Below are positions 1 through 64,000 of a stretch of DNA of 64,000 bases, piece by piece. Every line of letters begins with the position of its first letter. Within the stretch, counting starts at the first letter, position 1. The notes below the pieces were generated by a model. The model had not been told where the DNA came from and made no database searches. It worked only from the letters and a program-made list of their open reading frames with translations. The translations under genes and the position numbers were made by a program. The stretch lies in assembly GCF_000012485.1 (NCBI RefSeq), contig NC_007512.1:2258501-2322500 (forward strand), given 5' to 3'. The DNA comes from Pelodictyon luteolum DSM 273 (lineage in GTDB: Bacteria > Bacteroidota > Chlorobiia > Chlorobiales > Chlorobiaceae).

Positions 1-955
1 CCATTTCGAGGGTCAGCTCGTCATGGTTGCGCAGGAACGATGCCCACTGGCAGCCCTCCGGGATTTCCGGGGTCTGCTCGAGAATGTCGATGATGGGGAA
101 CCGGTCCTCGGTGGCAAGGGCCATGTACATCCTCGGCATCAAGGGGAAGTGGAAGTTCATGTGGCACTGGTCGCCATTGCCGAAGTAGGCTGCGGAATCC
201 TCGGGCCACTGGTTGGCCTCGGCAAGCAGCATGCGGTTCGGGAAATGCTCATCGACATGGCGGCGGAGCTTCTTCAGGAACTCGTAGGTCTCGGGAAGGT
301 TTTCGCAGTTGGTGCCCTCAGCCTCGTAGAGATAGGGGACGGCGTCGAGCCGGAGGCCGTCGACACCCATGCCGAGCCAGAAATCGAGCACGTCGAAGAG
401 CGCCTGCTGGACATCGGGGTTCTCGAAGTTCAAGTCCGGCTGGTGGTGGAAGAACCGGTGCCAGTAATACTGGCCGGCAACAGGATCCCATGTCCAGTTG
501 GAGGCCTCGAAGTCCTGAAAGATGATGCGGGTTTCGGAATACTTGTTGGGATCGTCGCTCCACACATAGAAGTTCCGCTCCGGGGAACCTGCCGGCGCCT
601 TGCGTGCCTGCTGGAACCATGCGTGCTGGTCTGAGGTATGGTTGACCACCAGCTCGGTGATGACCTTCAGCCCGCGGCTGTGGGCCTCTTCGAGGAACTC
701 CCTGAAATCGTCCAGCGTCCCGTAGTCGGGGTTGACCGTCATGTAATCGGCAATGTCGTATCCGTCATCGCGCAGCGGAGAGGGGTAGAAGGGAAGCAGC
801 CATATGGCGGTTACACCGAGGCTCTCCAGATGGGGAAGCTTGCGACGGAGCCCCTGAAAATCGCCGATGCCGTCATTGTTGCTGTCGTAGAACGTCTTGA
901 CATGCGCCTCATAGATGATGGCGTCTTTGTACCAGAGCGGTTCAGGTTGATACAT
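1..955 (-). CDS. treS: Trehalose synthase (maltose/trehalose isomerase), N-terminal part
   Basis: GH13 enzyme that interconverts trehalose and maltose in the cytosol. The 318 visible residues are the catalytic barrel; the gene runs off the window edge, so a C-terminal maltokinase fusion, found in some homologues, cannot be judged. The GH13 triad is visible: nucleophile D204 in [12 protein letters not shown], acid E246 in LLAEANQW and D312 in FLRNHDE. ATG at 955 is the first good start; the reading frame stays open upstream without a better start, and no Shine-Dalgarno is obvious. It lies 50 bp downstream of glgE on the same strand, which fits the TreS-Pep2-GlgE glucan route. Confidence 0.93.
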
Positions 956-1005
956 GGTGGGGTTGAACGGGTAAAGTGATTGAATTTTCAGATCGACAAA
1001 ATTTT

Positions 1006-3024
1006 TCAGCCGAAGCTCACCCTGAACACATGCGCCGGCATGATTGAGGGATCAAGCTCCACATAGTTCCACTCCCCCCTCCACTCATACTGCATGCCGC
1101 TGAAGAGGTCCTCGACCCTGAAGGCGTGGTCGTGGGAGAGGCCGAACTGCTCAAGCGGAAAGCGCATCCAGCCGCTGCGGCGCCGCTGGTGGTCGAGGTT
1201 GACGACGGTGAGAATGATGTTCCCTCCATCGTCGGACTGCTTGACGTAGCCCATGAGCCAATCGTTCTCGTGGCCGGGTGAGTCTTCGATGGTGAGGAAA
1301 GAGATGGACGGGGTCTGCTGCAGAGCGGCATTCTCCCTGCGGATGCGGTTGATGCGGGTGATCTCGGCGCGGATGTTGCCGGGGCGGTCGAGGTCCCACT
1401 CCCGGATCTCGTACTTTTCCGAATCAAGATATTCCTCCTTGCCCGGTGCCGGCGGCAGGTGCTCGCAGAGCTCATAGGCGGGGCCGTACATGCCGTAGTT
1501 CGACGAGAGGGTTGCGGCAAGCACCATGCGGATGATGAATTTCGGCCTGCCGCCGGTCTGCAGCTCCTCATGGAGGATGTCGGGGGTGTTCGGCCAGAAG
1601 TTCGCCCGCATGAACTGGCTGAGCGGAGGCGTGGTGAGCTCCTTCATATATTCCTGGAGCTCATGCTTGGTGTTGCGCCAGGTAAAGTAGCTGTAGGACT
1701 GGCTGTAGCCGATCTTGCCAAGGCGGGCCATGAGCTTCGGGCGGGTGAATGCCTCGGCGAGGAACACCGTATCGGGATGCTCCGCCCTGATGGAGGCGAT
1801 GGCCCACTCCCAGAACCCGAATGCCTTGGTGTGCGGGTTGTCGACGCGGAAGATCTTCACCCCTTTTCCGATCCAGAACAGGAAGATGCTTTTCAGCTCA
1901 ATCCAGAGGTTCTGCCAGTCGGCAGTCTCGAAATCGATCGGAAGGATGTCCTCATACCTCTTCGGGGGGTTCTCGGCGAACTGCACCGTGCCGTCCGGGC
2001 GCCAGCGGAACCAGTCGGGGTGCTCCTGCACCCAGGGGTGGTCGGGGGAGCACTGGAAGGCGATATCGAGCGCAACGGCAATCCCCTCGGCTCCTGCCGC
2101 AGCGACAAAGGCCGTAAAATCCTCGATGGTGCCGAGCTCGGGATGGACCGACTTGTGTCCTCCCTCGGGGCTGCCGATGGCCCAGCAGCTGCCGGGTTCT
2201 CCGGGCTCCGCCTTGAGGGCGTTGTTCTTTCCTTTCCTTTTCGTGGTGCCGATCGGGTGGATGGGAGGAAGATAGACGACATCGAACCCCATGCCGGCGA
2301 TGAAGGGCAGGCGCTCCATGCAGTCGCGGAAGGTGCCGTGCTTTCCGGGAACGGAACCCCATGAACGGGGGAAGAATTCATACCATGTGCTGAACCCGGC
2401 CTTCTCCTGCTCGACAGTAAGCGGAAGAACCCGGTCATACACCGAAACCGCCGAACGGTCGGGGTTCCGCTCCATGAGGATCGCGAGGGCCGCGTCAAGA
2501 GCGGCATCGACACCCTTACCCTTGGCGCGCCCTTTAGCGCGGATGGCTGCGGCAGATGCGTTGAGTTTTTTTGCGTCGGCCGCACCGGCGCGGCCGGCGG
2601 CCGCATCAACAAGAAGCGCGCCGATTTCAAGGTCGAGGGCAACGTCCTGAAGCGCTTCGATTTTTTTCACGAGTCCCCTTCGCCAGGTGCTGAAATGGTC
2701 GACCCATGCCTGGACCGTATATTCATAGGGGCCCGGCCGGCCGACATTGAACGAGCCGCCCCAGCGATCGTTGTCCTTCGGCTCCATCGGCGAGCATTCC
2801 CAGTCAGCCGTTCCCGCAGGGCGAAAACACACTTCAGCCCGGAGCATGTCGGCGCCGTCGACGAAAATGTCCGCCTCAACCTGCACCCGTCCGCCCTCAA
2901 CCGCCTTTGCGGGATGGCATCCACCGTATGCTTCAGGAGAAACATGCTCAATAACGGCCCGTTGCCGTCCATCGAACTCCCTGGGTGAGCAGAGGGGAGC
3001 GGAGCGGAGGAAGGTGTCTTTCAT
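1006..3024 (-). CDS. glgE: Alpha-1,4-glucan:maltose-1-phosphate maltosyltransferase
   Basis: GH13_3 enzyme that transfers maltose from maltose-1-phosphate to the non-reducing end of alpha-glucan. 672 residues. An N-terminal beta-domain comes first (about 20-120), a helical insert (about 130-190), then the barrel. The nucleophile is D395 in [10 protein letters not shown] and the acid is E424 in [10 protein letters not shown]. From memory, Streptomyces GlgE uses D394 and E423, so the numbering supports the ATG at 3024 although the frame stays open to about 3489. Downstream is treS, the supplier of maltose. The maltokinase that makes maltose-1-phosphate is not visible here. No clear ribosome site. 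Confidence 0.95.
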
Positions 3025-3095
3025 CGTGGACTTGGATCTTGTTGTGGGCCGGGTACATTCCGGCGGTGCGGCAGCAGCGACTCCCCGGAGGGAAA

Positions 3096-3114
3096 GCCCG
3101 CCCTCGGGGCGGGC
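3096..3114 (-). promoter_or_regulatory. GC-rich hairpin in the glgE leader
   Basis: Perfect 8-bp stem (GCCCGCCC / GGGCGGGC) with a 3-base loop. Read on the minus strand it is followed by TTTCC, so it resembles a weak terminator or attenuator about 70 bases before the glgE start. It lies in the 310-base gap between glgE and prfB, where I see no gene. Confidence 0.4.
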
Positions 3115-3173
3115 AGGAGGGGGCCGGCACTGCCGTATGAAAACTTTATTACGGCCTGAACCGGAAAATAGGA

Positions 3174-3277
3174 AAACTCCCATACTTTTTTGCCAGCGAA
3201 CTCCGCTAATTTCCTGAGCGCCTGGAAAACGGCCCGCTTTGCATTCCGGCAAAAAAATCCTTCTTTTATGGGAGTTT
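3174..3277. repeat. Nested inverted repeat between glgE and prfB
   Basis: Outer arms at 3174-3184 and 3267-3277 are perfect 11-base complements (AAACTCCCATA / TATGGGAGTTT). Inner arms of T-rich TTTTTTGCC and A-rich GGCAAAAAA lie at about 3186-3194 and 3248-3256. Ten extra bases separate outer from inner block on the right side. Together they could form a long interrupted stem in the prfB leader, or mark two regulator sites. Function unknown. Confidence 0.5.
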
Positions 3278-3334
3278 CCGTTTTCACCCACACAACAGGG
3301 AGCGCAGCAGCCCCCGCAACAAACAACCACCATC

Positions 3335-4430
3335 ATGTTTGAACCACAAAAAGAAAGACTGCAGGACATCAACAGGCGCCTGGAACAGTTACGGGGGTAT
3401 CTTTGACGTCGACCAGCGCAAAGAGAAAATAGAGGATCTTGAAAAGGTTTCCGGAAACCCCGAATTCTGGAACGACCAGAAAGCCGCACACGCTGTCCTC
3501 AAGGAGTTGAACGAAAACCGCTCCTGGGTCGAGGGCTACGAAAAGCTCGCAGGGAAGGCTGAATCCTGCCGCGATGAGCTTGCAATCGCAGACGAGCTGG
3601 AAGACGAGTCGTTCGAACGGGAGCTGACAGCATCGATTGACGCCATTGAGCAGGAAATTGCCGCCATCGAGTTCAAGAACATGCTCTCCGGCAAGGACGA
3701 TCCCGGCAACGCCATCATCACCATCCATGCGGGGGCCGGCGGCACCGAGGCTCAGGACTGGGCCGAAATGCTCTACAGGATGTACATGCGGTGGGCCGAG
3801 CGCAAGGGATTCAAGGTCTATACCGACGACTATCAGGAGGGTGACGGCGCCGGCATAAAGACCGCAACCCTTGAAATACAGGGACCCTATGCCTACGGCT
3901 ACCTGAAGGCGGAAAACGGCGTACACCGTCTCGTACGGGTCTCCCCGTTCGACTCGAATGCCCGGCGCCACACCTCGTTCGCCAGTGTCTACACCTACCC
4001 CGAGGCTCCGCCCGACGTGGAAATCGAGGTCCGCAAGGAGGACCTTGAGCTCTCGACCTTCCGCAGCGGCGGCAAAGGCGGCCAGAACGTCAACAAAGTG
4101 GAAACCGCCGTACGCATCAAGCATATCCCCTCCGGCATCGTGGTCGGCTGCCAGCAGGAACGCTCGCAGTTCCAGAACAGGGAGCGCGCCATGAAGATGC
4201 TGATGGCCCAGCTCTACCAGCGCCAGCGCGAGGAAGAGGATGCAAGGAAACGCGAGGTGGAAGGAAAGAAGAAAAAAATCGAGTGGGGAAGCCAGATCCG
4301 CAGCTACGTGCTCGACGACCGCCGCATAAAGGACCACCGCACCAACTACGAGCGCTTCGACGTGGAAACCGTTCTGGACGGGGATATCGACGACTTCATG
4401 GAGAAGTACCTCTCCGAGTTCGGAGACTGA
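3335..4430 (+). CDS. prfB: Peptide chain release factor 2, programmed +1 frameshift
   Basis: Recognises UGA and UAA stop codons and triggers peptide release. Translation starts at ATG 3335 and reads 23 codons to an in-frame TGA at 3404-3406. The context CGG GGG TAT CTT TGA C is the classic RF2 autoregulatory site: an internal Shine-Dalgarno-like GGGGG, the CTT slippery codon and a TGAC stop. After the +1 shift, reading continues at GAC 3405 to TGA 4428, giving 364 residues. The tripeptide SPF (VRVSPFDSN), which reads the stop codon, and the catalytic GGQ ([10 protein letters not shown]) are present. It is followed 8 bp later by the phosphoesterase gene. Confidence 0.97.
3401..3407 (+). promoter_or_regulatory. 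RF2 programmed frameshift site CTTTGAC
   Basis: CTT TGA C preceded three bases upstream by a GGGGG run. Low RF2 slows termination at the TGA, so ribosomes shift +1 and make full-length RF2. The zero-frame product would be only 23 residues, while the shifted frame gives an intact family protein. Confidence 0.95.
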
Positions 4431-4438
4431 GGCACCTG

Positions 4439-5275
4439 ATGGAACACGCAGGGGCCCTCCGGTTCGGCATCGTCACCGACGTCCACTTCCAGACGGAGGA
4501 CCCACGCGCCGCACATCGTGACGAAGCCGATCTCCGGCACTGCCTGGAGGATTTAGGACGCCGTGGTGCCCGATTTCTGGTGCAGCTCGGGGATCTCATC
4601 AAGGGCACCCCGGAGCACGCCCCCGAAGAGCTCCGGCAGGCACTCGGCCCGTTCAGGGAGTTCCGGGGGCCGGTCCGCCACGTCATCGGCAACCACTGCC
4701 TTCAAGTGCCGGCAGCAGTCCTGCAGCAGGCCTTCGGGCTACGGCACCCGTGGTACTCGTTCACGGAGGGCGGGGTTCTGTTCCTCGTGCTCGACGGCAT
4801 GGAGGTCAGCCTGCTCCGTGAGCCCGGAACGGAGGAAGACCGGGCTATGCTGGAACACTTCAGGAAAACCCCGGGTTACCAGCCGTGGTGCGGAGCTGTC
4901 GGGTCACGCCAGAAAGCCTGGCTCCAGAAAGAGCTTCGGCTGGCTGGAGAACAGAGGATGCCGGCCTTCGTGCTATCGCACCTCCCGCTCCATCCCGCAA
5001 CCACGGACGAGCGCCACGGCATCCTCTGGAACCACGGCGATATCCGCGACATCCTAGCCGCTGCCCCCGCAGTGAAGGCCTGCATCAGCGGGCACTACCA
5101 CCCGGGCGGATACAGCGCGGAGGGCGGAATCCACTACATCGTCCTGCCGGCCTTTTTCGCCCGCGGCACACAGAGTGACGACGGCTGCTTTATGGCAGAA
5201 CTCCGGAAACGGCGGCTCGTTGTAAGCTCCACCGGAGGCTCCATATTTCATGATGTCGAACTCGACGAACCTTAA
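4439..5275 (+). CDS. Calcineurin-like metallophosphoesterase
   Basis: 278-residue dinuclear metallophosphoesterase, probably cytosolic because no signal peptide is seen. The metal-binding motifs occur in order: D14 and H16 (IVTDVH), D52 (LGDLIKG), N85-H86 (VIGNH), a histidine in VLSHLPLH and SGHYHPGG near the end. The overall layout resembles the ADP-ribose/CDP-alcohol diphosphatase subgroup, but the substrate cannot be read from the sequence. The ATG at 4439 follows GAGGC by 6 bases and lies 8 bp after prfB, so the two are probably co-transcribed; longer in-frame extension into prfB is rejected. Confidence 0.85.
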   Translation: MEHAGALRFGIVTDVHFQTEDPRAAHRDEADLRHCLEDLGRRGARFLVQLGDLIKGTPEHAPEELRQALGPFREFRGPVRHVIGNHCLQVPAAVLQQAFGLRHPWYSFTEGGVLFLVLDGMEVSLLREPGTEEDRAMLEHFRKTPGYQPWCGAVGSRQKAWLQKELRLAGEQRMPAFVLSHLPLHPATTDERHGILWNHGDIRDILAAAPAVKACISGHYHPGGYSAEGGIHYIVLPAFFARGTQSDDGCFMAELRKRRLVVSSTGGSIFHDVELDEP

Positions 5276-5311
5276 GCTGAACGTGAAACGAACCTGAAAA
5301 CTCCAGAGACC

Positions 5312-6193
5312 ATGCACCCGTTCCGCCCCATCTTCCGCACCTTCGCCCTGCTCACGCCGATGTTACTCATAGTGGCCGCATCGGTCCTCGCCCGGACCAC
5401 GCTGGAGGTGGATGTCGCCCGCAACAGCCTGGTACAGGGCGGATTCGTCACCGTTGATGCCCGGGGTACCGAAACGGCGCCCGTCGTCAGCTTTATGGAG
5501 AAAGAGTGGCCGATGTTCCGGCAGGAGGACGGGTCATGGCAGGCGCTGGTACCGGTTGAAAACCTCAGCGAACCCGGCAGGTACTCCCTCACCGTTTCGG
5601 CAGGTGAGCGGCGGCGTGAACTGCCCGTCACCGTAAAACCAAACGGGCTGAAGGTGCAGTACATCACCCTCAGCCCCTCAAAGTCGTCGCTGCATGCCAC
5701 CGCAATTGAAAAGTCGCGGGTCAAAGCCGCCCTCATGACCATCACGCCGGACCGCCTGTTCGCTGAGGGGTTCATACGTCCCTGCAAGGGAGAGACAAGC
5801 AGTCTGTTCGGCCTGAAGCGTTCGTACAACGGCGGACCCGCCACCAGCTACCACAAGGGGATCGATATCGCAGCACCACAGGGAACGGCGGTCCACTCGA
5901 CCGCAGGAGGAAGGGTAGTGCTGGCCGGCACCGTCCCGGAAGGATTCGAGGTCCACGGAAACACCGTCATTCTGGACCACGGCCAGGGAGTGACCTCGGT
6001 CTACCTCCACCTCGACTCCATCAGTGTAAAGGAGGGGCAGCGGGTGGAAAAAGGCGGGCAGGTCGGAACGGTCGGTCACACCGGCATCTCGACCGCCCCG
6101 CACCTGCATTGGGGCGTCTACCTCTACGGGGTAAGCGTCAATCCGGAACTTTTCCTCGTCAATCGTCCAGTCTTTCTTCGAGCCAGGCGCTGA
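5312..6193 (+). CDS. M23 family metallopeptidase (LytM-type), exported
   Basis: 293-residue secreted or membrane-anchored protein with an N-terminal hydrophobic segment (about 10-27), a beta-rich linker region and a C-terminal LytM domain. Zinc-site residues are visible: H181 and D185 in SYHKGIDIAAP and H266 in PHLHWG. Active M23 enzymes cut peptidoglycan cross-links; since the complete motif set is present, an active enzyme is likely. It is third in the run prfB-phosphoesterase-M23 (36-bp gap). The last 35 bp overlap the 3' end of the convergent wecB-like gene. Confidence 0.9.
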   Translation: MHPFRPIFRTFALLTPMLLIVAASVLARTTLEVDVARNSLVQGGFVTVDARGTETAPVVSFMEKEWPMFRQEDGSWQALVPVENLSEPGRYSLTVSAGERRRELPVTVKPNGLKVQYITLSPSKSSLHATAIEKSRVKAALMTITPDRLFAEGFIRPCKGETSSLFGLKRSYNGGPATSYHKGIDIAAPQGTAVHSTAGGRVVLAGTVPEGFEVHGNTVILDHGQGVTSVYLHLDSISVKEGQRVEKGGQVGTVGHTGISTAPHLHWGVYLYGVSVNPELFLVNRPVFLRARR

Positions 6194-7229
6194 TTCTTGA
6201 GGCCGCGGCCCCGTCCCATTTTTCCGGGATCTTCGAACGCCGCGCTTCATCCTTCTTCACCCGGAGGCTCTCGAGCATCCGGGCAGAAGCTTCCTCGACA
6301 TCAAGCCCCACAAGGACGTTGCTTCCGATCTCAAGGGTGGACGGCCGCTCGGTCCGCTCGCGCATGGTCATGCACGGAACATTCATCACCGTTGCCTCGG
6401 CCGCAAGTACACCGCTTCCCTGAAGCAGCAACGATGCATCGCGGAGCAGGATTAGAAGGTCGCCATAAGCCGGAAGCTCGGTCACATGCACCCGCGCCAT
6501 CCCCTCCAGACGCTGCCGGAGCACCGCCGAGGAAGGAGCTCCGTCCGGCAGCATGACAAGGACGTCGGTTGCGGCTGAAAGCCCGGCCAGCATCAGGAGG
6601 AGGGCATCCTCGAACCCGTTGCCGCCGTTTTCATCAGGCAGGACGAGGGCATACTGTTTCGGCTTGAGACCAAGTGAAGCGGCCAGAGGAGCAGCACCGC
6701 CACGTTCCATGAAAGCACGGAGGGCATCGATGACGAGGTTCCCGGCAAACATGACCCCCTCTTCGGCGATCCCCTCGTTGATGAGGTTGTACTCCCCGCT
6801 GTGCTCGCTGACGATGTACATCGAGGCGACGGTATCGATGAGCATTCTGCGGATCTCCTCAACCTCCCCGCGGTCGTAACTGCGCAGGCCTGCATCGGAA
6901 GATGCCACCGGCAGGCCGAGTTCGGCAGCGGCAAGAGCGGCGCCGAGGGCCGGCGCATCGGAACCGCACACAATGACGAGGTCCGGCCCTGCAGCGGTGA
7001 TGGCCTCGTCCATCGCGGCAAGTGAGCGGGCAAGCGTGCACGGGGAGCCGCAGTCGACAACCCTCGAAGCTGCCGCTGTAAAGCCGAAGCATAATGCCAT
7101 GTCGGCAGTGGGCGGCTCCGACGACACGAGAGAGACGTTGAACGAGCCGCTTTGTTCAAGAGCAGCAAACAGGGGGCCGGAGACGAGCAGGCCACGATGG
7201 CCGCCGGCGGCAAGGAGTATGTTTTTCAC
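6159..7229 (-). CDS. Divergent UDP-GlcNAc 2-epimerase (WecB)-like protein
   Basis: 356 residues with the GT-B fold signatures of non-hydrolysing UDP-GlcNAc 2-epimerases: AGLRSYD, a following E-E-x-x-R stretch (GEVEEIRRML), AGNLVIDAL and RERTERPSTLEIGSNVLVG. Key residues known from E. coli WecB are changed: HVEAGLR reads SSDAGLR, the GHRRE region with catalytic His213 reads LPDENGG, and SGGxQEE reads SGVLAAE. It may be inactive as a 2-epimerase, use another substrate, or be a GT-B transferase. GTG start at 7229 is preceded by AAAGG. It is transcribed away from the OstA-like gene. Confidence 0.75.
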   Translation of the reverse strand: MKNILLAAGGHRGLLVSGPLFAALEQSGSFNVSLVSSEPPTADMALCFGFTAAASRVVDCGSPCTLARSLAAMDEAITAAGPDLVIVCGSDAPALGAALAAAELGLPVASSDAGLRSYDRGEVEEIRRMLIDTVASMYIVSEHSGEYNLINEGIAEEGVMFAGNLVIDALRAFMERGGAAPLAASLGLKPKQYALVLPDENGGNGFEDALLLMLAGLSAATDVLVMLPDGAPSSAVLRQRLEGMARVHVTELPAYGDLLILLRDASLLLQGSGVLAAEATVMNVPCMTMRERTERPSTLEIGSNVLVGLDVEEASARMLESLRVKKDEARRSKIPEKWDGAAASRISAWLEERLDD

Positions 7230-7304
7230 AGCGTGGAAACCTTTAGTACATTAAGAAAACAAGAGACATTGATTTTTTTCAAGGCACCCAACAATCACGC
7301 ACCC

Positions 7305-8387
7305 ATGACACGACCGGGCCGACTGCTCATCCTCACCGCAAGCATCTTGCTGCTTCAGGATGCCCCGCTTCCGGGCCTGCACCATAATACGGCTCATGCG
7401 GAGAAAAAGAAAATCATTCTCCGCCACGCCGACACGATCGAAGGCGGCGAGGATGCCGGCGGCAGCTTCCGCGCGGCCATCGGCAACGTGTTGTTCGAGA
7501 AGGACAACCTGACATTGAGTTGCGACCGCACCACCGACTATGAGGGACAGGACCGCATTGTGATGAACGGCCATGTCCGCATCTCCGATGGCGCCAAAGA
7601 GATCTTCGGCGACGATGGGGTCTTCCACCCATCCACCGACGTCTGCGAACTCCATGGCAACGTCCGCGGCCGGATGCTGGACAACTCCATGATGGTCCGG
7701 TCCAGAAAAGCAGTCTTCAACAACCAGGAAAACCGCCTCTGGTTCTACGACAACGCCATCGGGTGGCGTTACAACGAACAGGTCAGCGGAGACATCCTGC
7801 GGATCCAATTCAAGCCTGTGGATGAGAATGCACCGTCGAAAGATGGTGGCGGCAAACAGAAAATCGACGAAATGCAGGTGCACGGCCACGCATTCTACGC
7901 CACACGCGACACGCTGACGGCCGACCCGGAAGGCTATGACCAGCTCAGCGGGCGCCATATCGTGGTGCTCATCGGAGATGACTCGAAAGTAAAAGGGGTC
8001 ACGGTGACCAAAGAAGCCGAAAGCCTAGTCCATATTTATGACAACGACGGCATGGAGAAGCCGGACGGCAGCGGGAAAGGCAACAGCAGTGACAAGGGCA
8101 AGGGCTCGGACGATGGCGCGAAAAAGCTGAGCGGCATCAACTACTCGAGCGGCGACAGAATCAAGATGATCTTCAAGGAAGGCACTCTGAAGAAAATGAA
8201 TGTCACCGGAAATGCCGAGGGAACTGAATACCCTCCCGAGCTGCGCGGATCGGTCAACCTCCCGAAATTCAAATGGCGGGAAGACGAGCGACCATTCGGA
8301 AAACAGGCCGCCGGGGATAGAACGGCCGCAGGCATCAAGACCGTGGACAAGGGTGCCGAGGCGCCTGAAAGAGAAAGCCTTCCGTAA
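7305..8387 (+). CDS. OstA/LptA-like exported protein
   Basis: 360 residues with a signal peptide (about 1-35) and a long beta-repeat region such as GNVLFEKDNLTLSCDRTTDY and ISDGAKEIFGDDGVF. This pattern is the OstA_2/LptA jelly-roll seen in periplasmic lipopolysaccharide transport proteins. A charged Gly/Ser/Lys/Asp linker lies around 245-275 and the tail is low in complexity. The ATG at 7305 is chosen because it opens a proper signal peptide; the frame remains open upstream. Likely role: lipopolysaccharide bridge component or an OstA-family accessory. Neighbours give no operon evidence. Confidence 0.75.
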   Translation: MTRPGRLLILTASILLLQDAPLPGLHHNTAHAEKKKIILRHADTIEGGEDAGGSFRAAIGNVLFEKDNLTLSCDRTTDYEGQDRIVMNGHVRISDGAKEIFGDDGVFHPSTDVCELHGNVRGRMLDNSMMVRSRKAVFNNQENRLWFYDNAIGWRYNEQVSGDILRIQFKPVDENAPSKDGGGKQKIDEMQVHGHAFYATRDTLTADPEGYDQLSGRHIVVLIGDDSKVKGVTVTKEAESLVHIYDNDGMEKPDGSGKGNSSDKGKGSDDGAKKLSGINYSSGDRIKMIFKEGTLKKMNVTGNAEGTEYPPELRGSVNLPKFKWREDERPFGKQAAGDRTAAGIKTVDKGAEAPERESLP

Positions 8388-8400
8388 AGGGAAGGCTTTC
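8373..8400. terminator. Hairpin at the end of the OstA-like gene
   Basis: Perfect 11-bp stem (GAAAGCCTTCC / GGAAGGCTTTC) with a 6-base loop that carries the TAA stop. There is no T-run, so it may act as a weak bidirectional terminator between this gene and the convergent fmdB, or protect the 3' end of the mRNA. Confidence 0.55.
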
Positions 8401-8452
8401 GGCAGCATGCCGGTTGCCGGCAGCCTGCAGACGACGGAAGGGAAACTCTGGC

Positions 8453-8710
8453 TTACTTCGCGAACGGGCAGGTCCCGGTCGAGCAGGAGGAGCCTGATGA
8501 TGACGAATCGGAGCAGGAGGACTTCTTTGCACTGTAATCGGTGCCGTAGAAACCCGACCCCTTAAGCACAAAACCGCCCTCTGCGCTGATGACGCGCTCC
8601 AGCGCATCCTTCCCGCATTCAGGGCAGGTCTTCAAGGCGTTCTCACTCATTTTCTGGACCACTTCAAGTTCATGGCCGCAGCTGGTGCAGCGATATTGAT
8701 AGGTAGGCAT
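8453..8710 (-). CDS. FmdB family putative regulatory zinc-ribbon protein
   Basis: 85 residues. The N-terminus [16 protein letters not shown] and a second CPECG form a C4 zinc ribbon, diagnostic for the FmdB/CxxC_CxxC_SSSS family. The C-terminal tail is rich in Ser and Cys ([18 protein letters not shown]), typical of the family. The function is not established; FmdB was first described near formamidase genes. The ATG at 8710 is chosen over the longer frame because the conserved domain starts there. It diverges from recO across 106 bp. Confidence 0.88.
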
Positions 8711-8816
8711 AGGTTCGAGCACATTATGGTTGAAAGGCATCCGGAAAGGCTCCTTCGCTGCCGAAGGGCCTGTGAATGTATATAGGGATATTTCAAAAAA
8801 TAAAAAAGGGGCTCCG

Positions 8817-9611
8817 TTGATCGTCAAAACCCGGGCGGTCGTGCTGCGGGAGATCAAATACCGCGACCAGTCCAAAATCCTCACCCTCTACACCCGCGAG
8901 TTCGGGAGGCTGGCCTGCATCCTGAAGGGGGGACGCAATCCTAAAAACCGCCTCTCGGGCATTTTCTCCGCCGGCAACGTCCTGGACATCGTCCTCTACC
9001 GGAAGCCCGAACGGGAAGTGCAGCTCATAAGCGATGGCAGCCTCGTCTCATGCCCGATGGTGCCCGGACCCGACATCGAACGCTTCGGGGTGCTCTACCG
9101 GATCATAGACCTGGTACGTCTGACAACTGAACATGACGGAAGGAGCCCACGGCTTTTCAGCCTTCTGGAGTCGACTCTCCTTGAACTCAACAGGGAGCGG
9201 GTCGCCTACCGGACACTCTATGCCTGGTTCCTGCTCCGCTTCATTTCATTGCAGGGGTTCGCCCCGGAGCTCTGCCGTTGCGTCTTCAGCGGCAGGGAGA
9301 TAGCTGCGGACGCGGCCGGGGGCCCCCGGGGCGAACTCCTCTTCGTCATGAACCCCGGAGGCCTTGCCCTTCCGGGCACCGCCTGCACCGACGGCAGGAA
9401 CGTCCGGCCGATTCTCCCCGAAGCCGCAGACCTGCTCGCCGCCCTCTCCCGCACATCCACCGCCGAATCGGCCGCGGGGGGAAGCGGCATCCCGGAGGGA
9501 AGCGCCGCCCTCTTCTGCGGAACCCTCCTCCAGGAATACTGCCGGCACCATCTGGAACACACGGGAGGACAGAAAAACCTTGCCGTGATCTCGCAGCTCC
9601 TCGCGGAATGA
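8817..9611 (+). CDS. recO: DNA repair protein RecO, TTG start
   Basis: 264 residues; loads RecA on SSB-coated DNA with RecR in the RecFOR pathway. The N-terminal OB-fold begins [14 protein letters not shown], followed by [15 protein letters not shown] and GGRNPKN, all typical of RecO. The start is taken as TTG 8817, with a strong AAGGGG site about 6 bases before it; an upstream ATG at 8730 would add 29 unrelated residues. The usual RecO zinc cysteines in the C-terminal domain are not obvious: only scattered Cys remain (LCRCVFSG). Confidence 0.9.
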
Positions 9612-9715
9612 GCAGCGGGATTTGGGGTTTTATATCTGCTGGAGTATTCCTATCTTGACCCTACATTTTCATTTTTCCACTTCGTCTCGTCCAATCAAAA
9701 AACGTATTGACCGAC

Positions 9716-11011
9716 ATGCCGACACACACCAGATCAGCCGAACTCTTTGAAAAGGCAAAGAAGTTTATCCCCGGAGGCGTCAACTCGCCGGTCCGGGCCT
9801 TCAAATCCGTTGGAGGCAACCCCATCTTCATGGCAAAGGGCCAGGGCGCTTACATGACCGATGTGGACGGCAACACCTACCTTGACTATGTCGGATCATG
9901 GGGACCGTTCATCCTCGGCAGCATGCACCCGAGGATCACCGCAGCCCTTGAGCACACCCTCACCAAAATCGGCACCAGCTTCGGAACCCCGATCGAGATG
10001 GAAATCGAGATCGCCGAGCTCCTTACCAAAATCGTGCCATCCATAGAGATGGTCCGCATGGTCAACAGCGGAACCGAAGCCACCATGTCGGCCGTCCGCC
10101 TTGCCCGAGGATGCACCGGCCGCGACAAGATCATCAAGTTCGAAGGCTGCTACCACGGCCACGGCGACAGCTTCCTCATCAAGGCAGGCTCCGGTGCCCT
10201 GACCCTCGGCGCCCCCGACAGCCCGGGTGTCACCAAGGGAACCGCCGAGGATACCCTGAACGCGAAGTACAACGACATCAAGTCGGTCGAACTCCTCGTT
10301 GCCGAGAACAAGGGCAACATCGCAGCCATCATCATCGAGCCGGTCGCCGGCAACACCGGTGTCATCCCTGCGAAGAAAGAGTTCCTCCAGGCGCTGCGCG
10401 ATCTCTGCGACCGCGAAGGCATCGTCCTGATTTTCGACGAGGTGATGTGCGGCTTCCGCGTAGCCCTCGGCGGTGCGCAGGAACTCTACGGCATCACCCC
10501 GGACCTCACCACCATGGGCAAGATCATCGGCGGCGGCCTTCCCGTCGGCGCATTCGGCGGCAAGCGCAGCCTGATGGAGAACGTAGCCCCGCTCGGCGGC
10601 GTCTACCAGGCCGGTACCCTGTCGGGCAACCCGCTCGCACTCACCGCCGGCATCGAAACCCTGAAAATCCTCATGGAAGAGAACCCCTACCCGGAACTTG
10701 ATCGCAAGGGCGCCTTCCTCGAAGCGGGATTCAGGGACAACATGCAGAAGCTCGGCCTGAACTTCGTTCAGAACCGCGTGGGCTCCATGGCCTGCCTGTT
10801 CTTCACCGAAACACCGGTGGAGAGCTACGACAGCGCCATCACCGCAGACACCGAAAAGTTCGGCAAGTACTTCAGCTCCATGCTCGAGCAGGGCATTTAT
10901 CTCGCTCCCTCGCAGTTCGAAGCGATGTTCACGAGCACGATGCACACCGATGCCGACCTCGAAAAGACGGTCAAGGCGAACTACGTCGCGCTCCAGGCCG
11001 CAACAAAGTAA
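9716..11011 (+). CDS. hemL: Glutamate-1-semialdehyde 2,1-aminomutase
   Basis: Makes 5-aminolevulinate, the first committed precursor of heme and (bacterio)chlorophyll in the C5 route. 431 residues, PLP fold type I. Visible signatures: [13 protein letters not shown] near the start, [14 protein letters not shown], and the PLP lysine in [16 protein letters not shown] 9716 is chosen; a TTG three codons earlier is possible. In a green sulfur bacterium this enzyme carries the main flux to bacteriochlorophyll. It ends in a strong terminator and stands alone here. Confidence 0.97.
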
Positions 11012-11014
11012 CCG

Positions 11015-11053
11015 GTCCGGATAACTAATCCGTATAACTGATCCGAACAACTG
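11015..11053 (+). repeat. 13-base imperfect tandem repeat after hemL
   Basis: Three consecutive 13-base units, GTCCGGATAACTA, ATCCGTATAACTG and ATCCGAACAACTG, then a partial GTCCGT. They lie between the hemL stop and its terminator. Probably replication slippage; no function visible. Confidence 0.7.
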
Positions 11054-11074
11054 GTCCGTGAAGGCGGAACATTG

Positions 11075-11106
11075 AAAAAGGAGGCCCGCAAAGGCCTCCT
11101 TTTTTA
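11075..11106 (+). terminator. Rho-independent terminator of hemL
   Basis: Perfect 8-bp stem AGGAGGCC / GGCCTCCT (11079-11086 with 11093-11100), loop CGCAAA, T-run on the right and A-run on the left, so it can also end transcripts of the opposing DUF190-crcB operon. Confidence 0.93.
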
Positions 11107-11150
11107 TTTGCCCGAAGGCAAAGGAAACGCGATGGTGTACAGCCGAAGGT

Positions 11151-11489
11151 TCAGCCGATGATGGAGGAACGGACCGCCTCCCTCGAAACCATGATGCGGC
11201 CGCCCGAGTCGCGGACCATCTGCTCGAGCACAGGCAGGAATGTGTCGATCTTTTGGGGAGTGTCGCAGATCTCCACCACCATCGGCAGATCCTCTGCGAG
11301 CTCCATGATCTTCGATGTATGGATCTCCATGTCGTGGCCGAACGAGAGTACCCCCTTCAGTACGGTGGCGCCGGCCATGCCCTGCAGGCGGGCTTCACGG
11401 ACAACCTCCTCATAGAGCGGCCGGTGGCCGAGGCGGACCTGCTCGCCGAGGAAGATCCTGAGCATTTCACTGTTCCTGAATTCCATCAT
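11151..11489 (-). CDS. DUF190 family (PII-like) protein
   Basis: 112 residues, small cytosolic protein of the DUF190 family, which has a PII-like ferredoxin fold and is often encoded next to crcB. Typical features are LRIFLGEQ near the start, the Y-E-x-x-V-R-x-A-R helix, GFG-like SFGHDMEIH and LPMVVEICDTP. The start at 11489 overlaps the crcB stop by ATGA, pointing to translational coupling; ATG 11486 and TTG 11495 are alternatives. Probably an accessory or regulator of fluoride export, but the role is inferred from context. Confidence 0.87.
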   Translation of the reverse strand: MMEFRNSEMLRIFLGEQVRLGHRPLYEEVVREARLQGMAGATVLKGVLSFGHDMEIHTSKIMELAEDLPMVVEICDTPQKIDTFLPVLEQMVRDSGGRIMVSREAVRSSIIG

Positions 11490-11875
11490 GACCAAGGTTT
11501 GGCGGCAATGATGCCGGTGTAGAGCGCAACAAACCCGCCGACGATGCTGCCGGCAAGGTAGAGGCTGAAATAAAACAGTTCACCATCTCTGGCAAGCGTG
11601 GCCCCTTCAAACATGTAAGACGAGAACGTGGTAAAGCCTCCGCAGAAGCCGGTCACCAGAAACAGCCTCGCCTCGGGGGACACAATCGTAGTGGAGACGG
11701 CAAGCTCGCTCAGGAAGCCGATAAGAAAGCTACCGGCGATGTTGACCGAAAAGGTCGCAAACGGGAAGCCAGGCGATGCCGGACTGAAGGCAAGCGCCAC
11801 GAGGTAACGAGCCACCGTGCCGAGAAAGCCGCCCGCCCCTACCAGCAGGACGGACAAGGGGTGGTTAATGCTCAT
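11486..11875 (-). CDS. crcB: Fluoride ion channel CrcB/Fluc
   Basis: 129 residues with four membrane helices; dual-topology dimeric channel that exports fluoride. The family signatures are NIAGSFLIGF in helix 2 and GFCGGFTTFSSYMFE in helix 3, where the phenylalanine/TFS stretch lines the fluoride and Na+ sites. Only one crcB is present here, so it should form homodimers. No fluoride riboswitch (GGCGATGG-type) was found upstream. It overlaps the small membrane protein gene upstream by 11 bp and DUF190 downstream by 4 bp. Confidence 0.94.
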   Translation of the reverse strand: MSINHPLSVLLVGAGGFLGTVARYLVALAFSPASPGFPFATFSVNIAGSFLIGFLSELAVSTTIVSPEARLFLVTGFCGGFTTFSSYMFEGATLARDGELFYFSLYLAGSIVGGFVALYTGIIAAKPWS

Positions 11876-12095
11876 CGCCCCCTTTCTGGCGGTCTTCTAT
11901 CCGGCGGTGCGCGCAGCACATCTCATCATGGATGCCGAGAAGGGTATTGAAGATGCCCACGGCAATGATGGTCGGAGCCCAGAGACCGATGAAAATGGCG
12001 ATCAGTTCGTGGTTGGGAGCCGTGCCGAAAATGAAGACATGGATCGAGAGCACGATCGAAAGGGTTGCGGACACGAAATAGTAGAGCGGCTTCAT
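11865..12095 (-). CDS. Small two-helix membrane protein upstream of crcB
   Basis: 76 residues, not recognised. Two hydrophobic segments (about 3-23 and 31-54) are followed by a His/Cys-containing charged tail (IHDEMCCAHRRIEDRQ). The stop lies 11 bp inside crcB in another frame, so the three minus-strand genes probably form one operon. No signal peptidase site is evident; the protein is likely in the inner membrane. Confidence 0.65.
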   Translation of the reverse strand: MKPLYYFVSATLSIVLSIHVFIFGTAPNHELIAIFIGLWAPTIIAVGIFNTLLGIHDEMCCAHRRIEDRQKGGDEH

Positions 12096-12139
12096 GCACG
12101 AATGTCTGTAGTGTGACTGATTGACTGGTTACCAGAATG

Positions 12140-12153
12140 AAATGTACACATTT
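12140..12153. promoter_or_regulatory. Palindrome between the crcB operon and psrA
   Basis: AAATGT AC ACATTT is a perfect 6-base inverted repeat with a 2-base centre, lying about 45 bases before the divergent 76-residue gene and 226 bases before psrA. It could be an operator for either direction. Factor unknown. Confidence 0.35.
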
Positions 12154-12302
12154 GCCGCCATTATGAAAAAACGCCCGTGGGGCTCGAAGCGCCACTGACG
12201 GCGGCTCGGAGGAGGGATTTAACAATTGGAAGAACGGTCGGGCAGGGTTATATTGCAACCTTTTCCATGCACTCGAATACCGTCAGGCCGGCACAAACGC
12301 CA

Positions 12303-12342
12303 TCCTCGATTTCTCATCGATCCATCGATTCCTTCAAGGAAA
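12303..12342 (+). promoter_or_regulatory. TCGAT triplicate in the psrA leader
   Basis: Three copies of TCGAT lie within about 25 bases, followed by the palindrome TTCCTTCAAGGAA, 40-75 bases before the psrA start. Possible regulator-binding region; no known consensus recognised. Confidence 0.3.
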
Positions 12343-12379
12343 TCACAGCAATTTTTCATCTGTCTGAAGGGGAGATTTT

Positions 12380-15172
12380 ATGCACAAAACTATTTCGCGC
12401 CGCCAGTTCCTGAAAGTCGCCGGCGTTCTGGGGGGCATGTCCCTGTTGCGCCCCGTCTGGAGCCTGGGGCAGGCTGGATCACCCGAACAAGGCGGAGCCG
12501 TCTCGGGAACAGTTGTCTGGGTACCGAGCATCTGCAACTTCTGTTCTTCGTTCTGTGACATCAAGGTTGCCACGAAGGAGATCGACGGGGTGAAGCGCGC
12601 CGTCAAGATCGAAGGCAATGCGGAAAGCCCCCTCAACCGCGGCAAAATCTGCGCCCGCGGTCAGGCCGGCCTCTACCAGACCTACGATCCGGACCGGCTG
12701 AAGCAGCCGCTCATCAGGGTCGAGGGCAGCAAGCGGGGCGAATGGAACTTCAGGGCGGCGACATGGGATGAGGCCTACCGCCACATCATAGGCAAGCTGC
12801 AGAAGGTCAACCCATGGGAAATCAGCCTCGTCGGCGGATGGACGGCCTGCGTCTCCTACATGCATTTCAGCCTGCCGTTCTGCCAGAGCCTCGGGATCCC
12901 CAACATCGTTGCATCTCCTCTTCAGCACTGCGTCACCGCAGGCCATCTCGGCACCGATCTGGTGACCGGCAACTTCAACGTGCACGACGAGATCCTCGCC
13001 GATTTCGAAAACGCCCGATACATCCTCTTCAGCCTCAACAACGCCTCCGTGGCTGCCATCTCGACGGCCCGTGCCGTGCGGTTCGGCCAGGCGAAGAAAA
13101 ACGGGGCCAAAGTGGTCTGCCTCGATCCCAGAATGGGCGAGCTTGCCGCAAAAGCCGACGAGTGGATCCCCGTCAAGCCGGGTACCGACCACGCATTCTT
13201 CCTCGCGATGCTCCATACCCTGCTCCGCGAGAAGCTCTATGACGGGCCCTTTGTGTCCAAACACACCAATGCCCCGTTCCTTTCGTTCGTTGACGAAAAG
13301 GGCGCCGTGCAGCTGGCCGCGGATAAGGGTGCGGACGGAAACCCCACCGCCTACTACGTCTTTGACCTCATCAGCCAGGAGGTCCGCGCCGTCCCGGCCT
13401 ATACGAACACCAACGAGCGCACGAAATCGGGATCGAGGATCCAGCCGGGCCTCAACGCCCCGAATAACCTCACATGGCAGGGACGCCCCGTCACGACCGT
13501 CTTCGACCGGTTCATTGCGGAATCCGAACCCTACACCCCCGAGTGGGCATCGAAGATCACCGACATCCCGGCTTCCACCATCAAACGCATCGCCGTCGAG
13601 TTCGGCCAGGCACGTCCGGCCATGGTCGATCCCGGCTGGATGGGAGCACGATACCACCACCTCATCGGCCAGCGCCGACTGCAGGCGATCATCCAGACCC
13701 TCGTCGGAGGCATCGACCGTCCCGGCGGCTGGATGATGAACGGCGAACTGCACCACAAGGCCGAGGTTTCCTGGCACAACACGCAGCAGGGCAAGAGCGA
13801 CAAGGACCTCCTGCCGGTCCAACGCCCCGGCATGGGCTTCGCCTACGGCCTGCTTGACATCTTCGCCAACCCCGGAGCCTGGGAACACGGAATGCCGGCG
13901 TTCTCGTTCGCATGGGCCGAAGAGCAGGCGAAAGCAGGAAAGCAGTCCGCGTTCCTGCCCGCCATGGCCGACACCGGCCTGCTTGAAGCGGTGAGGGGAG
14001 AACTGAAGTACCATGGGCGTCCCTACAACATCAAGGCCATCATCCTCAACGCGGCCAACCCGATCCGCCACTACTTCCCGGCAAAGCGGTGGGAGGAGAT
14101 CCTCTCGCACAAGAACATCGATCTCGTGGTGGCCGTCGACGTACTGCCCTCCGACTCGACGCTCTATGCGGACGTCATCCTGCCGAACCACACCTACCTT
14201 GAGCGCAACGAGCCGCTGCTCTACCCGCTCGGGCCGAACACCGGCATCGGTTTCACGACCAGGATCAGGACCATCGATCCGATCTACGACACACGCGACA
14301 CGACCGACATCCTCTGCGCCATAGCCGAGGGGATGGGCAAGCTCGATAGCTACATACACGGCATCGCAGAATACGCGGGCCTTGATCATGCAATGCTGAA
14401 GCGCGAAATCGCAGCCGCAAAGAAAGCCGGCAAACCGCTGAACGAAGCCTTCCTGAAAACCGCCTATGAAGCCATGGGCCACTTTGCAGAACATGTGACA
14501 GGCAAGCACATGAGCGCCGCCGAGGTTGAAGCAACCATCATGGACAAGGGACTGCTCATGCTGAAAGACGCCGATACTGTGGTTGAAGAGATGAACATGC
14601 CGCGCAAAATCCCCGTACCGACATCCACCGGACGACTCGAGCTCTTCAGCCCGATCCTCTCTTCATTCGGAGAGAAAGCCGGAAGGACCCCGCTGTTCGA
14701 CCCCGTGCTCGGCTACGTTCCGCGGGTCGTCAGCGACAAGTCACCCGAACCCTCCCTGAACGCCGACGAGTTCTACTTCACCTACGGCAAGGTCCCGGTG
14801 GTGTCGCACGCATCGACCAACAACAACAACGCGGTGCTTGCCGCAGTGACAAAGCCTAAAGAGGGCGCATTCACGGGCCTCTGGATGAACGCCACAAAGG
14901 CCCTTGCCCTCGGCCTCCGGGATGGTCAGGAGGTGGAGGTCACCAACCTCCGCTACGGCCCGAAGGTAACGGCAACGCTCTTCGTGACCGAGATGATCCG
15001 TCCCGACACGGTCTTCCTCCCTTCGTCCTATGGAAGCCGCAACAAGATGCTTTCGGTCGCAGGCGGAAAAGGAACTGCGCTGAACGAGCTCATGCCCTAC
15101 AGCATAGAGCCGATCGCAGCATCGTTCATGTCACAGGAATTTACGGTAAGCGTCACGCCCGTCAACAGTTAA
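12380..15172 (+). CDS. psrA: Polysulfide reductase-like molybdopterin subunit PsrA
   Basis: 930 residues, periplasmic catalytic subunit of a DMSO-reductase-family enzyme. A Tat signal begins SRRQFLKVAG. One [4Fe-4S] site is visible: C52-x2-C55-x3-C59-x31-C91. C184 (PLQHCVTAGH) is the likely molybdenum ligand, as Cys is usual in polysulfide/thiosulfate reductases; this is inferred from position. The C-terminal molybdopterin-dinucleotide domain is present (SHASTNNNN, FLPSSYGSR). A strong AAGGGGAG precedes ATG 12380. With psrB and psrC it resembles the chlorobial polysulfide-reductase-like complexes; the direction (sulfur oxidation or reduction) is not fixed by sequence. Confidence 0.92.
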   Translation: MHKTISRRQFLKVAGVLGGMSLLRPVWSLGQAGSPEQGGAVSGTVVWVPSICNFCSSFCDIKVATKEIDGVKRAVKIEGNAESPLNRGKICARGQAGLYQTYDPDRLKQPLIRVEGSKRGEWNFRAATWDEAYRHIIGKLQKVNPWEISLVGGWTACVSYMHFSLPFCQSLGIPNIVASPLQHCVTAGHLGTDLVTGNFNVHDEILADFENARYILFSLNNASVAAISTARAVRFGQAKKNGAKVVCLDPRMGELAAKADEWIPVKPGTDHAFFLAMLHTLLREKLYDGPFVSKHTNAPFLSFVDEKGAVQLAADKGADGNPTAYYVFDLISQEVRAVPAYTNTNERTKSGSRIQPGLNAPNNLTWQGRPVTTVFDRFIAESEPYTPEWASKITDIPASTIKRIAVEFGQARPAMVDPGWMGARYHHLIGQRRLQAIIQTLVGGIDRPGGWMMNGELHHKAEVSWHNTQQGKSDKDLLPVQRPGMGFAYGLLDIFANPGAWEHGMPAFSFAWAEEQAKAGKQSAFLPAMADTGLLEAVRGELKYHGRPYNIKAIILNAANPIRHYFPAKRWEEILSHKNIDLVVAVDVLPSDSTLYADVILPNHTYLERNEPLLYPLGPNTGIGFTTRIRTIDPIYDTRDTTDILCAIAEGMGKLDSYIHGIAEYAGLDHAMLKREIAAAKKAGKPLNEAFLKTAYEAMGHFAEHVTGKHMSAAEVEATIMDKGLLMLKDADTVVEEMNMPRKIPVPTSTGRLELFSPILSSFGEKAGRTPLFDPVLGYVPRVVSDKSPEPSLNADEFYFTYGKVPVVSHASTNNNNAVLAAVTKPKEGAFTGLWMNATKALALGLRDGQEVEVTNLRYGPKVTATLFVTEMIRPDTVFLPSSYGSRNKMLSVAGGKGTALNELMPYSIEPIAASFMSQEFTVSVTPVNS

Positions 15173-15190
15173 ATGGAGGAGTAAGCACCT

Positions 15191-15790
15191 ATGGCGCGAT
15201 ATGGAATGGTAATGGACATGCGGACCTGCGTCGGATGCCAGGCCTGCATGGCTGCATGCACGGCGGAGAACCAGACGCCGTTCTGGAACGGGAAGTTCCG
15301 GACGCATGTCGAAGACAAAGCACAGGGCACATTTCCCGATGTACGGCGGGTGCTGCTTCCGAGGCTCTGCATGCACTGCGAAAACACCCCCTGCCTGTCA
15401 GCATGCCCGACAGGGGCAACATTCATGACGGAGGACGGCATCGTCAAGGTCAACTACGACCGCTGCATCGGCTGCTACGCATGCTGCATCGCATGCCCGT
15501 ACGATGCCCGCTACGCTTACGACCGCGAGGATGTCAATAAGGAGGAGGAGCTCTACGGAAAGTTCACGAGCCACAAGCAGCCGCATGTCGACAAATGCAC
15601 ATTCTGCGACCACCGGGTTTCGGAAGGGCGTGAGCCGGCCTGCGTCAGCACCTGCCCTACCAATACAAGGATCTTCGGAGATCTCGACGACCCCAACAGC
15701 GAGGTGCACAAGCTGGCAACAAGCGGAAAAGCCCAGGCGCTGAACCAGTCGCTCGGCACGTCCCCGAAAGTATATTACATCCCATCATAG
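15191..15790 (+). CDS. psrB: Iron-sulfur electron-transfer subunit PsrB
   Basis: 199 residues, a four-cluster ferredoxin subunit of the PsrB/NrfC/DmsB type. Cysteine groups are CVGCQACMAAC, CMHCENTPCLSACP, CIGCYACCIACP and CTFCDHRV with CVSTCP, enough for four [4Fe-4S] clusters. It carries electrons between PsrA and the membrane subunit and is likely exported with PsrA's Tat signal, as it has none of its own. GGAGG is found 12 bases before the start; it follows psrA by 18 bp. Confidence 0.94.
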   Translation: MARYGMVMDMRTCVGCQACMAACTAENQTPFWNGKFRTHVEDKAQGTFPDVRRVLLPRLCMHCENTPCLSACPTGATFMTEDGIVKVNYDRCIGCYACCIACPYDARYAYDREDVNKEEELYGKFTSHKQPHVDKCTFCDHRVSEGREPACVSTCPTNTRIFGDLDDPNSEVHKLATSGKAQALNQSLGTSPKVYYIPS

Positions 15791-15808
15791 TTTAGGAGGA
15801 GGACCATT

Positions 15809-16723
15809 ATGACTTTTGTTCATCAGGAGGTATGGCACTGGCAGATCGCCACATACCTGTTCTTGGGCGGACTGGGTGGCGCCACATTCGCCATCAGCGC
15901 CCTCATCCACCTCTTCGAAGGGTGCGACCGCAAAATGCTCTCCGTCGCCGTCATGTCGTCGATCGGGTTCCTGGTTCTCGGAACCGTCTTCCTTCTTGCC
16001 GACATGCTCCAGCCGCTGAAGGCCATCTACGCCCTTACCAACCCGCGCTCATGGATTTTCTGGGGCGTCATCTTCATCAACTTCTACTTCGTATCGGCCA
16101 TCGCTTATGTGATACCGTTGCTTGAGGTGTGGCCGAAGATAAATCCATACGTACAGAAAATCCCGAGAGGGATCCTTGATCTTCTGGAGCGTTTCAACAA
16201 GCTTGCAGCGCTGACCGGCTCGGCTGCAGGCTTCCTTGTGGCGATCTACACCGGCCTGCTCATCTCTGCAGCTCCGGCCATCAGCTTCTGGAACACGCCG
16301 GCACTTCCGCTGCTCTTCGTCATTTCCGGATTTTCGACCGGTGCCGCGTTCCTCCTTCTGCTCTCGACGTTCTCGAAGAACGAGGAGTCATGGAAGATCA
16401 TAGCAAAACTTGAGGAACTCGACGCAATGCTGATCGTGACAGAGCTGATCATTCTCGGCGCCTACTTCAACTTCGCGCTCTTCCTTCCGACCGGCGCCCG
16501 CGAGTCCGCCCAGGTGCTTTTCCACAGCCCGCTTTTCATCATCGGGTTCTTCATCTTCGGACTCATCGTGCCGCTCGCGATTGAAACCTACGGGATCTTC
16601 TTTGCCAAGCACACAAAGAAATCGGGGCACCTCCTGGTTATTGCCAGCGTCATGGTGCTCCTCGGCGGCTACCTCCTCCGCTACTACGTCCTCAAGGCCG
16701 GCCTCTTCCAGTTCCCCTGGTAA
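15809..16723 (+). CDS. psrC: NrfD/PsrC-type membrane quinone-interacting subunit
   Basis: 304 residues with about eight membrane helices, family NrfD/PsrC. It anchors the PsrAB pair and exchanges electrons with the quinone pool. The N-terminus VWHWQIATYLFLGGLGGATF is characteristic. Near the C-terminus PLAIETYGIF and LLVIASVMVLLGGYLLRYYV match the final helices. AGGAGGAGG lies 6 bases before ATG 15809 and the gap from psrB is 18 bp. A hairpin follows before the chaperone gene. Confidence 0.93.
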   Translation: MTFVHQEVWHWQIATYLFLGGLGGATFAISALIHLFEGCDRKMLSVAVMSSIGFLVLGTVFLLADMLQPLKAIYALTNPRSWIFWGVIFINFYFVSAIAYVIPLLEVWPKINPYVQKIPRGILDLLERFNKLAALTGSAAGFLVAIYTGLLISAAPAISFWNTPALPLLFVISGFSTGAAFLLLLSTFSKNEESWKIIAKLEELDAMLIVTELIILGAYFNFALFLPTGARESAQVLFHSPLFIIGFFIFGLIVPLAIETYGIFFAKHTKKSGHLLVIASVMVLLGGYLLRYYVLKAGLFQFPW

Positions 16724-16755
16724 GCCGCATTGAAGGAACCGCAACCATCAACCAG

Positions 16756-16794
16756 AAAGCCCGTCATGCAGCATCCAACTGCATGACGGGCTTT
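16756..16794. terminator. Long hairpin between psrC and torD
   Basis: Perfect 16-bp stem (16756-16771 with 16779-16794) with a 7-base loop and a short TTTT on the right. It probably ends or reduces psrABC transcription before the chaperone gene. An ATG inside it at 16783 is in frame with the chaperone but is unlikely to be its start. Confidence 0.8.
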
Positions 16795-16809
16795 TATGAT
16801 ACAACGTTT

Positions 16810-17382
16810 ATGAACAATGCAGGCGATCCACGAGATCCACGCCAACAGGCCCTCACCTACCGCTTTTTCAGCCGCTCGTTCGCCTATCCGAACGAGGCCT
16901 TCATCAAGGAGCTCAAAACATCTCTGGAAGAACTGAAGGACGCCCCCGATGTGTTCGGCGAAATGCTCGCAGCGTTTGCATGTGAAGGAATCGAAGCGAT
17001 GCAGGGAGAGTACACCCGCCTGTTCCTGAACGGCTACCCCACCACGCCCTGCGTCCCCTATGAATCGGTCTATCGCGAGAAACGAATGCTCGGAGATGCC
17101 TCGATCGGTGTACAGGCCGCATACAGTGAGTGGGAGATGACTGTGGCGCCGGGCCTCATCGACCACATCGCCACCGAGTTCGAGTTTCTCGCTTTCCTCT
17201 CCTCAGCAGAGTCCATGGGCGGCACCCTCGCAGAAGATGCCCGTAAAGCCTCGGAAACGTTCATGAAGGAGCACCTCTGCCGCTGGATGCCGCGCCTTGC
17301 GGCAGATCTCGACAAGGCCGCCACCATGGAACCCTACCGCCTGCTGGCCAGAGCTCTACAGACCATCCGCTGCCCCGCCTGA
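16810..17382 (+). CDS. TorD/DmsD-family chaperone for the molybdoenzyme
   Basis: 190 all-helical residues of the TorD/NarJ/DmsD family, which binds Tat signal and apo-enzyme in the cytosol during cofactor loading. Visible family features are YRFFSRSFAYPN near the start, EYTRLFLNG, PYESVY (the conserved P-x-x-S-x-Y), and HIATEFEFLAFLSS. The partner is presumably PsrA. ATG 16810 is chosen over the earlier in-frame ATG 16783 because the latter lies in a hairpin arm. Little of a ribosome site is seen, so expression may be low. Confidence 0.87.
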   Translation: MNNAGDPRDPRQQALTYRFFSRSFAYPNEAFIKELKTSLEELKDAPDVFGEMLAAFACEGIEAMQGEYTRLFLNGYPTTPCVPYESVYREKRMLGDASIGVQAAYSEWEMTVAPGLIDHIATEFEFLAFLSSAESMGGTLAEDARKASETFMKEHLCRWMPRLAADLDKAATMEPYRLLARALQTIRCPA

Positions 17383-17407
17383 CGGATCCCACTCTGCACG
17401 CTTCTCC

Positions 17408-17524
17408 TTATGAGGTCTTCTCGTGGTGGACGGCCTTGAGGATCTTGATGTTCAGTACGATGAACCGCCAGAACTGGTAGAGGCGGCAGCGCATCAGTGC
17501 TTTCTGGAAAGAGGTGGGCCTCAT
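17408..17524 (-). CDS. 38-residue small protein downstream of sqr
   Basis: Short open frame starting MRPTSFQKALMRCRLYQFW and ending with a Lys/His-rich tail (KAVHHEKTS). The middle (FWRFIVLNIKIL) is an amphipathic or membrane-associating helix flanked by Arg/Lys. It lies 19 bp after sqr on the same strand and fills most of the gap to torD. Coding status is inferred from position and composition; no ribosome site is clear and the protein is not recognised. Confidence 0.5.
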   Translation of the reverse strand: MRPTSFQKALMRCRLYQFWRFIVLNIKILKAVHHEKTS

Positions 17525-17543
17525 ATGGGTCGGTTCGGTTTGG

Positions 17544-18977
17544 TTATTCCGGGATGAACTGCCACAGGGGACGGCCTCGGAACTTGTGCATGAAGGTGGT
17601 CTCGACCATCTGCTTCAGCCAAGCTCCGCTGATACCGCGCTCCACCCTCGTCACGAACATGTCTCGCCCCTCGCGGTTGTCGTAGTGCTTCAGGTCGGGA
17701 ACGACCGGATAGATGATCATGACGATGGCCGAGCCGTTCCAGAGCGACTTGCCGTTAGAGGCAATGCAGACGGTAAGCATCTCGGTCATCCGCTCCCGGT
17801 GGGTCATGCGGCCCTTCCGGATCATATCCATCACATTGAATGCAACAACCCTGCCGGTGACCCCGGAAATCATTCCGGTCCTTGGTGCGCCGGCAATGAT
17901 TGCCGTGCCGTTTTTTGTTACGTGCGGTCTGGAGATGGGCCCGGGAGGGGCGAATGCGATGCCGGCGGAGAAGATGTTCCTGTAGAGCGGATGGTTATAC
18001 TGTGCAGGCCAGGCGTGGGGAGTTTCGCGGAGTTCGTCATAGTCGAGACCGTAAATGCCGTCGGCCAGGACGAATCCTGCGGGGTTGCATACTTTGGAGG
18101 TGATGTTTGTGCCCTCTATGTCGAAGAATGGGAAGGTAACGCCCTTCGACTGGGGAATGAGCATCGCGAAATCATAGCCGGTCTCTCCGTAGTTTCCCTC
18201 GAAATCCTCCCAGAAGATGGTGTTCCGGTCAACCTCATGCACGCCCCTCCTTACGGCCTTTTCAATGCCAAACTCGTCCATCGCGTCCTCGATGAGATCA
18301 CCCCCGCGGGCGATCCTCCCGCCTTTGGCCACCACGTTGATGCCGCCGACCCCGAAATCGCCGATCTCGGGTTCGTTGGTGAGGTAGACAAGGTCCGCCC
18401 TGCTTCGCAGACCGCGCTGGGTGAGGTCGTGGTGGATATTGGTGATGTATTCGAACGCTGCACCCTGACACGCCGCCGAAGGATGACCGGTGCCGATCAC
18501 GATACGGCGACGTTCACCCTGCTTCATGCGCTCGACATTTTCAAGGTACCGGTCCCGGGCCTGTATGGCGGTATCGAAGTGGCAGATGGACTCGGTGTGC
18601 TTATGGGGGCCAAGGCCGGGTGTCGCCTCGTAGTTCATGTGTGCACCGGTGGCGATGATGAGGTAGTCGTAATCGAGCCGCTCCGCCACGCCGCCTTCCG
18701 CCCGCTGCAGAAAGACATGGTTTTCGTCCGGGTGGACACTCTCTACACTGCCCTGGATGAAGTGTACATTGAATTTGTCATAAATCGGCTGTAACTTGAA
18801 CACGGTGTTCTGGGGACGCACCGCATCAATGCCGAGCCATACCCATGAGGGAACGAAGCCGAAGTAGTCAAACTTGTGGACAACCGTGATGTCATGCTCC
18901 CGGCCTATGCCACGGCCAAGGTACATGGCTGCGGTATGTCCCGCAAAGCCCGCGCCAATGATCACAACTTTTGCCAT
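17544..18977 (-). CDS. sqr: Sulfide:quinone oxidoreductase
   Basis: 477 residues, FAD-dependent membrane-associated enzyme that oxidises sulfide and passes electrons to quinone. The FAD-binding [15 protein letters not shown] opens the protein. The three redox cysteines are visible: C132 (SICHFD), C170 ([12 protein letters not shown]) and C297 (SKVCNPAGF). The C-terminal extension (about 400-477) ends in an amphipathic region ([14 protein letters not shown]) and WQFIPE. ATG 18977 opens the Rossmann motif; the frame continues upstream into the divergent yqgF and is ignored. GGGAGAG precedes the start. It faces the psr genes, making a local sulfur island. SQR subtype not assigned. Confidence 0.93.
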
Positions 18978-19124
18978 GATGGCTTTTCTCTCCCGTTCCC
19001 AGATGTTGCAGAAATGCCGGGACCTCTTCCCGGACGCTGTCGCTAAACTTACGATCAAAAAACCTGACGACATAATCATCTCTGAGCGCCGCCGGAAGAA
19101 AACGGCCATGGAGGCCGCCGTAGC

Positions 19125-19550
19125 ATGAAACCCAAAGGACGCATCGTCGGAATCGATTACGGCACGAAGCGCATCGGCCTGGCCATGACGGACCCGCTGC
19201 AGCTGTTCGCCAGCCCTGTCGGCACGTTTGAACCCGGGGGGCTCCATCATGAACTGCGCCGGATCATGCAGGGGGACACCGTCGACCTGGCCGTGGTGGG
19301 AAGCCCCGTCTGCGATGACGGGAGCGGAAACGCCATGACCGCCGTAGTTGACCGGTTCGTCGAAGAGCTCAGGGCTGCGTTTCCGGACCTTCGGGTGGAG
19401 CGGGTCGACGAGTCGCACTCCTCCAGAGAGGCCTCAAGAATCCTTGCCGCCTCGGGCAAAAGCCGGAAAGTACGCCGGGAGAAAGGCCGGCTGGACAGCG
19501 CCGCCGCATGCGTGCTCCTTACCCGTTTTCTTGAGGAAAACAGGGGGTGA
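19125..19550 (+). CDS. yqgF: YqgF/RuvX pre-16S rRNA nuclease
   Basis: 141 residues, RNase-H-like fold. The opening [18 protein letters not shown] carries the first catalytic aspartate, and [13 protein letters not shown] and [10 protein letters not shown] are the other family motifs. It matures the 16S rRNA 5' end; older annotation calls it a putative Holliday-junction resolvase. GGAGG lies about 10 bases before ATG 19125. It diverges from sqr across 147 bp and heads the run yqgF-pyrE-tyrA-nadK. Confidence 0.92.
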
Positions 19551-19683
19551 AGGAGGGCTCCGGGACAAGACGTTTTCGTCTGGCATTTCGGAACTGCTTC
19601 TGTATCTTAGAGTTAATAGCTGCGGCAAATCGCTCCGGAGCGTATCTTTCTTTCCACCTCCACACCATCTGAACAGCCACCTG

Positions 19684-20259
19684 ATGCTAGAAATCTTCAA
19701 ACAGACGGGCGCCCTGCTCGAAGGGCATTTCAAGCTGACCTCCGGCCGGCACAGCAACACCTATTTCCAGTGCGCCAAAGTGCTGCAGCACCCGGAGCAC
19801 CTGACGGTTGTCTGCGGGGAGATCGCAGGGCATTTCAGCCATAAGGAGATCGATACCGTCATCTCCCCTGCCATCGGCGGCATTGTCGTCGGCACCGAAG
19901 TCGGTCGGCAGCTTGGAGTCAAGACCATCTTCGCCGAGCGCAAAGACGGCAAAATGACGATCCGCCGCGGCTTCTCCCTGGAAAAAGGTGAGCGGGTCCT
20001 CGTGGTGGAGGATGTGATCACGACCGGCGGCTCCGTGCTGGAAGTCATCGAACAGGTGAAAGCCGCGGGTGCAGTTCCCGTTGGGGTGGGCTCGGTGGTC
20101 GACCGCAGCAACGGCAATGTTCGCCTAATTGACGACCAGTACTCCGTTCTCTCTATGGAGGTGGTGAGCTACGATCCCGAAGAGTGCCCGCTCTGCCGGA
20201 GCGGCGTACCGATAGAAGCACCTGGAAGCCGTGCCAGCATAGGAGGCCCTGCCGCATGA
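19684..20259 (+). CDS. pyrE: Orotate phosphoribosyltransferase
   Basis: 191 residues; converts orotate and PRPP to OMP in pyrimidine synthesis. The PRPP-binding loop is [13 protein letters not shown] and the flexible catalytic loop is [14 protein letters not shown]. The start [16 protein letters not shown] and the [11 protein letters not shown] stretch are family-typical. ATG 19684 is chosen although the frame is open upstream into yqgF. The stop overlaps the tyrA start (ATGA). The 133-bp gap before it could hold its own promoter. Confidence 0.95.
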
Positions 20260-21128
20260 ATGTTAAACCGCCCATCGAGAGCATCTCCTTCATAGGACTC
20301 GGCCTCATCGGCATGTCCCTGCTGCGGGCGCTCCGCCGCTCCTCCATTGCTTTGGAGACGGGCATCGTCTTCACCGGATTTGACCCATCTTTCAGCGAGA
20401 CCGACAAAGAGGATGCCCGGATACTCGGTCTCGACCGGTTCGTTGAAGATCGCGAAGAGCTTTTCAGCGCCGACATCGTGGTGCTTGCCGCACCGGTCCA
20501 GGCCAACATCGCAATGCTCGACGAAGCGGCGCGCCTCGCTCCGCCCTCCACCATCATTACAGACGTATCAAGCACGAAAGCCAACATTTTCCACAGAGCG
20601 GAGGAACTCAATCTTCCCTTCATCGGCATGCATCCGATGGCTGGCAAGGAGCTGCAGGGTTTTCGTGAAAGCGCGGAAGACCTCTTCAAAGATATGCCGA
20701 TTTTCCTCTGCCATAAAGATGATCTGCTGACTTCGATGCGTGCTGAGGCTTTTAAGGATATGCTTTCATCGGTAGCCGGTGACACTGTAATGATTGATCC
20801 CGACCGGCACGACTGGATCATGGCGCGCATCAGCCACCTCCCGCAGCTGATCTCAACCGTCCTCATTGACTACTGCTCTCCTGAACTGCGACGCACCGGT
20901 GCGGGGTTCGCCTCTCTCACCCGTCTGGCGGGAAGCCCCTGGGAGATCTGGCGCGACATCATCGGCACCAACAGCAAAAACATCGCCGACGCGCTTGAGG
21001 TGTTCGCAACGAAGCTGGTAGAGCTCTCATGGGAGGTGCGCGATCTTGAGAATGAGAGTCTGGAGTCACGCTTCAATCAAGCAAACAAGGCATACAAGTT
21101 CATGCGGTTAAGGGGATGGCGCAAATGA
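20256..21128 (+). CDS. tyrA: Prephenate dehydrogenase
   Basis: 290 residues; NAD(P)-dependent oxidative decarboxylation in tyrosine synthesis. The Rossmann motif [15 protein letters not shown] is at the start, the catalytic histidine is in [10 protein letters not shown], and the C-terminal helical dimerisation domain is present ([23 protein letters not shown]). No chorismate mutase or ACT domain is fused. The gene could be an arogenate dehydrogenase; sequence alone does not decide. It overlaps pyrE by 4 bp with AGGAGG upstream, and overlaps nadK by 4 bp. Confidence 0.92.
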
Positions 21129-21982
21129 AATTCGGCATCGTCATCAACGTATCCAGAGAGCGGGCCCTCGAGCTGGCACGCAAACTGGTATCGTGGCTTG
21201 AAGCGCAGGGCATCGGATACATCTTCGAAACCCTCTCGGCAGAGCGCATAGGGAGCGCGCTGTCAGCCCCGATCGAAGAGCTCAACACCCAGTGCGATGC
21301 ATTCATTTCCCTCGGCGGCGACGGAACCCTCCTCTTCACCTCGCAGCACTCGGTCACCAAGCCGGTCGTCGGCATCAATGTCGGCTATCTCGGGTTCCTG
21401 ACGGAGTTCACCCAGGAAGAGATGTTCGACGCGGTTGAAAAGGTGATCAAGGGCACCTACACCATCCACACGCGCACGCAGCTCGAAGCCTCGGTGCCCG
21501 CAGACGGACGGAACGAGCAGTTCCTTGCCCTGAACGATGTTGTCATCGAAAAGGGAACCTATCCGAGGATCCCCGCCTTCGTCATCAAGCTCGACGGCGA
21601 ACTGCTCAGCTCCTACCGCGCTGACGGCATCATCATCGCCACGTCCACGGGTTCGACGGCCTACTCGATGTCGGCCGGAGGGCCCATCATCGCTCCGAAG
21701 TCGAGCGTGTTCGTCATCACACCCATCTGCCCGCACATGCTGACGGTTCGGCCCATCGTCATCAGCGACGAAAAGATCATCGAAATCTCGGTCGAAGCAC
21801 CCGACGGCGAGTTCCCGCTCAACTGCGACGGGCACCTGCGCAGGATGCTTGAGCCGATGGAGCGCGTGACGGTCCGGAAATCCATCCGCCTCATCAATCT
21901 GGTGGCCAACGAAAACCGCGACTACTGCGAAGTGCTCCGCACCAAACTGCTCTGGGGCCGCGAACACAACTCCGGCCTGTAG
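21125..21982 (+). CDS. nadK: NAD kinase
   Basis: 285 residues; phosphorylates NAD to NADP. The GGDGT motif is in [14 protein letters not shown], and the second motif in [36 protein letters not shown] is also typical. ATG 21125 is preferred over ATG 21116 because AAGGGG ends 9 bases before it and it forms an ATGA overlap with tyrA. Confidence 0.95.
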
Positions 21983-21999
21983 GCATCTTTCCTGCCATC

Positions 22000-23535
22000 A
22001 TGAACTGCATCAGTGAAGCCTCACTCGGAGCCATGCTGGGCATCCCCGCACTCACCCCGCTCACCCTTACGGCCATGTGCCGGGGGCTCCGGCCGGTCTT
22101 CCACCCCGCGCCGCACATCTCAGGGCGCCTGAAGGCATTCTCAGGAGGTCTCCAGAGCGCATTTGACGCGCTCGGCATCAAGGTCGAAAGTCCCGAAGCG
22201 GCATCGGGCGCCGACGGACGGATCCTTCCAGGAAGGGTTGTCTTTTCTCCCGGCGTCCTTCCGGACCATGAGCTTGCGATCAACCGGGTCTCGACGCTCT
22301 ACAACAACATGATAGTCGGCATCTACGACGAACCCCCGCCACTCTCCAGCCAGTCGGGCGCACAGGAGCGGCTTGATGCCATCGTGGCGCGCCTGGCGCG
22401 CGATATGGTACATATCCTTATTTACGTTACCGCTGAGTCCTGGACCATCTGCACCATGAACGGTGGGGTTGCCGAGTTCCACACGCCGCTGCCCAGCGTG
22501 GAAGACGTCCGGAGTACGCTGGTGCCGAAGCTGACGGCGCAGGTCGTGCCGCCGCGCCCGGAGGATTTCATTCTCCGGAAGGGAGAACTCGACACAAGCT
22601 CGCCCTTCTTTCTCGCGGCAGCAGAGGATTTCCGGAGCTCGGGCCGGCTATGGGAGCGGAGCCCGGAGCTGCTCACCCATACCTCAACCGACAGCCTGGA
22701 ATACCGAAGCGGGTACTACCGGCGGATAGTCCGACGCTACCTCGATGAACGGAGCGGCATGAGCTATGGGTTCTTCGCCCGCCAGCTGCCTGTGAGGGTT
22801 GAGGCGGCAGTGCCCGTAGCATATGGAGATACCTACGGCATGGAGCCGGTGAAGGATCCCGGCGGCCTCAGGGTCCCGGTGCGGGTGGGAGGCAGGGTCT
22901 ATATGATAAAGGTTCCGACGGTGCGGGTACTGACAACTCGGTCGGGATGCAGGAAAACCGCCGTCGAGCCGCTGCGCGACCTTCTGGAAATCGGTATGGA
23001 GAACGGGCGGGCTTACATCTCAACCCCTGCCCACGGTGAAGAGAGCCCGGCGCCGCGCCCCTCCTTCGACACCCTCACCATTCTGGCCCACGCCCTCGGC
23101 AACGCCCTGGTGGCGGCCGTCCTCCTCTCGATCCTCCCCGACCCGGTCTTTGCTCGACTCCTCGGAGAGTCAGGAGCGTCCTTGACGCACTGGCACGGGT
23201 ATCCGGAAGAGGCGACTCTGCCGGAAGGGTACTTCATGCACGGAACCGCCAATCCGCCGGTGTCGTGTTCGACCCCGCAGTCGGCGGCCTACAGCCTCCT
23301 TGGAAAAATCGATGCACTGGAGCGAGCCCTCCAGGCGGGGGGAGTGCGCGCCGGCGGCGCTGCAGGGTATAGGGGGGACGTGCATGTCGAGCCGAACCAC
23401 GGCACGAACATCGTCGGGGTTCTCTCGCTTTCGGAGACGGCCGCTGCCCTCAACCCAGAAAATGGGAAACCGGCCGCGGCAGGATCGATTCAGTCCTCTT
23501 CGGCAGACGGCTCCACCCAGGGCCACAGACCCTGA
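22000..23535 (+). CDS. Unrecognised 511-residue protein
   Basis: Not recognised. The protein begins MNCISEASLGAMLGI, has no clear signal peptide, and has one moderately hydrophobic segment near 365-382 (ALGNALVAAVLLSILPDPVF). It is rich in Arg and Pro, and the last 50 residues are low-complexity (Ala, Gly, Ser). Several Tyr/Arg-rich blocks (YRSGYYRRIVRRYL, FFARQLPVRVEA) look globular. It starts 17 bp after nadK and is probably co-transcribed. The final 46 bp overlap the 3' end of the convergent KdsC-like gene. Possibly lineage-restricted; function unknown. Confidence 0.75.
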   Translation: MNCISEASLGAMLGIPALTPLTLTAMCRGLRPVFHPAPHISGRLKAFSGGLQSAFDALGIKVESPEAASGADGRILPGRVVFSPGVLPDHELAINRVSTLYNNMIVGIYDEPPPLSSQSGAQERLDAIVARLARDMVHILIYVTAESWTICTMNGGVAEFHTPLPSVEDVRSTLVPKLTAQVVPPRPEDFILRKGELDTSSPFFLAAAEDFRSSGRLWERSPELLTHTSTDSLEYRSGYYRRIVRRYLDERSGMSYGFFARQLPVRVEAAVPVAYGDTYGMEPVKDPGGLRVPVRVGGRVYMIKVPTVRVLTTRSGCRKTAVEPLRDLLEIGMENGRAYISTPAHGEESPAPRPSFDTLTILAHALGNALVAAVLLSILPDPVFARLLGESGASLTHWHGYPEEATLPEGYFMHGTANPPVSCSTPQSAAYSLLGKIDALERALQAGGVRAGGAAGYRGDVHVEPNHGTNIVGVLSLSETAAALNPENGKPAAAGSIQSSSADGSTQGHRP

Positions 23536-24041
23536 CTCCCGAGAATCATCTCCACAACCTCCCGCACGCACCCGCTGCCGCCCTCGAACGCAGAGATGTA
23601 GCCAACACGGTTGCGCAACCAGTCGGCGCCGTTGATGGCCGTAACCGGCAATCCGACGCGCTCGAGTACCGCCAGATCGCCGACATCGTCGCCGATGCAG
23701 GCGCATGCATCGTCACTGAGGCCGTGCGCGGCAATGAACGCCTTGTAGGCATCAAGGAATGAAGCGCTTCCGAGCCGGATGTCCTGTACGCCGAGCCCTT
23801 CGAGAATCGGACGGTACCCCTCGGCTGCGCGCTCCGAAAACACGGAAACGAGGAGCCCGTGACGCACAGCCTCCCGGATCGCAACGGCGTCACGCACGGA
23901 AACCGAACAGAGCTCTTCACCCCTGCCGTCGAAGGTGAGGCGGCCTCCGTTCAGCACGCCATCGACTGGAAGGATCAGCGCACGGGTTGCCTTGAGGGCT
24001 TCGGCGACACGCGACGAGGGGTCGGCCAGGGATGGTTCCAT
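23490..24041 (-). CDS. KdsC-like HAD protein lacking the nucleophile
   Basis: 183 residues resembling 3-deoxy-D-manno-octulosonate-8-phosphate phosphatase. The DxDG motif, whose first Asp is the nucleophile, reads LPVDGVLNGG: P25 replaces it, while D27 remains. The rest is recognisable: FDGRGEELCSVSVRD, VFSERAAE, YKAF and the metal-binding CIGDDVGDLAVL. It may be a pseudo-phosphatase, for example a structural partner of KdsA, or act differently. ATG 24041 is chosen; TTG 24065 gives eight more residues, and neither has a good ribosome site. It lies 36 bp after kdsA. Confidence 0.8.
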   Translation of the reverse strand: MEPSLADPSSRVAEALKATRALILPVDGVLNGGRLTFDGRGEELCSVSVRDAVAIREAVRHGLLVSVFSERAAEGYRPILEGLGVQDIRLGSASFLDAYKAFIAAHGLSDDACACIGDDVGDLAVLERVGLPVTAINGADWLRNRVGYISAFEGGSGCVREVVEMILGSQGLWPWVEPSAEED

Positions 24042-24077
24042 CCCGAAATACTGGAAACCTGACAAGGAAGTGGGGAT

Positions 24078-24908
24078 TTAGGATGAATGAAGCGGCTGCA
24101 CGCACCGGTAGAGGTCGATCAGCTGTTTGACAAGCGGTCGGAAGCTCCCCAGCGGAAGCTGGGTGGCAGCATCGGAAAGGGCTTTTTCTGGCTCAGGGTG
24201 GACCTCGAAAAAGAGGCCGTCGACCCCGGCAGCCACTGCGGCCCGGGCAAGCGGGACAACATACTCCCGCTCCCCTCCCGATACGCCGTTGCCGGCACCC
24301 GGCAACTGAAGACTGTGGGTGGCGTCGTAGATGACCGGCCATCCGGATTCAGCCATTTTGACGATCCCGCGGAAGTCGACGACGAGGTTGTTGTACCCGA
24401 AACTCGACCCGCGCTCGGTCAGCATGATGCGCTGGTTACCGGTCGCAGAAACCTTGGCGGCGGCAAGCGCCATATCCTGCGGGGCCATGAACTGGCCTTT
24501 CTTGATGTTGACCGTAAGGCCTGTTTCACCGGCGGCCTGGAGAAGTTCGGTCTGGCGTGAGAGAAACGCGGGGATCTGCAGCACGTCCACATACCGGGCG
24601 GCCAGCTCGACGTCCCTCGTCTCATGCACGTCGGTGAGTACCGGCATATCATACCTATCGCCGATCTCGCGGAGCACCTCGAGTGCCGCCTCGTCGCCGA
24701 TGCCGGTGAACGAGGAACCCGAGGAACGGTTCGCCTTGCGGTAGGATCCCTTGAAAATGAAGCGGACACCGAGCTCACGGCTGATATGATGCAGTTCCTC
24801 TGCCACCGTCACTGCCATTGAACGGTTTTCTATGACGCAGGGGCCTGCGATGAAAAGCGGGACATCGGGATCGGGTACGGCTATGGAGCCGATGGAGAAC
24901 TTTTGCAT
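24078..24908 (-). CDS. kdsA: KDO-8-phosphate synthase, metal-dependent type
   Basis: 276 residues; condenses phosphoenolpyruvate with arabinose-5-phosphate for lipopolysaccharide KDO. Family motifs are [40 protein letters not shown] and [17 protein letters not shown]. The cysteine in GPC corresponds to the metal-binding Cys of the class II enzymes (known from Aquifex). Start ATG 24908 is preferred; ATG 24911 lies directly before it. Downstream is the KdsC-like gene, in the order expected of a KDO operon. Confidence 0.95.
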
Positions 24909-25044
24909 CATCCTGCCTGTTAAGAATTGTAACGGCGGCCAAATCCCGCCAAGGCATTTGGGCATTGTGAGTTTGCCGCCATAAGCGTTAAATTTACAAC
25001 AATATTCTGTTATTCACAGTCTGCAATCAAACGCACAGCAATCA

Positions 25045-26366
<1,322 letters not shown>

Positions 26367-26370
<4 letters not shown>

Positions 26371-27503
26371 GTCAGAGGGTCCCCGTCTTTCTTGCGCTGC
26401 TGCTCTTCGCCCTCCTCCTCCAGCCACCGCCCATCGCAGAAGCGGGAACGAAGCCGGACAGCCTATCCATTAAAATCGGCCAGATGCTGATGGTGGGCTT
26501 CAGGGGCACCACCATCGGCGATGCCCCTGACGTACGGCGCGCCATCGACCGCCAGCGCATCGGCGGCGTGGTGCTCTTCGACTATGACGTCCCGTCCCGG
26601 ACCCCGCTTCGCAACATAACCGGCCCGGAACAGCTTCAGCGGCTGAACGGCGAACTGCAGGAGCGTTCCCCCGTCCCGCTCTTCATTTCGATCGACCAGG
26701 AAGGCGGCATGGTCAGCAGGCTCAAGCCGGCAAGGGGGTTCCCCCGGAGCCCGAGCGCCCGGAGCCTCGGACTGCTCAGGAACCCCGACAGCACCCTCGC
26801 TGCAGCGGAGGTGACTGCCCGGACACTGCAGTCGATGGGAGTCAACATGAACCTTGCGCCGGTGGTCGACCTTGATACCAACCCGCAGAATCCCGTCATC
26901 GGCCGTATAGAGCGGAGCTACTCGCCTGACCCCGACATCGTCTCGTCTCAGGCCGCCATCGTCACAACGACCTTTCTCCGCGAGGGGATCATCCCTGTCC
27001 TGAAACATTTTCCCGGCCACGGCAGCTCGACCTCGGACAGCCATCTGGGCTTCACCGACGTAACGGAAAGCTGGAGCGAGATTGAACTTGAACCATACCG
27101 CAGCCTCTTGCTTGATGGATATCAGGGTGCCATCATGACCGCCCACGTCTTCAACGCCCGCCTCGATCCCCGCTATCCGGCGACCCTTTCAAAGGCGACC
27201 ATCAGCGGCCTACTACGAGAAAAGCTCGGGTTCCGTGGGGTGGTGCTTACCGATGACATGCAGATGGGCGCCATTGCCCAGAACTTCGGCTTTGAAGAAG
27301 CGGTCCGCCTGTCGATTGAAGCCGGTGCTGACATTCTTGTGTTTGCCAACAATACGGCCGTCTACGACCCAAAAATCGCAGAAAAGGCATCAGGCATCAT
27401 CCGCAGGATGGTGGATGAGGGCATAATTTCTCCCCTTCGCATCGAGGAGTCGTACCGGAGGATCATGACACTCAAAGAGACTGTAACCCACCCTGCCAGA
27501 TGA
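26367..27503 (+). CDS. Exported GH3 beta-N-acetylhexosaminidase-like glycosidase
   Basis: 378 residues with a signal peptide (about 1-27). The glycoside hydrolase family 3 motifs of the NagZ group are present: [21 protein letters not shown] (213-221, holding the acid His) and nucleophile D296 in [12 protein letters not shown]. NagZ itself is cytosolic, while this one is exported, so it probably trims peptidoglycan sugars outside the cytoplasm. It overlaps both neighbours by 4 bp, forming a coupled clpB-half/GH3/sixA unit. Confidence 0.9.
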
Positions 27504-28000
27504 AAACACTCTACCTTGTCAGACATGCCAAAGCAGGCTGGAGCGCCGATGCCGCCTCGGATTTCGAACGGACGCTCAGTGAACGGGGGATAACGGAGGC
27601 ACATTTCATGGCGCGGCTGGTGCATGAGAGAGATCCGCGCCCCGATATGCTCGTGACGAGCCCTGCCGTAAGGGCTCTCACGACAGCAGAGACGTTTGCC
27701 GGAGTGTTCGATATTCCGCCGGAATCGATCATTCAGAACATGGAGATCTACCACGGCGGGGCATCGGAACTGCTGGACATCGTGCGTTCACTGCCCGATG
27801 ATGCCGGAAGCGTGATGCTCTTCGGTCACAATCCCGTCATGTCGGAACTCGCCAACCGCCTCGGGGACATGAAAGGTGAGGCCATGGAGACATGCAGCGT
27901 GGTGCGTCTGGACTTCCAGAGCAACCGATGGAGTGAGGCAGGACCGGGAAAAGGGCTGATGGTGTGGCATGAGCATCCTGAAAAACGCCATACCCGCTGA
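27500..28000 (+). CDS. sixA: SixA-type phosphohistidine phosphatase
   Basis: 166 residues, branch 2 of the histidine phosphatase superfamily. The catalytic RH motif is R8-H9 (LYLVRHAKAG), and the second histidine is in LFGHNPVMSELA. In E. coli SixA dephosphorylates histidine phosphotransfer proteins; here the target is unknown and it could act on small phosphate esters. It is last of three genes overlapped by ATGA. It converges with gpsA, 31 bp apart, with a short GAAAGG/CCTTTC hairpin (28018-28033) at the junction. Confidence 0.87.
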   Translation: MKTLYLVRHAKAGWSADAASDFERTLSERGITEAHFMARLVHERDPRPDMLVTSPAVRALTTAETFAGVFDIPPESIIQNMEIYHGGASELLDIVRSLPDDAGSVMLFGHNPVMSELANRLGDMKGEAMETCSVVRLDFQSNRWSEAGPGKGLMVWHEHPEKRHTR

Positions 28001-28031
28001 CCCGGTATACAGCAGCGGAAAGGAAGACCTT

Positions 28032-29033
28032 TCAGTCGCGCTCGGGCTTCGGCTCGCGAGTCATAAGATCAAGGATGGCCTGCTCGACAGGCTTCGCCTC
28101 GAACAGCATCTCATAGACCGCCTGGGTGATAGGCATCTCGACGCCGAGGCTGCTGCTGAGTGCGTAGACCGCCTTGGAACTCAGTACCCCCTCGGCGATC
28201 ATATTCATATGGGTGATGATGTCATCAAGCGAGCGGCCGCGACCGAGCTCCTCGCCAACAAAGCGGTTGCGGCTGTGACGGCTGAGGCATGTGACCACAA
28301 GGTCGCCGATGCCCGAAAGCCCTGAAATAGTCATGGGGTCCCCGCCGAGTTTCAGCGCGAGGCGGGATATTTCAGCCATGCCGCGGGTAATGATGGCCGC
28401 CTTGGCGTTGTCACCGAAGCCGATACCGTCGGAAATGCCTGCAGCGATGGCAATGATGTTCTTGACCGATCCGGCAACCTCAACGCCGACGATGTCGGTG
28501 TTCACATAGACGCGGAACCTACTCGTATGGAACACCTCCTGGACCGCTTCAGCGGTTTCCATGGAAGGAGAGGAGGCCACCACCGTCGTCGGCTGCTCGC
28601 GGGCAACCTCTTCGGCATGGCTCGGCCCATACAGCGCCGCAACCCGTCCCGGCTGCAGCCCGGGAAGCTCGTCCATCAGCACTTCCGTCATCCGCATTCC
28701 CGAACCGACCTCGATCCCCTTGGCCACGTTGACGATGATTTTCCCCTGAAACGGAAGGCTGCTGAACGCGCGGGCGGTTTCTCGCAGCGCCTGGGAAGGC
28801 ACTGCGGTGACGATCATTTCAGCTTCGGCAATGCAGCCGTCAAGGTCGCCTACGACTTCAAGAGAGTCAGGGAAAAGGGTTCCCTTGAGATAACGGGTGT
28901 TTTCGCGCTCAGCCTGAAGGGTTCGGGCAAACTCCGGACGGTGGGCCCACAGCTTCACCGCATGACCCTTCCGGGCAAGCAGGACCGCAAGCGTGGTGCC
29001 CCAGCTTCCGGCACCGAGGACGGCGATATGCAT
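28032..29033 (-). CDS. gpsA: Glycerol-3-phosphate dehydrogenase [NAD(P)+]
   Basis: 333 residues; reduces dihydroxyacetone phosphate to sn-glycerol-3-phosphate for phospholipids. The N-terminal [17 protein letters not shown] is the NAD(P) site; [16 protein letters not shown] and the catalytic-lysine helix [17 protein letters not shown] follow. ATG 29033 starts MHIAVLG; the preceding TTG 29036 is less likely. It follows plsY by 15 bp; both act in glycerophospholipid synthesis, and the operon is lysC-purM-plsY-gpsA. Confidence 0.96.
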
Positions 29034-29048
29034 CAACGCACCGCCATC

Positions 29049-29756
29049 TTACGCGCTCTTTCCGAAAGTGATGCGGTTCTCGGTGCCTGAAATAAGGCGC
29101 CGGATGTTCGCACGATGGGTATAGAGGATGGCAAGAGCCACGATGAGCCCGAAGATCATCAGATGGTAATCGAGGCTGTCATGGAAGGAGAAGGACTCCC
29201 CGAACAGGCGGATGTAGTAATCCAGACCTCCGCCGAGTTCGAACACATACTTGCGGATGGCGATGATGAGCGGAAAGGCGATGGCCGCAAGGATGGATGC
29301 GACGGAAACATAGCGCGAAAGCCAGACCGTAAGAAGAAAGATGCCGATGACGATCAGCATACTGACAGGGGCGATGCCGATGAGCATGCCGGCAGCCGTG
29401 CTGACCCCCTTGCCCCCCTTGAATCCGGCGAATACGGTGAACACGTGGCCGATGACTGCTGCCATTCCAGCCAGAAGGCGGAGCGCGACTTCGTTGATGT
29501 CAGGATAGGCCCCGATGGGATGCATCCTGAAGAAGGCCACCACGCTGACAGCGGCGATGACGCCCTTGGCGATGTCAATTAATGTGACGGAGAGTCCGGT
29601 CTTCCAGCCGAGGACCCTGAATGCGTTGGTGCCGCCGGCATTGCCGCTGCCGAACTGCCGGATGTCGATTCTTTTGAGCATTTTTCCCGCCATGATGCTG
29701 GTGGGAATGGAGCCGATGATGTAGCTCACCGCCAGAATAGCCAGTAGTGTCATCAT
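29049..29756 (-). CDS. plsY: Acyl-phosphate:glycerol-3-phosphate acyltransferase
   Basis: 235 residues, integral membrane protein with about six helices; makes lysophosphatidic acid from acyl-phosphate and glycerol-3-phosphate. The three PlsY motifs are present: [11 protein letters not shown] near the start, [18 protein letters not shown], and [19 protein letters not shown]. It lies between purM and gpsA, the source of its acceptor substrate. The ATG at 29756 or 29753 is used; no clear ribosome site. Confidence 0.95.
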
Positions 29757-29806
29757 ATTCGCTGTTTCGGATGTACTTATGGATAAAGCATTTTCAGCGC
29801 CGCCTG

Positions 29807-30796
29807 TCAGGCAGCGCTCACCTGACCTATAATGTACGCATTTTCACCTTGAGATTTCAAGCCCGCCATCACCCGCTCGACCCCATCACCCGCAACAATC
29901 ATGACGAGGCCGATGCCGAGGTTGAAGGTCCGGCGCATATCGTCTTCGGGAACAGAGCCTTCGCGGCGGATGAGATCGAAGATCGGCAGTTCCGGCCAGG
30001 CATCCCACTGCACGTCAAGCTGCAGGCCTTCGGGCACGATCCGCATGGTGTTGCCCATAAGGCCTCCGCCGGTGATGTGCGACATGCCGTGCAGATCCGG
30101 CGAGCCGAGAAAGGGTTCGACCACCTTGAGGTAGGAGCGGTGGACGTTCAGCAGCTCTTCGCCGACTGAACAATCAAATCCCGCAAAGCGCTCCTGCATA
30201 CGACCCTCGAACACCTTGCGGGCAAGGGAGTAGCCGTTGGTGTGCAGGCCTGTTGAAGGAAGGCCGATCATCACATCACCGGCCCGCATCGCCGTTCCGT
30301 TGACGATCTTTTTATGATCCACGACTCCGACGACGGTGCCGGCAAGATCGAAATCGTCACCATGGTAGACGCCCGGCATCTCAGCCGTTTCTCCGCCGAT
30401 CAGGGCACAGCCGTTCTGGCGGCAGGCCTCGACCATCCCGGCGACAACCGATGCCGCATCGGCAGGCACAAGCTTGCCGCAGGCGTAGTAGTCAAGGAAA
30501 AAGAGCGGGCGCGCTCCGCAGACGAGAATGTCGTTGACGCAGTGGTTGACCAGGCACGAGCCGACGGTGTCGAAGCGGCCGAGCTCGACGGCAATTTTCA
30601 GCTTGGTACCTACGCCATCGATGCTGCTGACCAGCACCGGTTTTTCATACCCTTTGAAATCGGCTTCGAAAAATCCGCCGAACGCGCCGATGTCTGTCAT
30701 CACCCTCGGGGTGAACGTCTGGCGGACATTTGACTTGATCAGACGGACGAATTCCTCACCCGCGCCTATGTCGACTCCTGCTTTCCTGTAATCCAT
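29807..30796 (-). CDS. purM: Phosphoribosylformylglycinamidine cyclo-ligase
   Basis: 329 residues; makes aminoimidazole ribonucleotide in purine synthesis. Typical motifs: [13 protein letters not shown] at the start, [39 protein letters not shown] and [10 protein letters not shown]. The ATG at 30796 begins exactly at the family N-terminus; a longer frame upstream is rejected. It sits 25 bp after lysC. Confidence 0.96.
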
Positions 30797-30821
30797 GTGG
30801 CTTAAGCTTTTTTGTTTCGTT

Positions 30822-32237
30822 TCAGGCCTTCCCTGCGGGAACCTCAAAAATCCCTGCCGCATCGTCCCCGGAAAAGAACTCCCTGTGCAGCGCGCTCACG
30901 GCAACCGGCACATCGTGCAGACCGACAACGACGCCGACGTTTATCTCGGATGCTCCCTGGGAGATCATACGGAGGTTCACTTCCGCTAGCGCACCGAAGA
31001 TCCGTCCGGCAACGCCTTTCGACATGCGGAGGTTGTCGCCGACGACGCTGACGGTTGCCACGCCATGCTCGATATCAACCTGGCCGAACTCCCTAAGTTC
31101 CCCGAGCAGCTCCTGGCTGAACGGCGCGTCTTCGACCGTCACAGACACGGAGACCTCGCTGGTGGAAATCATCTCTACCGATACCCGGTAGCGGGCGAAC
31201 ACGTTGAACAGTTCGTTCATGAACCCGTGGCGGCCGAGCATGCGGTTGGAGCGGACGTTGATGATGGACTGCCCTTTCTTCACGGCGATCGACTTCACAA
31301 GACCCCCGTAGCTCATTCCCGACAGACGCTCCGGATCGTTGGTGATGACGGTGCCCCTGGCATCGGGGTGCCAGGTGTTGAGGACGAAAACCGGGATATT
31401 CTTTTCAACTGCCGGGGCGATGGTGTCGGGATGAAGCACTTTCGCGCCGAGATAGGCGAGCTCCGCCGCTTCGGAAAAGGTCATCACCCTTATGCTTCGG
31501 GCCTCCGGCACAATCCTGGGGTCACAGGTCATTACGCCGTCGACATCAGTCCAGATCTGTATCTGCGACTCGTGGAGCCAGGCGCCGAGAAGAGCTGCCG
31601 AAAGGTCAGATCCTCCACGTCCGAGCGTTGTGGTCCTGCCGTCCTCCGTCCTGCCGATATAGCCCTGGGTGACGACGGTCGTCCCCGCCCTCTGGAGGGG
31701 GCGGATGATCTGTTCGGTGTTGGCCATGCACTCTTTGAGGATGGGACGGGCAAACCCGAAATGGTCGTCGGTGACCATGACGGTGCGCACGTCCACCCAC
31801 TCGGCCCGGTGGCCGGCTGCCTGCATGGCGGCTGCGAACACGGTGGTGGAGAGCAGTTCGCCGAACGAACAGAACATGTCGCGCGAACGCTCGGTGAGTT
31901 CGCCGACGATCTCTACACCCTTGACGAGCAGCTCAAGACGGCTGAGAAGCTCTTCAATGCGCGGGATGAGCACCGCCTGGCTTTCAGCGGAAGGGATCAG
32001 CTCCCGGACCAGACCGATATGGTGGCTGCGCACCTCACCGACAAGCGCCATAGCCTCGTCGAGAGAACCGCGGCCGGAAGCGTCGGCGATCTTCAGAAGG
32101 GTGTTCGTAATGCCGCTGCAGGCACTGAGCACCACGAGCGGCGTAGAGAGTTCTGCCTCGCGGGCAACAATGGAAATGGCCTGCTGCATGGCCCTGGCGG
32201 TCCCTACCGAGGTACCGCCGAATTTCATTACAGCCAT
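30822..32237 (-). CDS. lysC: Aspartate kinase with two ACT domains
   Basis: 471 residues; phosphorylates aspartate, first step to lysine, threonine, methionine and diaminopimelate. The kinase starts [12 protein letters not shown] and contains [12 protein letters not shown] and [14 protein letters not shown]. The C-terminus has two ACT domains (about 320-470; [29 protein letters not shown]), so feedback inhibition by an end-product amino acid is expected. The length and KFGGTSV form match the LysC/ThrA-type class. No homoserine dehydrogenase is fused. First gene of the lysC-purM-plsY-gpsA run. Confidence 0.95.
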
Positions 32238-32350
32238 AAGTTTCTCTGGGAATGGTTTGTCGGTTGTCGGGTCTGGCAAATATAGCTTAAAAATGAGAAA
32301 AACATCTTTGAGGACAGAAAGTCTTATATTGAGCCACTGATCGAGCAACC

Positions 32351-32366
32351 CCCTGCAACAGCAGGG
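32351..32366. promoter_or_regulatory. Small hairpin in the prmA leader
   Basis: Perfect 6-bp stem CCCTGC / GCAGGG with AACA loop, 27 bases before the prmA start and in the 156-bp divergent gap with lysC. No T-run, so not a terminator. Role unknown. Confidence 0.35.
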
Positions 32367-32393
32367 TATCAGCCCACATGACACCAGAAAGAG

Positions 32394-33254
32394 ATGCCAG
32401 GCACGCACCACCATATCGAGCTGTCGATACCAATTACCTCCGACCAGCACGAGCTGGCCATAGCCCTGCTCTCGATGGAGGGTATTGAATACTTCCAGGA
32501 GGAGGACCGCAAACTGCTGGCCTACATCCCCGAAGCGGAGTGGTCAGAGGAAAAAGAGACCGCCGTGAAGCTTGCGCTTGCCGCCCTCCCCGGGGGAACG
32601 CCCACGATCAGCACGGAGTTCATGGCGGACCGGAACTGGAACGCGGAATGGGAGGCAAATCTGAAGCCGATCGAGATTTCAGACCGGTTCATCATCGTTC
32701 AGAAAAAGGGCGGGCCGGCACCCAAACCCGGGCAGATCCAGATAGAAATCAACCCGAAGATGTCCTTCGGTACCGGCTACCATGCCACCACCCGCCTCAT
32801 GCTCCGCCAGATGGAGGACCTCGGGCTGGAAAATGAGAAGATCATGGACATCGGGACCGGAACCGGCGTGCTTGCCATTGCCGCCCGCAAACTCGGCAAC
32901 ACCAGTCCCATTCTGGCGTTCGACAACAGCTCCTGGGCCGCAGAAAATGCTGTTGAGAACATTGCAGAAAACAATGCCGGGGATATCCAGATCGAGCTGC
33001 TCGACGCCGAAGAGGATCTCGCCGTCAACCTCAGGGACGGCTACACCCTCATCCTCGCCAACATCAACAAGAATGTAATCGACCGGATCCTTCCCGTCAT
33101 CCGGGCCAATGCACCGGGTGCCACGGTACTGCTTTCCGGCATCCTCGTCTACGACGAGCCGTGGCTGAAAAAGCTGCTGAAACGGCTCGACTGCGAAGCT
33201 GTGCGGACCATCTATGAAGATGAATGGCTCTCATGCCTCGTCCGCACCGCCTGA
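32394..33254 (+). CDS. prmA: Ribosomal protein L11 methyltransferase
   Basis: 286 residues; SAM-dependent trimethylation of ribosomal protein L11. The N-terminal substrate-binding domain (about 1-70) precedes the linker [13 protein letters not shown] and the catalytic domain: [17 protein letters not shown], motif [15 protein letters not shown], and [14 protein letters not shown] replacing the NPPY-type motif, all typical of PrmA. It is divergent from lysC and 22 bp before ppx. Confidence 0.95.
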
Positions 33255-33276
33255 GACCAACCCCATTAATCACCAC

Positions 33277-34215
33277 ATGACTGAACGCGTATCTTGCATA
33301 GACATCGGAACCAATACCGCCCTTCTCCTCATCGCCGACCTTGATGCGGAAAAGGGTACCGTGGAACCCGTATTCCACAAACAGACCATCATACGGCTCG
33401 GCGAGCATGTCGACGAAATGAAAATCATCGACCCCGAAGCACGCCAGCGGCTTATCAGCTGCATGCGCGACTACGCCGCGCTTTCCGGAGAACACAAATC
33501 CGACAGGATCATCGCCGTCGGAACCAGCGCACTGCGCGACGCGAAAAACCGCATGGAGGTCACCAGCGAAACCGTCCGCTCGACCGGCATCGTAATCCGC
33601 TGCATTACCGGCGAGGAGGAGGCCGGGCTGACCTTTTTCGGCGCAGTCGCCGGCATGACGGAAGTCCCCGACCCCTTCACGGTAATCGATATCGGGGGCG
33701 GAAGCACGGAACTCTCAATGGGATCGCTCACCTGTGTCTCCCGCAGTACCAGCATGGACATCGGCTCGGTGCGCCTCACGGAACGCTTTTTCTCCACCCT
33801 GCCGCCCTCGGAAGAAGAGTTCATGCGTGCGAAGGAAGAGGTGAACCGGGTGCTGACAGGCGGCGTCCTGCCGTTTTTCGCCTCGCGCGAACATGTCTTC
33901 GGCGTGGCCGGCACCCTTACTACCCTTGCCCAGCTTGCGCAGGGTATGCGGGAGTTCAATCCGGAAAAGGTCCACGGCTACCAGCTTCACTACGACGACG
34001 TGCACAGGATACTGGAACTGCTGAAAGCCTCCACACTCGAAGAGATTCTGGCCATGGGGGTTTCCGGGGGCCGTGCCGACGTCATCACGATGGGCGCACT
34101 CATCCTCCACCAGCTGATGCGCCTCCTCGGCCTCGGCGAAATCCGGGTCAGCGGTCAGGGTCTGCGCTACGGCATTGCCCTGCAGGAACTGCAGAACATT
34201 CGCGTGGCGGAGTAA
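33277..34215 (+). CDS. ppx: Ppx/GppA phosphatase family protein
   Basis: 312 residues; hydrolyses polyphosphate or pppGpp. The actin-like fold motifs are CIDIGTNTALLLIAD, GTSALRDAKNR, ITGEEEAGLTFFG and VIDIGGGSTELSMG. Only the two N-terminal actin-like domains are present, as in short Ppx forms, so there is no HD-like C-terminal domain. ATG 33277 starts MTERVSCIDIG. The last 68 bp overlap the convergent methyltransferase. Confidence 0.93.
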   Translation: MTERVSCIDIGTNTALLLIADLDAEKGTVEPVFHKQTIIRLGEHVDEMKIIDPEARQRLISCMRDYAALSGEHKSDRIIAVGTSALRDAKNRMEVTSETVRSTGIVIRCITGEEEAGLTFFGAVAGMTEVPDPFTVIDIGGGSTELSMGSLTCVSRSTSMDIGSVRLTERFFSTLPPSEEEFMRAKEEVNRVLTGGVLPFFASREHVFGVAGTLTTLAQLAQGMREFNPEKVHGYQLHYDDVHRILELLKASTLEEILAMGVSGGRADVITMGALILHQLMRLLGLGEIRVSGQGLRYGIALQELQNIRVAE

Positions 34216-35401
34216 CTGCATAAATTGCAAGCGGCCGCGCTTCGGCATCGCGCGTAAAGAACAGGAACCGCCTGTCGTCCTCCTTCAACCGGTATCGCGC
34301 CCGGATCGCATCGGCTGAAAGGGGGAAGTCCCTCCGCTGGATGGCCGCGCCATCAATACCATGGCGCTTCAGGAACTTCCCGAACCCCTTCCCGCTGTAC
34401 AGCGCAGCCTCGACCACCCGGAACACCCGCCCCGGGAACCCCTCCGGCCGGTGTGCGGCCGTCAGGTAGCCGACCGAACGATTGATGAACAGAAGCCCGA
34501 ACGTCTCGGCAACCACCCCTTCAAGCCCTGCTTTCAGGATTGCTGGATCAGGCTCCAGCAGCCACTCCATTACTGCATCCGACACCCTCCGCTCCCCCGT
34601 ATCCCGCCAGGTGAAGCGCCGGGCTTCCTCGCCCGCACCCCGGATGCAGACCGCATGGCGCTCGACTTCCAGTGGTGCTTGACGACGGAGGATAAGGAGG
34701 GTTGCGCGGCACTGGCCGTCGACCGAAAGCACCGTAACCGATGCAAGCGAGGGCAGCCGATCTTTGAGTCGTGAGGTTTCCAGGGCTGGTGAAGCCTTGA
34801 TGCAGACACCGGGTGCCTTCTGGAGCAGGAAGTCATGGAGGGAGACGACATCCGGAGACCCCTCTTCAAGGCGGATGTTGCGATGCGCACCTTCGCGGCG
34901 GTCCGGGTCGAGGTAAATCCAGTCAAAGTAGCCGTCCGGGAAGGATGCGAGCCGCTCCCGACCGTCTCCCCGGAGGCACTCCACGTTCCGGCGGCCGAGA
35001 ACCCCCATGTTGTGGCAGGCAATGGCGGAGAGGACAGGATCACGCTCAACGTGCACCACCTCTTCGAACGATCCTGCAAGGCTAAAGGCATCGATGCCGA
35101 GCCCGCCCGACAGGTCGATCGCCCGCCTGCCCTTGAGGAGTGAAGCCATATACGACGCGGCGCGCTCCTCCGACGCCTGCTCGAGGGCACGGGCAGTATA
35201 GAGGAGGGGACTTCGGGAGAGGAGGGGGAGTTTTGCGGCAGCTTTTTTCCGGCAGGCGATCTGCTCGGCCATCACCCGGACAGGCAGATCGGTGCGGCCG
35301 TGCAGGCGCATCGCAAACTCCGCGGGCTCTTCACCCTCATGCATGCCGACCATGGCGAGCACGCCGGGATCCTGCAGCCGGAACAGTTCGTCCTCAGTCA
35401 T
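34148..35401 (-). CDS. Class I SAM-dependent methyltransferase, THUMP-like type
   Basis: 417 residues. The central SAM fold has motif I (AIDLSGGLGIDAFSLA), the acidic ribose-binding loop (VVHVERDPVL) and DWIYLDPDRR, which is a DPPR-like active-site motif of RNA/DNA base methyltransferases. N-terminal (1-90) and C-terminal (about 270-417) domains flank it, the latter with FGKFLKRHGI and RRFLFFTRD. The substrate, likely an RNA, is not known. Its start overlaps the acyl-CoA ligase stop by 8 bp, so it is the last gene of the biotin operon. It overlaps ppx by 68 bp at the 3' end. Confidence 0.8.
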   Translation of the reverse strand: MTEDELFRLQDPGVLAMVGMHEGEEPAEFAMRLHGRTDLPVRVMAEQIACRKKAAAKLPLLSRSPLLYTARALEQASEERAASYMASLLKGRRAIDLSGGLGIDAFSLAGSFEEVVHVERDPVLSAIACHNMGVLGRRNVECLRGDGRERLASFPDGYFDWIYLDPDRREGAHRNIRLEEGSPDVVSLHDFLLQKAPGVCIKASPALETSRLKDRLPSLASVTVLSVDGQCRATLLILRRQAPLEVERHAVCIRGAGEEARRFTWRDTGERRVSDAVMEWLLEPDPAILKAGLEGVVAETFGLLFINRSVGYLTAAHRPEGFPGRVFRVVEAALYSGKGFGKFLKRHGIDGAAIQRRDFPLSADAIRARYRLKEDDRRFLFFTRDAEARPLAIYAVTPPRECSAVPAGQCRSADPDR

Positions 35402-37076
35402 CTCCCTTGAGCTTGCGGCGGAGGACCTTGCCCACCTGTGATTTCGGGAGCGACTCCCTGCACTCAAGGAAGCGCGGCACCTTGTATGCGGCAAGATCCT
35501 GCCGGCAATGCTCCCGCAGTTCCTCCAGTTCAAGCCTCATGCCTTCCCGGAGCACCACCCAGGCTTTCACCGCCTCTCCCTGGCGAGGATCATGAACCCC
35601 CGCCACCCCGACCTCCAGAACTGCTGGATGACGGGCTATGACCTCCTCGACCTCACGCGGCCATACCTGGAACCCCCCTGGCTTGATGACGTCCTTTTTC
35701 CGGTCGACAACAAACAAATAGCCATCTTCGTCCATATAGCCGAGGTCGCCGGTCAGAAGCCAGCCCTCCCTCAGAGCCTCCCCGCTCTCCCCGGGCCTCT
35801 GCCAGTACCCGCGCATCATCTGCGGAGCGCGCATCAGGACCTCGCCCACCATGTTCGTCCCGAGCGGCCCCTCGCCCGTCGCTTCGTCCACGATCTTCAC
35901 TTCCACATCGGGCAGCGGCACTCCGACCGAGCCCGGCTTGTAGACGCCGAGGATGGGGCTGAATGTCCCGGCAAGAGTCATTTCCGTGAGGCTGTAGGCA
36001 TCGATGATACGTCCGCCTGTCAACGACTCGAACCGCTCTTTCGTCTCCTGCAGCAGCGGCGCCGCTCCGGAGACGCAAAGCTTCAGCGAGCGGAGCAGGC
36101 CGGGATCCCTCTTGACCCTCGGATGGGCGATAAGCGCGGTGAAGAGGGTTGGGACGCCGGGAAGCACGGACGGGCGTACACGTCGGATGGTCGAGAGCAG
36201 GTCATCGAGGTCACGCGGGTTCGGCACCAGCGCCATAGGGTGGCGGCCGGAGAGCGCGGCCGTCATGATGCCCGCCTGCCCGTAAACATGGAAGAGCGGC
36301 ATGTTGAGCATGATGGGATCGCTGCCCTTCCGGAGAAGGACACTGAACCAGGTGACGATCTGCATGCCGGAAATCACAAGGGAGCGGTGGGTGCTGACGA
36401 CGCACTTCGGGGTGCCGGTCGTCCCGCCCGAAAAGAGGAACAGGGCTGGCTCATCCGACCGGGGAGGTACCGGAAGTGAACCGCCATGGCGCCCGGACCG
36501 AAGGATGGACTGGAACGGAGGATCCCCCCTCCGGGCATCGACCCGGTGACCCTGCGGCCGCTCATACAGGAGGGTGAAGAGCATACGCTTCAGCGGGGGG
36601 AGGTACTCGCCGATACCGGTAGGAATGAGGAGCCTGAGCGGCCCGTCGGTACGGCAATCCCTCAGGGCTGCAACTTTCGTGTAGAAAGGAGCAAGGACGA
36701 CGGCCGCCGAAGCTCCGCACTCCCGGAAGGCATGTTCGAGTTCGGTATCGCTGTAAAGAGGGTTCATCGGCACGGCAACGGCGCCCGTCTTCCACACACC
36801 GAACTCGCTGATGAGCATCTGCGGCGAGTTCGGCAGGAGGAGGGCAACCCGCTCTCCCTTACGGACACCGAGAGAGAGCAGACCCCGGGCAAAAGCGTCA
36901 CTTTCCCGCTCCAGCTCACCGTAGGTCATGCTCCTGCCCTTGAACCAGAGAGCGGGTGCATCGCCGGCCTCCGCGGCCGCACGGCGGAGCACCTCCACAA
37001 GACCCTCTTCGGGATAGGGCTGGAGGGTGTGCGGCACGCCGGGATCATAGCGGCGGGTCCAGTGCGCTGCATTCAT
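35394..37076 (-). CDS. Long-chain acyl-CoA synthetase (FadD-like)
   Basis: 560 residues, acyl-adenylate-forming enzyme. Motifs: [13 protein letters not shown] (phosphate loop), [49 protein letters not shown] region, and the catalytic lysine in [14 protein letters not shown]. No signal or carrier domain. It overlaps bioA by ATGA, so it is co-translated with biotin genes. It could activate pimelate or a pimeloyl precursor, or be an unrelated fatty acid ligase caught in the operon. BioC-BioG already gives a complete pimeloyl-ACP route, so a redundant role is possible. Confidence 0.88.
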
Positions 37077-38356
37077 GCCGTCACCTCCCGTACCGCCCGG
37101 CAGAGGACTGCCAGATCAGGGTCATCAATGATGAAGGGAGGCATGAGATAGACCAGACGGCCGAACGGGCGGACCCAGACACCGCGCCGGACGAATTCGC
37201 GCTGAATGGTGGCCATATCGACCGGGCGCTTGAGCTCCACCACGCCGATGGCTCCCAGTACGCGGACATCGGCCACCCCATCATGCTCCATGCACGCCTC
37301 AAGCCCGCTAAGGAGCCCTGCCCCGATCCGTTTGACGGACTGCTGCCACGGCTGTGAGCAGAGGAGTCGGATGCTTGCCAGACCGACGGCACATGCCAGA
37401 GGGTTGGCCATGAAGGTAGGTCCATGCATGAAGAGGCCCGGTTCGCCGGAAGAAATGGCCATGGCGACGGCATCGGTCGTCAACGTGGCGGCAAGCGTCA
37501 TGTACCCGCCGGTCAACGCCTTGCCCACACACATGATGTCAGGCTCGACCCCGGCATGCTCTAGGGCGAACATCTTCCCGGTCCGGCCGAAGCCCGTGGC
37601 GATTTCGTCAAAGATGAGCAGCACGTCATACTGCAGACAGAGATCCCGGAGCCGTCGGAGGCAATGAGGGGAGTAGAAGCGCATTCCTCCGGCGCCCTGC
37701 ACCACCGGCTCCAGAATTACGGCGGCAAGCTCCCCATGGTGCTCTTCAAGCTTGCTTCGGATGTCGGCCATGACGGAGTCCGTGCACCCGGCCTCGAACG
37801 GACAGTCGGGGAGTTCGGCAAACAGCTGCTCCTGCATTGCCCCGCGGAACAGGCCATGCATGCCGGTCACAGGATCACAGACCGACATGGCACCGAAGGT
37901 GTCGCCGTGGTAGCCCCCGCGAAGTGCAAGCATCCGTTTCTTTCCGGGCCGGCCGAGAGCCTCCCAGTACTGCACCGCCATTTTGAGGGCAACCTCAACT
38001 GCAACGGAACCTGAATCGCTGAAAAACACTTTCTGCAGCCCGGGCGGAGTAATCTCCACGAGCAGGCGGGCAAGCTCGACGGCCGGCTCGTGGGTCAGGC
38101 CTCCGAACATGACATGGCTCATCCGGTCGAGCTGGCGCCGCACCGCCTCGTCAAGCACGGGGTGGCGATAGCCGTGGATGGCCGCCCACCATGAAGACAT
38201 GCCGTCAATGAGCTGCGCTCCGTCTGCGAGCTCGATCCTCACACCCGAGGCACTGCGGACGGGATAGACCGGGAGCGGATCGGCCATGGAGGTATAGGGA
38301 TGCCAGAGATGTAGGCGGTCGAACGCGGTGTCGACGGGGCTGGAATCTTGCAGCAT
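37073..38356 (-). CDS. bioA: Adenosylmethionine-8-amino-7-oxononanoate aminotransferase
   Basis: 427 residues, PLP fold type I; makes 7,8-diaminopelargonate. Typical sequence: WHPYTSM near the start, [57 protein letters not shown] and the PLP lysine in [14 protein letters not shown]. The ATG at 38356 follows the bioD stop by 13 bp; the much longer frame upstream lies inside bioD. The SAM-binding type BioA is expected. Confidence 0.96.
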
Positions 38357-38369
38357 GCGGGTTGAAGGG

Positions 38370-39065
38370 TTAACGGGTTGGGAATCCGAGGCACCTGAGC
38401 TGATCGGGAGTGAAACGCTGGCTTCCCGGCTCTCCCCGAAGCTCAACGATGCCGGCTCCGGAACCGGACCGGAGGAGATGCCGGCGAAAGTAATCCAGGG
38501 TGTCGTCGCCAATCGAAGGGTCCGTTTCACCGTAGCGGTTATAGACCAATCCCTGCAAGGGAATGCCCCGGTTGCGGCAGGCTTCGAGGGAGAGGAGGGT
38601 ATGATTGATGCTTCCGAGCCAGGGACCCGATACAAGGATGAGCCCGAAGCCCTCCCCCGCGACGAAGTCCAGAAAAAGAAGCTCCCCGGAAAGCGGCACG
38701 AGCAGTCCCCCGACCCCCTCAAGCAGCACTATGGGGTAGCGCTCCCGGAGGGCGGCCGTTGCGCCGCGAATCGTCTCAGCGTCGACCCGTCCTCCTGCGA
38801 GGCGGGCTGCAAGGTGGGGAGAGGCCGGAAAGGGAAACGAACAGGGACATGTGAGGCCCTCATCGTCGGCTTCCTCCGGAGGAACCCCCATCAGTCGACG
38901 GTGTTCCAGAATATCGGCCGACATGCCGATGCAGCCGGTCTGCACGATCTTCTGGGTGATGGCATGCCGCCCCTCCGCCCTGAGCGCTCCGGCAAGCAGG
39001 CCGGTAACCACCGTTTTGCCGACACCGGTGCCGATGCCGGAGATGACCGTGACGGTTCCGCTCAT
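38370..39065 (-). CDS. bioD: Dethiobiotin synthetase
   Basis: 231 residues; ATP-dependent ring closure with CO2 to dethiobiotin. The P-loop is [18 protein letters not shown], and [14 protein letters not shown] is the second family motif. The catalytic lysine helix (QKIVQTGC) is present. The start overlaps bioC by ATGA. The C-terminal part diverges somewhat from E. coli BioD ([12 protein letters not shown]). Confidence 0.94.
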
Positions 39066-39853
39066 AGCGAGCCCTCCTGTCGCTTTCGAAGGCAGCAGTA
39101 GACGGGATTGTAGGTCAGCCGCACTCCTTCAGCCTGAGAAAACATGCTGCGGTAACGGTCCGAGAACTCCTTTTGACGCCCTTTAGTCCAGGGCTTACGG
39201 GCGAGAGCGTTGACGCCGGTGCGGCTGATGTGGCGGAGCACCGCTTCAGGGGAACTGAAGGTCAGGGTGATTTCAGCTTCACGGAGTTCAAGCACCTCAA
39301 AATACCTTTCGCAGAGTTCGCCAGTCTCGGCAATGCTACGGTACGTGAGGGCCGTGCCGAGAATGGCGGCGATTTCCTGCATATTGGAACTGCTGAACGA
39401 GGTGAACAGAAAGAGCCCGCCCGGAGCCATCGAGTCGGCGATCCTCCCGAGAAAAGTCTCAAGGTCGTCGAGCCACTGCAGGGTGGCGTTGGAGACCACG
39501 AGGTCTCTTCGTTCCGGCAGGAAGGGGAGGGATTCGACATCTCCACCGAGAAAATTGAACACCACCTCCGGATGGCGGTCCATGATCCCCTGCAGGCACT
39601 CCCGGCTCTCCTCCACCAGGTCATTGGCCGTGTATCGTTCGATGCTGAAGGCCTCAAGCATGAGCTCCGTCAGCATGCCCGAACCCGAGCCTACTTCCAG
39701 CACCCGCTCAAAATGGATCCCGGATGCATGGCGGGCCGCCATTGATACAAGCTCCTGGGCCATTGCCCGCTGCACCGCTGCCTCTCCGGCATAGGAACCG
39801 AGGGTACGGCGAAACCGCTCCCGGACGAGAGCCTTGTCGGTCAAGCCTGCCAT
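39062..39853 (-). CDS. bioC: Malonyl-ACP O-methyltransferase
   Basis: 263 residues; methylates malonyl-ACP to prime pimelate synthesis. N-terminal RERFRRTLGSYAGEAAVQRAMA, SAM motif I VLEVGSGSGMLTELML, and SNATLQWLDDLETFL match BioC. ATG 39853 is inside the last codons of bioG (13-bp overlap). The longer frame upstream is rejected because it lies inside bioG in another frame. Confidence 0.93.
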   Translation of the reverse strand: MAGLTDKALVRERFRRTLGSYAGEAAVQRAMAQELVSMAARHASGIHFERVLEVGSGSGMLTELMLEAFSIERYTANDLVEESRECLQGIMDRHPEVVFNFLGGDVESLPFLPERRDLVVSNATLQWLDDLETFLGRIADSMAPGGLFLFTSFSSSNMQEIAAILGTALTYRSIAETGELCERYFEVLELREAEITLTFSSPEAVLRHISRTGVNALARKPWTKGRQKEFSDRYRSMFSQAEGVRLTYNPVYCCLRKRQEGSL

Positions 39854-40524
39854 GCCGTAACCTCCCGGATGGTTCTGCAGTGGAAAAAAGGATAGTGCGG
39901 CATTGCGGCAATCAGGGTTCGGGGCGTGGCGTCCCAGGCCGCATCCTGGCGTGCGGCAGGGAAAATGGCGTCGCGCCCGCCGATGAAAGCGTGGTCGTAC
40001 TCCCATCCCGGTTGGAGAACCGGACCGGAGAAGAGGCACTGGAGACTCGAGAGTTCATTTTTCTGATCTTCGGTCGTGCGGGTGGAGGGGCACTCGCTAA
40101 AGCGGGAGAGCACTTCCGTCCCGCCGCACATCCGACGCTCAAACCGGCGTCGGCCATCTTCTCCGTACCCGTCATGCGTGGCCTGGAAAATCTCAGGATC
40201 TATGCCCCGGTGCCGGTCAACAGGAAAGAGGGTCCCGTTCAGGGCGACGGCCGCGGCAATAGGGGGGAGAGGAACCGCACGGGCGGCCCAGACACCGAAG
40301 GACCAGGCTATGAGGGTAATGCGCCGGTACAGGGAGAGTTCCGGTTGCAGGTCGATGTCAGGAGTGAGTGCCGTGTAGTCGTAGAAGGCAAGCATGTCGC
40401 CCCCGAACCCATCGTCAAGGGAGTCCCTGAAGAGGCGCCCGGCATGGCATGCGTCCGTTCCCCAGCCGCTGAAGAAGAGCACCAGCTCCTCTCCGCCATC
40501 CTGTTTGAACCACTGGTGTTTCAT
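39841..40524 (-). CDS. bioG: Pimeloyl-ACP methyl ester esterase BioG (DUF452)
   Basis: 227 residues, alpha/beta hydrolase of the DUF452/BioG family, which can replace BioH. The lid-less fold begins LVLFFSGWGTDA; the nucleophile is the serine in LIAWSFGVW; FIGGRDAIFPAA and PHYPFFHC carry the acid and histidine. It removes the methyl group added by BioC. Overlaps bioF by ATGA (start 40524). Confidence 0.92.
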   Translation of the reverse strand: MKHQWFKQDGGEELVLFFSGWGTDACHAGRLFRDSLDDGFGGDMLAFYDYTALTPDIDLQPELSLYRRITLIAWSFGVWAARAVPLPPIAAAVALNGTLFPVDRHRGIDPEIFQATHDGYGEDGRRRFERRMCGGTEVLSRFSECPSTRTTEDQKNELSSLQCLFSGPVLQPGWEYDHAFIGGRDAIFPAARQDAAWDATPRTLIAAMPHYPFFHCRTIREVTAWQA

Positions 40525-41687
40525 CGCCGCAGCCCTCCAAGGCAACCGGCCACGCCGGCAATGTCATCCCACCCGAGAATGGAGCGGAGGGAGATGCGGA
40601 CGCGGGCGCTGTTTTCAGGCACGCTGGGCGGGCGGACCGCCATGGCCAGAAACCCCGCATCCCGAAGAGCCGCTGCCATTTTGAGGGCACGGGAGTCCGC
40701 GCCGGCCGTAACCGGCACGATATGGCTCTCCCCCGGCACCTCGAACCCCAGTGCCGAAATCTCGCTACGAAGCCTGGAGGCAAGAGCCAGAAGTGCACGT
40801 CGCTCAACCTGCATCCCGACCTGGCGGCGGAGCGTCAGGAGACTCCAGCCGAGGGTCACGGGAGGGAGGGCTGTCGTGAAAATGAAGGTGCGCATTGTGT
40901 TGACGAGGTACTGGCGGACAACCCGGTCCATGACTGCATACGCTCCGGCGGAACCCAACGCCTTGCCGAAGGTGCCGATGATGATGTCGACTTCGCCGGT
41001 AACCCCCTCGTTTTCCGTAAGCCCGAGCCCCCGCTGACCAAACACCCCGGTGCCATGAGCCTCGTCGATGATGAGCACGGCGTCGTGGCGCTTTTTCAGC
41101 TCCACGAGACGGCGAAGATCGGCAAGGTCACCGTCCATACTGAACACCGATTCAGAAATGATGAAGATCTGGCGGTACCGGCCGCGCGCCGCTTCAAGCA
41201 GCTCCTCGAGATGAAGATAGTCACCGTGAGGGTACCGCTCCCACCGTGCATCGGCGATCTTCATGCCGTCGATGATGCTGGCGTGGTTGAGCCGGTCGGA
41301 GAGCACAAGGTCGTGGCGCCCGGCAAGGGCAGGAAGGATGCCGGTATTGGCGTGGTAGCCGCTGTTGAACACCATGGCCGCCTCACGCCCGTAGAGGCCT
41401 GCAAGTTCCTGCTCAAGTTCATCGTAGAGCGGGTGACTGCCTGTCAGAAGACGGGAGGACGAGCTTCCGAGGGGCGGCAGTCCACTCCGGCAACTCTCGA
41501 AATAAACCCTGCGCAGCTCCTGGTCGTCACCGAGTCCGAGATAGTCGTTGGAGGAGAGGTTCATGAGGCGTCTGCCGCCGATTGAAATGAAGCGCCCATC
41601 TCGGGAGGTTACCTCTGGCACTGCACGCAACCGGTCCCGTTCCTTCAGCTGTCCGAGCTCTGCGGTTATGCGTTCATGAAACTGCAT
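40521..41687 (-). CDS. bioF: 8-amino-7-oxononanoate synthase
   Basis: 388 residues; PLP-dependent condensation of pimeloyl thioester with alanine. Visible motifs: LSSNDYLGLGDD, GSSSSRLLTGSHPLYDELE, FNSGYHANTG, IIDEAHGTGVFG and the PLP lysine in IGTFGKALGSAGAY. Starts 8 bp after bioB. Confidence 0.96.
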   Translation of the reverse strand: MQFHERITAELGQLKERDRLRAVPEVTSRDGRFISIGGRRLMNLSSNDYLGLGDDQELRRVYFESCRSGLPPLGSSSSRLLTGSHPLYDELEQELAGLYGREAAMVFNSGYHANTGILPALAGRHDLVLSDRLNHASIIDGMKIADARWERYPHGDYLHLEELLEAARGRYRQIFIISESVFSMDGDLADLRRLVELKKRHDAVLIIDEAHGTGVFGQRGLGLTENEGVTGEVDIIIGTFGKALGSAGAYAVMDRVVRQYLVNTMRTFIFTTALPPVTLGWSLLTLRRQVGMQVERRALLALASRLRSEISALGFEVPGESHIVPVTAGADSRALKMAAALRDAGFLAMAVRPPSVPENSARVRISLRSILGWDDIAGVAGCLGGLRR

Positions 41688-41695
41688 CGGCTCCC

Positions 41696-42718
41696 TCAGG
41701 AAAAGCTTGCAAGCTGCGCTCTGAACCGGGTGTCGTCGGCGACCTCCCGTCCCCTGGTGGTCAGGTACCCGCCGGTCAGCAGCCCGTCAGCGCCCGAGAG
41801 CATCAGCAGGCCCTGGAAATCCTTCATGACGGTCTCCCGACCGGCGGCGAACTTTATGGTTTTACGGGGGTGCACCAGACGCATGATGGCGAATGTCTTC
41901 ACAATCTCGTCGAGCGGAAGGGACGGAGCCCCTTCAAGCGGGGTCCCCTTGATCGGGACGAGCACGTTGATGGGGATGACCGATACATCGAGCTCCCGGA
42001 GGGCGAACATCATCTCCACCCGGTCCTCCATGTGTTCACCAACGCCAATGATACCGCCGCAGCAGACCGATACGCCGTTCCGGCGGAGGAGCCGGACCGT
42101 CTCCATACGCTCTTCGACGGCATGAGTATCGGCAATGAGCTCGCCGTACCGGCCGGGGGTCACCTGGATATTGATGTTGTAGTGCGCGATGCCGCGCCCG
42201 GCAAGTGCTTTTGCGGTATCGGGACCGAGCACGCCGAGTGATGCGCAGACCTGGAGCGAAGGGAGTTCGCTGTGCAGGCGGTCGATCATGGAAAGGATCC
42301 GCTGGAACTCATCACTCATCTTCAGGTAGCCGTAACCGCTCGTTACGATGCCGAAATGCGACACCCCCTGCTCTACGCAGCCGCGCGCCTCGAAAAGCAC
42401 GGCATCTTCGTCGACGAGCGGGTAAACCTCGATGTCTGAATGGTTGTGGCGGGATTGGGCGCAGAACCGGCAGTTTTCGCCACATACTCCCGACTTCGCG
42501 TTCATGATTGAACAGGCATGCACACCGCCCTTCCCCCAGCGGTTCCGAACCTTGTTGGCAAGGGAGGCGATGTCAAGAGCGTGCTCTCCGGGAAGCGCGG
42601 CAAGCATGAGGGCCGCTTCACGGCCGATCGGCTCTCCGGTCTCAAGCACGCTGTATGCCGCACTGATTTCGGGATGAAGGGGCGGAACGCCCATAGTGGA
42701 GGACTGCATGTGTTCCAT
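41696..42718 (-). CDS. bioB: Biotin synthase
   Basis: 340 residues, radical SAM sulfur-insertion enzyme. The cluster motif is [16 protein letters not shown]; the second-cluster residues appear in CASLG and [12 protein letters not shown], and the arginine ligand in AGRETVMKD. The N-terminus carries an extra 60-residue helical region usual for the family. It follows birA by 3 bp, so birA and bioB are certainly in one transcript. Confidence 0.96.
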
Positions 42719-42721
42719 AAG

Positions 42722-43702
42722 TTATTTCCTTAGACGGGCCTCGCCGGATGCCACCCTGCAGGGGGTACCGTCGGGGGTTGTGATGATGAGTTCTCCGGTC
42801 GGGGCGATACCGGTGACCGTGCCTTCAAGGGTTCCATGCATACGCTCGACCGACACCGTCCTGCCCTGAAGAAAGGCGTTGTCTTCGAGTTCCTTCTGGA
42901 CGAAGCGGAGGTCGTCCTCCTCCTGCTGCCATCGGTCGTAGAGCGGCTCGAGATGGTTCAGCACCGAAGCCAGAAGGGCGGGGCGGGATATCGTCCGGCC
43001 GGTTTCCATCCGTAGCGAGGTGGCCGTTCCATCAAGCTCCCCCTCAAAGCCGGCCTGATTGACATTGATGCCGATGCCGGCCACGACGAAGTGTGCACGA
43101 TCTGCTTCCGACTGCATCTCACAGAGAATGCCGGAAAGCTTCCGTCCACCGACGAGAATGTCGTTCGGCCACTTTATGGCCGGCCGGAGTTCTCCATCCA
43201 GCAGGGTGAGTGCGCGATGCAGCGCCACGGCCAGAAGCAGGGTCAGCTGGGGAATGCGACCCGGCGGAAGCTGCGGACGGAGTACCAGAGAAAAATAGAG
43301 GTTCACGCCTGAAGGAGAATCCCAGCTGCGCCCGAGCCTCCCGCGGCCGGCGCTCTGGCTTTCGGCAACGACGACCGCTCCTTCATCTGCCCCCCCCGCT
43401 GCAAGCAAACGGGCTGTACTGTTCGTGGACTCGAGGCTCCGGTGCCAGTGAATCAGTCGACCGAAACGGGCAGTAGAAAGGCAAGGCTCGACCTCCACGC
43501 CAAGCGGCCTCCCGGCCATCGATGCGAGACGGTAGCCGAGACCGGTACGGGCCTCGATGCCGTAGCCTTCAGCCCGGAGCATACGGATGTGCTTCCACAC
43601 AGCGCTACGGGTCATGGCGAACTCCGCCGACAGCTCCGCACCCGAAAGAAAAGTACCTGAAGCTGCAAGGCGCTGGAGGATATGGAGTGAAGTATCGTGC
43701 AT
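42722..43702 (-). CDS. birA: Bifunctional biotin ligase and biotin-operon repressor
   Basis: 326 residues. Residues 1-60 form a winged helix (LSGAELSAEFAMTRSAVWKHIRML region), and the rest is the biotin-protein ligase: ESQSAGRGRLGRSWDSP, IKWPNDILVGGRKLSGIL and VAGIGINVNQ, then the SH3-like C-terminal domain. It attaches biotin to acceptor proteins and, as biotinoyl-AMP form, should bind DNA. ATG 43702 is chosen: the longer frame would run through the operator at 43720-43763. It heads the operon birA-bioBFGCDA. Confidence 0.95.
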   Translation of the reverse strand: MHDTSLHILQRLAASGTFLSGAELSAEFAMTRSAVWKHIRMLRAEGYGIEARTGLGYRLASMAGRPLGVEVEPCLSTARFGRLIHWHRSLESTNSTARLLAAGGADEGAVVVAESQSAGRGRLGRSWDSPSGVNLYFSLVLRPQLPPGRIPQLTLLLAVALHRALTLLDGELRPAIKWPNDILVGGRKLSGILCEMQSEADRAHFVVAGIGINVNQAGFEGELDGTATSLRMETGRTISRPALLASVLNHLEPLYDRWQQEEDDLRFVQKELEDNAFLQGRTVSVERMHGTLEGTVTGIAPTGELIITTPDGTPCRVASGEARLRK

Positions 43703-43719
43703 ACAGGTGCATAGAGGCG

Positions 43720-43763
43720 GCAAAGTTGTCAACTTGAATGTACAACCGGGTTGACAACTTTGC
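43720..43763 (-). promoter_or_regulatory. BirA operator overlapping the birA promoter
   Basis: Two perfect 14-base inverted arms (GCAAAGTTGTCAAC and GTTGACAACTTTGC) separated by 16 bases. The core TTGTCAAC-N16-GTTGACAA matches the known BirA consensus of TTGTNAAC and GTTNACAA with a 14-16 base spacer. On the minus strand a -35 TTGCAA (43760-43765), 17-base spacer and -10 TACATT (43737-43742) lie within it, so bound BirA would block transcription. It starts 17 bases before the birA ATG. Confidence 0.92.
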
Positions 43764-43777
43764 AATAAGGATACGAT

Positions 43778-45481
43778 CTAACGGGCGGAGGCCATGCGTG
43801 ATGCCTCGTATTGGGTCCGGTAGGCCTGGAGGCCCTGGAAAATCCCGTAGGCAATCTTGGTCTGCTCCTGGCGGTCACGAAGAATAACCTCTTCACGGGG
43901 ATTGGAGATGTAGCCGACCTCTACAAGGGCGCTCGGCATGGAAGGAGTCCAAAGCACCATGAACCCTGCCTGGCGGACTGCCCGGCCATTCGTGCTCGTC
44001 GAACGGTCGAGCGGCTTTACGAGCTCCCGGGCGAGAGTTGTGGAGTGGCGGATGAAGGAGTTCTGGGCCATGGAGCTCATGATGAGATGCTCGTCACTGA
44101 AGTTCCGGTACTGCTCGCGGTAGTCCGATTCCTGACTTATGACACCGTTTTCAAGCATGGCGACCTTCAGTGCGGCGGCCGTCTTGTGCGGGCCGAGAAT
44201 GTATACCTCCGGCCCCCGTATCGAACGGTTTTCATTGGCATTGCAGTGAACGCTGAGGAACAGCTTGCCCTCAGTGCGGTTGGCGATCCGCCCCCGCTCG
44301 TGGAGCGGGATGAAGATGTCGTCTTTACGGGTATAAACGACCTCCACATCGGGCCACTTCCGTGCAATGATGCTGCCGAGGTCCCTGACGATGTTGAGTG
44401 CGACATCCTTTTCACGGGTCCCTTTCAAGCCTACCGCCCCGGGATCCTGCCCACCGTGGCCGGCATCCAGTACGATGGTATTGAGTTTCCATTTTTCAAC
44501 ATCGCGGCTGATCACACTTGCGATCCGCTGTAATTTTTCCCTGCTGCGGATGGCCTCCACGTCTGCATCACTGCGAACATAGAGGAGGTAGCGGTTGTTG
44601 CGCTGGTCGCGCTGGTAATCAAGCGAGCGCACGACACCGGAGCGGCCGTCGAAGCTCACACTGAAACGCAGTGCGCCGGCAGGAGTGCGATCGGCCGTGA
44701 CGGAACGCACAAGGCCCGAGGGGAACATCTTTTTAAGGATGGCCGGATCGCCGGAGGCACCGGAAAGAACGAATGATGCCCTGCCTGAAGCATCGGGCTG
44801 CGAAAGCGCAGCCGAAGCCTGTGCTCCGGAGGCGGAAAACGAGATGATCGCACCGTTGGCCCGTTCTTCAACATCAACGCCGGTTATCCTCGTCGGGCCA
44901 AAAGCCGGAGGTGGAGGAGGGGGCGTGGGGGAGAGTGTACCGATGGAAGCTTCCGATCGTCCGAGAGGACGGGGCTGCAGCCAGACCTTGAACATCTTTT
45001 CGGAAGCGCTGTAGATGACATCGCGGTCAAGCCAGATGGAAAAAATCCTGGCGGACTGGCTTATGGGAAGAAAGAGGCGCTGGTCCAGCAGCTGCGGAGC
45101 AGCGGAAAGCTGCACAATCCTTGCCGGATCGGCAGCGCGGCGGTAAACGATGCGGGCAAAACTGTTGCCGGCCGTGAGGGTGCAGACACTGCCGTGTGAA
45201 GAGATGGCCTCTTCGGCCGAGAGCATCCCGGCCGAAGTCCGGTAGGTGAGCCGCATGGCCCGCGTCATGGACTGAAGGTCGACAAGGATCCTGCCGTCTG
45301 CACCTTTGCGGGTAAGCACCTTTATGGTGTATCCCTCACCATTGCCCTGCATGATGCGGAGTGGAACCGAAGAAACGGTCCACGGAGGGGCGGTGGCGGC
45401 AGAGAGCTGCTTCGGCAGGCATGCGGCAATAATCAGGGCAAACAGGAGATGCAGGACCGCAGGACGTGAAAAGGGCATCAT
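43778..45481 (-). CDS. N-acetylmuramoyl-L-alanine amidase with AMIN region
   Basis: 567 residues, exported (signal peptide about 1-29). A beta-rich N-terminal region (30-190) precedes a polyproline linker (PTPPPPPPAFGP), an AMIN-like domain (about 200-315) and Amidase_3 (about 335-555). Zinc and catalytic residues: H in VLDAGHGGQDPGAVG, E in GTREKDVAL, H in LFLSVHCNAN and E in ALVEVGYISN. It cleaves the lactyl-Ala amide of peptidoglycan during cell separation (AmiC-like). It is upstream of birA across the operator and divergent from topA. Confidence 0.9.
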   Translation of the reverse strand: MMPFSRPAVLHLLFALIIAACLPKQLSAATAPPWTVSSVPLRIMQGNGEGYTIKVLTRKGADGRILVDLQSMTRAMRLTYRTSAGMLSAEEAISSHGSVCTLTAGNSFARIVYRRAADPARIVQLSAAPQLLDQRLFLPISQSARIFSIWLDRDVIYSASEKMFKVWLQPRPLGRSEASIGTLSPTPPPPPPAFGPTRITGVDVEERANGAIISFSASGAQASAALSQPDASGRASFVLSGASGDPAILKKMFPSGLVRSVTADRTPAGALRFSVSFDGRSGVVRSLDYQRDQRNNRYLLYVRSDADVEAIRSREKLQRIASVISRDVEKWKLNTIVLDAGHGGQDPGAVGLKGTREKDVALNIVRDLGSIIARKWPDVEVVYTRKDDIFIPLHERGRIANRTEGKLFLSVHCNANENRSIRGPEVYILGPHKTAAALKVAMLENGVISQESDYREQYRNFSDEHLIMSSMAQNSFIRHSTTLARELVKPLDRSTSTNGRAVRQAGFMVLWTPSMPSALVEVGYISNPREEVILRDRQEQTKIAYGIFQGLQAYRTQYEASRMASAR

Positions 45482-45703
45482 GAAACAGCCGATTGTCTAT
45501 GGGTTGAGTCGTATGGGTTATGTCGCAGGTTTTTCAGGGCTTCAATCGACCACTCCGGGATCCGGGCTCTCCAGGGGTGCCTCCGCACCGATCAGCGGCA
45601 GTATAATAATAAATATAAGGGTAGCCTGAAATTTGTTTTTAAGCAACCAAGGCCTATCTTTTTCAAAAATTCATTGCAACGCTCTCACCACAGGGACTGA
45701 CGA

Positions 45704-48112
45704 ATGGCTTCAAAAGCAGCGGCACTGTCCGCCAGAAACAGGACCCTGATCGTCGTAGAGTCGCCCTCCAAGGCTAAGACGATCAACAAGTACCTCGGGG
45801 ACGGCTACACGGTGTTCGCCTCGGTAGGCCATATCAAGGATCTTCCCAAAAAGGAGATCGGGCTTGATTTCGACAATCATTACGAGCCTCGCTACGAGAT
45901 CATCCCCGGCAAGGAAAAGGTGGTGCGACAGTTGAAGAAGCTTGCGTCGGAAGCCGACGGAGTCCTGATTGCAACTGACCCTGACCGCGAGGGCGAGGCT
46001 ATCGCGTGGCACATCGCCAATGAAATCGGCAGCACGCCGAAACCGGTATTCAGGGTGATGTTCAACGAAATCACCAAAAGCGCCATCCTTGCAGCCATTG
46101 ATGAGCCGCGCCAGATCGACTACCGGCTGGTCCGATCCCAGCAGACCCGTCAGGGGCTCGACAAAATCGTAGGCTACCGGGTCAGCCCGTTTCTCTGGAA
46201 TGTGGTCATGCGCGGCCTGTCCGCCGGGCGCGTGCAGTCCGTCGCCCTGCGGCTGATCTGCGAGCGCGAGGTGGAGATCAACAATTTTGAGGTTCAGGAG
46301 TACTGGACCATTGCGGCCGACTTCATCACAGAGGGCAAGGAAACCTTCCGTGCACGGCTGGTGAAGCTCGAAGGAAAGAAACCCGAACTCTCGAACCAGG
46401 CAGAGGCGGAAGCCGCGGCAGATCTCGTACAGAAAGGCAGCTATACGCTTCTGGACATCGCACCGCGCACCCAGCAGCGCAAGCCTCCGCTGCCCTTCAC
46501 CACGTCCCTCCTCCAGCAGGCTGCATCGAACCAGCTGGGATTCGGCTCGAAAAAGACCATGCGCCTCGCACAGCAGCTCTATGAAGGCATTGATCTCGGA
46601 GAAGAAGGTGCGACCGGCCTCATCACCTACATGAGGACCGACTCTATCCGCATCGGCAATGAGGCGGCAGGACAGGCCCGCAGCTTTATCGAACACGCCT
46701 TCGGCAAGGAGTACATAGGTTGGGGCGGCGCGGCAAAATCAAGTAAAAATGCACAGGACGCCCATGAGGCAGTCCGTCCGACCGCCGTCGGCAGGCGCCC
46801 GGAACAGCTTAAGTCCTATCTCTCTGCGGACCAGTTCAAGCTCTACGACCTCATCTGGAAGAGGTTCGTGGCCGCCATGATGGCTCCGGCAAAAATCGAG
46901 CAGACAAGGGTTGACGTCGGTGATCCGGCCCGCGACATCATGTTCAGGGCAAGCGGCAGCAGGGTGCTCTTCCCCGGCTTCATGCGGGTGTTCAACGACC
47001 AGGAGGAGCTTGAGTACGAAGCCCGGAAATCGACGAAAGACGAAGGTGAGAAAGAGCAGGAGGTGCGCCTCCCGAAGCAGCTTGAGAAGGACGGACTGCT
47101 CGGCCTCGGAGAAATCGACAACCGCCAGAGCTTCACCCGTCCCCCGGCGCGCTTCAGCGAAGCGACCCTCGTCAAGGAGCTCGACAACTACGGCATCGGA
47201 CGCCCCTCGACCTATGCATCCATATTCTCAACCCTTCAGGACCGCCGCTATGTGGAGCTGCAGAAAAAGAAGATCATCCCCACCATGCTCGGCATGGACG
47301 TGTCGCAGATCCTCGTTGCCAACTTCCCCGACCTCTTCAACGTAGACTTCACCGCCGAAATGGAGGGTGAGCTCGACAAGGTTGCTGCCGGAGAGGACGA
47401 GTACGAGAAAGTACTCGACAGCTTCTATCGCCCGCTGGAAACTGCGCTCAGCGTCCGGAAGGAAGATCCGCTGATCCCCCAGAACCGCGATGCGGCGCTC
47501 TGCGAGAAATGCGGCGAAGGGCACATGATCGTCAAGTGGACCCAGAGCGGCAAGTTCCTCGGCTGTTCGCGCTACCCGAAATGCCGCAACATCAAGCCGA
47601 TCAGCACCAACCGCGAAAAGCCCAAGGATACCGGCATCCTCTGCCCGTCATGCGGCGAAGGGCACATGCTCCTGCGAAACGGCCGGCTCGGCCCGTTCCT
47701 TGCATGTTCCAGCTACCCGAAGTGCAACACCCTGCTCAACCTCTCGAAACAGCGGCATGTCGAACCGATGAAGATTCCTCCGGTACAGACCGATCTGGCC
47801 TGTCCGAAGTGCGGCTCGCCGATGAACCTCCGCGTCGGAAAGCGGGGGCCCTGGCTCGGATGCTCGAAGTTCCCGAAATGCCGGGGACGGATGGCATGGA
47901 ACTCCCTTGACGAAGGAGTCCGGGCACACTGGGAGGCGGTCATGGAAGAACACAGGAAAGCCCATCCCTCCGTCACCCTCATGATGCTCGACGGTACCCC
48001 TGCACCGATGCAGATGGCAGTCGACGACATCATACAGATGGCAGAAGAAAGCGGCATGGTCGAAATAGCCGTCGAAGCGCCTGAAGAGGCAGTGGCAGAA
48101 AAACAGGACTAA
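45704..48112 (+). CDS. topA: DNA topoisomerase I
   Basis: 802 residues; relaxes negative supercoils. The Toprim domain begins TLIVVESPSKAKTINKYLG with D-x-D-x-E in ATDPDREGEAIAWH. The catalytic tyrosine is in TGLITYMRTDSIR. Three C4 zinc ribbons follow (CEKCGEG-, CPSCGEG- and CPKCGSP-type) with a final acidic tail. The 222 bp before it hold no gene I trust; the last 100 are AT-rich and probably contain the promoter. Confidence 0.97.
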   Translation: MASKAAALSARNRTLIVVESPSKAKTINKYLGDGYTVFASVGHIKDLPKKEIGLDFDNHYEPRYEIIPGKEKVVRQLKKLASEADGVLIATDPDREGEAIAWHIANEIGSTPKPVFRVMFNEITKSAILAAIDEPRQIDYRLVRSQQTRQGLDKIVGYRVSPFLWNVVMRGLSAGRVQSVALRLICEREVEINNFEVQEYWTIAADFITEGKETFRARLVKLEGKKPELSNQAEAEAAADLVQKGSYTLLDIAPRTQQRKPPLPFTTSLLQQAASNQLGFGSKKTMRLAQQLYEGIDLGEEGATGLITYMRTDSIRIGNEAAGQARSFIEHAFGKEYIGWGGAAKSSKNAQDAHEAVRPTAVGRRPEQLKSYLSADQFKLYDLIWKRFVAAMMAPAKIEQTRVDVGDPARDIMFRASGSRVLFPGFMRVFNDQEELEYEARKSTKDEGEKEQEVRLPKQLEKDGLLGLGEIDNRQSFTRPPARFSEATLVKELDNYGIGRPSTYASIFSTLQDRRYVELQKKKIIPTMLGMDVSQILVANFPDLFNVDFTAEMEGELDKVAAGEDEYEKVLDSFYRPLETALSVRKEDPLIPQNRDAALCEKCGEGHMIVKWTQSGKFLGCSRYPKCRNIKPISTNREKPKDTGILCPSCGEGHMLLRNGRLGPFLACSSYPKCNTLLNLSKQRHVEPMKIPPVQTDLACPKCGSPMNLRVGKRGPWLGCSKFPKCRGRMAWNSLDEGVRAHWEAVMEEHRKAHPSVTLMMLDGTPAPMQMAVDDIIQMAEESGMVEIAVEAPEEAVAEKQD

Positions 48113-48163
48113 GCATCGCGGCTCAGGAGAGGGCAACGATATAGCCGATCCCCCCTTACAGAC

Positions 48164-48201
48164 AAAGCCCGGAGGAGCAAGAGCTCTCTCCGGGCTTTTT
48201 T
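48164..48201. terminator. Bidirectional terminator between topA and feoB
   Basis: AAAGCCCGGAG (48164-48174) pairs with CTCCGGGCTTT (48188-48198), followed by six T's on the plus strand and preceded by A's for the minus strand. It serves topA and the convergent feoB. Confidence 0.9.
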
Positions 48202-48246
48202 CGTTCAGCGTCCCATTCCCTTAGATGACGGACCCTGTGGGCAGTA

Positions 48247-50385
48247 TTAGAGGAACAGCAGAGCCCCCCGGTAGGCAATGAACGAAAGCACCCAGGCAAC
48301 ACCAAGCGAGTACGCCGAATAGAGCAGTACCGGCTTCCACCGTCCGATTTCCTTCTTCATGACTCCGAGGGCGGCAACGCAGGGCAGGTAGAGCAGCACG
48401 AACACCATCAAGCTGAGAGCAGTCGCCCGGTTGAAGGCCGGATCGTTCCTGAGGGTCGCCTGCAGGTCCCCGGTATCGGTATCGGACGAGAGTGAATAGA
48501 TGGTGGCCATGGTGGAAACGACCACTTCTTTTGCGGCAAGTCCGGTGACAAGGGCGATCCCGATCCGCCAGTCGAAGCCGAGGGGCCTGATGACGGGCTC
48601 CATCAGCATGCCTGCACGTCCAGCCAGAGAATGGGCCAACTGCTCGCTCTGGGCCTTCTGCTCAAGGGTGGAAATGCGGATATCTTTTTCAGCGGCCCCG
48701 AGCCCTGCATCCGCTTCAACCGCACTGCGCGCCTGCTCTAGACCCGCTTCGATGGCCGCGCTCCGGGGGTAGTTGCTCATGACCCAGATAATGACCACTG
48801 CCGCAAGGATAAGGGTCCCGGCCTTTTTCACGTACATCAGCGCCTTCACCTTCGCCTGGAAAAACACCGACCCAAGGGTCGGCCAGCGGTAGGGAGGAAG
48901 CTCCATGACAAAGGGCTCGGAGTCGCTGCTCAGCACCGTCGACTTCAGGATCCATGCGGTCCAGAGCCCGACGGCAATGCCGAGCAGATAGATGCCGAAC
49001 AGGATGTTGGCGGCCATCGAGGGGGCGAAGAACGCTCCGCAGAGCAGTACATAGACCGGCAGCTTGGCACCGCAGCTCATGAACGGGATGATCATGATGG
49101 TCGCAAGACGGTCGGTACGGCTTTTCAGTGTCCGGGTGGCCATGATGGCCGGAATGGAGCATCCGAATCCGGTAATCATCGGGATGAACGACTTTCCGTG
49201 CAGACCGAACCGGTGCATCACCCGGTCTATGACAAAGGCCGCACGCGCCATATAGCCGGATGCCTCAAGGAACGAGAGCCCGATGAAAAGAAGAACGATG
49301 TTCGGCAGAAACACCAGCACTCCGCCCACTCCGGCAAGCACCCCGTCAAGCAGGATCGAGCGAACCATGCCATCCGGAAGATAGCGCCCCCCCGCCACCG
49401 CCAGCAAGCTGAAAAGGGAGGATAGCCACTCCATGACCGGTGCACCTAAAGAGAAGGTAAAATGGAACACTGCCCATACGACAAGAAGAAAGACGGGCAG
49501 ACCGAGCACCCTGTTGAGCACGACCATGTCGATGTAGTCGGTCAGCGAAGTGCGTTTTTCCGTCGGCATCTCGACGCACTCTTTCATCGCACCCCTGATG
49601 AAGGAGTGCCGATCCTCACTGATGAGCTCTTCTGGATCCGATCCGTAGAGGCGCCGCGCATCTTTCAGCGCACCCTGCATGACCACTTCGGCCTTCACCC
49701 ATGCCGGCTGGCGCTGGATTTCACGGTAGACCTCCCTGTCGCTCTCGAGCAGCTTGATGGCAAGCCAGCGACTGTTGTAGGCTGCGAGTTCCAGCTCAGG
49801 TGCAAGCAGCTCCGAGATCTCGTTGATGGGCTCTTCAAGGCCGGGACGGAAAAACAGCTTGTTCTTCTGGATGGCAATGTCTCCCGTTCCGACACGGATG
49901 ACATGATCAAGCAGCAACTCCAGGCCCGTACGCTTTTTGGCGGAGGTCGGCACGATGTGGCAACCCAGAAGTTTCTGGAGCTGCCGGGTATCGATCTTCA
50001 TTCCCCGCTCCTCGACCTCATCCATCATGTTCAGGGCTACAAGGAAATCCACCTCCATCTCCATGAGCTGGGTGGTGAGCAGAAGGCTCCGCTCGATGTT
50101 CGGGCCCTCGATGACATTGACGACCACGTCCGGCCGTTGCTCAATCAAGTACTGCCTGGTGACTATTTCCTCAGGGGAGTAAGGGGTGAGCGAGTAGGTA
50201 CCGGGAAGATCGACGACCTTTATGCGGTATCCCCGGTAGTCGAGGTATCCTTCGTATTTTTCAATCGTGACGCCCGGGAAGTTGCCTACCTTCTGGTGGG
50301 CACCCGTCAGGGCGTTGAAGAGCGACGACTTGCCGCAGTTGGGGTTGCCGGTCAGAGCAATGGAGAGTTCTTTAGGTGCTGTCAT
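48247..50385 (-). CDS. feoB: Ferrous iron transporter FeoB
   Basis: 712 residues; inner-membrane Fe2+ importer with an N-terminal GTPase (GNPNCGKSSLFNAL as G1, VVDLPGTYSLTPYS as G3, NMMD as G4 region) followed by the guanine-dissociation-inhibitor-like helices and about eight membrane helices (from about 285). Typical membrane motifs are FLPNIVLLFIGLSFLE, GFGCSIPAIMATRTL and FMSCGAKLPVYVL. It overlaps feoA by ATGA. Confidence 0.96.
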   Translation of the reverse strand: MTAPKELSIALTGNPNCGKSSLFNALTGAHQKVGNFPGVTIEKYEGYLDYRGYRIKVVDLPGTYSLTPYSPEEIVTRQYLIEQRPDVVVNVIEGPNIERSLLLTTQLMEMEVDFLVALNMMDEVEERGMKIDTRQLQKLLGCHIVPTSAKKRTGLELLLDHVIRVGTGDIAIQKNKLFFRPGLEEPINEISELLAPELELAAYNSRWLAIKLLESDREVYREIQRQPAWVKAEVVMQGALKDARRLYGSDPEELISEDRHSFIRGAMKECVEMPTEKRTSLTDYIDMVVLNRVLGLPVFLLVVWAVFHFTFSLGAPVMEWLSSLFSLLAVAGGRYLPDGMVRSILLDGVLAGVGGVLVFLPNIVLLFIGLSFLEASGYMARAAFVIDRVMHRFGLHGKSFIPMITGFGCSIPAIMATRTLKSRTDRLATIMIIPFMSCGAKLPVYVLLCGAFFAPSMAANILFGIYLLGIAVGLWTAWILKSTVLSSDSEPFVMELPPYRWPTLGSVFFQAKVKALMYVKKAGTLILAAVVIIWVMSNYPRSAAIEAGLEQARSAVEADAGLGAAEKDIRISTLEQKAQSEQLAHSLAGRAGMLMEPVIRPLGFDWRIGIALVTGLAAKEVVVSTMATIYSLSSDTDTGDLQATLRNDPAFNRATALSLMVFVLLYLPCVAALGVMKKEIGRWKPVLLYSAYSLGVAWVLSFIAYRGALLFL

Positions 50386-50675
50386 TTCGCCCCTCCCGAT
50401 CCATGGCGCCGACGGCCTCCGGACTGCATCGGCATGCCGTCACCGACGCCTCCGATCCGTTCCACCATGATCCCTTCAGCCTCGCTGATGCGCATCGTGA
50501 GATAGAGCCCTTTAAAGAAAATCTCTACGGGGTCCCCAAGCGGAGCCACCCTCAGCACCTTGAAGCGGGTCCCCTTGATGAGCCCCATGTCCATAATCCT
50601 ACGCCTGACGGCGGCATCAACCTTGAGGCCAGTTACTTCTGCCTTGTCACCAACCTGCAGTTCCGATAAACGCAT
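50382..50675 (-). CDS. feoA: FeoA ferrous iron transport accessory protein
   Basis: 97 residues with an SH3-like fold: LQVGDKAEVTGL, RRIMDMGLIKGTRFKVLRVAPL, DPVEIFFKGLYLTMRISEAE. A Gly/Arg-rich tail (SGGRRRHGSGG) follows. ATG 50675 lies 8 bases after a GGAG, better than ATG 50681 (2 bases) or longer starts. It is likely to stimulate FeoB's GTPase or transport. Confidence 0.93.
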   Translation of the reverse strand: MRLSELQVGDKAEVTGLKVDAAVRRRIMDMGLIKGTRFKVLRVAPLGDPVEIFFKGLYLTMRISEAEGIMVERIGGVGDGMPMQSGGRRRHGSGGAK

Positions 50676-50709
50676 ATACATCACTCCATATGAAAACGCG
50701 TGCGCGTCA

Positions 50710-50726
50710 ATTAATCTAGATTTAAT
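50710..50726. promoter_or_regulatory. AT-rich near-palindrome upstream of feoA
   Basis: ATTAA-TCTAGA-TTTAAT is an almost perfect inverted repeat centred on TCTAGA, in the 109-bp AT-rich gap between the HIT gene and feoA, 35 bases before the feoA start. Placement suits an iron-responsive repressor site, but it matches neither the Fur nor the DtxR consensus well. Confidence 0.4.
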
Positions 50727-50784
50727 ATAAATAACAGCGCGCGAACACAAAAACGTTCCGGGCCTTTTAGCAATAGCGCAATCC

Positions 50785-51168
50785 CTACGCGCCGTGCGTA
50801 ATGGCCGCTCCGGGAAATGGAGGCCAGCCCATCCCGGTACCGCCGAGAAGATGGCCGTGGATGTGGAAGACGCTCTGCAGGGCATCGGGTCCGCTGTTGA
50901 ATACGAAACGGTAGCCGGACTGCCTGACGCCGAGAATGTCGGCGACCCTGCCGGCAGCGAGCATGATCTGGCCGGCAATATGGAGATGGTCGGGCGAAAG
51001 ATCGCTCAAGGAGGCGATGTGCTCCAAAGGAATGATAAGGGCGTGGGCCGGGGCAACCGGGGAGATGTCCCTGAAGGCTAGTACATGGTCGTTGCGGTAG
51101 AGAATGTCGGCAGGGATTTCGCCTGCAATGATCCGGCAGAAAATGCAGTCAGCGCTGTGGTTCTCCAT
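50785..51168 (-). CDS. HIT family nucleotide-binding hydrolase
   Basis: 127 residues, HINT-type. CIFCRIIAGEIP supplies zinc or structural residues, ALIIPLEHIASL is typical, and the histidine triad is HIHGHLLGG. It hydrolyses small nucleotide phosphoramidates or adenylates. It follows the CNNM-like gene by 8 bp on the same strand, with feoA downstream. Confidence 0.94.
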   Translation of the reverse strand: MENHSADCIFCRIIAGEIPADILYRNDHVLAFRDISPVAPAHALIIPLEHIASLSDLSPDHLHIAGQIMLAAGRVADILGVRQSGYRFVFNSGPDALQSVFHIHGHLLGGTGMGWPPFPGAAITHGA

Positions 51169-51176
51169 GGTGCATG

Positions 51177-52502
51177 TCAGGATAAAGGGTTAAGTCCGTC
51201 AACCGACTCCAGAGCGGAATCACGGAGCAGCTTCGAGGCAAGCACTTTGTCGATGCGCTGGCCGTCGAGGTCGACGATTTCCAGCCGCCAGTTTTCCCAG
51301 GTCATGATGTCGCCGGTCTGCGGCATCCGGCCGAGCATCCACATCATAAGTCCGCTGAGGGTGTGGTAACGGCCTTTCTCCTCTTCGGGAAGACTTCTGA
51401 GTTCAAGCGTATCCTTGAGTTCCGGAACCGGAATGAGACCGTCAAGGAGCCAGGAGCCGTCTTCGCGCTCGACCGCCCATGAATCCTCACTGTTGCGCGG
51501 AACGAACTCTCCTGTCACCGCTTCGAGCATGTCCTGGAGGGTGACGAGACCCTGGATCTCGCCGTACTCGTCGACCACGAACACCATCTGGCTGCCGGAA
51601 GTCCTGAAATGGTCGAGCAGTTCCATGCCGGTCAGCGATTCGGGAACATAGATGCACGGCTGAAGCTGGGAAGTGAACTCCGTCAGCCCTCCGCGAAGCG
51701 ACTGGGAGAGCAGCTGCTTGGCATTGACAACACCGAGAAGCGACTGCAGGCTGCCGCTGCAGACAGGGAATCGGGAATGCTCCGACTCCGTCACCCTCGC
51801 AATATTCGCCTCCACGGGACGGAGTACATCGAGGAAAACGATGTCGGCCCGGGGCACCATCAGGGTGCCGAGCTGGCGGTCGTCAAGACGGAAAACGTTG
51901 CGGACCATCTCATGTTCATGCTGCTCAATCACTCCGGCCTCTGATCCCTCTTCAAGCATTGCATGGATCTCCTCCTCAGTCACGCGCTGCACCTCTTCGG
52001 GATTCTTTCCGAGCAGGCGAAGGATGGCATCGGTCGAAAATGATAGCAGCCTGACGAACGGGCGGGTGGCAGTAGAGAGGGTGAGCATCGGCAGTGCAAC
52101 GAAGCGGGCTACCCCTTCAGGATTGAACTGGCCTAGACGTTTCGGCACCAGTTCGCCGATGACGATGGTGACATAGGTAATGGAGACAACCGCGGCAAAG
52201 GTGGCGGAAATGCGGCTGATGTCCGGATCCAGACCGAGCGATACGAGCCATGCCGACAACGGCACGGCAAAAGCTCCTTCACCGACGATGCCGTTGAGGA
52301 TGCCGATGGAGGTGATGCCGATCTGGATGGTCGACAGGAAACGGATTGGTTCCTGTCCGAGCTTGATTGCTACCGAGGCGGGGCGGTCGCCGCCCTCGGC
52401 CAGTTTTGCCAGCCGGGAGCGCTTGGCGGAGACAAGGGCTATTTCGGTCATGGCAAGCATGCCGTTGACCAGAATCAGAAAAAGGAGAAAGAGCAGTTCC
52501 AT
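51177..52502 (-). CDS. CNNM/HlyC-CorC family membrane protein with CBS pair
   Basis: 441 residues. A DUF21 membrane domain (about 1-190; MTEIALVSAKRSRLAKLAEGG, GELVPKRLGQ) is followed by a CBS pair (about 215-335; VPRADIVFLDV, DEYGEIQGLVTLQDMLEAV) and a C-terminal CorC/HlyC domain (GSWLLDGLIPVPELKDTL). The family contains Mg/Co transport-related proteins; older annotation calls it hemolysin, for which there is no evidence here. Upstream of the HIT gene in an operon. Confidence 0.92.
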   Translation of the reverse strand: MELLFLLFLILVNGMLAMTEIALVSAKRSRLAKLAEGGDRPASVAIKLGQEPIRFLSTIQIGITSIGILNGIVGEGAFAVPLSAWLVSLGLDPDISRISATFAAVVSITYVTIVIGELVPKRLGQFNPEGVARFVALPMLTLSTATRPFVRLLSFSTDAILRLLGKNPEEVQRVTEEEIHAMLEEGSEAGVIEQHEHEMVRNVFRLDDRQLGTLMVPRADIVFLDVLRPVEANIARVTESEHSRFPVCSGSLQSLLGVVNAKQLLSQSLRGGLTEFTSQLQPCIYVPESLTGMELLDHFRTSGSQMVFVVDEYGEIQGLVTLQDMLEAVTGEFVPRNSEDSWAVEREDGSWLLDGLIPVPELKDTLELRSLPEEEKGRYHTLSGLMMWMLGRMPQTGDIMTWENWRLEIVDLDGQRIDKVLASKLLRDSALESVDGLNPLS

Positions 52503-52579
52503 ACGTTGTATTTAGTTCGCTGGGGGCAGAAGCTTCGGCGCCCGGATGCATTCTATTACGCTTTTTCCCTTTTATTTCC

Positions 52580-52609
52580 AAAAGGGGCATCCACCCGGCT
52601 TCATGCCCC
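52580..52609 (-). terminator. Terminator after the cupin gene
   Basis: On the minus strand GGGGCAT (52609-52603) pairs with ATGCCCC (52590-52584) and is followed by TTTT. It lies 18 bases past the cupin stop. Confidence 0.65.
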
Positions 52610-52627
52610 GGAACCCGCAGAAGAAAC

Positions 52628-53104
52628 TCAGTGGACTTCGTTTCCAACGTAAGTCGTTCCATCGGGGCCGATTGCGTGGAGTTCGAGCACGACCTCCTCA
52701 CTGCCGGCCACGGCATAATGAGGCACCCTCACCGGCTCGGTGAAAAAGCTGCCGGGAGGCATGGCGCGAAGGGTGGCATTGTCGAACCGTTCCCCGAAGG
52801 CGAAGTAGAGTGTCCCCTTCAGCACGGTCACCATCCTGGCCTGGTTCGGATGAAAATGCGGTTCCAGGCGGGTACCAGGGGCAAGCTTTATGCGCTGGGC
52901 GTATGACTCCGGAAGAGCGGGATCGCCGGCGAGCACCGTTGTCTCAAGACCGTGAAGCTTCGGGTTCGCCACCCAGACCAGTTCTTCCGGGAGGAACGCT
53001 ACGCCCGCTTCCCCGGCGGCAGGCTGGGTTGCTGTGGGCACAGCGTGGAGCGGAGCGGCAACGAGGATGCTCAACATGAGCATGCGGAAAATGGAGGACT
53101 TCAT
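52628..53104 (-). CDS. Exported cupin-domain protein
   Basis: 158 residues with a signal peptide (about 1-22, ending VAAPLHA). The cupin motif is RLEPHFHPNQARMVTVLKG (first: H-x-H and E/Q, here no clear Glu) and PPGSFFTEPVRVPHYAV (second, His). A small periplasmic metal- or ligand-binding cupin; substrate unknown. The ATG at 53104 is chosen since it opens the signal peptide. Confidence 0.8.
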   Translation of the reverse strand: MKSSIFRMLMLSILVAAPLHAVPTATQPAAGEAGVAFLPEELVWVANPKLHGLETTVLAGDPALPESYAQRIKLAPGTRLEPHFHPNQARMVTVLKGTLYFAFGERFDNATLRAMPPGSFFTEPVRVPHYAVAGSEEVVLELHAIGPDGTTYVGNEVH

Positions 53105-53263
53105 GCTGAAGGGGTTTTGATTGACAATCACCGTACAATCTACGCAGATTGTCCCTATCGGCAAAATCCAGAGCCGGCAGCAGTCTAAGGATCCGGGACG
53201 GCGGAATTCGAAACATTCCTATATTATCCTTGATTGTTGGCATATGACCGTAAACACACCACG

Positions 53264-53935
53264 ATGACGACCATGCACCGAATACTGAAAAGAACCCTCC
53301 TCTCGACCATCATCCTCTTCACTGCCGCCTGCTCCCGACCGGCACCGGAAGCCGTCGACATCGACGGCAACAGCTACCGGATTGTGCGTGCCGGCGCCAT
53401 GACATGGACTGCCGAAAACCTGTCGGTCTCCCGGTTCCGGAACGGTGAGCTGATCCCCGAAGTCAGAGATGGGGCAGAGTGGGCAGCGCTTGCCACTCCC
53501 GCCTGGTGCTGGAACAGCAACAGCCCGGAAAACGGCAAGAAGTATGGAAAAATGTATAACTGGTATGCGGTCAATGACCCGAGGGGGCTGGCGCCCGAGG
53601 GGTGGCATGTGGCCACGGATGCAGAATGGAGCATGCTCTCGGAACTGCTCGGGGGCGAACGGGAGGCCGGCGGGAAACTGAAGGCTGTCCAGGGCTGGGC
53701 TGAGCCGAACGAAGGAGCGGAAGACACCATCGGGTTCGGTCTGCTGCCGGCCGGGGCGCGTCGTGATACGGATGGGGAGTTCATGGAACCCGGCAGCTAC
53801 AACCGGCTTTGGACATCGACCGAAACCTCAGACAAAGCCGCATGGAGCCGCAGTATCGGCTACTTCGACGCCGCCTTGAGACGCGGAAAGGCGAACAAGA
53901 AGACTGGTTTTTCCGTCCGCTGCGTCAAGGATTGA
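53264..53935 (+). CDS. Lipoprotein with Fibrobacter succinogenes major paralogous domain
   Basis: 223 residues, lipoprotein: the signal ends LFTAACSRP, lipobox cysteine at about residue 26. The domain (TIGR02145) is marked by TWTAENLSVSRFRNGE, YNWYAVNDPRGLAPEGWHVAT, EWSMLSELLGG and NRLWTSTE, ending FSVRCVKD. The domain is common in Fibrobacteres-Chlorobi-Bacteroidetes surface proteins; function unknown. The start at 53264 (MTTMHRILKR) is preferred over 53273. It nearly meets sdhB at the 3' end (1 bp gap). Confidence 0.87.
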   Translation: MTTMHRILKRTLLSTIILFTAACSRPAPEAVDIDGNSYRIVRAGAMTWTAENLSVSRFRNGELIPEVRDGAEWAALATPAWCWNSNSPENGKKYGKMYNWYAVNDPRGLAPEGWHVATDAEWSMLSELLGGEREAGGKLKAVQGWAEPNEGAEDTIGFGLLPAGARRDTDGEFMEPGSYNRLWTSTETSDKAAWSRSIGYFDAALRRGKANKKTGFSVRCVKD

Positions 53936-53936
53936 G

Positions 53937-54713
53937 TCAGAACGATTCGCCCTTCGAGGGCTTTTCTTTCTGCTTCATGAGGGTAGCCGTGAGGAACCCG
54001 CGGTTCAGAATGGCGATGTTCGTGACGGAAATTCCCTTCGGGCACTCCGCCTCGCAGGCGTAGGTATTGCTGCAGCCGCCGAAGCCGAGGCCGTCCATAC
54101 ATTCCACCATCTTCATGACCCGGCGCTCCGCCTCGATCTCTCCCTGGGGGAGAAGGGCAAGGTGGGAGACTTTCGCCCCGATGAAGAGCATAGCCGCTGC
54201 ATTGGCACAGGCCGCGACACATGCCCCGCAGCCGATGCAGGCTGCAGCGTCGAAAGCATCGTCCGACCGCTCCTTCGGAACAGGAATGCTGTTGGCGTCC
54301 GGCACGCCTCCGGTGTTGATGGAGACATACCCGCCCGCCTGGATGATGCGGTCAAGCGCGCTGCGGTCTACGATAAGGTCCCTGACGACGGGAAAGGCCT
54401 TGGCCCGCCAGGGCTCTATCGTGATGGTGTCGCCATCCTTGAAGGAGCGCATGTGCAGCTGGCAGGTGGTCACACCCTTCACTGGCCCGTGCGGACGGCC
54501 GTTGATGTAGAGGCTGCAGGTGCCGCAGATCCCCTCCCGGCAGTCATGATCAAAAGAAACGGGCTCCTGGCCATCTTCGATCAACTGCTGGTTGAGGATG
54601 TCGAGCATTTCGAAAAACGAACTGTCGGGGGAAATGCCGGAAACCTTGTAGGTAACCATGCCGCCTTTTGCTTCGGCGTTTTCCTGCCGCCAGATCCTGA
54701 GAGTGTAGTTCAT
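53937..54713 (-). CDS. sdhB: Succinate dehydrogenase/fumarate reductase iron-sulfur subunit
   Basis: 258 residues. [2Fe-2S] ligands: [13 protein letters not shown] with a downstream C; [4Fe-4S]: [19 protein letters not shown]; [3Fe-4S]: [14 protein letters not shown]. It relays electrons from the flavoprotein to the diheme membrane subunit. Belongs to the Bacteroidetes/Chlorobi-type complex. In green sulfur bacteria the complex normally runs as fumarate reductase in the reverse TCA cycle (known biology). Last gene of sdhCAB, 44 bp after sdhA. Confidence 0.95.
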
Positions 54714-54757
54714 GACCGTCGTTGAAATGGTGATGGGGGCACAGGCAAGCCGCCCCG

Positions 54758-56698
54758 TTACTTGTAGCAGCGCTGCGATAACTTGATGTCGTTGAACTCG
54801 AGGCGTTCACGCTGCATGGAGGGCTCCGCGCCGTCAGCAGCAGCCTCCCATGCGGCAACGTACGCATACTCATCATCATTGCGCATGGCCTCCCCTTCGG
54901 GGGTCTGGAACTCTTCGCGGAAATGTCCGCCGCACGACTCCCTGCGCATGAGAGCGTCGCGGGCCATGAGTTCGCCGAGCTCAATGAAATCGGCGACCCG
55001 CCAGGCCTTTTCAAGCTCGGGGTTGTAGCGGTCCATCCTGCCGGGCACACGAACATCTTCCATGTACTCCCGGCGGAGTTCTCCGATAAGCCCGAGTGCC
55101 TGCTGGAGGCCTGCCTCGTTGCGCGCCATGCCGCAATGATCCCACATGATCCGCCCTAGACGGCGGTGGAAGTGGTCGACGCTCCGGCTGCCGCCGGTCG
55201 AAAGATACCGGTTCAGGCGGTCACGGACGGCTTCGGCCGCAAGGGTGAACTCCTGAGAAGCGGGGTCGATGCGGGGGGTGTGGATCTCATCGGCAAGGTA
55301 GCTGCTGATGGTTGCCGGAAGGATGAAGTACCCGTCGGCAAGCCCCTGCATGAGGGCTGATGCGCCGAGCCGGTTGGCACCGTGGTCGGAGAAGTTGGCC
55401 TCGCCGATGGCGTACAGGCCCGGAATGGAAGTCATCAGCTCATAGTCGACCCAAAGGCCACCCATCGTGTAGTGGACAGCCGGATAGATCATCATCGGAG
55501 TCCGGTAAGGATCCTCTGCCACGATCTGGCCATACATCTGGAAGAGATTCCCGTAGAGTGCTTCTATGGTGTCATGCCCTTTGCGCTTGATGGCGTCCTT
55601 GAAATCAAGGAAGACGGCCATGCCGGTGCGGCCGACCCCGAACCCCGCATCACAGCGTTCCTTGGCAGCGCGGGATGCCACGTCGCGCGGCACCAGATTC
55701 CCGAAAGCGGGATAACGGCGCTCAAGGTAATAGTCACGGTCCGACTCTGGAATATCGGCCGGGGTGATCTCTCCGCTCCTGAGGCGCTCAACATCCTTTT
55801 TTAATGCCGGGACCCAGATGCGGCCGTCGTTGCGGAGGCTTTCGCTCATCAGCGTCAGCTTCGACTGGAAATCGCCGTGGACAGGAATGCAGGTTGGATG
55901 GATCTGGGTGAAGGAGGGATTGGCAAAAAGCGCCCCTTTCCTGTATGCACTCCAGGCCGGGCTTACGTTGGAGCCCATGGCGTTGGTGGAGAGGTAGAAG
56001 ACGTTGCCGTAGCCACCGCTCGCCAGCACTACGGCGTGCGCTGCATGACGCTCAATCTCTCCGGTGACGAGGTTGCGGGCAATGATGCCGCGCGCCCGAC
56101 CGTCGACAAGCACGGTATCGAGCACGTCGCGCCGATTGTAGAGGGTGACGGTGCCGGCCGCAATCTGGCGGGAAAGAGCTCCATAAGCACCCAGAAGCAG
56201 CTGCTGTCCGGTCTGGCCCCTTGCATAGAAGGTACGGGACACCTGCGCTCCGCCGAACGAGCGGTTGGCCAGAAGGCCGCCGTACTCGCGGGCGAAGGGA
56301 ACCCCCTGAGCGACGGCGAGATCAATGATGCTGTTGCTTACTTCGGCAAGCCGGTAGACGTTGGCCTCACGGGCCCGGTAGTCGCCGCCCTTGATGGTGT
56401 CATGAAACAGGCGGTGGATGCTGTCACCGTCGTTCGGGTAGTTCTTGGCGGCGTTGATGCCGCCCTGTGCGGCAATGCTGTGGGCGCGTCGCGGGGTGTC
56501 TTGATAGCAGAACGCCTTCACGTTGTATCCGAGTTCGCCAAGCGATGCGGCTGCCGAAGCACCGGCCAGGCCCGTGCCGATGACGATGATGTCGAGCTTG
56601 CGCTTGTTCGACGGACTGACAAGCCTGCAGCCCGAACGGTATGCCGTCCATTTTTCAGCAAGGGGGCCTTCGGGAATCTGGGCGTTGAGTCTTGTCAT
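54758..56698 (-). CDS. sdhA: Succinate dehydrogenase/fumarate reductase flavoprotein subunit
   Basis: 646 residues. FAD-binding [20 protein letters not shown], covalent-FAD histidine region [20 protein letters not shown], substrate site around [14 protein letters not shown] and [22 protein letters not shown]. Longer than the E. coli type, like the Bacteroides FrdA. Catalyses fumarate/succinate conversion on the cytoplasmic side. It is 25 bp after sdhC. Confidence 0.95.
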
Positions 56699-56723
56699 TG
56701 CGGTACCGGTAGCGGTAAGGGGG

Positions 56724-57377
56724 TTAAGGGAAAAAGGCCAACCTGAGAGGAATCAGGCTGAATCCGGCTGTCATGAGGATGGCATATGCCGATCCCGCGA
56801 GCTTCAGCACCGGAGTATAGCGGCTGTGGTTCACGCCAAGCGTCTGAAAGGCCGACTGGATGGCATGGTTCAGGTGGAAGCCGAGAAAGAGGAACGAAGC
56901 GATGTAGAAGCTCGAGTACCAGGGGCTCTGGAAAAGGATGAGTGCCCGGCTGTAGAAGTCATGCCGGTCAATGCCTTCGGGCGGAGCCACGAGGCCGACC
57001 TTCAGCATCCAGAAGTCCGCAAGGTGCAGGGCGAGGAACACGAGAACGATGAGGCCGGTATGGAACATGTATTTTGACAGGAGCGAGGTGTCGCTGCTGT
57101 TTGGACGCTGGTAGCCGACAGGACGCGCGGCACGGTTCGCGCCCGATACCATGAGGCCGTAGATAATGTGGAGAAGGAAGCCCAGAAACAGCACCGGTTC
57201 GGCAATACGGATGACCGGGTTTGTGGCCATGAACTCTGCGGCAACGCTGAAGCTCCGGCCGCCATCCTGGACAAGAAGCAGAAGATTGACTCCGAGATGG
57301 ACGGGAAGAAAGACCGCAAGGAAAAGGCCTGCAAGAGCCATGAGGGATTTCCTGGCGATGGACGAGTTCAACGGCAT
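56724..57377 (-). CDS. sdhC: Succinate dehydrogenase cytochrome b subunit, single-polypeptide diheme type
   Basis: 217 residues with five membrane helices. Histidines placed for two hemes are in [30 protein letters not shown] and GFHLNHAI. It anchors SdhAB and connects to menaquinone. The ATG at 57377 ([13 protein letters not shown]) is chosen; GTG 57428 would add 17 residues without a ribosome site. First gene of sdhCAB. Confidence 0.9.
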
Positions 57378-57486
57378 GATGGTTGATCCGGAATTGAGTG
57401 AATGGGAAAGAACGGAGTGCGGTGCCACGCGGCTTCGCCTTCGGGCGGTAAGGTAACGCGCTGGGTACCGACTTCCAATAAAATAA

Positions 57487-58140
57487 TCACACGGCCCCCT
57501 CTTCTTCTTCGATCGCTGCGGCCCGGACCGGCGAAGCCTCGGCTCCGGCGATCTTGAGCGGGAAGGCGGAAAAAAGAAACCGCTTCCCGATGAGGGGAAA
57601 AAGTCCTGTCAGGTTTTCGACGACCACCAGCCCATGGCCGAGCAGTATCCGGTGCGACGGGTAGGCGTCCCCGAGCGGTGGATCGATTGAGGGGGAGTCG
57701 ATGCCGATGCCTTTAAGACCCTTAGAAACAAGCAGCAGCGCCGCCTCCTCCTGCAGATACGGGCAGGCTTCGAAATAGGACGGGCTGCCCCAGCGGCTGC
57801 TCCACCCGGTATGGATCAGCAGGAAATCGCAACTCCCCTCAGGAGGAGCGCCGGCGGCAATGACAGTGGCCGTAACCACCCCGCCGTTTTCCGGAGCAGC
57901 GTCCAGCACGAACCCCCTTCCTGCAAACGCTTCCAGCGGGCAAGCGTCCAGCGACCGGCCTTCCGGCAGCATATGCAGCGGCAGGTCGACATGGGTCCCT
58001 GCATGAGAGGAAAACGAGTACTCCCGCTCCAGATAGCCCTCCGTCCCGTACCCGGCCGCGTCCCGCACACGGGTAACGGGAGAGGCGGGCCAGAGGGGCA
58101 TGCCCTCGGCAATCGAATGACTCAGGTCGTGAATACGCAT
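57487..58140 (-). CDS. Cyclase family metal-dependent hydrolase (KynB-like)
   Basis: 217 residues. The signature HxGTHxDxPxH appears as SSHAGTHVDLPLH, and FLLIHTGWS, GIGIDSPSIDPP and HRILLGHGLVVVENL are also typical. Members include arylformamidase, but the substrate here is unknown. It lies 28 bp after the DHOD-like gene and upstream of sdhC across 109 bp, so co-transcription with the DHOD-like gene is likely. Confidence 0.88.
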   Translation of the reverse strand: MRIHDLSHSIAEGMPLWPASPVTRVRDAAGYGTEGYLEREYSFSSHAGTHVDLPLHMLPEGRSLDACPLEAFAGRGFVLDAAPENGGVVTATVIAAGAPPEGSCDFLLIHTGWSSRWGSPSYFEACPYLQEEAALLLVSKGLKGIGIDSPSIDPPLGDAYPSHRILLGHGLVVVENLTGLFPLIGKRFLFSAFPLKIAGAEASPVRAAAIEEEEGAV

Positions 58141-58168
58141 GGGGAAGGTCGAATGGTCATTCGAATAG

Positions 58169-59155
58169 TCATGATATGTTGCTGAAATGTTTCATGAACT
58201 GCACGCGCTCATAGCCTGCAGGGTTTTGGACGGCACCCATCGCCATCCGGCCGATAAATTCATCGAGCCTCGCAAAGCCGTGACGGTCCATGTAATCCTC
58301 GAGCTCGCCGAGCATGATGCGTATCTCCTCGAACCCTTTTCGGTAGAGCACTGAAGCGACCTCAACGGCTTTGGCGCCGGCAAGCAGCTGTTTGATGAGC
58401 GATTCGCCATCATGCACGCCGGTTGAGGCCGCAAGATCGCACCCCGTCCTTCCCGAGAGCATGGCAATCCAGCGGAGTGACTGGTACAGGTCGCCCGCGG
58501 TGCTGAAGACCGGGCCCGCTTTAAGTGCGAAGGTTTCGATGTCGATGTCAGGCGAGAAAAACCGGTTGAACAGCACCATGCCGCCGATGCCGGAACGCGA
58601 CAGCCGGCCGGCCGTTTCCGACATGGATGAAAAATAGCTGCTGATCTTTGCGGCAACAGGGATGTGGACGGAGCGCGTCACCCGCTCAAGCACATCGAAA
58701 TATATCTGCTCGTTTTCGGCACCGGTTCGCGATGTGTCGGAAGGTGGCACGAAGATGTTGACCTCGAGCCCCGCAGCTCCGGCCCCCTCCATCTCACGGG
58801 CAAATGACACCCACTCGCCGGAAGTGACGCAGTTGATGCTGGCTATCACGGGAACCGAAACGGCATCGCTGCATTCCTGGATCAGTGCGAGGTAGCGGTT
58901 GAGGGCGTCGCCGCGCGAGTATTCCCGGATGTAGTCCTCAGCCTGACCGTACCAGAAGCGCTGCTCGTTGCCGGCGAGGTTTTCAGCACTCTCCATAAGA
59001 ATCTCTTCTTCGAAGAGCGATTTCAGCACCACGGCACCAGCACCGCACCGCGCAGCCTCCACCACGTTGTCAACGCTGCCCGTAAGGGTTGAGCTTGCTG
59101 CAATCACGGGGCTGCGGAGGTCAAGCCCCATCCAGGTCGTTGAAATGTCTGCCAT
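58169..59155 (-). CDS. Dihydroorotate-dehydrogenase-like flavoprotein
   Basis: 328 residues, TIM-barrel FMN fold of the class I DHOD superfamily. SPVIAASSTLTGSVDNV and VVLKSLFEEEI start the barrel; IPVAAKISSYFS and DLAASTGVHDGE supply the FMN/phosphate site. The usual catalytic loop NISCPN reads VNIFVPPSD, without the Cys or Ser base, and the active-site Asn pattern is changed. It is therefore unlikely to be ordinary PyrD; its substrate is unknown. It lies next to a cyclase-family hydrolase. Confidence 0.85.
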   Translation of the reverse strand: MADISTTWMGLDLRSPVIAASSTLTGSVDNVVEAARCGAGAVVLKSLFEEEILMESAENLAGNEQRFWYGQAEDYIREYSRGDALNRYLALIQECSDAVSVPVIASINCVTSGEWVSFAREMEGAGAAGLEVNIFVPPSDTSRTGAENEQIYFDVLERVTRSVHIPVAAKISSYFSSMSETAGRLSRSGIGGMVLFNRFFSPDIDIETFALKAGPVFSTAGDLYQSLRWIAMLSGRTGCDLAASTGVHDGESLIKQLLAGAKAVEVASVLYRKGFEEIRIMLGELEDYMDRHGFARLDEFIGRMAMGAVQNPAGYERVQFMKHFSNIS

Positions 59156-59208
59156 AGGCTTTCTGGTTGTTCATAGTGTTGTCGGTTGCTTCAGCACCCT
59201 GAAAGGGA

Positions 59209-60705
59209 TCATGGTGCAGAACGCGCCGGAGCGGGGGAAAATTCCCCGGGATGAGGGTCCGTAGCGCCGGAGAACCCGGCTGCCTGCATAAGCCGTTGAC
59301 CGAGAACAGTGTTCGGGTAGGAGCCGCTGAACATCCCAGCATGCGCTCCGATCGCGAACACGGGGACCGGAACCGCAGTATGCACCCTGCTCCCCCACCC
59401 GATGCCCGCCCGGCGATTCAGGATCGCGCTGACAGCCGGAGAAAACCTGTCAGGGGCCGGGAACGGAGCCATGGAGGATGTAAACGCCACCTGCAGCTCC
59501 CGCCTGTTTCGGGCAGAGAGCACTAGCGCGGAGTCACGGGGGGAACCGAGACCGAAAAACACTTCGAGGCTGTCAAGCGCCATCGGGAAGGTGACCCGCC
59601 GTTCGCTCCGCCACAGCGCAACCTTATCCATGAAGCGCTCAAGCGACAGCTTCTGGTTGAGGAGCAGCCGGGGCCGGCTTTCGTATCCGCCGGCGGTGTT
59701 GCCGAGACTGAGTCCGCCGCATTCATGGTCGGCGGTGACGACGATGAGGGTGCTGGAGGGGTGGCTTCGATAGAATGCGAGCGCCTGACGGACAGCCCGG
59801 TCGAATGATGCCACATCATGCGCCACCGCCGCCGCATCATTGCCATGGCAGGCCCAGTCGATCTTTCCGCCCTCCACCATCATGAAAAATCCCTTCGGGT
59901 TCTCAAGCAGACGGATCCCTTCGCCGGTGTATGCCGCGAGATCCATCTCCCGGGAATCGGCGTCCATGGCAAAAGCCATGGCAGCACTCCGGCCATATTG
60001 ACCGTACGCCCAGACGGGCTTGCCCGGCTGAACCTCCCGCAGTTCACGGGCGTTCCTTGCAATCCGGTAGCCGCCGGCCAGCATCAGGGAATCGATGTCA
60101 CCATAATCCAGTTCTGCACGTGCCCGCATGAGAGGGAAGTTCCCTTCAGCGTATCCGCCAGCGAAATAGTCGACACCGCTACCGACCATCTGGCTGGCAA
60201 TGTCGTGAATGCGCGTACGCGATGGGCTATGGGCGTAAAAGCAGGCCGGAGTGGCATTGTCGATGCCGACACTCGTGACGATGCCGGTCCGCATACCCGC
60301 AGTCTCAGCAATTTCGACAATGGTTTTGAGGGTGTCGAGCCGGTTGCTGCCCATGGCGATGGTGCCGACCATTGTGCCGTGCCCGGTGGCCAGAGCAGTT
60401 CCTGCAGCTGCAGAATCAGTTATGTAGTGGTCAAGGGCATGAGTCGAGACGAGTCCAGTGACCGGCAGAGAGGTCATCGCAAGCGAGTCCCCCTCCGGGA
60501 GGAGTGCACGGGCGAGTTCAACCTGAGCCAGCCCCATGCCGTCGCCAATGAAAAGAAACACATGGCGTGCGGGTGGTGCTGTCGGGACAGACGTCTCTAC
60601 GGCATCCCCGATGGCCGTGTTGCGTACCGAACAACCCGGCAGGAGAAGGAGGAGGAGCGAGAGGGTAATCCATGTCCTCTGCATACTGGCTGATGGGCGG
60701 ATCAT
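59209..60705 (-). CDS. Alkaline phosphatase, lipoprotein form
   Basis: 498 residues of the PhoA family. A lipoprotein signal (LLLLLLPGCS) is followed by FLFIGDGMG, the nucleophile serine in YITDSAAAGTALATG, and the later metal sites MVEGGKIDWACHGNDA and VTADHECGGLSL. It should hydrolyse phosphate monoesters outside the cytoplasm, anchored to a membrane. The start is uncertain: 60684 and 60738 also fit a signal peptide. No Pho box recognised. Confidence 0.9.
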   Translation of the reverse strand: MIRPSASMQRTWITLSLLLLLLPGCSVRNTAIGDAVETSVPTAPPARHVFLFIGDGMGLAQVELARALLPEGDSLAMTSLPVTGLVSTHALDHYITDSAAAGTALATGHGTMVGTIAMGSNRLDTLKTIVEIAETAGMRTGIVTSVGIDNATPACFYAHSPSRTRIHDIASQMVGSGVDYFAGGYAEGNFPLMRARAELDYGDIDSLMLAGGYRIARNARELREVQPGKPVWAYGQYGRSAAMAFAMDADSREMDLAAYTGEGIRLLENPKGFFMMVEGGKIDWACHGNDAAAVAHDVASFDRAVRQALAFYRSHPSSTLIVVTADHECGGLSLGNTAGGYESRPRLLLNQKLSLERFMDKVALWRSERRVTFPMALDSLEVFFGLGSPRDSALVLSARNRRELQVAFTSSMAPFPAPDRFSPAVSAILNRRAGIGWGSRVHTAVPVPVFAIGAHAGMFSGSYPNTVLGQRLMQAAGFSGATDPHPGEFSPAPARSAP

Positions 60706-60815
60706 GGCGGCGGCATTGTTATCGGTTAGGGGGAACATACCATGCCGGCCGGAAAGAAAACAATGCGGTTGCGTTACAGTCCCGTTAAATCCTGAGGGGA
60801 ACGCAAGGACTGACC

Positions 60816-61598
60816 TTAACGCTCTTCACTGCGGCCCATCCGCCCCGACACATAACGGACGATTGCTTCGACAGCATCCTCGCGCTCGCAATCGCAGAAC
60901 ACCTGATGTCCTGAACGGCTGAGCCATAGGACCGATCTATCGGAATCCGGCGTGCCGAGTGAGCTGTTGAGGATACCGACACTTTCAGGAAGCACCGTGC
61001 TCTCACTGCGGTTATGAAGAATGAATACGGGACAATGCACCGCAGCGAGCAGCTTCTGGGTCTTTCTTATGAGCCGGAAAAACGAGAGGACCGCATCGGT
61101 CGGAACCCATTCGTAATGCCCCCGGCAGACCGCCCCCTCGGGATCGGCAAAAACGGACTTCAAGCCCCACCGCTTTACCATGAGGCTGATCGGAAAAGCG
61201 GCAAAATGCAGCGGACGGCCCGGCGCAAGCACTGAGACCAGACGAATGGCCGTAGCAACAAGAACCAGGGCATCGACCTTTCCGGGATGACGAACCGCAA
61301 GGTTGAGGGCAAGCAGAGCACCCATACTGTGGCCGACCACGATGATGCGGTCAGCCCGCTCTGCGAGTTCCCTGAACGCCGCTTCGGCATCATTGAGCCA
61401 GTCCTGCCACCGCAACCCCTTCAGGGCTGCGGGCGAAGGACCTCCATGACCGGCAAGAACAGGTATGGAAACTGGAATGCCAAGGCTCTGAAGTGGCTTA
61501 AGGAGGAGCTCGACGCTCTCCCTGTTCGCCGTGAACCCGTGGATGACGAGCACCCCGAAGGGGCTTCGCCCCGCTGTTCCGGCGTGTATGGTTACCAT
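60816..61598 (-). CDS. Alpha/beta hydrolase (carboxylesterase or monoacylglycerol lipase-like)
   Basis: 260 residues, lacking a signal peptide. The oxyanion HGF is in VLVIHGFTANRES, the nucleophile elbow is GHSMGALLALNLA, the acid may be in FILHNRSES, and the histidine in SRSGHQVFCDCE. The layout is close to the thermophilic carboxylesterase Est30/monoglyceride lipase group. Physiological substrate unknown. Stands 202 bp from the divergent rlpA. Confidence 0.87.
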   Translation of the reverse strand: MVTIHAGTAGRSPFGVLVIHGFTANRESVELLLKPLQSLGIPVSIPVLAGHGGPSPAALKGLRWQDWLNDAEAAFRELAERADRIIVVGHSMGALLALNLAVRHPGKVDALVLVATAIRLVSVLAPGRPLHFAAFPISLMVKRWGLKSVFADPEGAVCRGHYEWVPTDAVLSFFRLIRKTQKLLAAVHCPVFILHNRSESTVLPESVGILNSSLGTPDSDRSVLWLSRSGHQVFCDCEREDAVEAIVRYVSGRMGRSEER

Positions 61599-61800
61599 TC
61601 AGGCAGGCTTTGGTTGCGTGGATAAATACAATCGGACCGGCAAGCTTCGCCCGAAAGGGTTCCGGCATATGCCTTTAAAGGTAATATAATGGGGTAGAGG
61701 GGAATTTCCCGTATATTGAAAAGACAGATGTAGAATCTTCTGAAACCCCCGGAATCCGCCCAAGGCACCGCTTCGGGCGTCTGGACAGGAACCCTCTCTG

Positions 61801-62310
61801 ATGAAGTCGAACGCACTGTTTCCCGCATGCATCATCCTCACGCTGGCCCTCAGCTCCTGCTCATCCTCCAGAGGATCGTTTGTCAGGGAACGTCTGCCGC
61901 GCATTTCACCCGAAGAGGCCTACCGGCAGGGGAAACTGAAGAACACCCCCTACGTCATCGACGGAAGGATCTACGTTCCGATGAGCTATGAGCAGGCTAC
62001 GGCTTATGAAGAGGTGGGGAGAGCCTCATGGTACGGCCATGAAACACTTGACAAGAACAACGGACAGCCGACCGCCTACGGAGAACCCTTCGACCCTGCG
62101 GAACCCAGCGCTGCACACAAGTACCTGCCGCTGCCCTCGGTAGTCAGGGTGACGAACCTTGAGAACAGCCGTTCCATCGTGGTCAGGGTCAATGACCGGG
62201 GACCGTTCGTCGATGACCGTGTTATTGATTTGAGTGCCGAGGCGGCAAAACAGCTGGGGTTCTACCTGCAGGGGACGGCGAAAGTGAGGGTCGAGGTGCT
62301 GAACCGCTGA
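61801..62310 (+). CDS. rlpA: RlpA-like septal-ring lytic transglycosylase domain lipoprotein
   Basis: 169 residues, lipoprotein: lipobox LALSSC at residues 15-20. The double-psi beta-barrel carries GRASWYGHETLDKNNGQ, TAYGEPFDP, VVRVNDRGPFVDDRVIDLS. Family members cleave glycan strands lacking stem peptides at division sites. No SPOR domain is present, so localisation differs from E. coli RlpA, whose SPOR domain targets the septum. Upstream 202 bp are the divergent promoter region. Confidence 0.9.
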   Translation: MKSNALFPACIILTLALSSCSSSRGSFVRERLPRISPEEAYRQGKLKNTPYVIDGRIYVPMSYEQATAYEEVGRASWYGHETLDKNNGQPTAYGEPFDPAEPSAAHKYLPLPSVVRVTNLENSRSIVVRVNDRGPFVDDRVIDLSAEAAKQLGFYLQGTAKVRVEVLNR

Positions 62311-62335
62311 TGGGCGGGACTGAACGCCCGCCCAT
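62310..62335. terminator. Hairpin between rlpA and transaldolase
   Basis: Perfect 9-bp stem ATGGGCGGG / CCCGCCCAT with an 8-base loop. It begins within the rlpA stop codon region and lies before the convergent transaldolase gene. No T-run, so a weak or factor-dependent terminator. Confidence 0.6.
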
Positions 62336-62350
62336 GCAAACGACGCTGCT

Positions 62351-63019
62351 TTATTTCTTTATGACGGCGGCATCTTCCATGAACTTCTTCAGGCCGGCAT
62401 CGGTCAGCGGGTGGTTTGCCAGCTGACGTATGACGCTGTAGGGAATGGTGGCGATGTCGGCGCCGATGAGAGCCGACTCGACGACATGCTGCGGGTGGCG
62501 GATGCTGGCGACAATCACCTCGGTCATGAGCCCGTAATTGTCGTAGATCTCGACGATCTGCCCGACAAGGGCCATGCCATCAGTACTGATGTCATCAAGC
62601 CGACCGACAAACGGACTGACGTAGCCCGCTCCCGCCTTCGCGGCAAGAAGTGCCTGATTAGGCGAAAAGACGAGGGTTGCGTTGGTGCGGATGCCCTTTT
62701 CAGAAAGGCTTCGTATCGCCTTCAGTCCATCGATGGTGAGGGGGCACTTGACCACCACGTTATTGTGGATTGCGGCAAGCTCCTCACCTTCCCGGACCAT
62801 TGACGCCGCATCGAGCGTAGTCACTTCGGCGTTTACAGGTCCGTCGACAATCTCGCAGATGCGCTTTATGTGGTCCATGAAATCCTTCCGGGTGAAGGAC
62901 GCCGGATCTTCTACGATCTTTGCGATGAGCGAGGGATTGGTGGTCACGCCGTCAAGCACCCCGAGCGATTCGGCTGCACGGATTTCGTCGAGGTTTGCCG
63001 TATCGATGAAAAATTTCAT
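62351..63019 (-). CDS. tal: Transaldolase (short, fructose-6-phosphate aldolase-like family)
   Basis: 222 residues; pentose phosphate transaldolase of the small subfamily. Signatures: [25 protein letters not shown], the Schiff-base lysine in [10 protein letters not shown], and [32 protein letters not shown] precedes ATG 63019. It follows the DHS-like gene by 8 bp on the same strand. True transaldolase versus fructose-6-phosphate aldolase is not decided by sequence. Confidence 0.95.
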
Positions 63020-63027
63020 GGTTCCTC

Positions 63028-64000
63028 CTATGCCGTAACCTGCTGGCGGTCAAGCATTTCGTTGAAGTTTTTAGCTTTCTTTCCCTCCCAGCTGCGCCGG
63101 TGGTATGCATAGCCTGCGATGAGCGGCATGGCGATGGTGGCCTCGGCGTACACCATCTGCTCAAAGACGGTGTCGACCTTACCCCAGGAGCTGGCCTCTT
63201 TGAGGGTTGAGCCGGAAAGTGCGCCGTCACGCTCGTCGGCAACGGTGATCTGCACCGCATACGTGTGCATGGAAACGTCCTCGTAGCCAAGCACCTCGGC
63301 AGCGACGACGATATCCTGAGTGAAGTTCTTCGGTACGCCTCCACCGATCATGAAGATGCCGGTCCGGTCGTTTTCGATCTTGATGCGGGTAAGTTCGCGG
63401 AAATCCTTCACCGAATCGATGCTGACATGGCTTCCGGGGTTGTTCCACTGGTGGTGCACCAGCCCGAATCCGGCAGAGCAGTCGGAGAATGCCGGGCAGA
63501 AGATCGGCACACCCTTTTCATACGCCTTGTAGACTATGGAGTTGCGGTCGTGTCCGTTCGCCTCGATGTACCGGGCCATCTCAATGATGAATTCGCGCGA
63601 GGAATAGGCACCGTGCGGCATGGAGTCGGCGATCTTTCCTGTGGTCTCGTCGCAGACGCGCAGGTCGTCCTCATCGATGTAGGTGTCATAGATGCGGTCG
63701 ACATGCATGTCGCGCAGGATGGCGTCATCGATGAAGGGGGTTCCCTTGTAGTGGCGGAATCCGAGAGCCTCGAAGAAGTCCTGGTCGACGATGTTGGCAC
63801 CGGTGGAAACAATGGCGTCCACCATGTTGTTCTCAAGCATGTCGATGATGACCTGCTTCAGGCCGGAGCTGATGAGCGAGCCGGCAAGCGTAAGGATGAC
63901 GGCGCACTCATGATCCTTCTGCATTCGGTCGACGATTGATGCCGCTCGCGCAAGATTGCGGGCCTGGAAGGCCGTATCGGCCATCTGGTCGATGAGCGGG
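63028..64000 (-). CDS. Deoxyhypusine synthase-like protein, N-terminus cut
   Basis: At least 323 residues of the DHS/homospermidine-synthase family; the 5' end lies beyond the window (PLIDQ precedes the first visible Met). Typical segments: [53 protein letters not shown], and [11 protein letters not shown] near the C-terminus where the NAD/substrate lysine lies. As bacteria lack eIF5A, this is likely a polyamine enzyme such as homospermidine synthase; the exact reaction is inferred. Followed by tal. Confidence 0.87.

Follow-up and report, generated by a model that had tools for sequence, protein, structure and literature searches.

Does the inverted repeat in front of birA in Pelodictyon luteolum DSM 273 serve as a BirA operator, and would this one site place the biotin sensor under the same control as the biotin biosynthetic genes? 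The earlier note had described a flawless 14-base palindrome just before birA and over its putative promoter. A repeat finder applied to the window, by which we mean the whole stretch of 64,000 nucleotides that was analyzed, returned arms at 43720-43733 and 43750-43763 (GCAAAGTTGTCAAC and GTTGACAACTTTGC) that are complementary at 14 of 14 positions across a 16-nt spacer, directly before the minus-strand birA gene. The intergenic stretch from the amidase stop (43778) to the birA ATG (43702) reads TTGCAAAGTTGTCAACCCGGTTGTACATTCAAGTTGACAACTTTGCC on the minus strand. Within it, the sense-strand operator (43757-43726) is TTGTCAACC-CGGTTGTACATTCA-AGTTGACAA, an inverted repeat of the TTGTNAACC-N14/15(16)-GGTTNACAA type with N14 spacing. 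The published BirA consensus is TTGTAAACC-[N14/15]-GGTTTACAA (PMC545781), and the palindrome, although flawless in its pairing, departs by one mismatch from the 9-bp form of the consensus, which is usually TTGTNAACC-N14-GGTTNACAA. The left half matches the TTGTNAACC half-site perfectly, and the right half has an A instead of a G at the inner base. The pattern TTGTNAAC-N14..18-GTTNACAA occurs once in the 2,364,842-bp genome, with 0 matches for the reversed-pattern control. No site was found at one mismatch to the N16 pattern in the whole genome, and the 29 genome sites at up to three mismatches are at background level (32 in the control). The operator site is real and lies far beyond chance.

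A protein search detected birA in 60 of 61 Chlorobiaceae genomes, and inspection of the upstream DNA reveals the site in all 59 in which this region is readable, so that the palindrome that the earlier note proposed to look for in other Chlorobi is kept at a biotin-gene promoter throughout these relatives. Mismatches are few (none in 30 sites, one in 26 and two in 3), and the 16-nt spacer between the 8-bp cores gave the best site in each of the 59. The two closest relatives, G017 and G023, have 1 and 2 mismatches, respectively, in the left half-site, and in the 60th genome (G036) the site follows the amidase gene at the contig end. Across the 56 distinct sites, the half-site columns are near invariant, and the spacer is nearly random except for TANATTC. 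The outer pair positions of the arms are at chance level in the relatives (pair table). Of the 14-base arms first read as the operator, it is thus the inner half-sites that are conserved, but not the outer 5 bp.

An inverted repeat of this kind might also work as RNA, either at the 3' end of the amidase mRNA or in the leader of birA, where it would form a terminator or a stabilizing hairpin. It lies 20 nt past the amidase stop, and in this genome the sense RNA forms a 14-bp stem far better than shuffled sequences do (z of -5.6). However, no U-tract follows the repeat, and at most positions of the 56 distinct sites the two arms pair only as well as independent columns would predict; pair 4 is broken in 25 of them, whereas the BirA consensus, which has N at this position, is kept. 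The -10 hexamer described below occupies the loop in 50 of 59 genomes, and several other Chlorobiaceae have separate, strong terminator-like hairpins with U-tails downstream of the amidase gene, ahead of the operator. The repeat has no Rfam family, and no riboswitch or other Rfam element was found at gathering scores between 33.0 and 46.5 kb. We discarded the hairpin or terminator reading on the absent covariation and the absent U-tract. As a conserved function, an RNA element is not supported by the alignments, and we consider it very improbable. Arms that lack the covariation of an RNA stem point instead to a site that acts as DNA.

The conserved positions outside the half-sites suggest a promoter. 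Columns of the 56 distinct sites show TA(A/C)ATTC inside the spacer and TTG(CAA) 8 nt outside the left core, and the distance of 17 nt from TTG(CAA) to TANATT is that of a sigma-70 promoter; both hexamers are present in 50 of 59 genomes. The palindrome does therefore overlie a putative promoter, the conserved hexamers of which are interleaved with the operator. By E. coli standards, this predicted promoter is weak (8 of 12), and it was missed by the promoter scan. In a seven-genome Chlorobium subclade (G025, G035, G037, G041, G045, G049, and G055; e.g. loci L100 and L110), the hexamers are lost and the operator is kept, and five of the seven have the right half-site TTGACA ~18 nt before a TA(A/C)TCT element near the birA ATG. 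That the operator persists even where the promoter seems to have shifted speaks for its selection as a protein-binding site.

The protein most likely to bind there is encoded next to it. The winged-helix domain that had been attributed to BirA was recovered as Pfam HTH_11 (6e-13, residues 6-58), as found in group II biotin protein ligases, and the ligase core contains both GRGRLGRSW (the GRGRxGR biotin-binding loop) and KWPND in alignment with E. coli BirA. The protein matches the E. coli BirA structures 1bia and 4wf2 over the HTH and ligase regions. A different factor of similar specificity could occupy the site in place of BirA, but the sequence and spacing agree with the published BirA consensus (PMC545781), each of the sites is adjacent to a group II birA, and families of the order in which BirA is HTH-less lack the exact site; we regard such a factor as extremely improbable.

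Coordinates and features of the locus are collected in Table 1. From birA to the methyltransferase gene, all of the genes are on the minus strand and are separated by no more than 13 bp or overlap (some starts are inferred), and a gap of only 3 bp (42719-42721) lies between birA and bioB, in agreement with the close packing reported earlier. The order birA-bioB-bioF-bioG-bioC-bioD-bioA is constant in Chlorobiaceae wherever the contig is long enough, and in the same relatives the amidase gene lies upstream of birA on the same strand. An acyl-CoA ligase gene follows bioA in 24 of the 27 genomes with enough sequence and is a probable distal member of the operon, which probably extends through both this gene and the methyltransferase gene, the latter being possibly the last.

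Table 1. Features of the birA-bio locus, in window coordinates
Feature	Position	Strand	Basis or remark
Perfect 14-nt inverted repeat	43720..43763		Operator plus outer 5-6 nt, symmetric here and not conserved as operator
BirA-type operator (predicted), TTGTCAACC-N14-AGTTGACAA	43726..43757	-	Genome uniqueness, conserved N16 spacing, column conservation
Predicted -35 hexamer TTGCAA	43760..43765	-	Overlaps outer left arm; TTG kept in 54/59 genomes
Predicted -10 hexamer TACATT	43737..43742	-	Operator centre; TANATT kept in 50/59 genomes
N-acetylmuramoyl-L-alanine amidase, upstream	43778..45481	-	Amidase_3; ends 20 nt before operator core
birA, group II biotin protein ligase/repressor, 326 aa	42722..43702	-	Pfam HTH_11, BPL_LplA_LipB, BPL_C
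bioB, biotin synthase	41696..42718	-	Radical_SAM and BATS; TIGR00433 above cut-off
bioF	40521..41687	-	Aminotran_1_2; gene order kept in relatives
bioG, pimeloyl-ACP methyl esterase	39841..40524	-	Pfam BioG 4e-32; start ATG inferred
bioC, methyltransferase	39062..39853	-	Methyltransf_11, position after bioG; start inferred
bioD	38370..39065	-	AAA_26
bioA	37073..38356	-	Aminotran_3 1e-120; start inferred
AMP-binding acyl-CoA ligase	35394..37076	-	AMP-binding 1e-85; 4-bp overlap with bioA
THUMP-like-domain methyltransferase	34148..35401	-	Pfam Thump_like; start overlaps ligase end, start inferred

We propose, with a probability of about 0.87, that a canonical BirA operator occludes the sole recognizable promoter of an autoregulated birA-bio operon. 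With ample biotin and little apo-carboxyl-carrier protein, BirA-biotinoyl-5'-AMP would dimerize and bind the half-sites at 43757-43749 and 43734-43726. The predicted -10 hexamer is between these half-sites, and the expected start (~43730, ~7 nt on) would fall inside the right one, so that RNA polymerase would be excluded from the only recognizable promoter of birA-bioBFGCDA-(acyl-CoA ligase)-(methyltransferase). As the leading gene, birA would be repressed too, and less new BirA would be made, so that the feedback would be negative on the sensor/ligase and the pathway alike. We infer BirA binding, its ligand dependence, repression, the start point, and co-transcription to ~34.1 kb. The birA gene is downstream of, and on the same strand as, a predicted promoter that a BirA-type site overlaps. 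Most likely, the sensor would silence its own gene along with the biotin genes. One point against the proposal is that an essential ligase repressed by its own product needs some basal expression. The locus is a compact, family-wide case of a biotin sensor, also an essential enzyme, under its own predicted repression, and it raises the testable question of how ligase supply holds up when biotin is ample.

Whether one site governs the ligase and every biotin gene, as the earlier note had claimed, depends on the other promoters that might feed the operon. A check for independent promoters before bioB gave neither a promoter-like nor a second operator-like sequence there in the window. The best candidates for a second operator before bioB have 3-8 mismatches, and in the window no sigma-70-like promoter was found, the 3-bp birA-bioB gap giving at best a 5 of 12 hexamer match. 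The silence of the promoter scan before bioB is weak evidence since the scan missed the predicted promoter too. Upstream, in the stretch that follows the amidase gene and precedes the operator, this genome has no terminator, and some read-through is therefore possible. The claim of control from one site is supported, with possible read-through from the amidase gene as a qualification. If the operator acts but read-through or internal promoters add to it, one-site control would be partial. The missing terminator favors this, as does a Chlorobium subclade (G047, G052, G053, G057, G059, and G060; e.g. L111 and L114), in which a birA-bioB gap of 48-93 nt contains an A/T-rich tract (TTTATA...) that is conserved and might act as a second promoter. 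Against this, the short gap in the window has no promoter-like hexamers, and the strong terminator-like hairpins of the relatives argue that read-through is not a conserved feature. We judge partial control to be rather unlikely and retain occlusion of a sole promoter as the preferred reading.

How this arrangement relates to known BirA systems was assessed by comparison with four groups. As in Chlorobiaceae, a group II BirA with an HTH domain is paired in E. coli with a TTGTNAACC...GGTTNACAA operator (bioO) over the bio promoter. In contrast to E. coli, the 9-bp half-sites of Chlorobiaceae are separated by a spacer of 14 and not 16, the operon is one-directional with birA as the first gene of the operon that it should control, and bioG replaces bioH. 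The design had been set apart on the strength of this contrast, but it is not unusual. Among Proteobacteria, BirA is described as "autoregulated only in Desulfovibrionales" (PMC5343134), where the BirA site is between divergent birA and bio operons (PMC545781) and is likewise expected to control birA; in these organisms, both transcription units diverge from one site, whereas in Chlorobiaceae birA heads the operon. Clostridia (e.g. L189, L193, L204, and L236) also have a BirA-type site directly before birA, although no bio genes were recognized downstream of it, and their right half-site TTGACA can serve as a -35 element, which five genomes of the seven-genome Chlorobium subclade resemble. In Fermentibacterota (Ca. 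Sabulitectum L181 and Ca. Aegiribacteria L206), a BirA-type site lies 53-85 nt before birA, and bioB and bioF follow birA in the same orientation, but the proteins are distant (33% identity for BioB), and bioG, bioC, bioD, and bioA were not seen next in the sequence examined. The Chlorobiaceae operon adds a very well conserved member to a known kind of regulation and does not define a new one. No Chlorobi-specific report was found in the literature searched, and an earlier prediction is possible in Rodionov et al. 2002.

Set against their sister families in the order, the Chlorobiaceae present a natural example in which a whole vitamin pathway with its regulation was gained or lost. Among ten genomes sampled from the order's other families, 8 have a detectable BirA; six of the eight proteins could be translated in full and lack the HTH region, and in the remaining ones the matches start beyond this region or are partial. 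None of the ten has the exact N14/15 site or a BioB above the curated cut-off, and 8 have BioY. These families (L264-L270; L280-L287), with an HTH-less BirA, BioY, and no BioB over the cut-off, are probable biotin scavengers. In a BirA tree that is small and biased, its rows having been fetched by site, the Chlorobiaceae form one group (support of 99) apart from the sister proteins of the order, and Fermentibacterota are nearest to them (support of 89). This position, together with the same site-birA-bioB-bioF loci in Fermentibacterota, suggests that the Chlorobiaceae gained the birA-bio module as a unit; alternatively, the HTH domain and the pathway could have been lost in the sister families. 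A fuller scenario, which we offer tentatively and which may well be wrong, is that operator, repressor/ligase, and pathway were gained as a self-regulating unit, perhaps from a lineage near Fermentibacterota, so that an organism that had scavenged biotin through BioY and had a ligase without the HTH became a producer under its own control.

Candidates for BirA targets outside the operon were rejected. A larger BirA regulon in this genome is not indicated, as no other site rises above background. In the relatives, the exact pattern matches in G001, G019, G052, and G058 are isolated and absent from other genomes. BioY as a second target was dismissed because a search of five Chlorobiaceae did not recover it, and hence no biotin gene is recognized here outside the operon. 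The 64-kb window holds one other perfect inverted repeat of comparable size, at 16756-16794 (at least 14 nt; AAAGCCCGTCATGC...). A pattern match not adjoining birA, TTGTCAACAA..TTGTTGACAA, occurs in both G012 (L043, 1501-1530) and G022 (C1, 236006-236035), where it encloses a DnaA-box-like TGTGGATAA.
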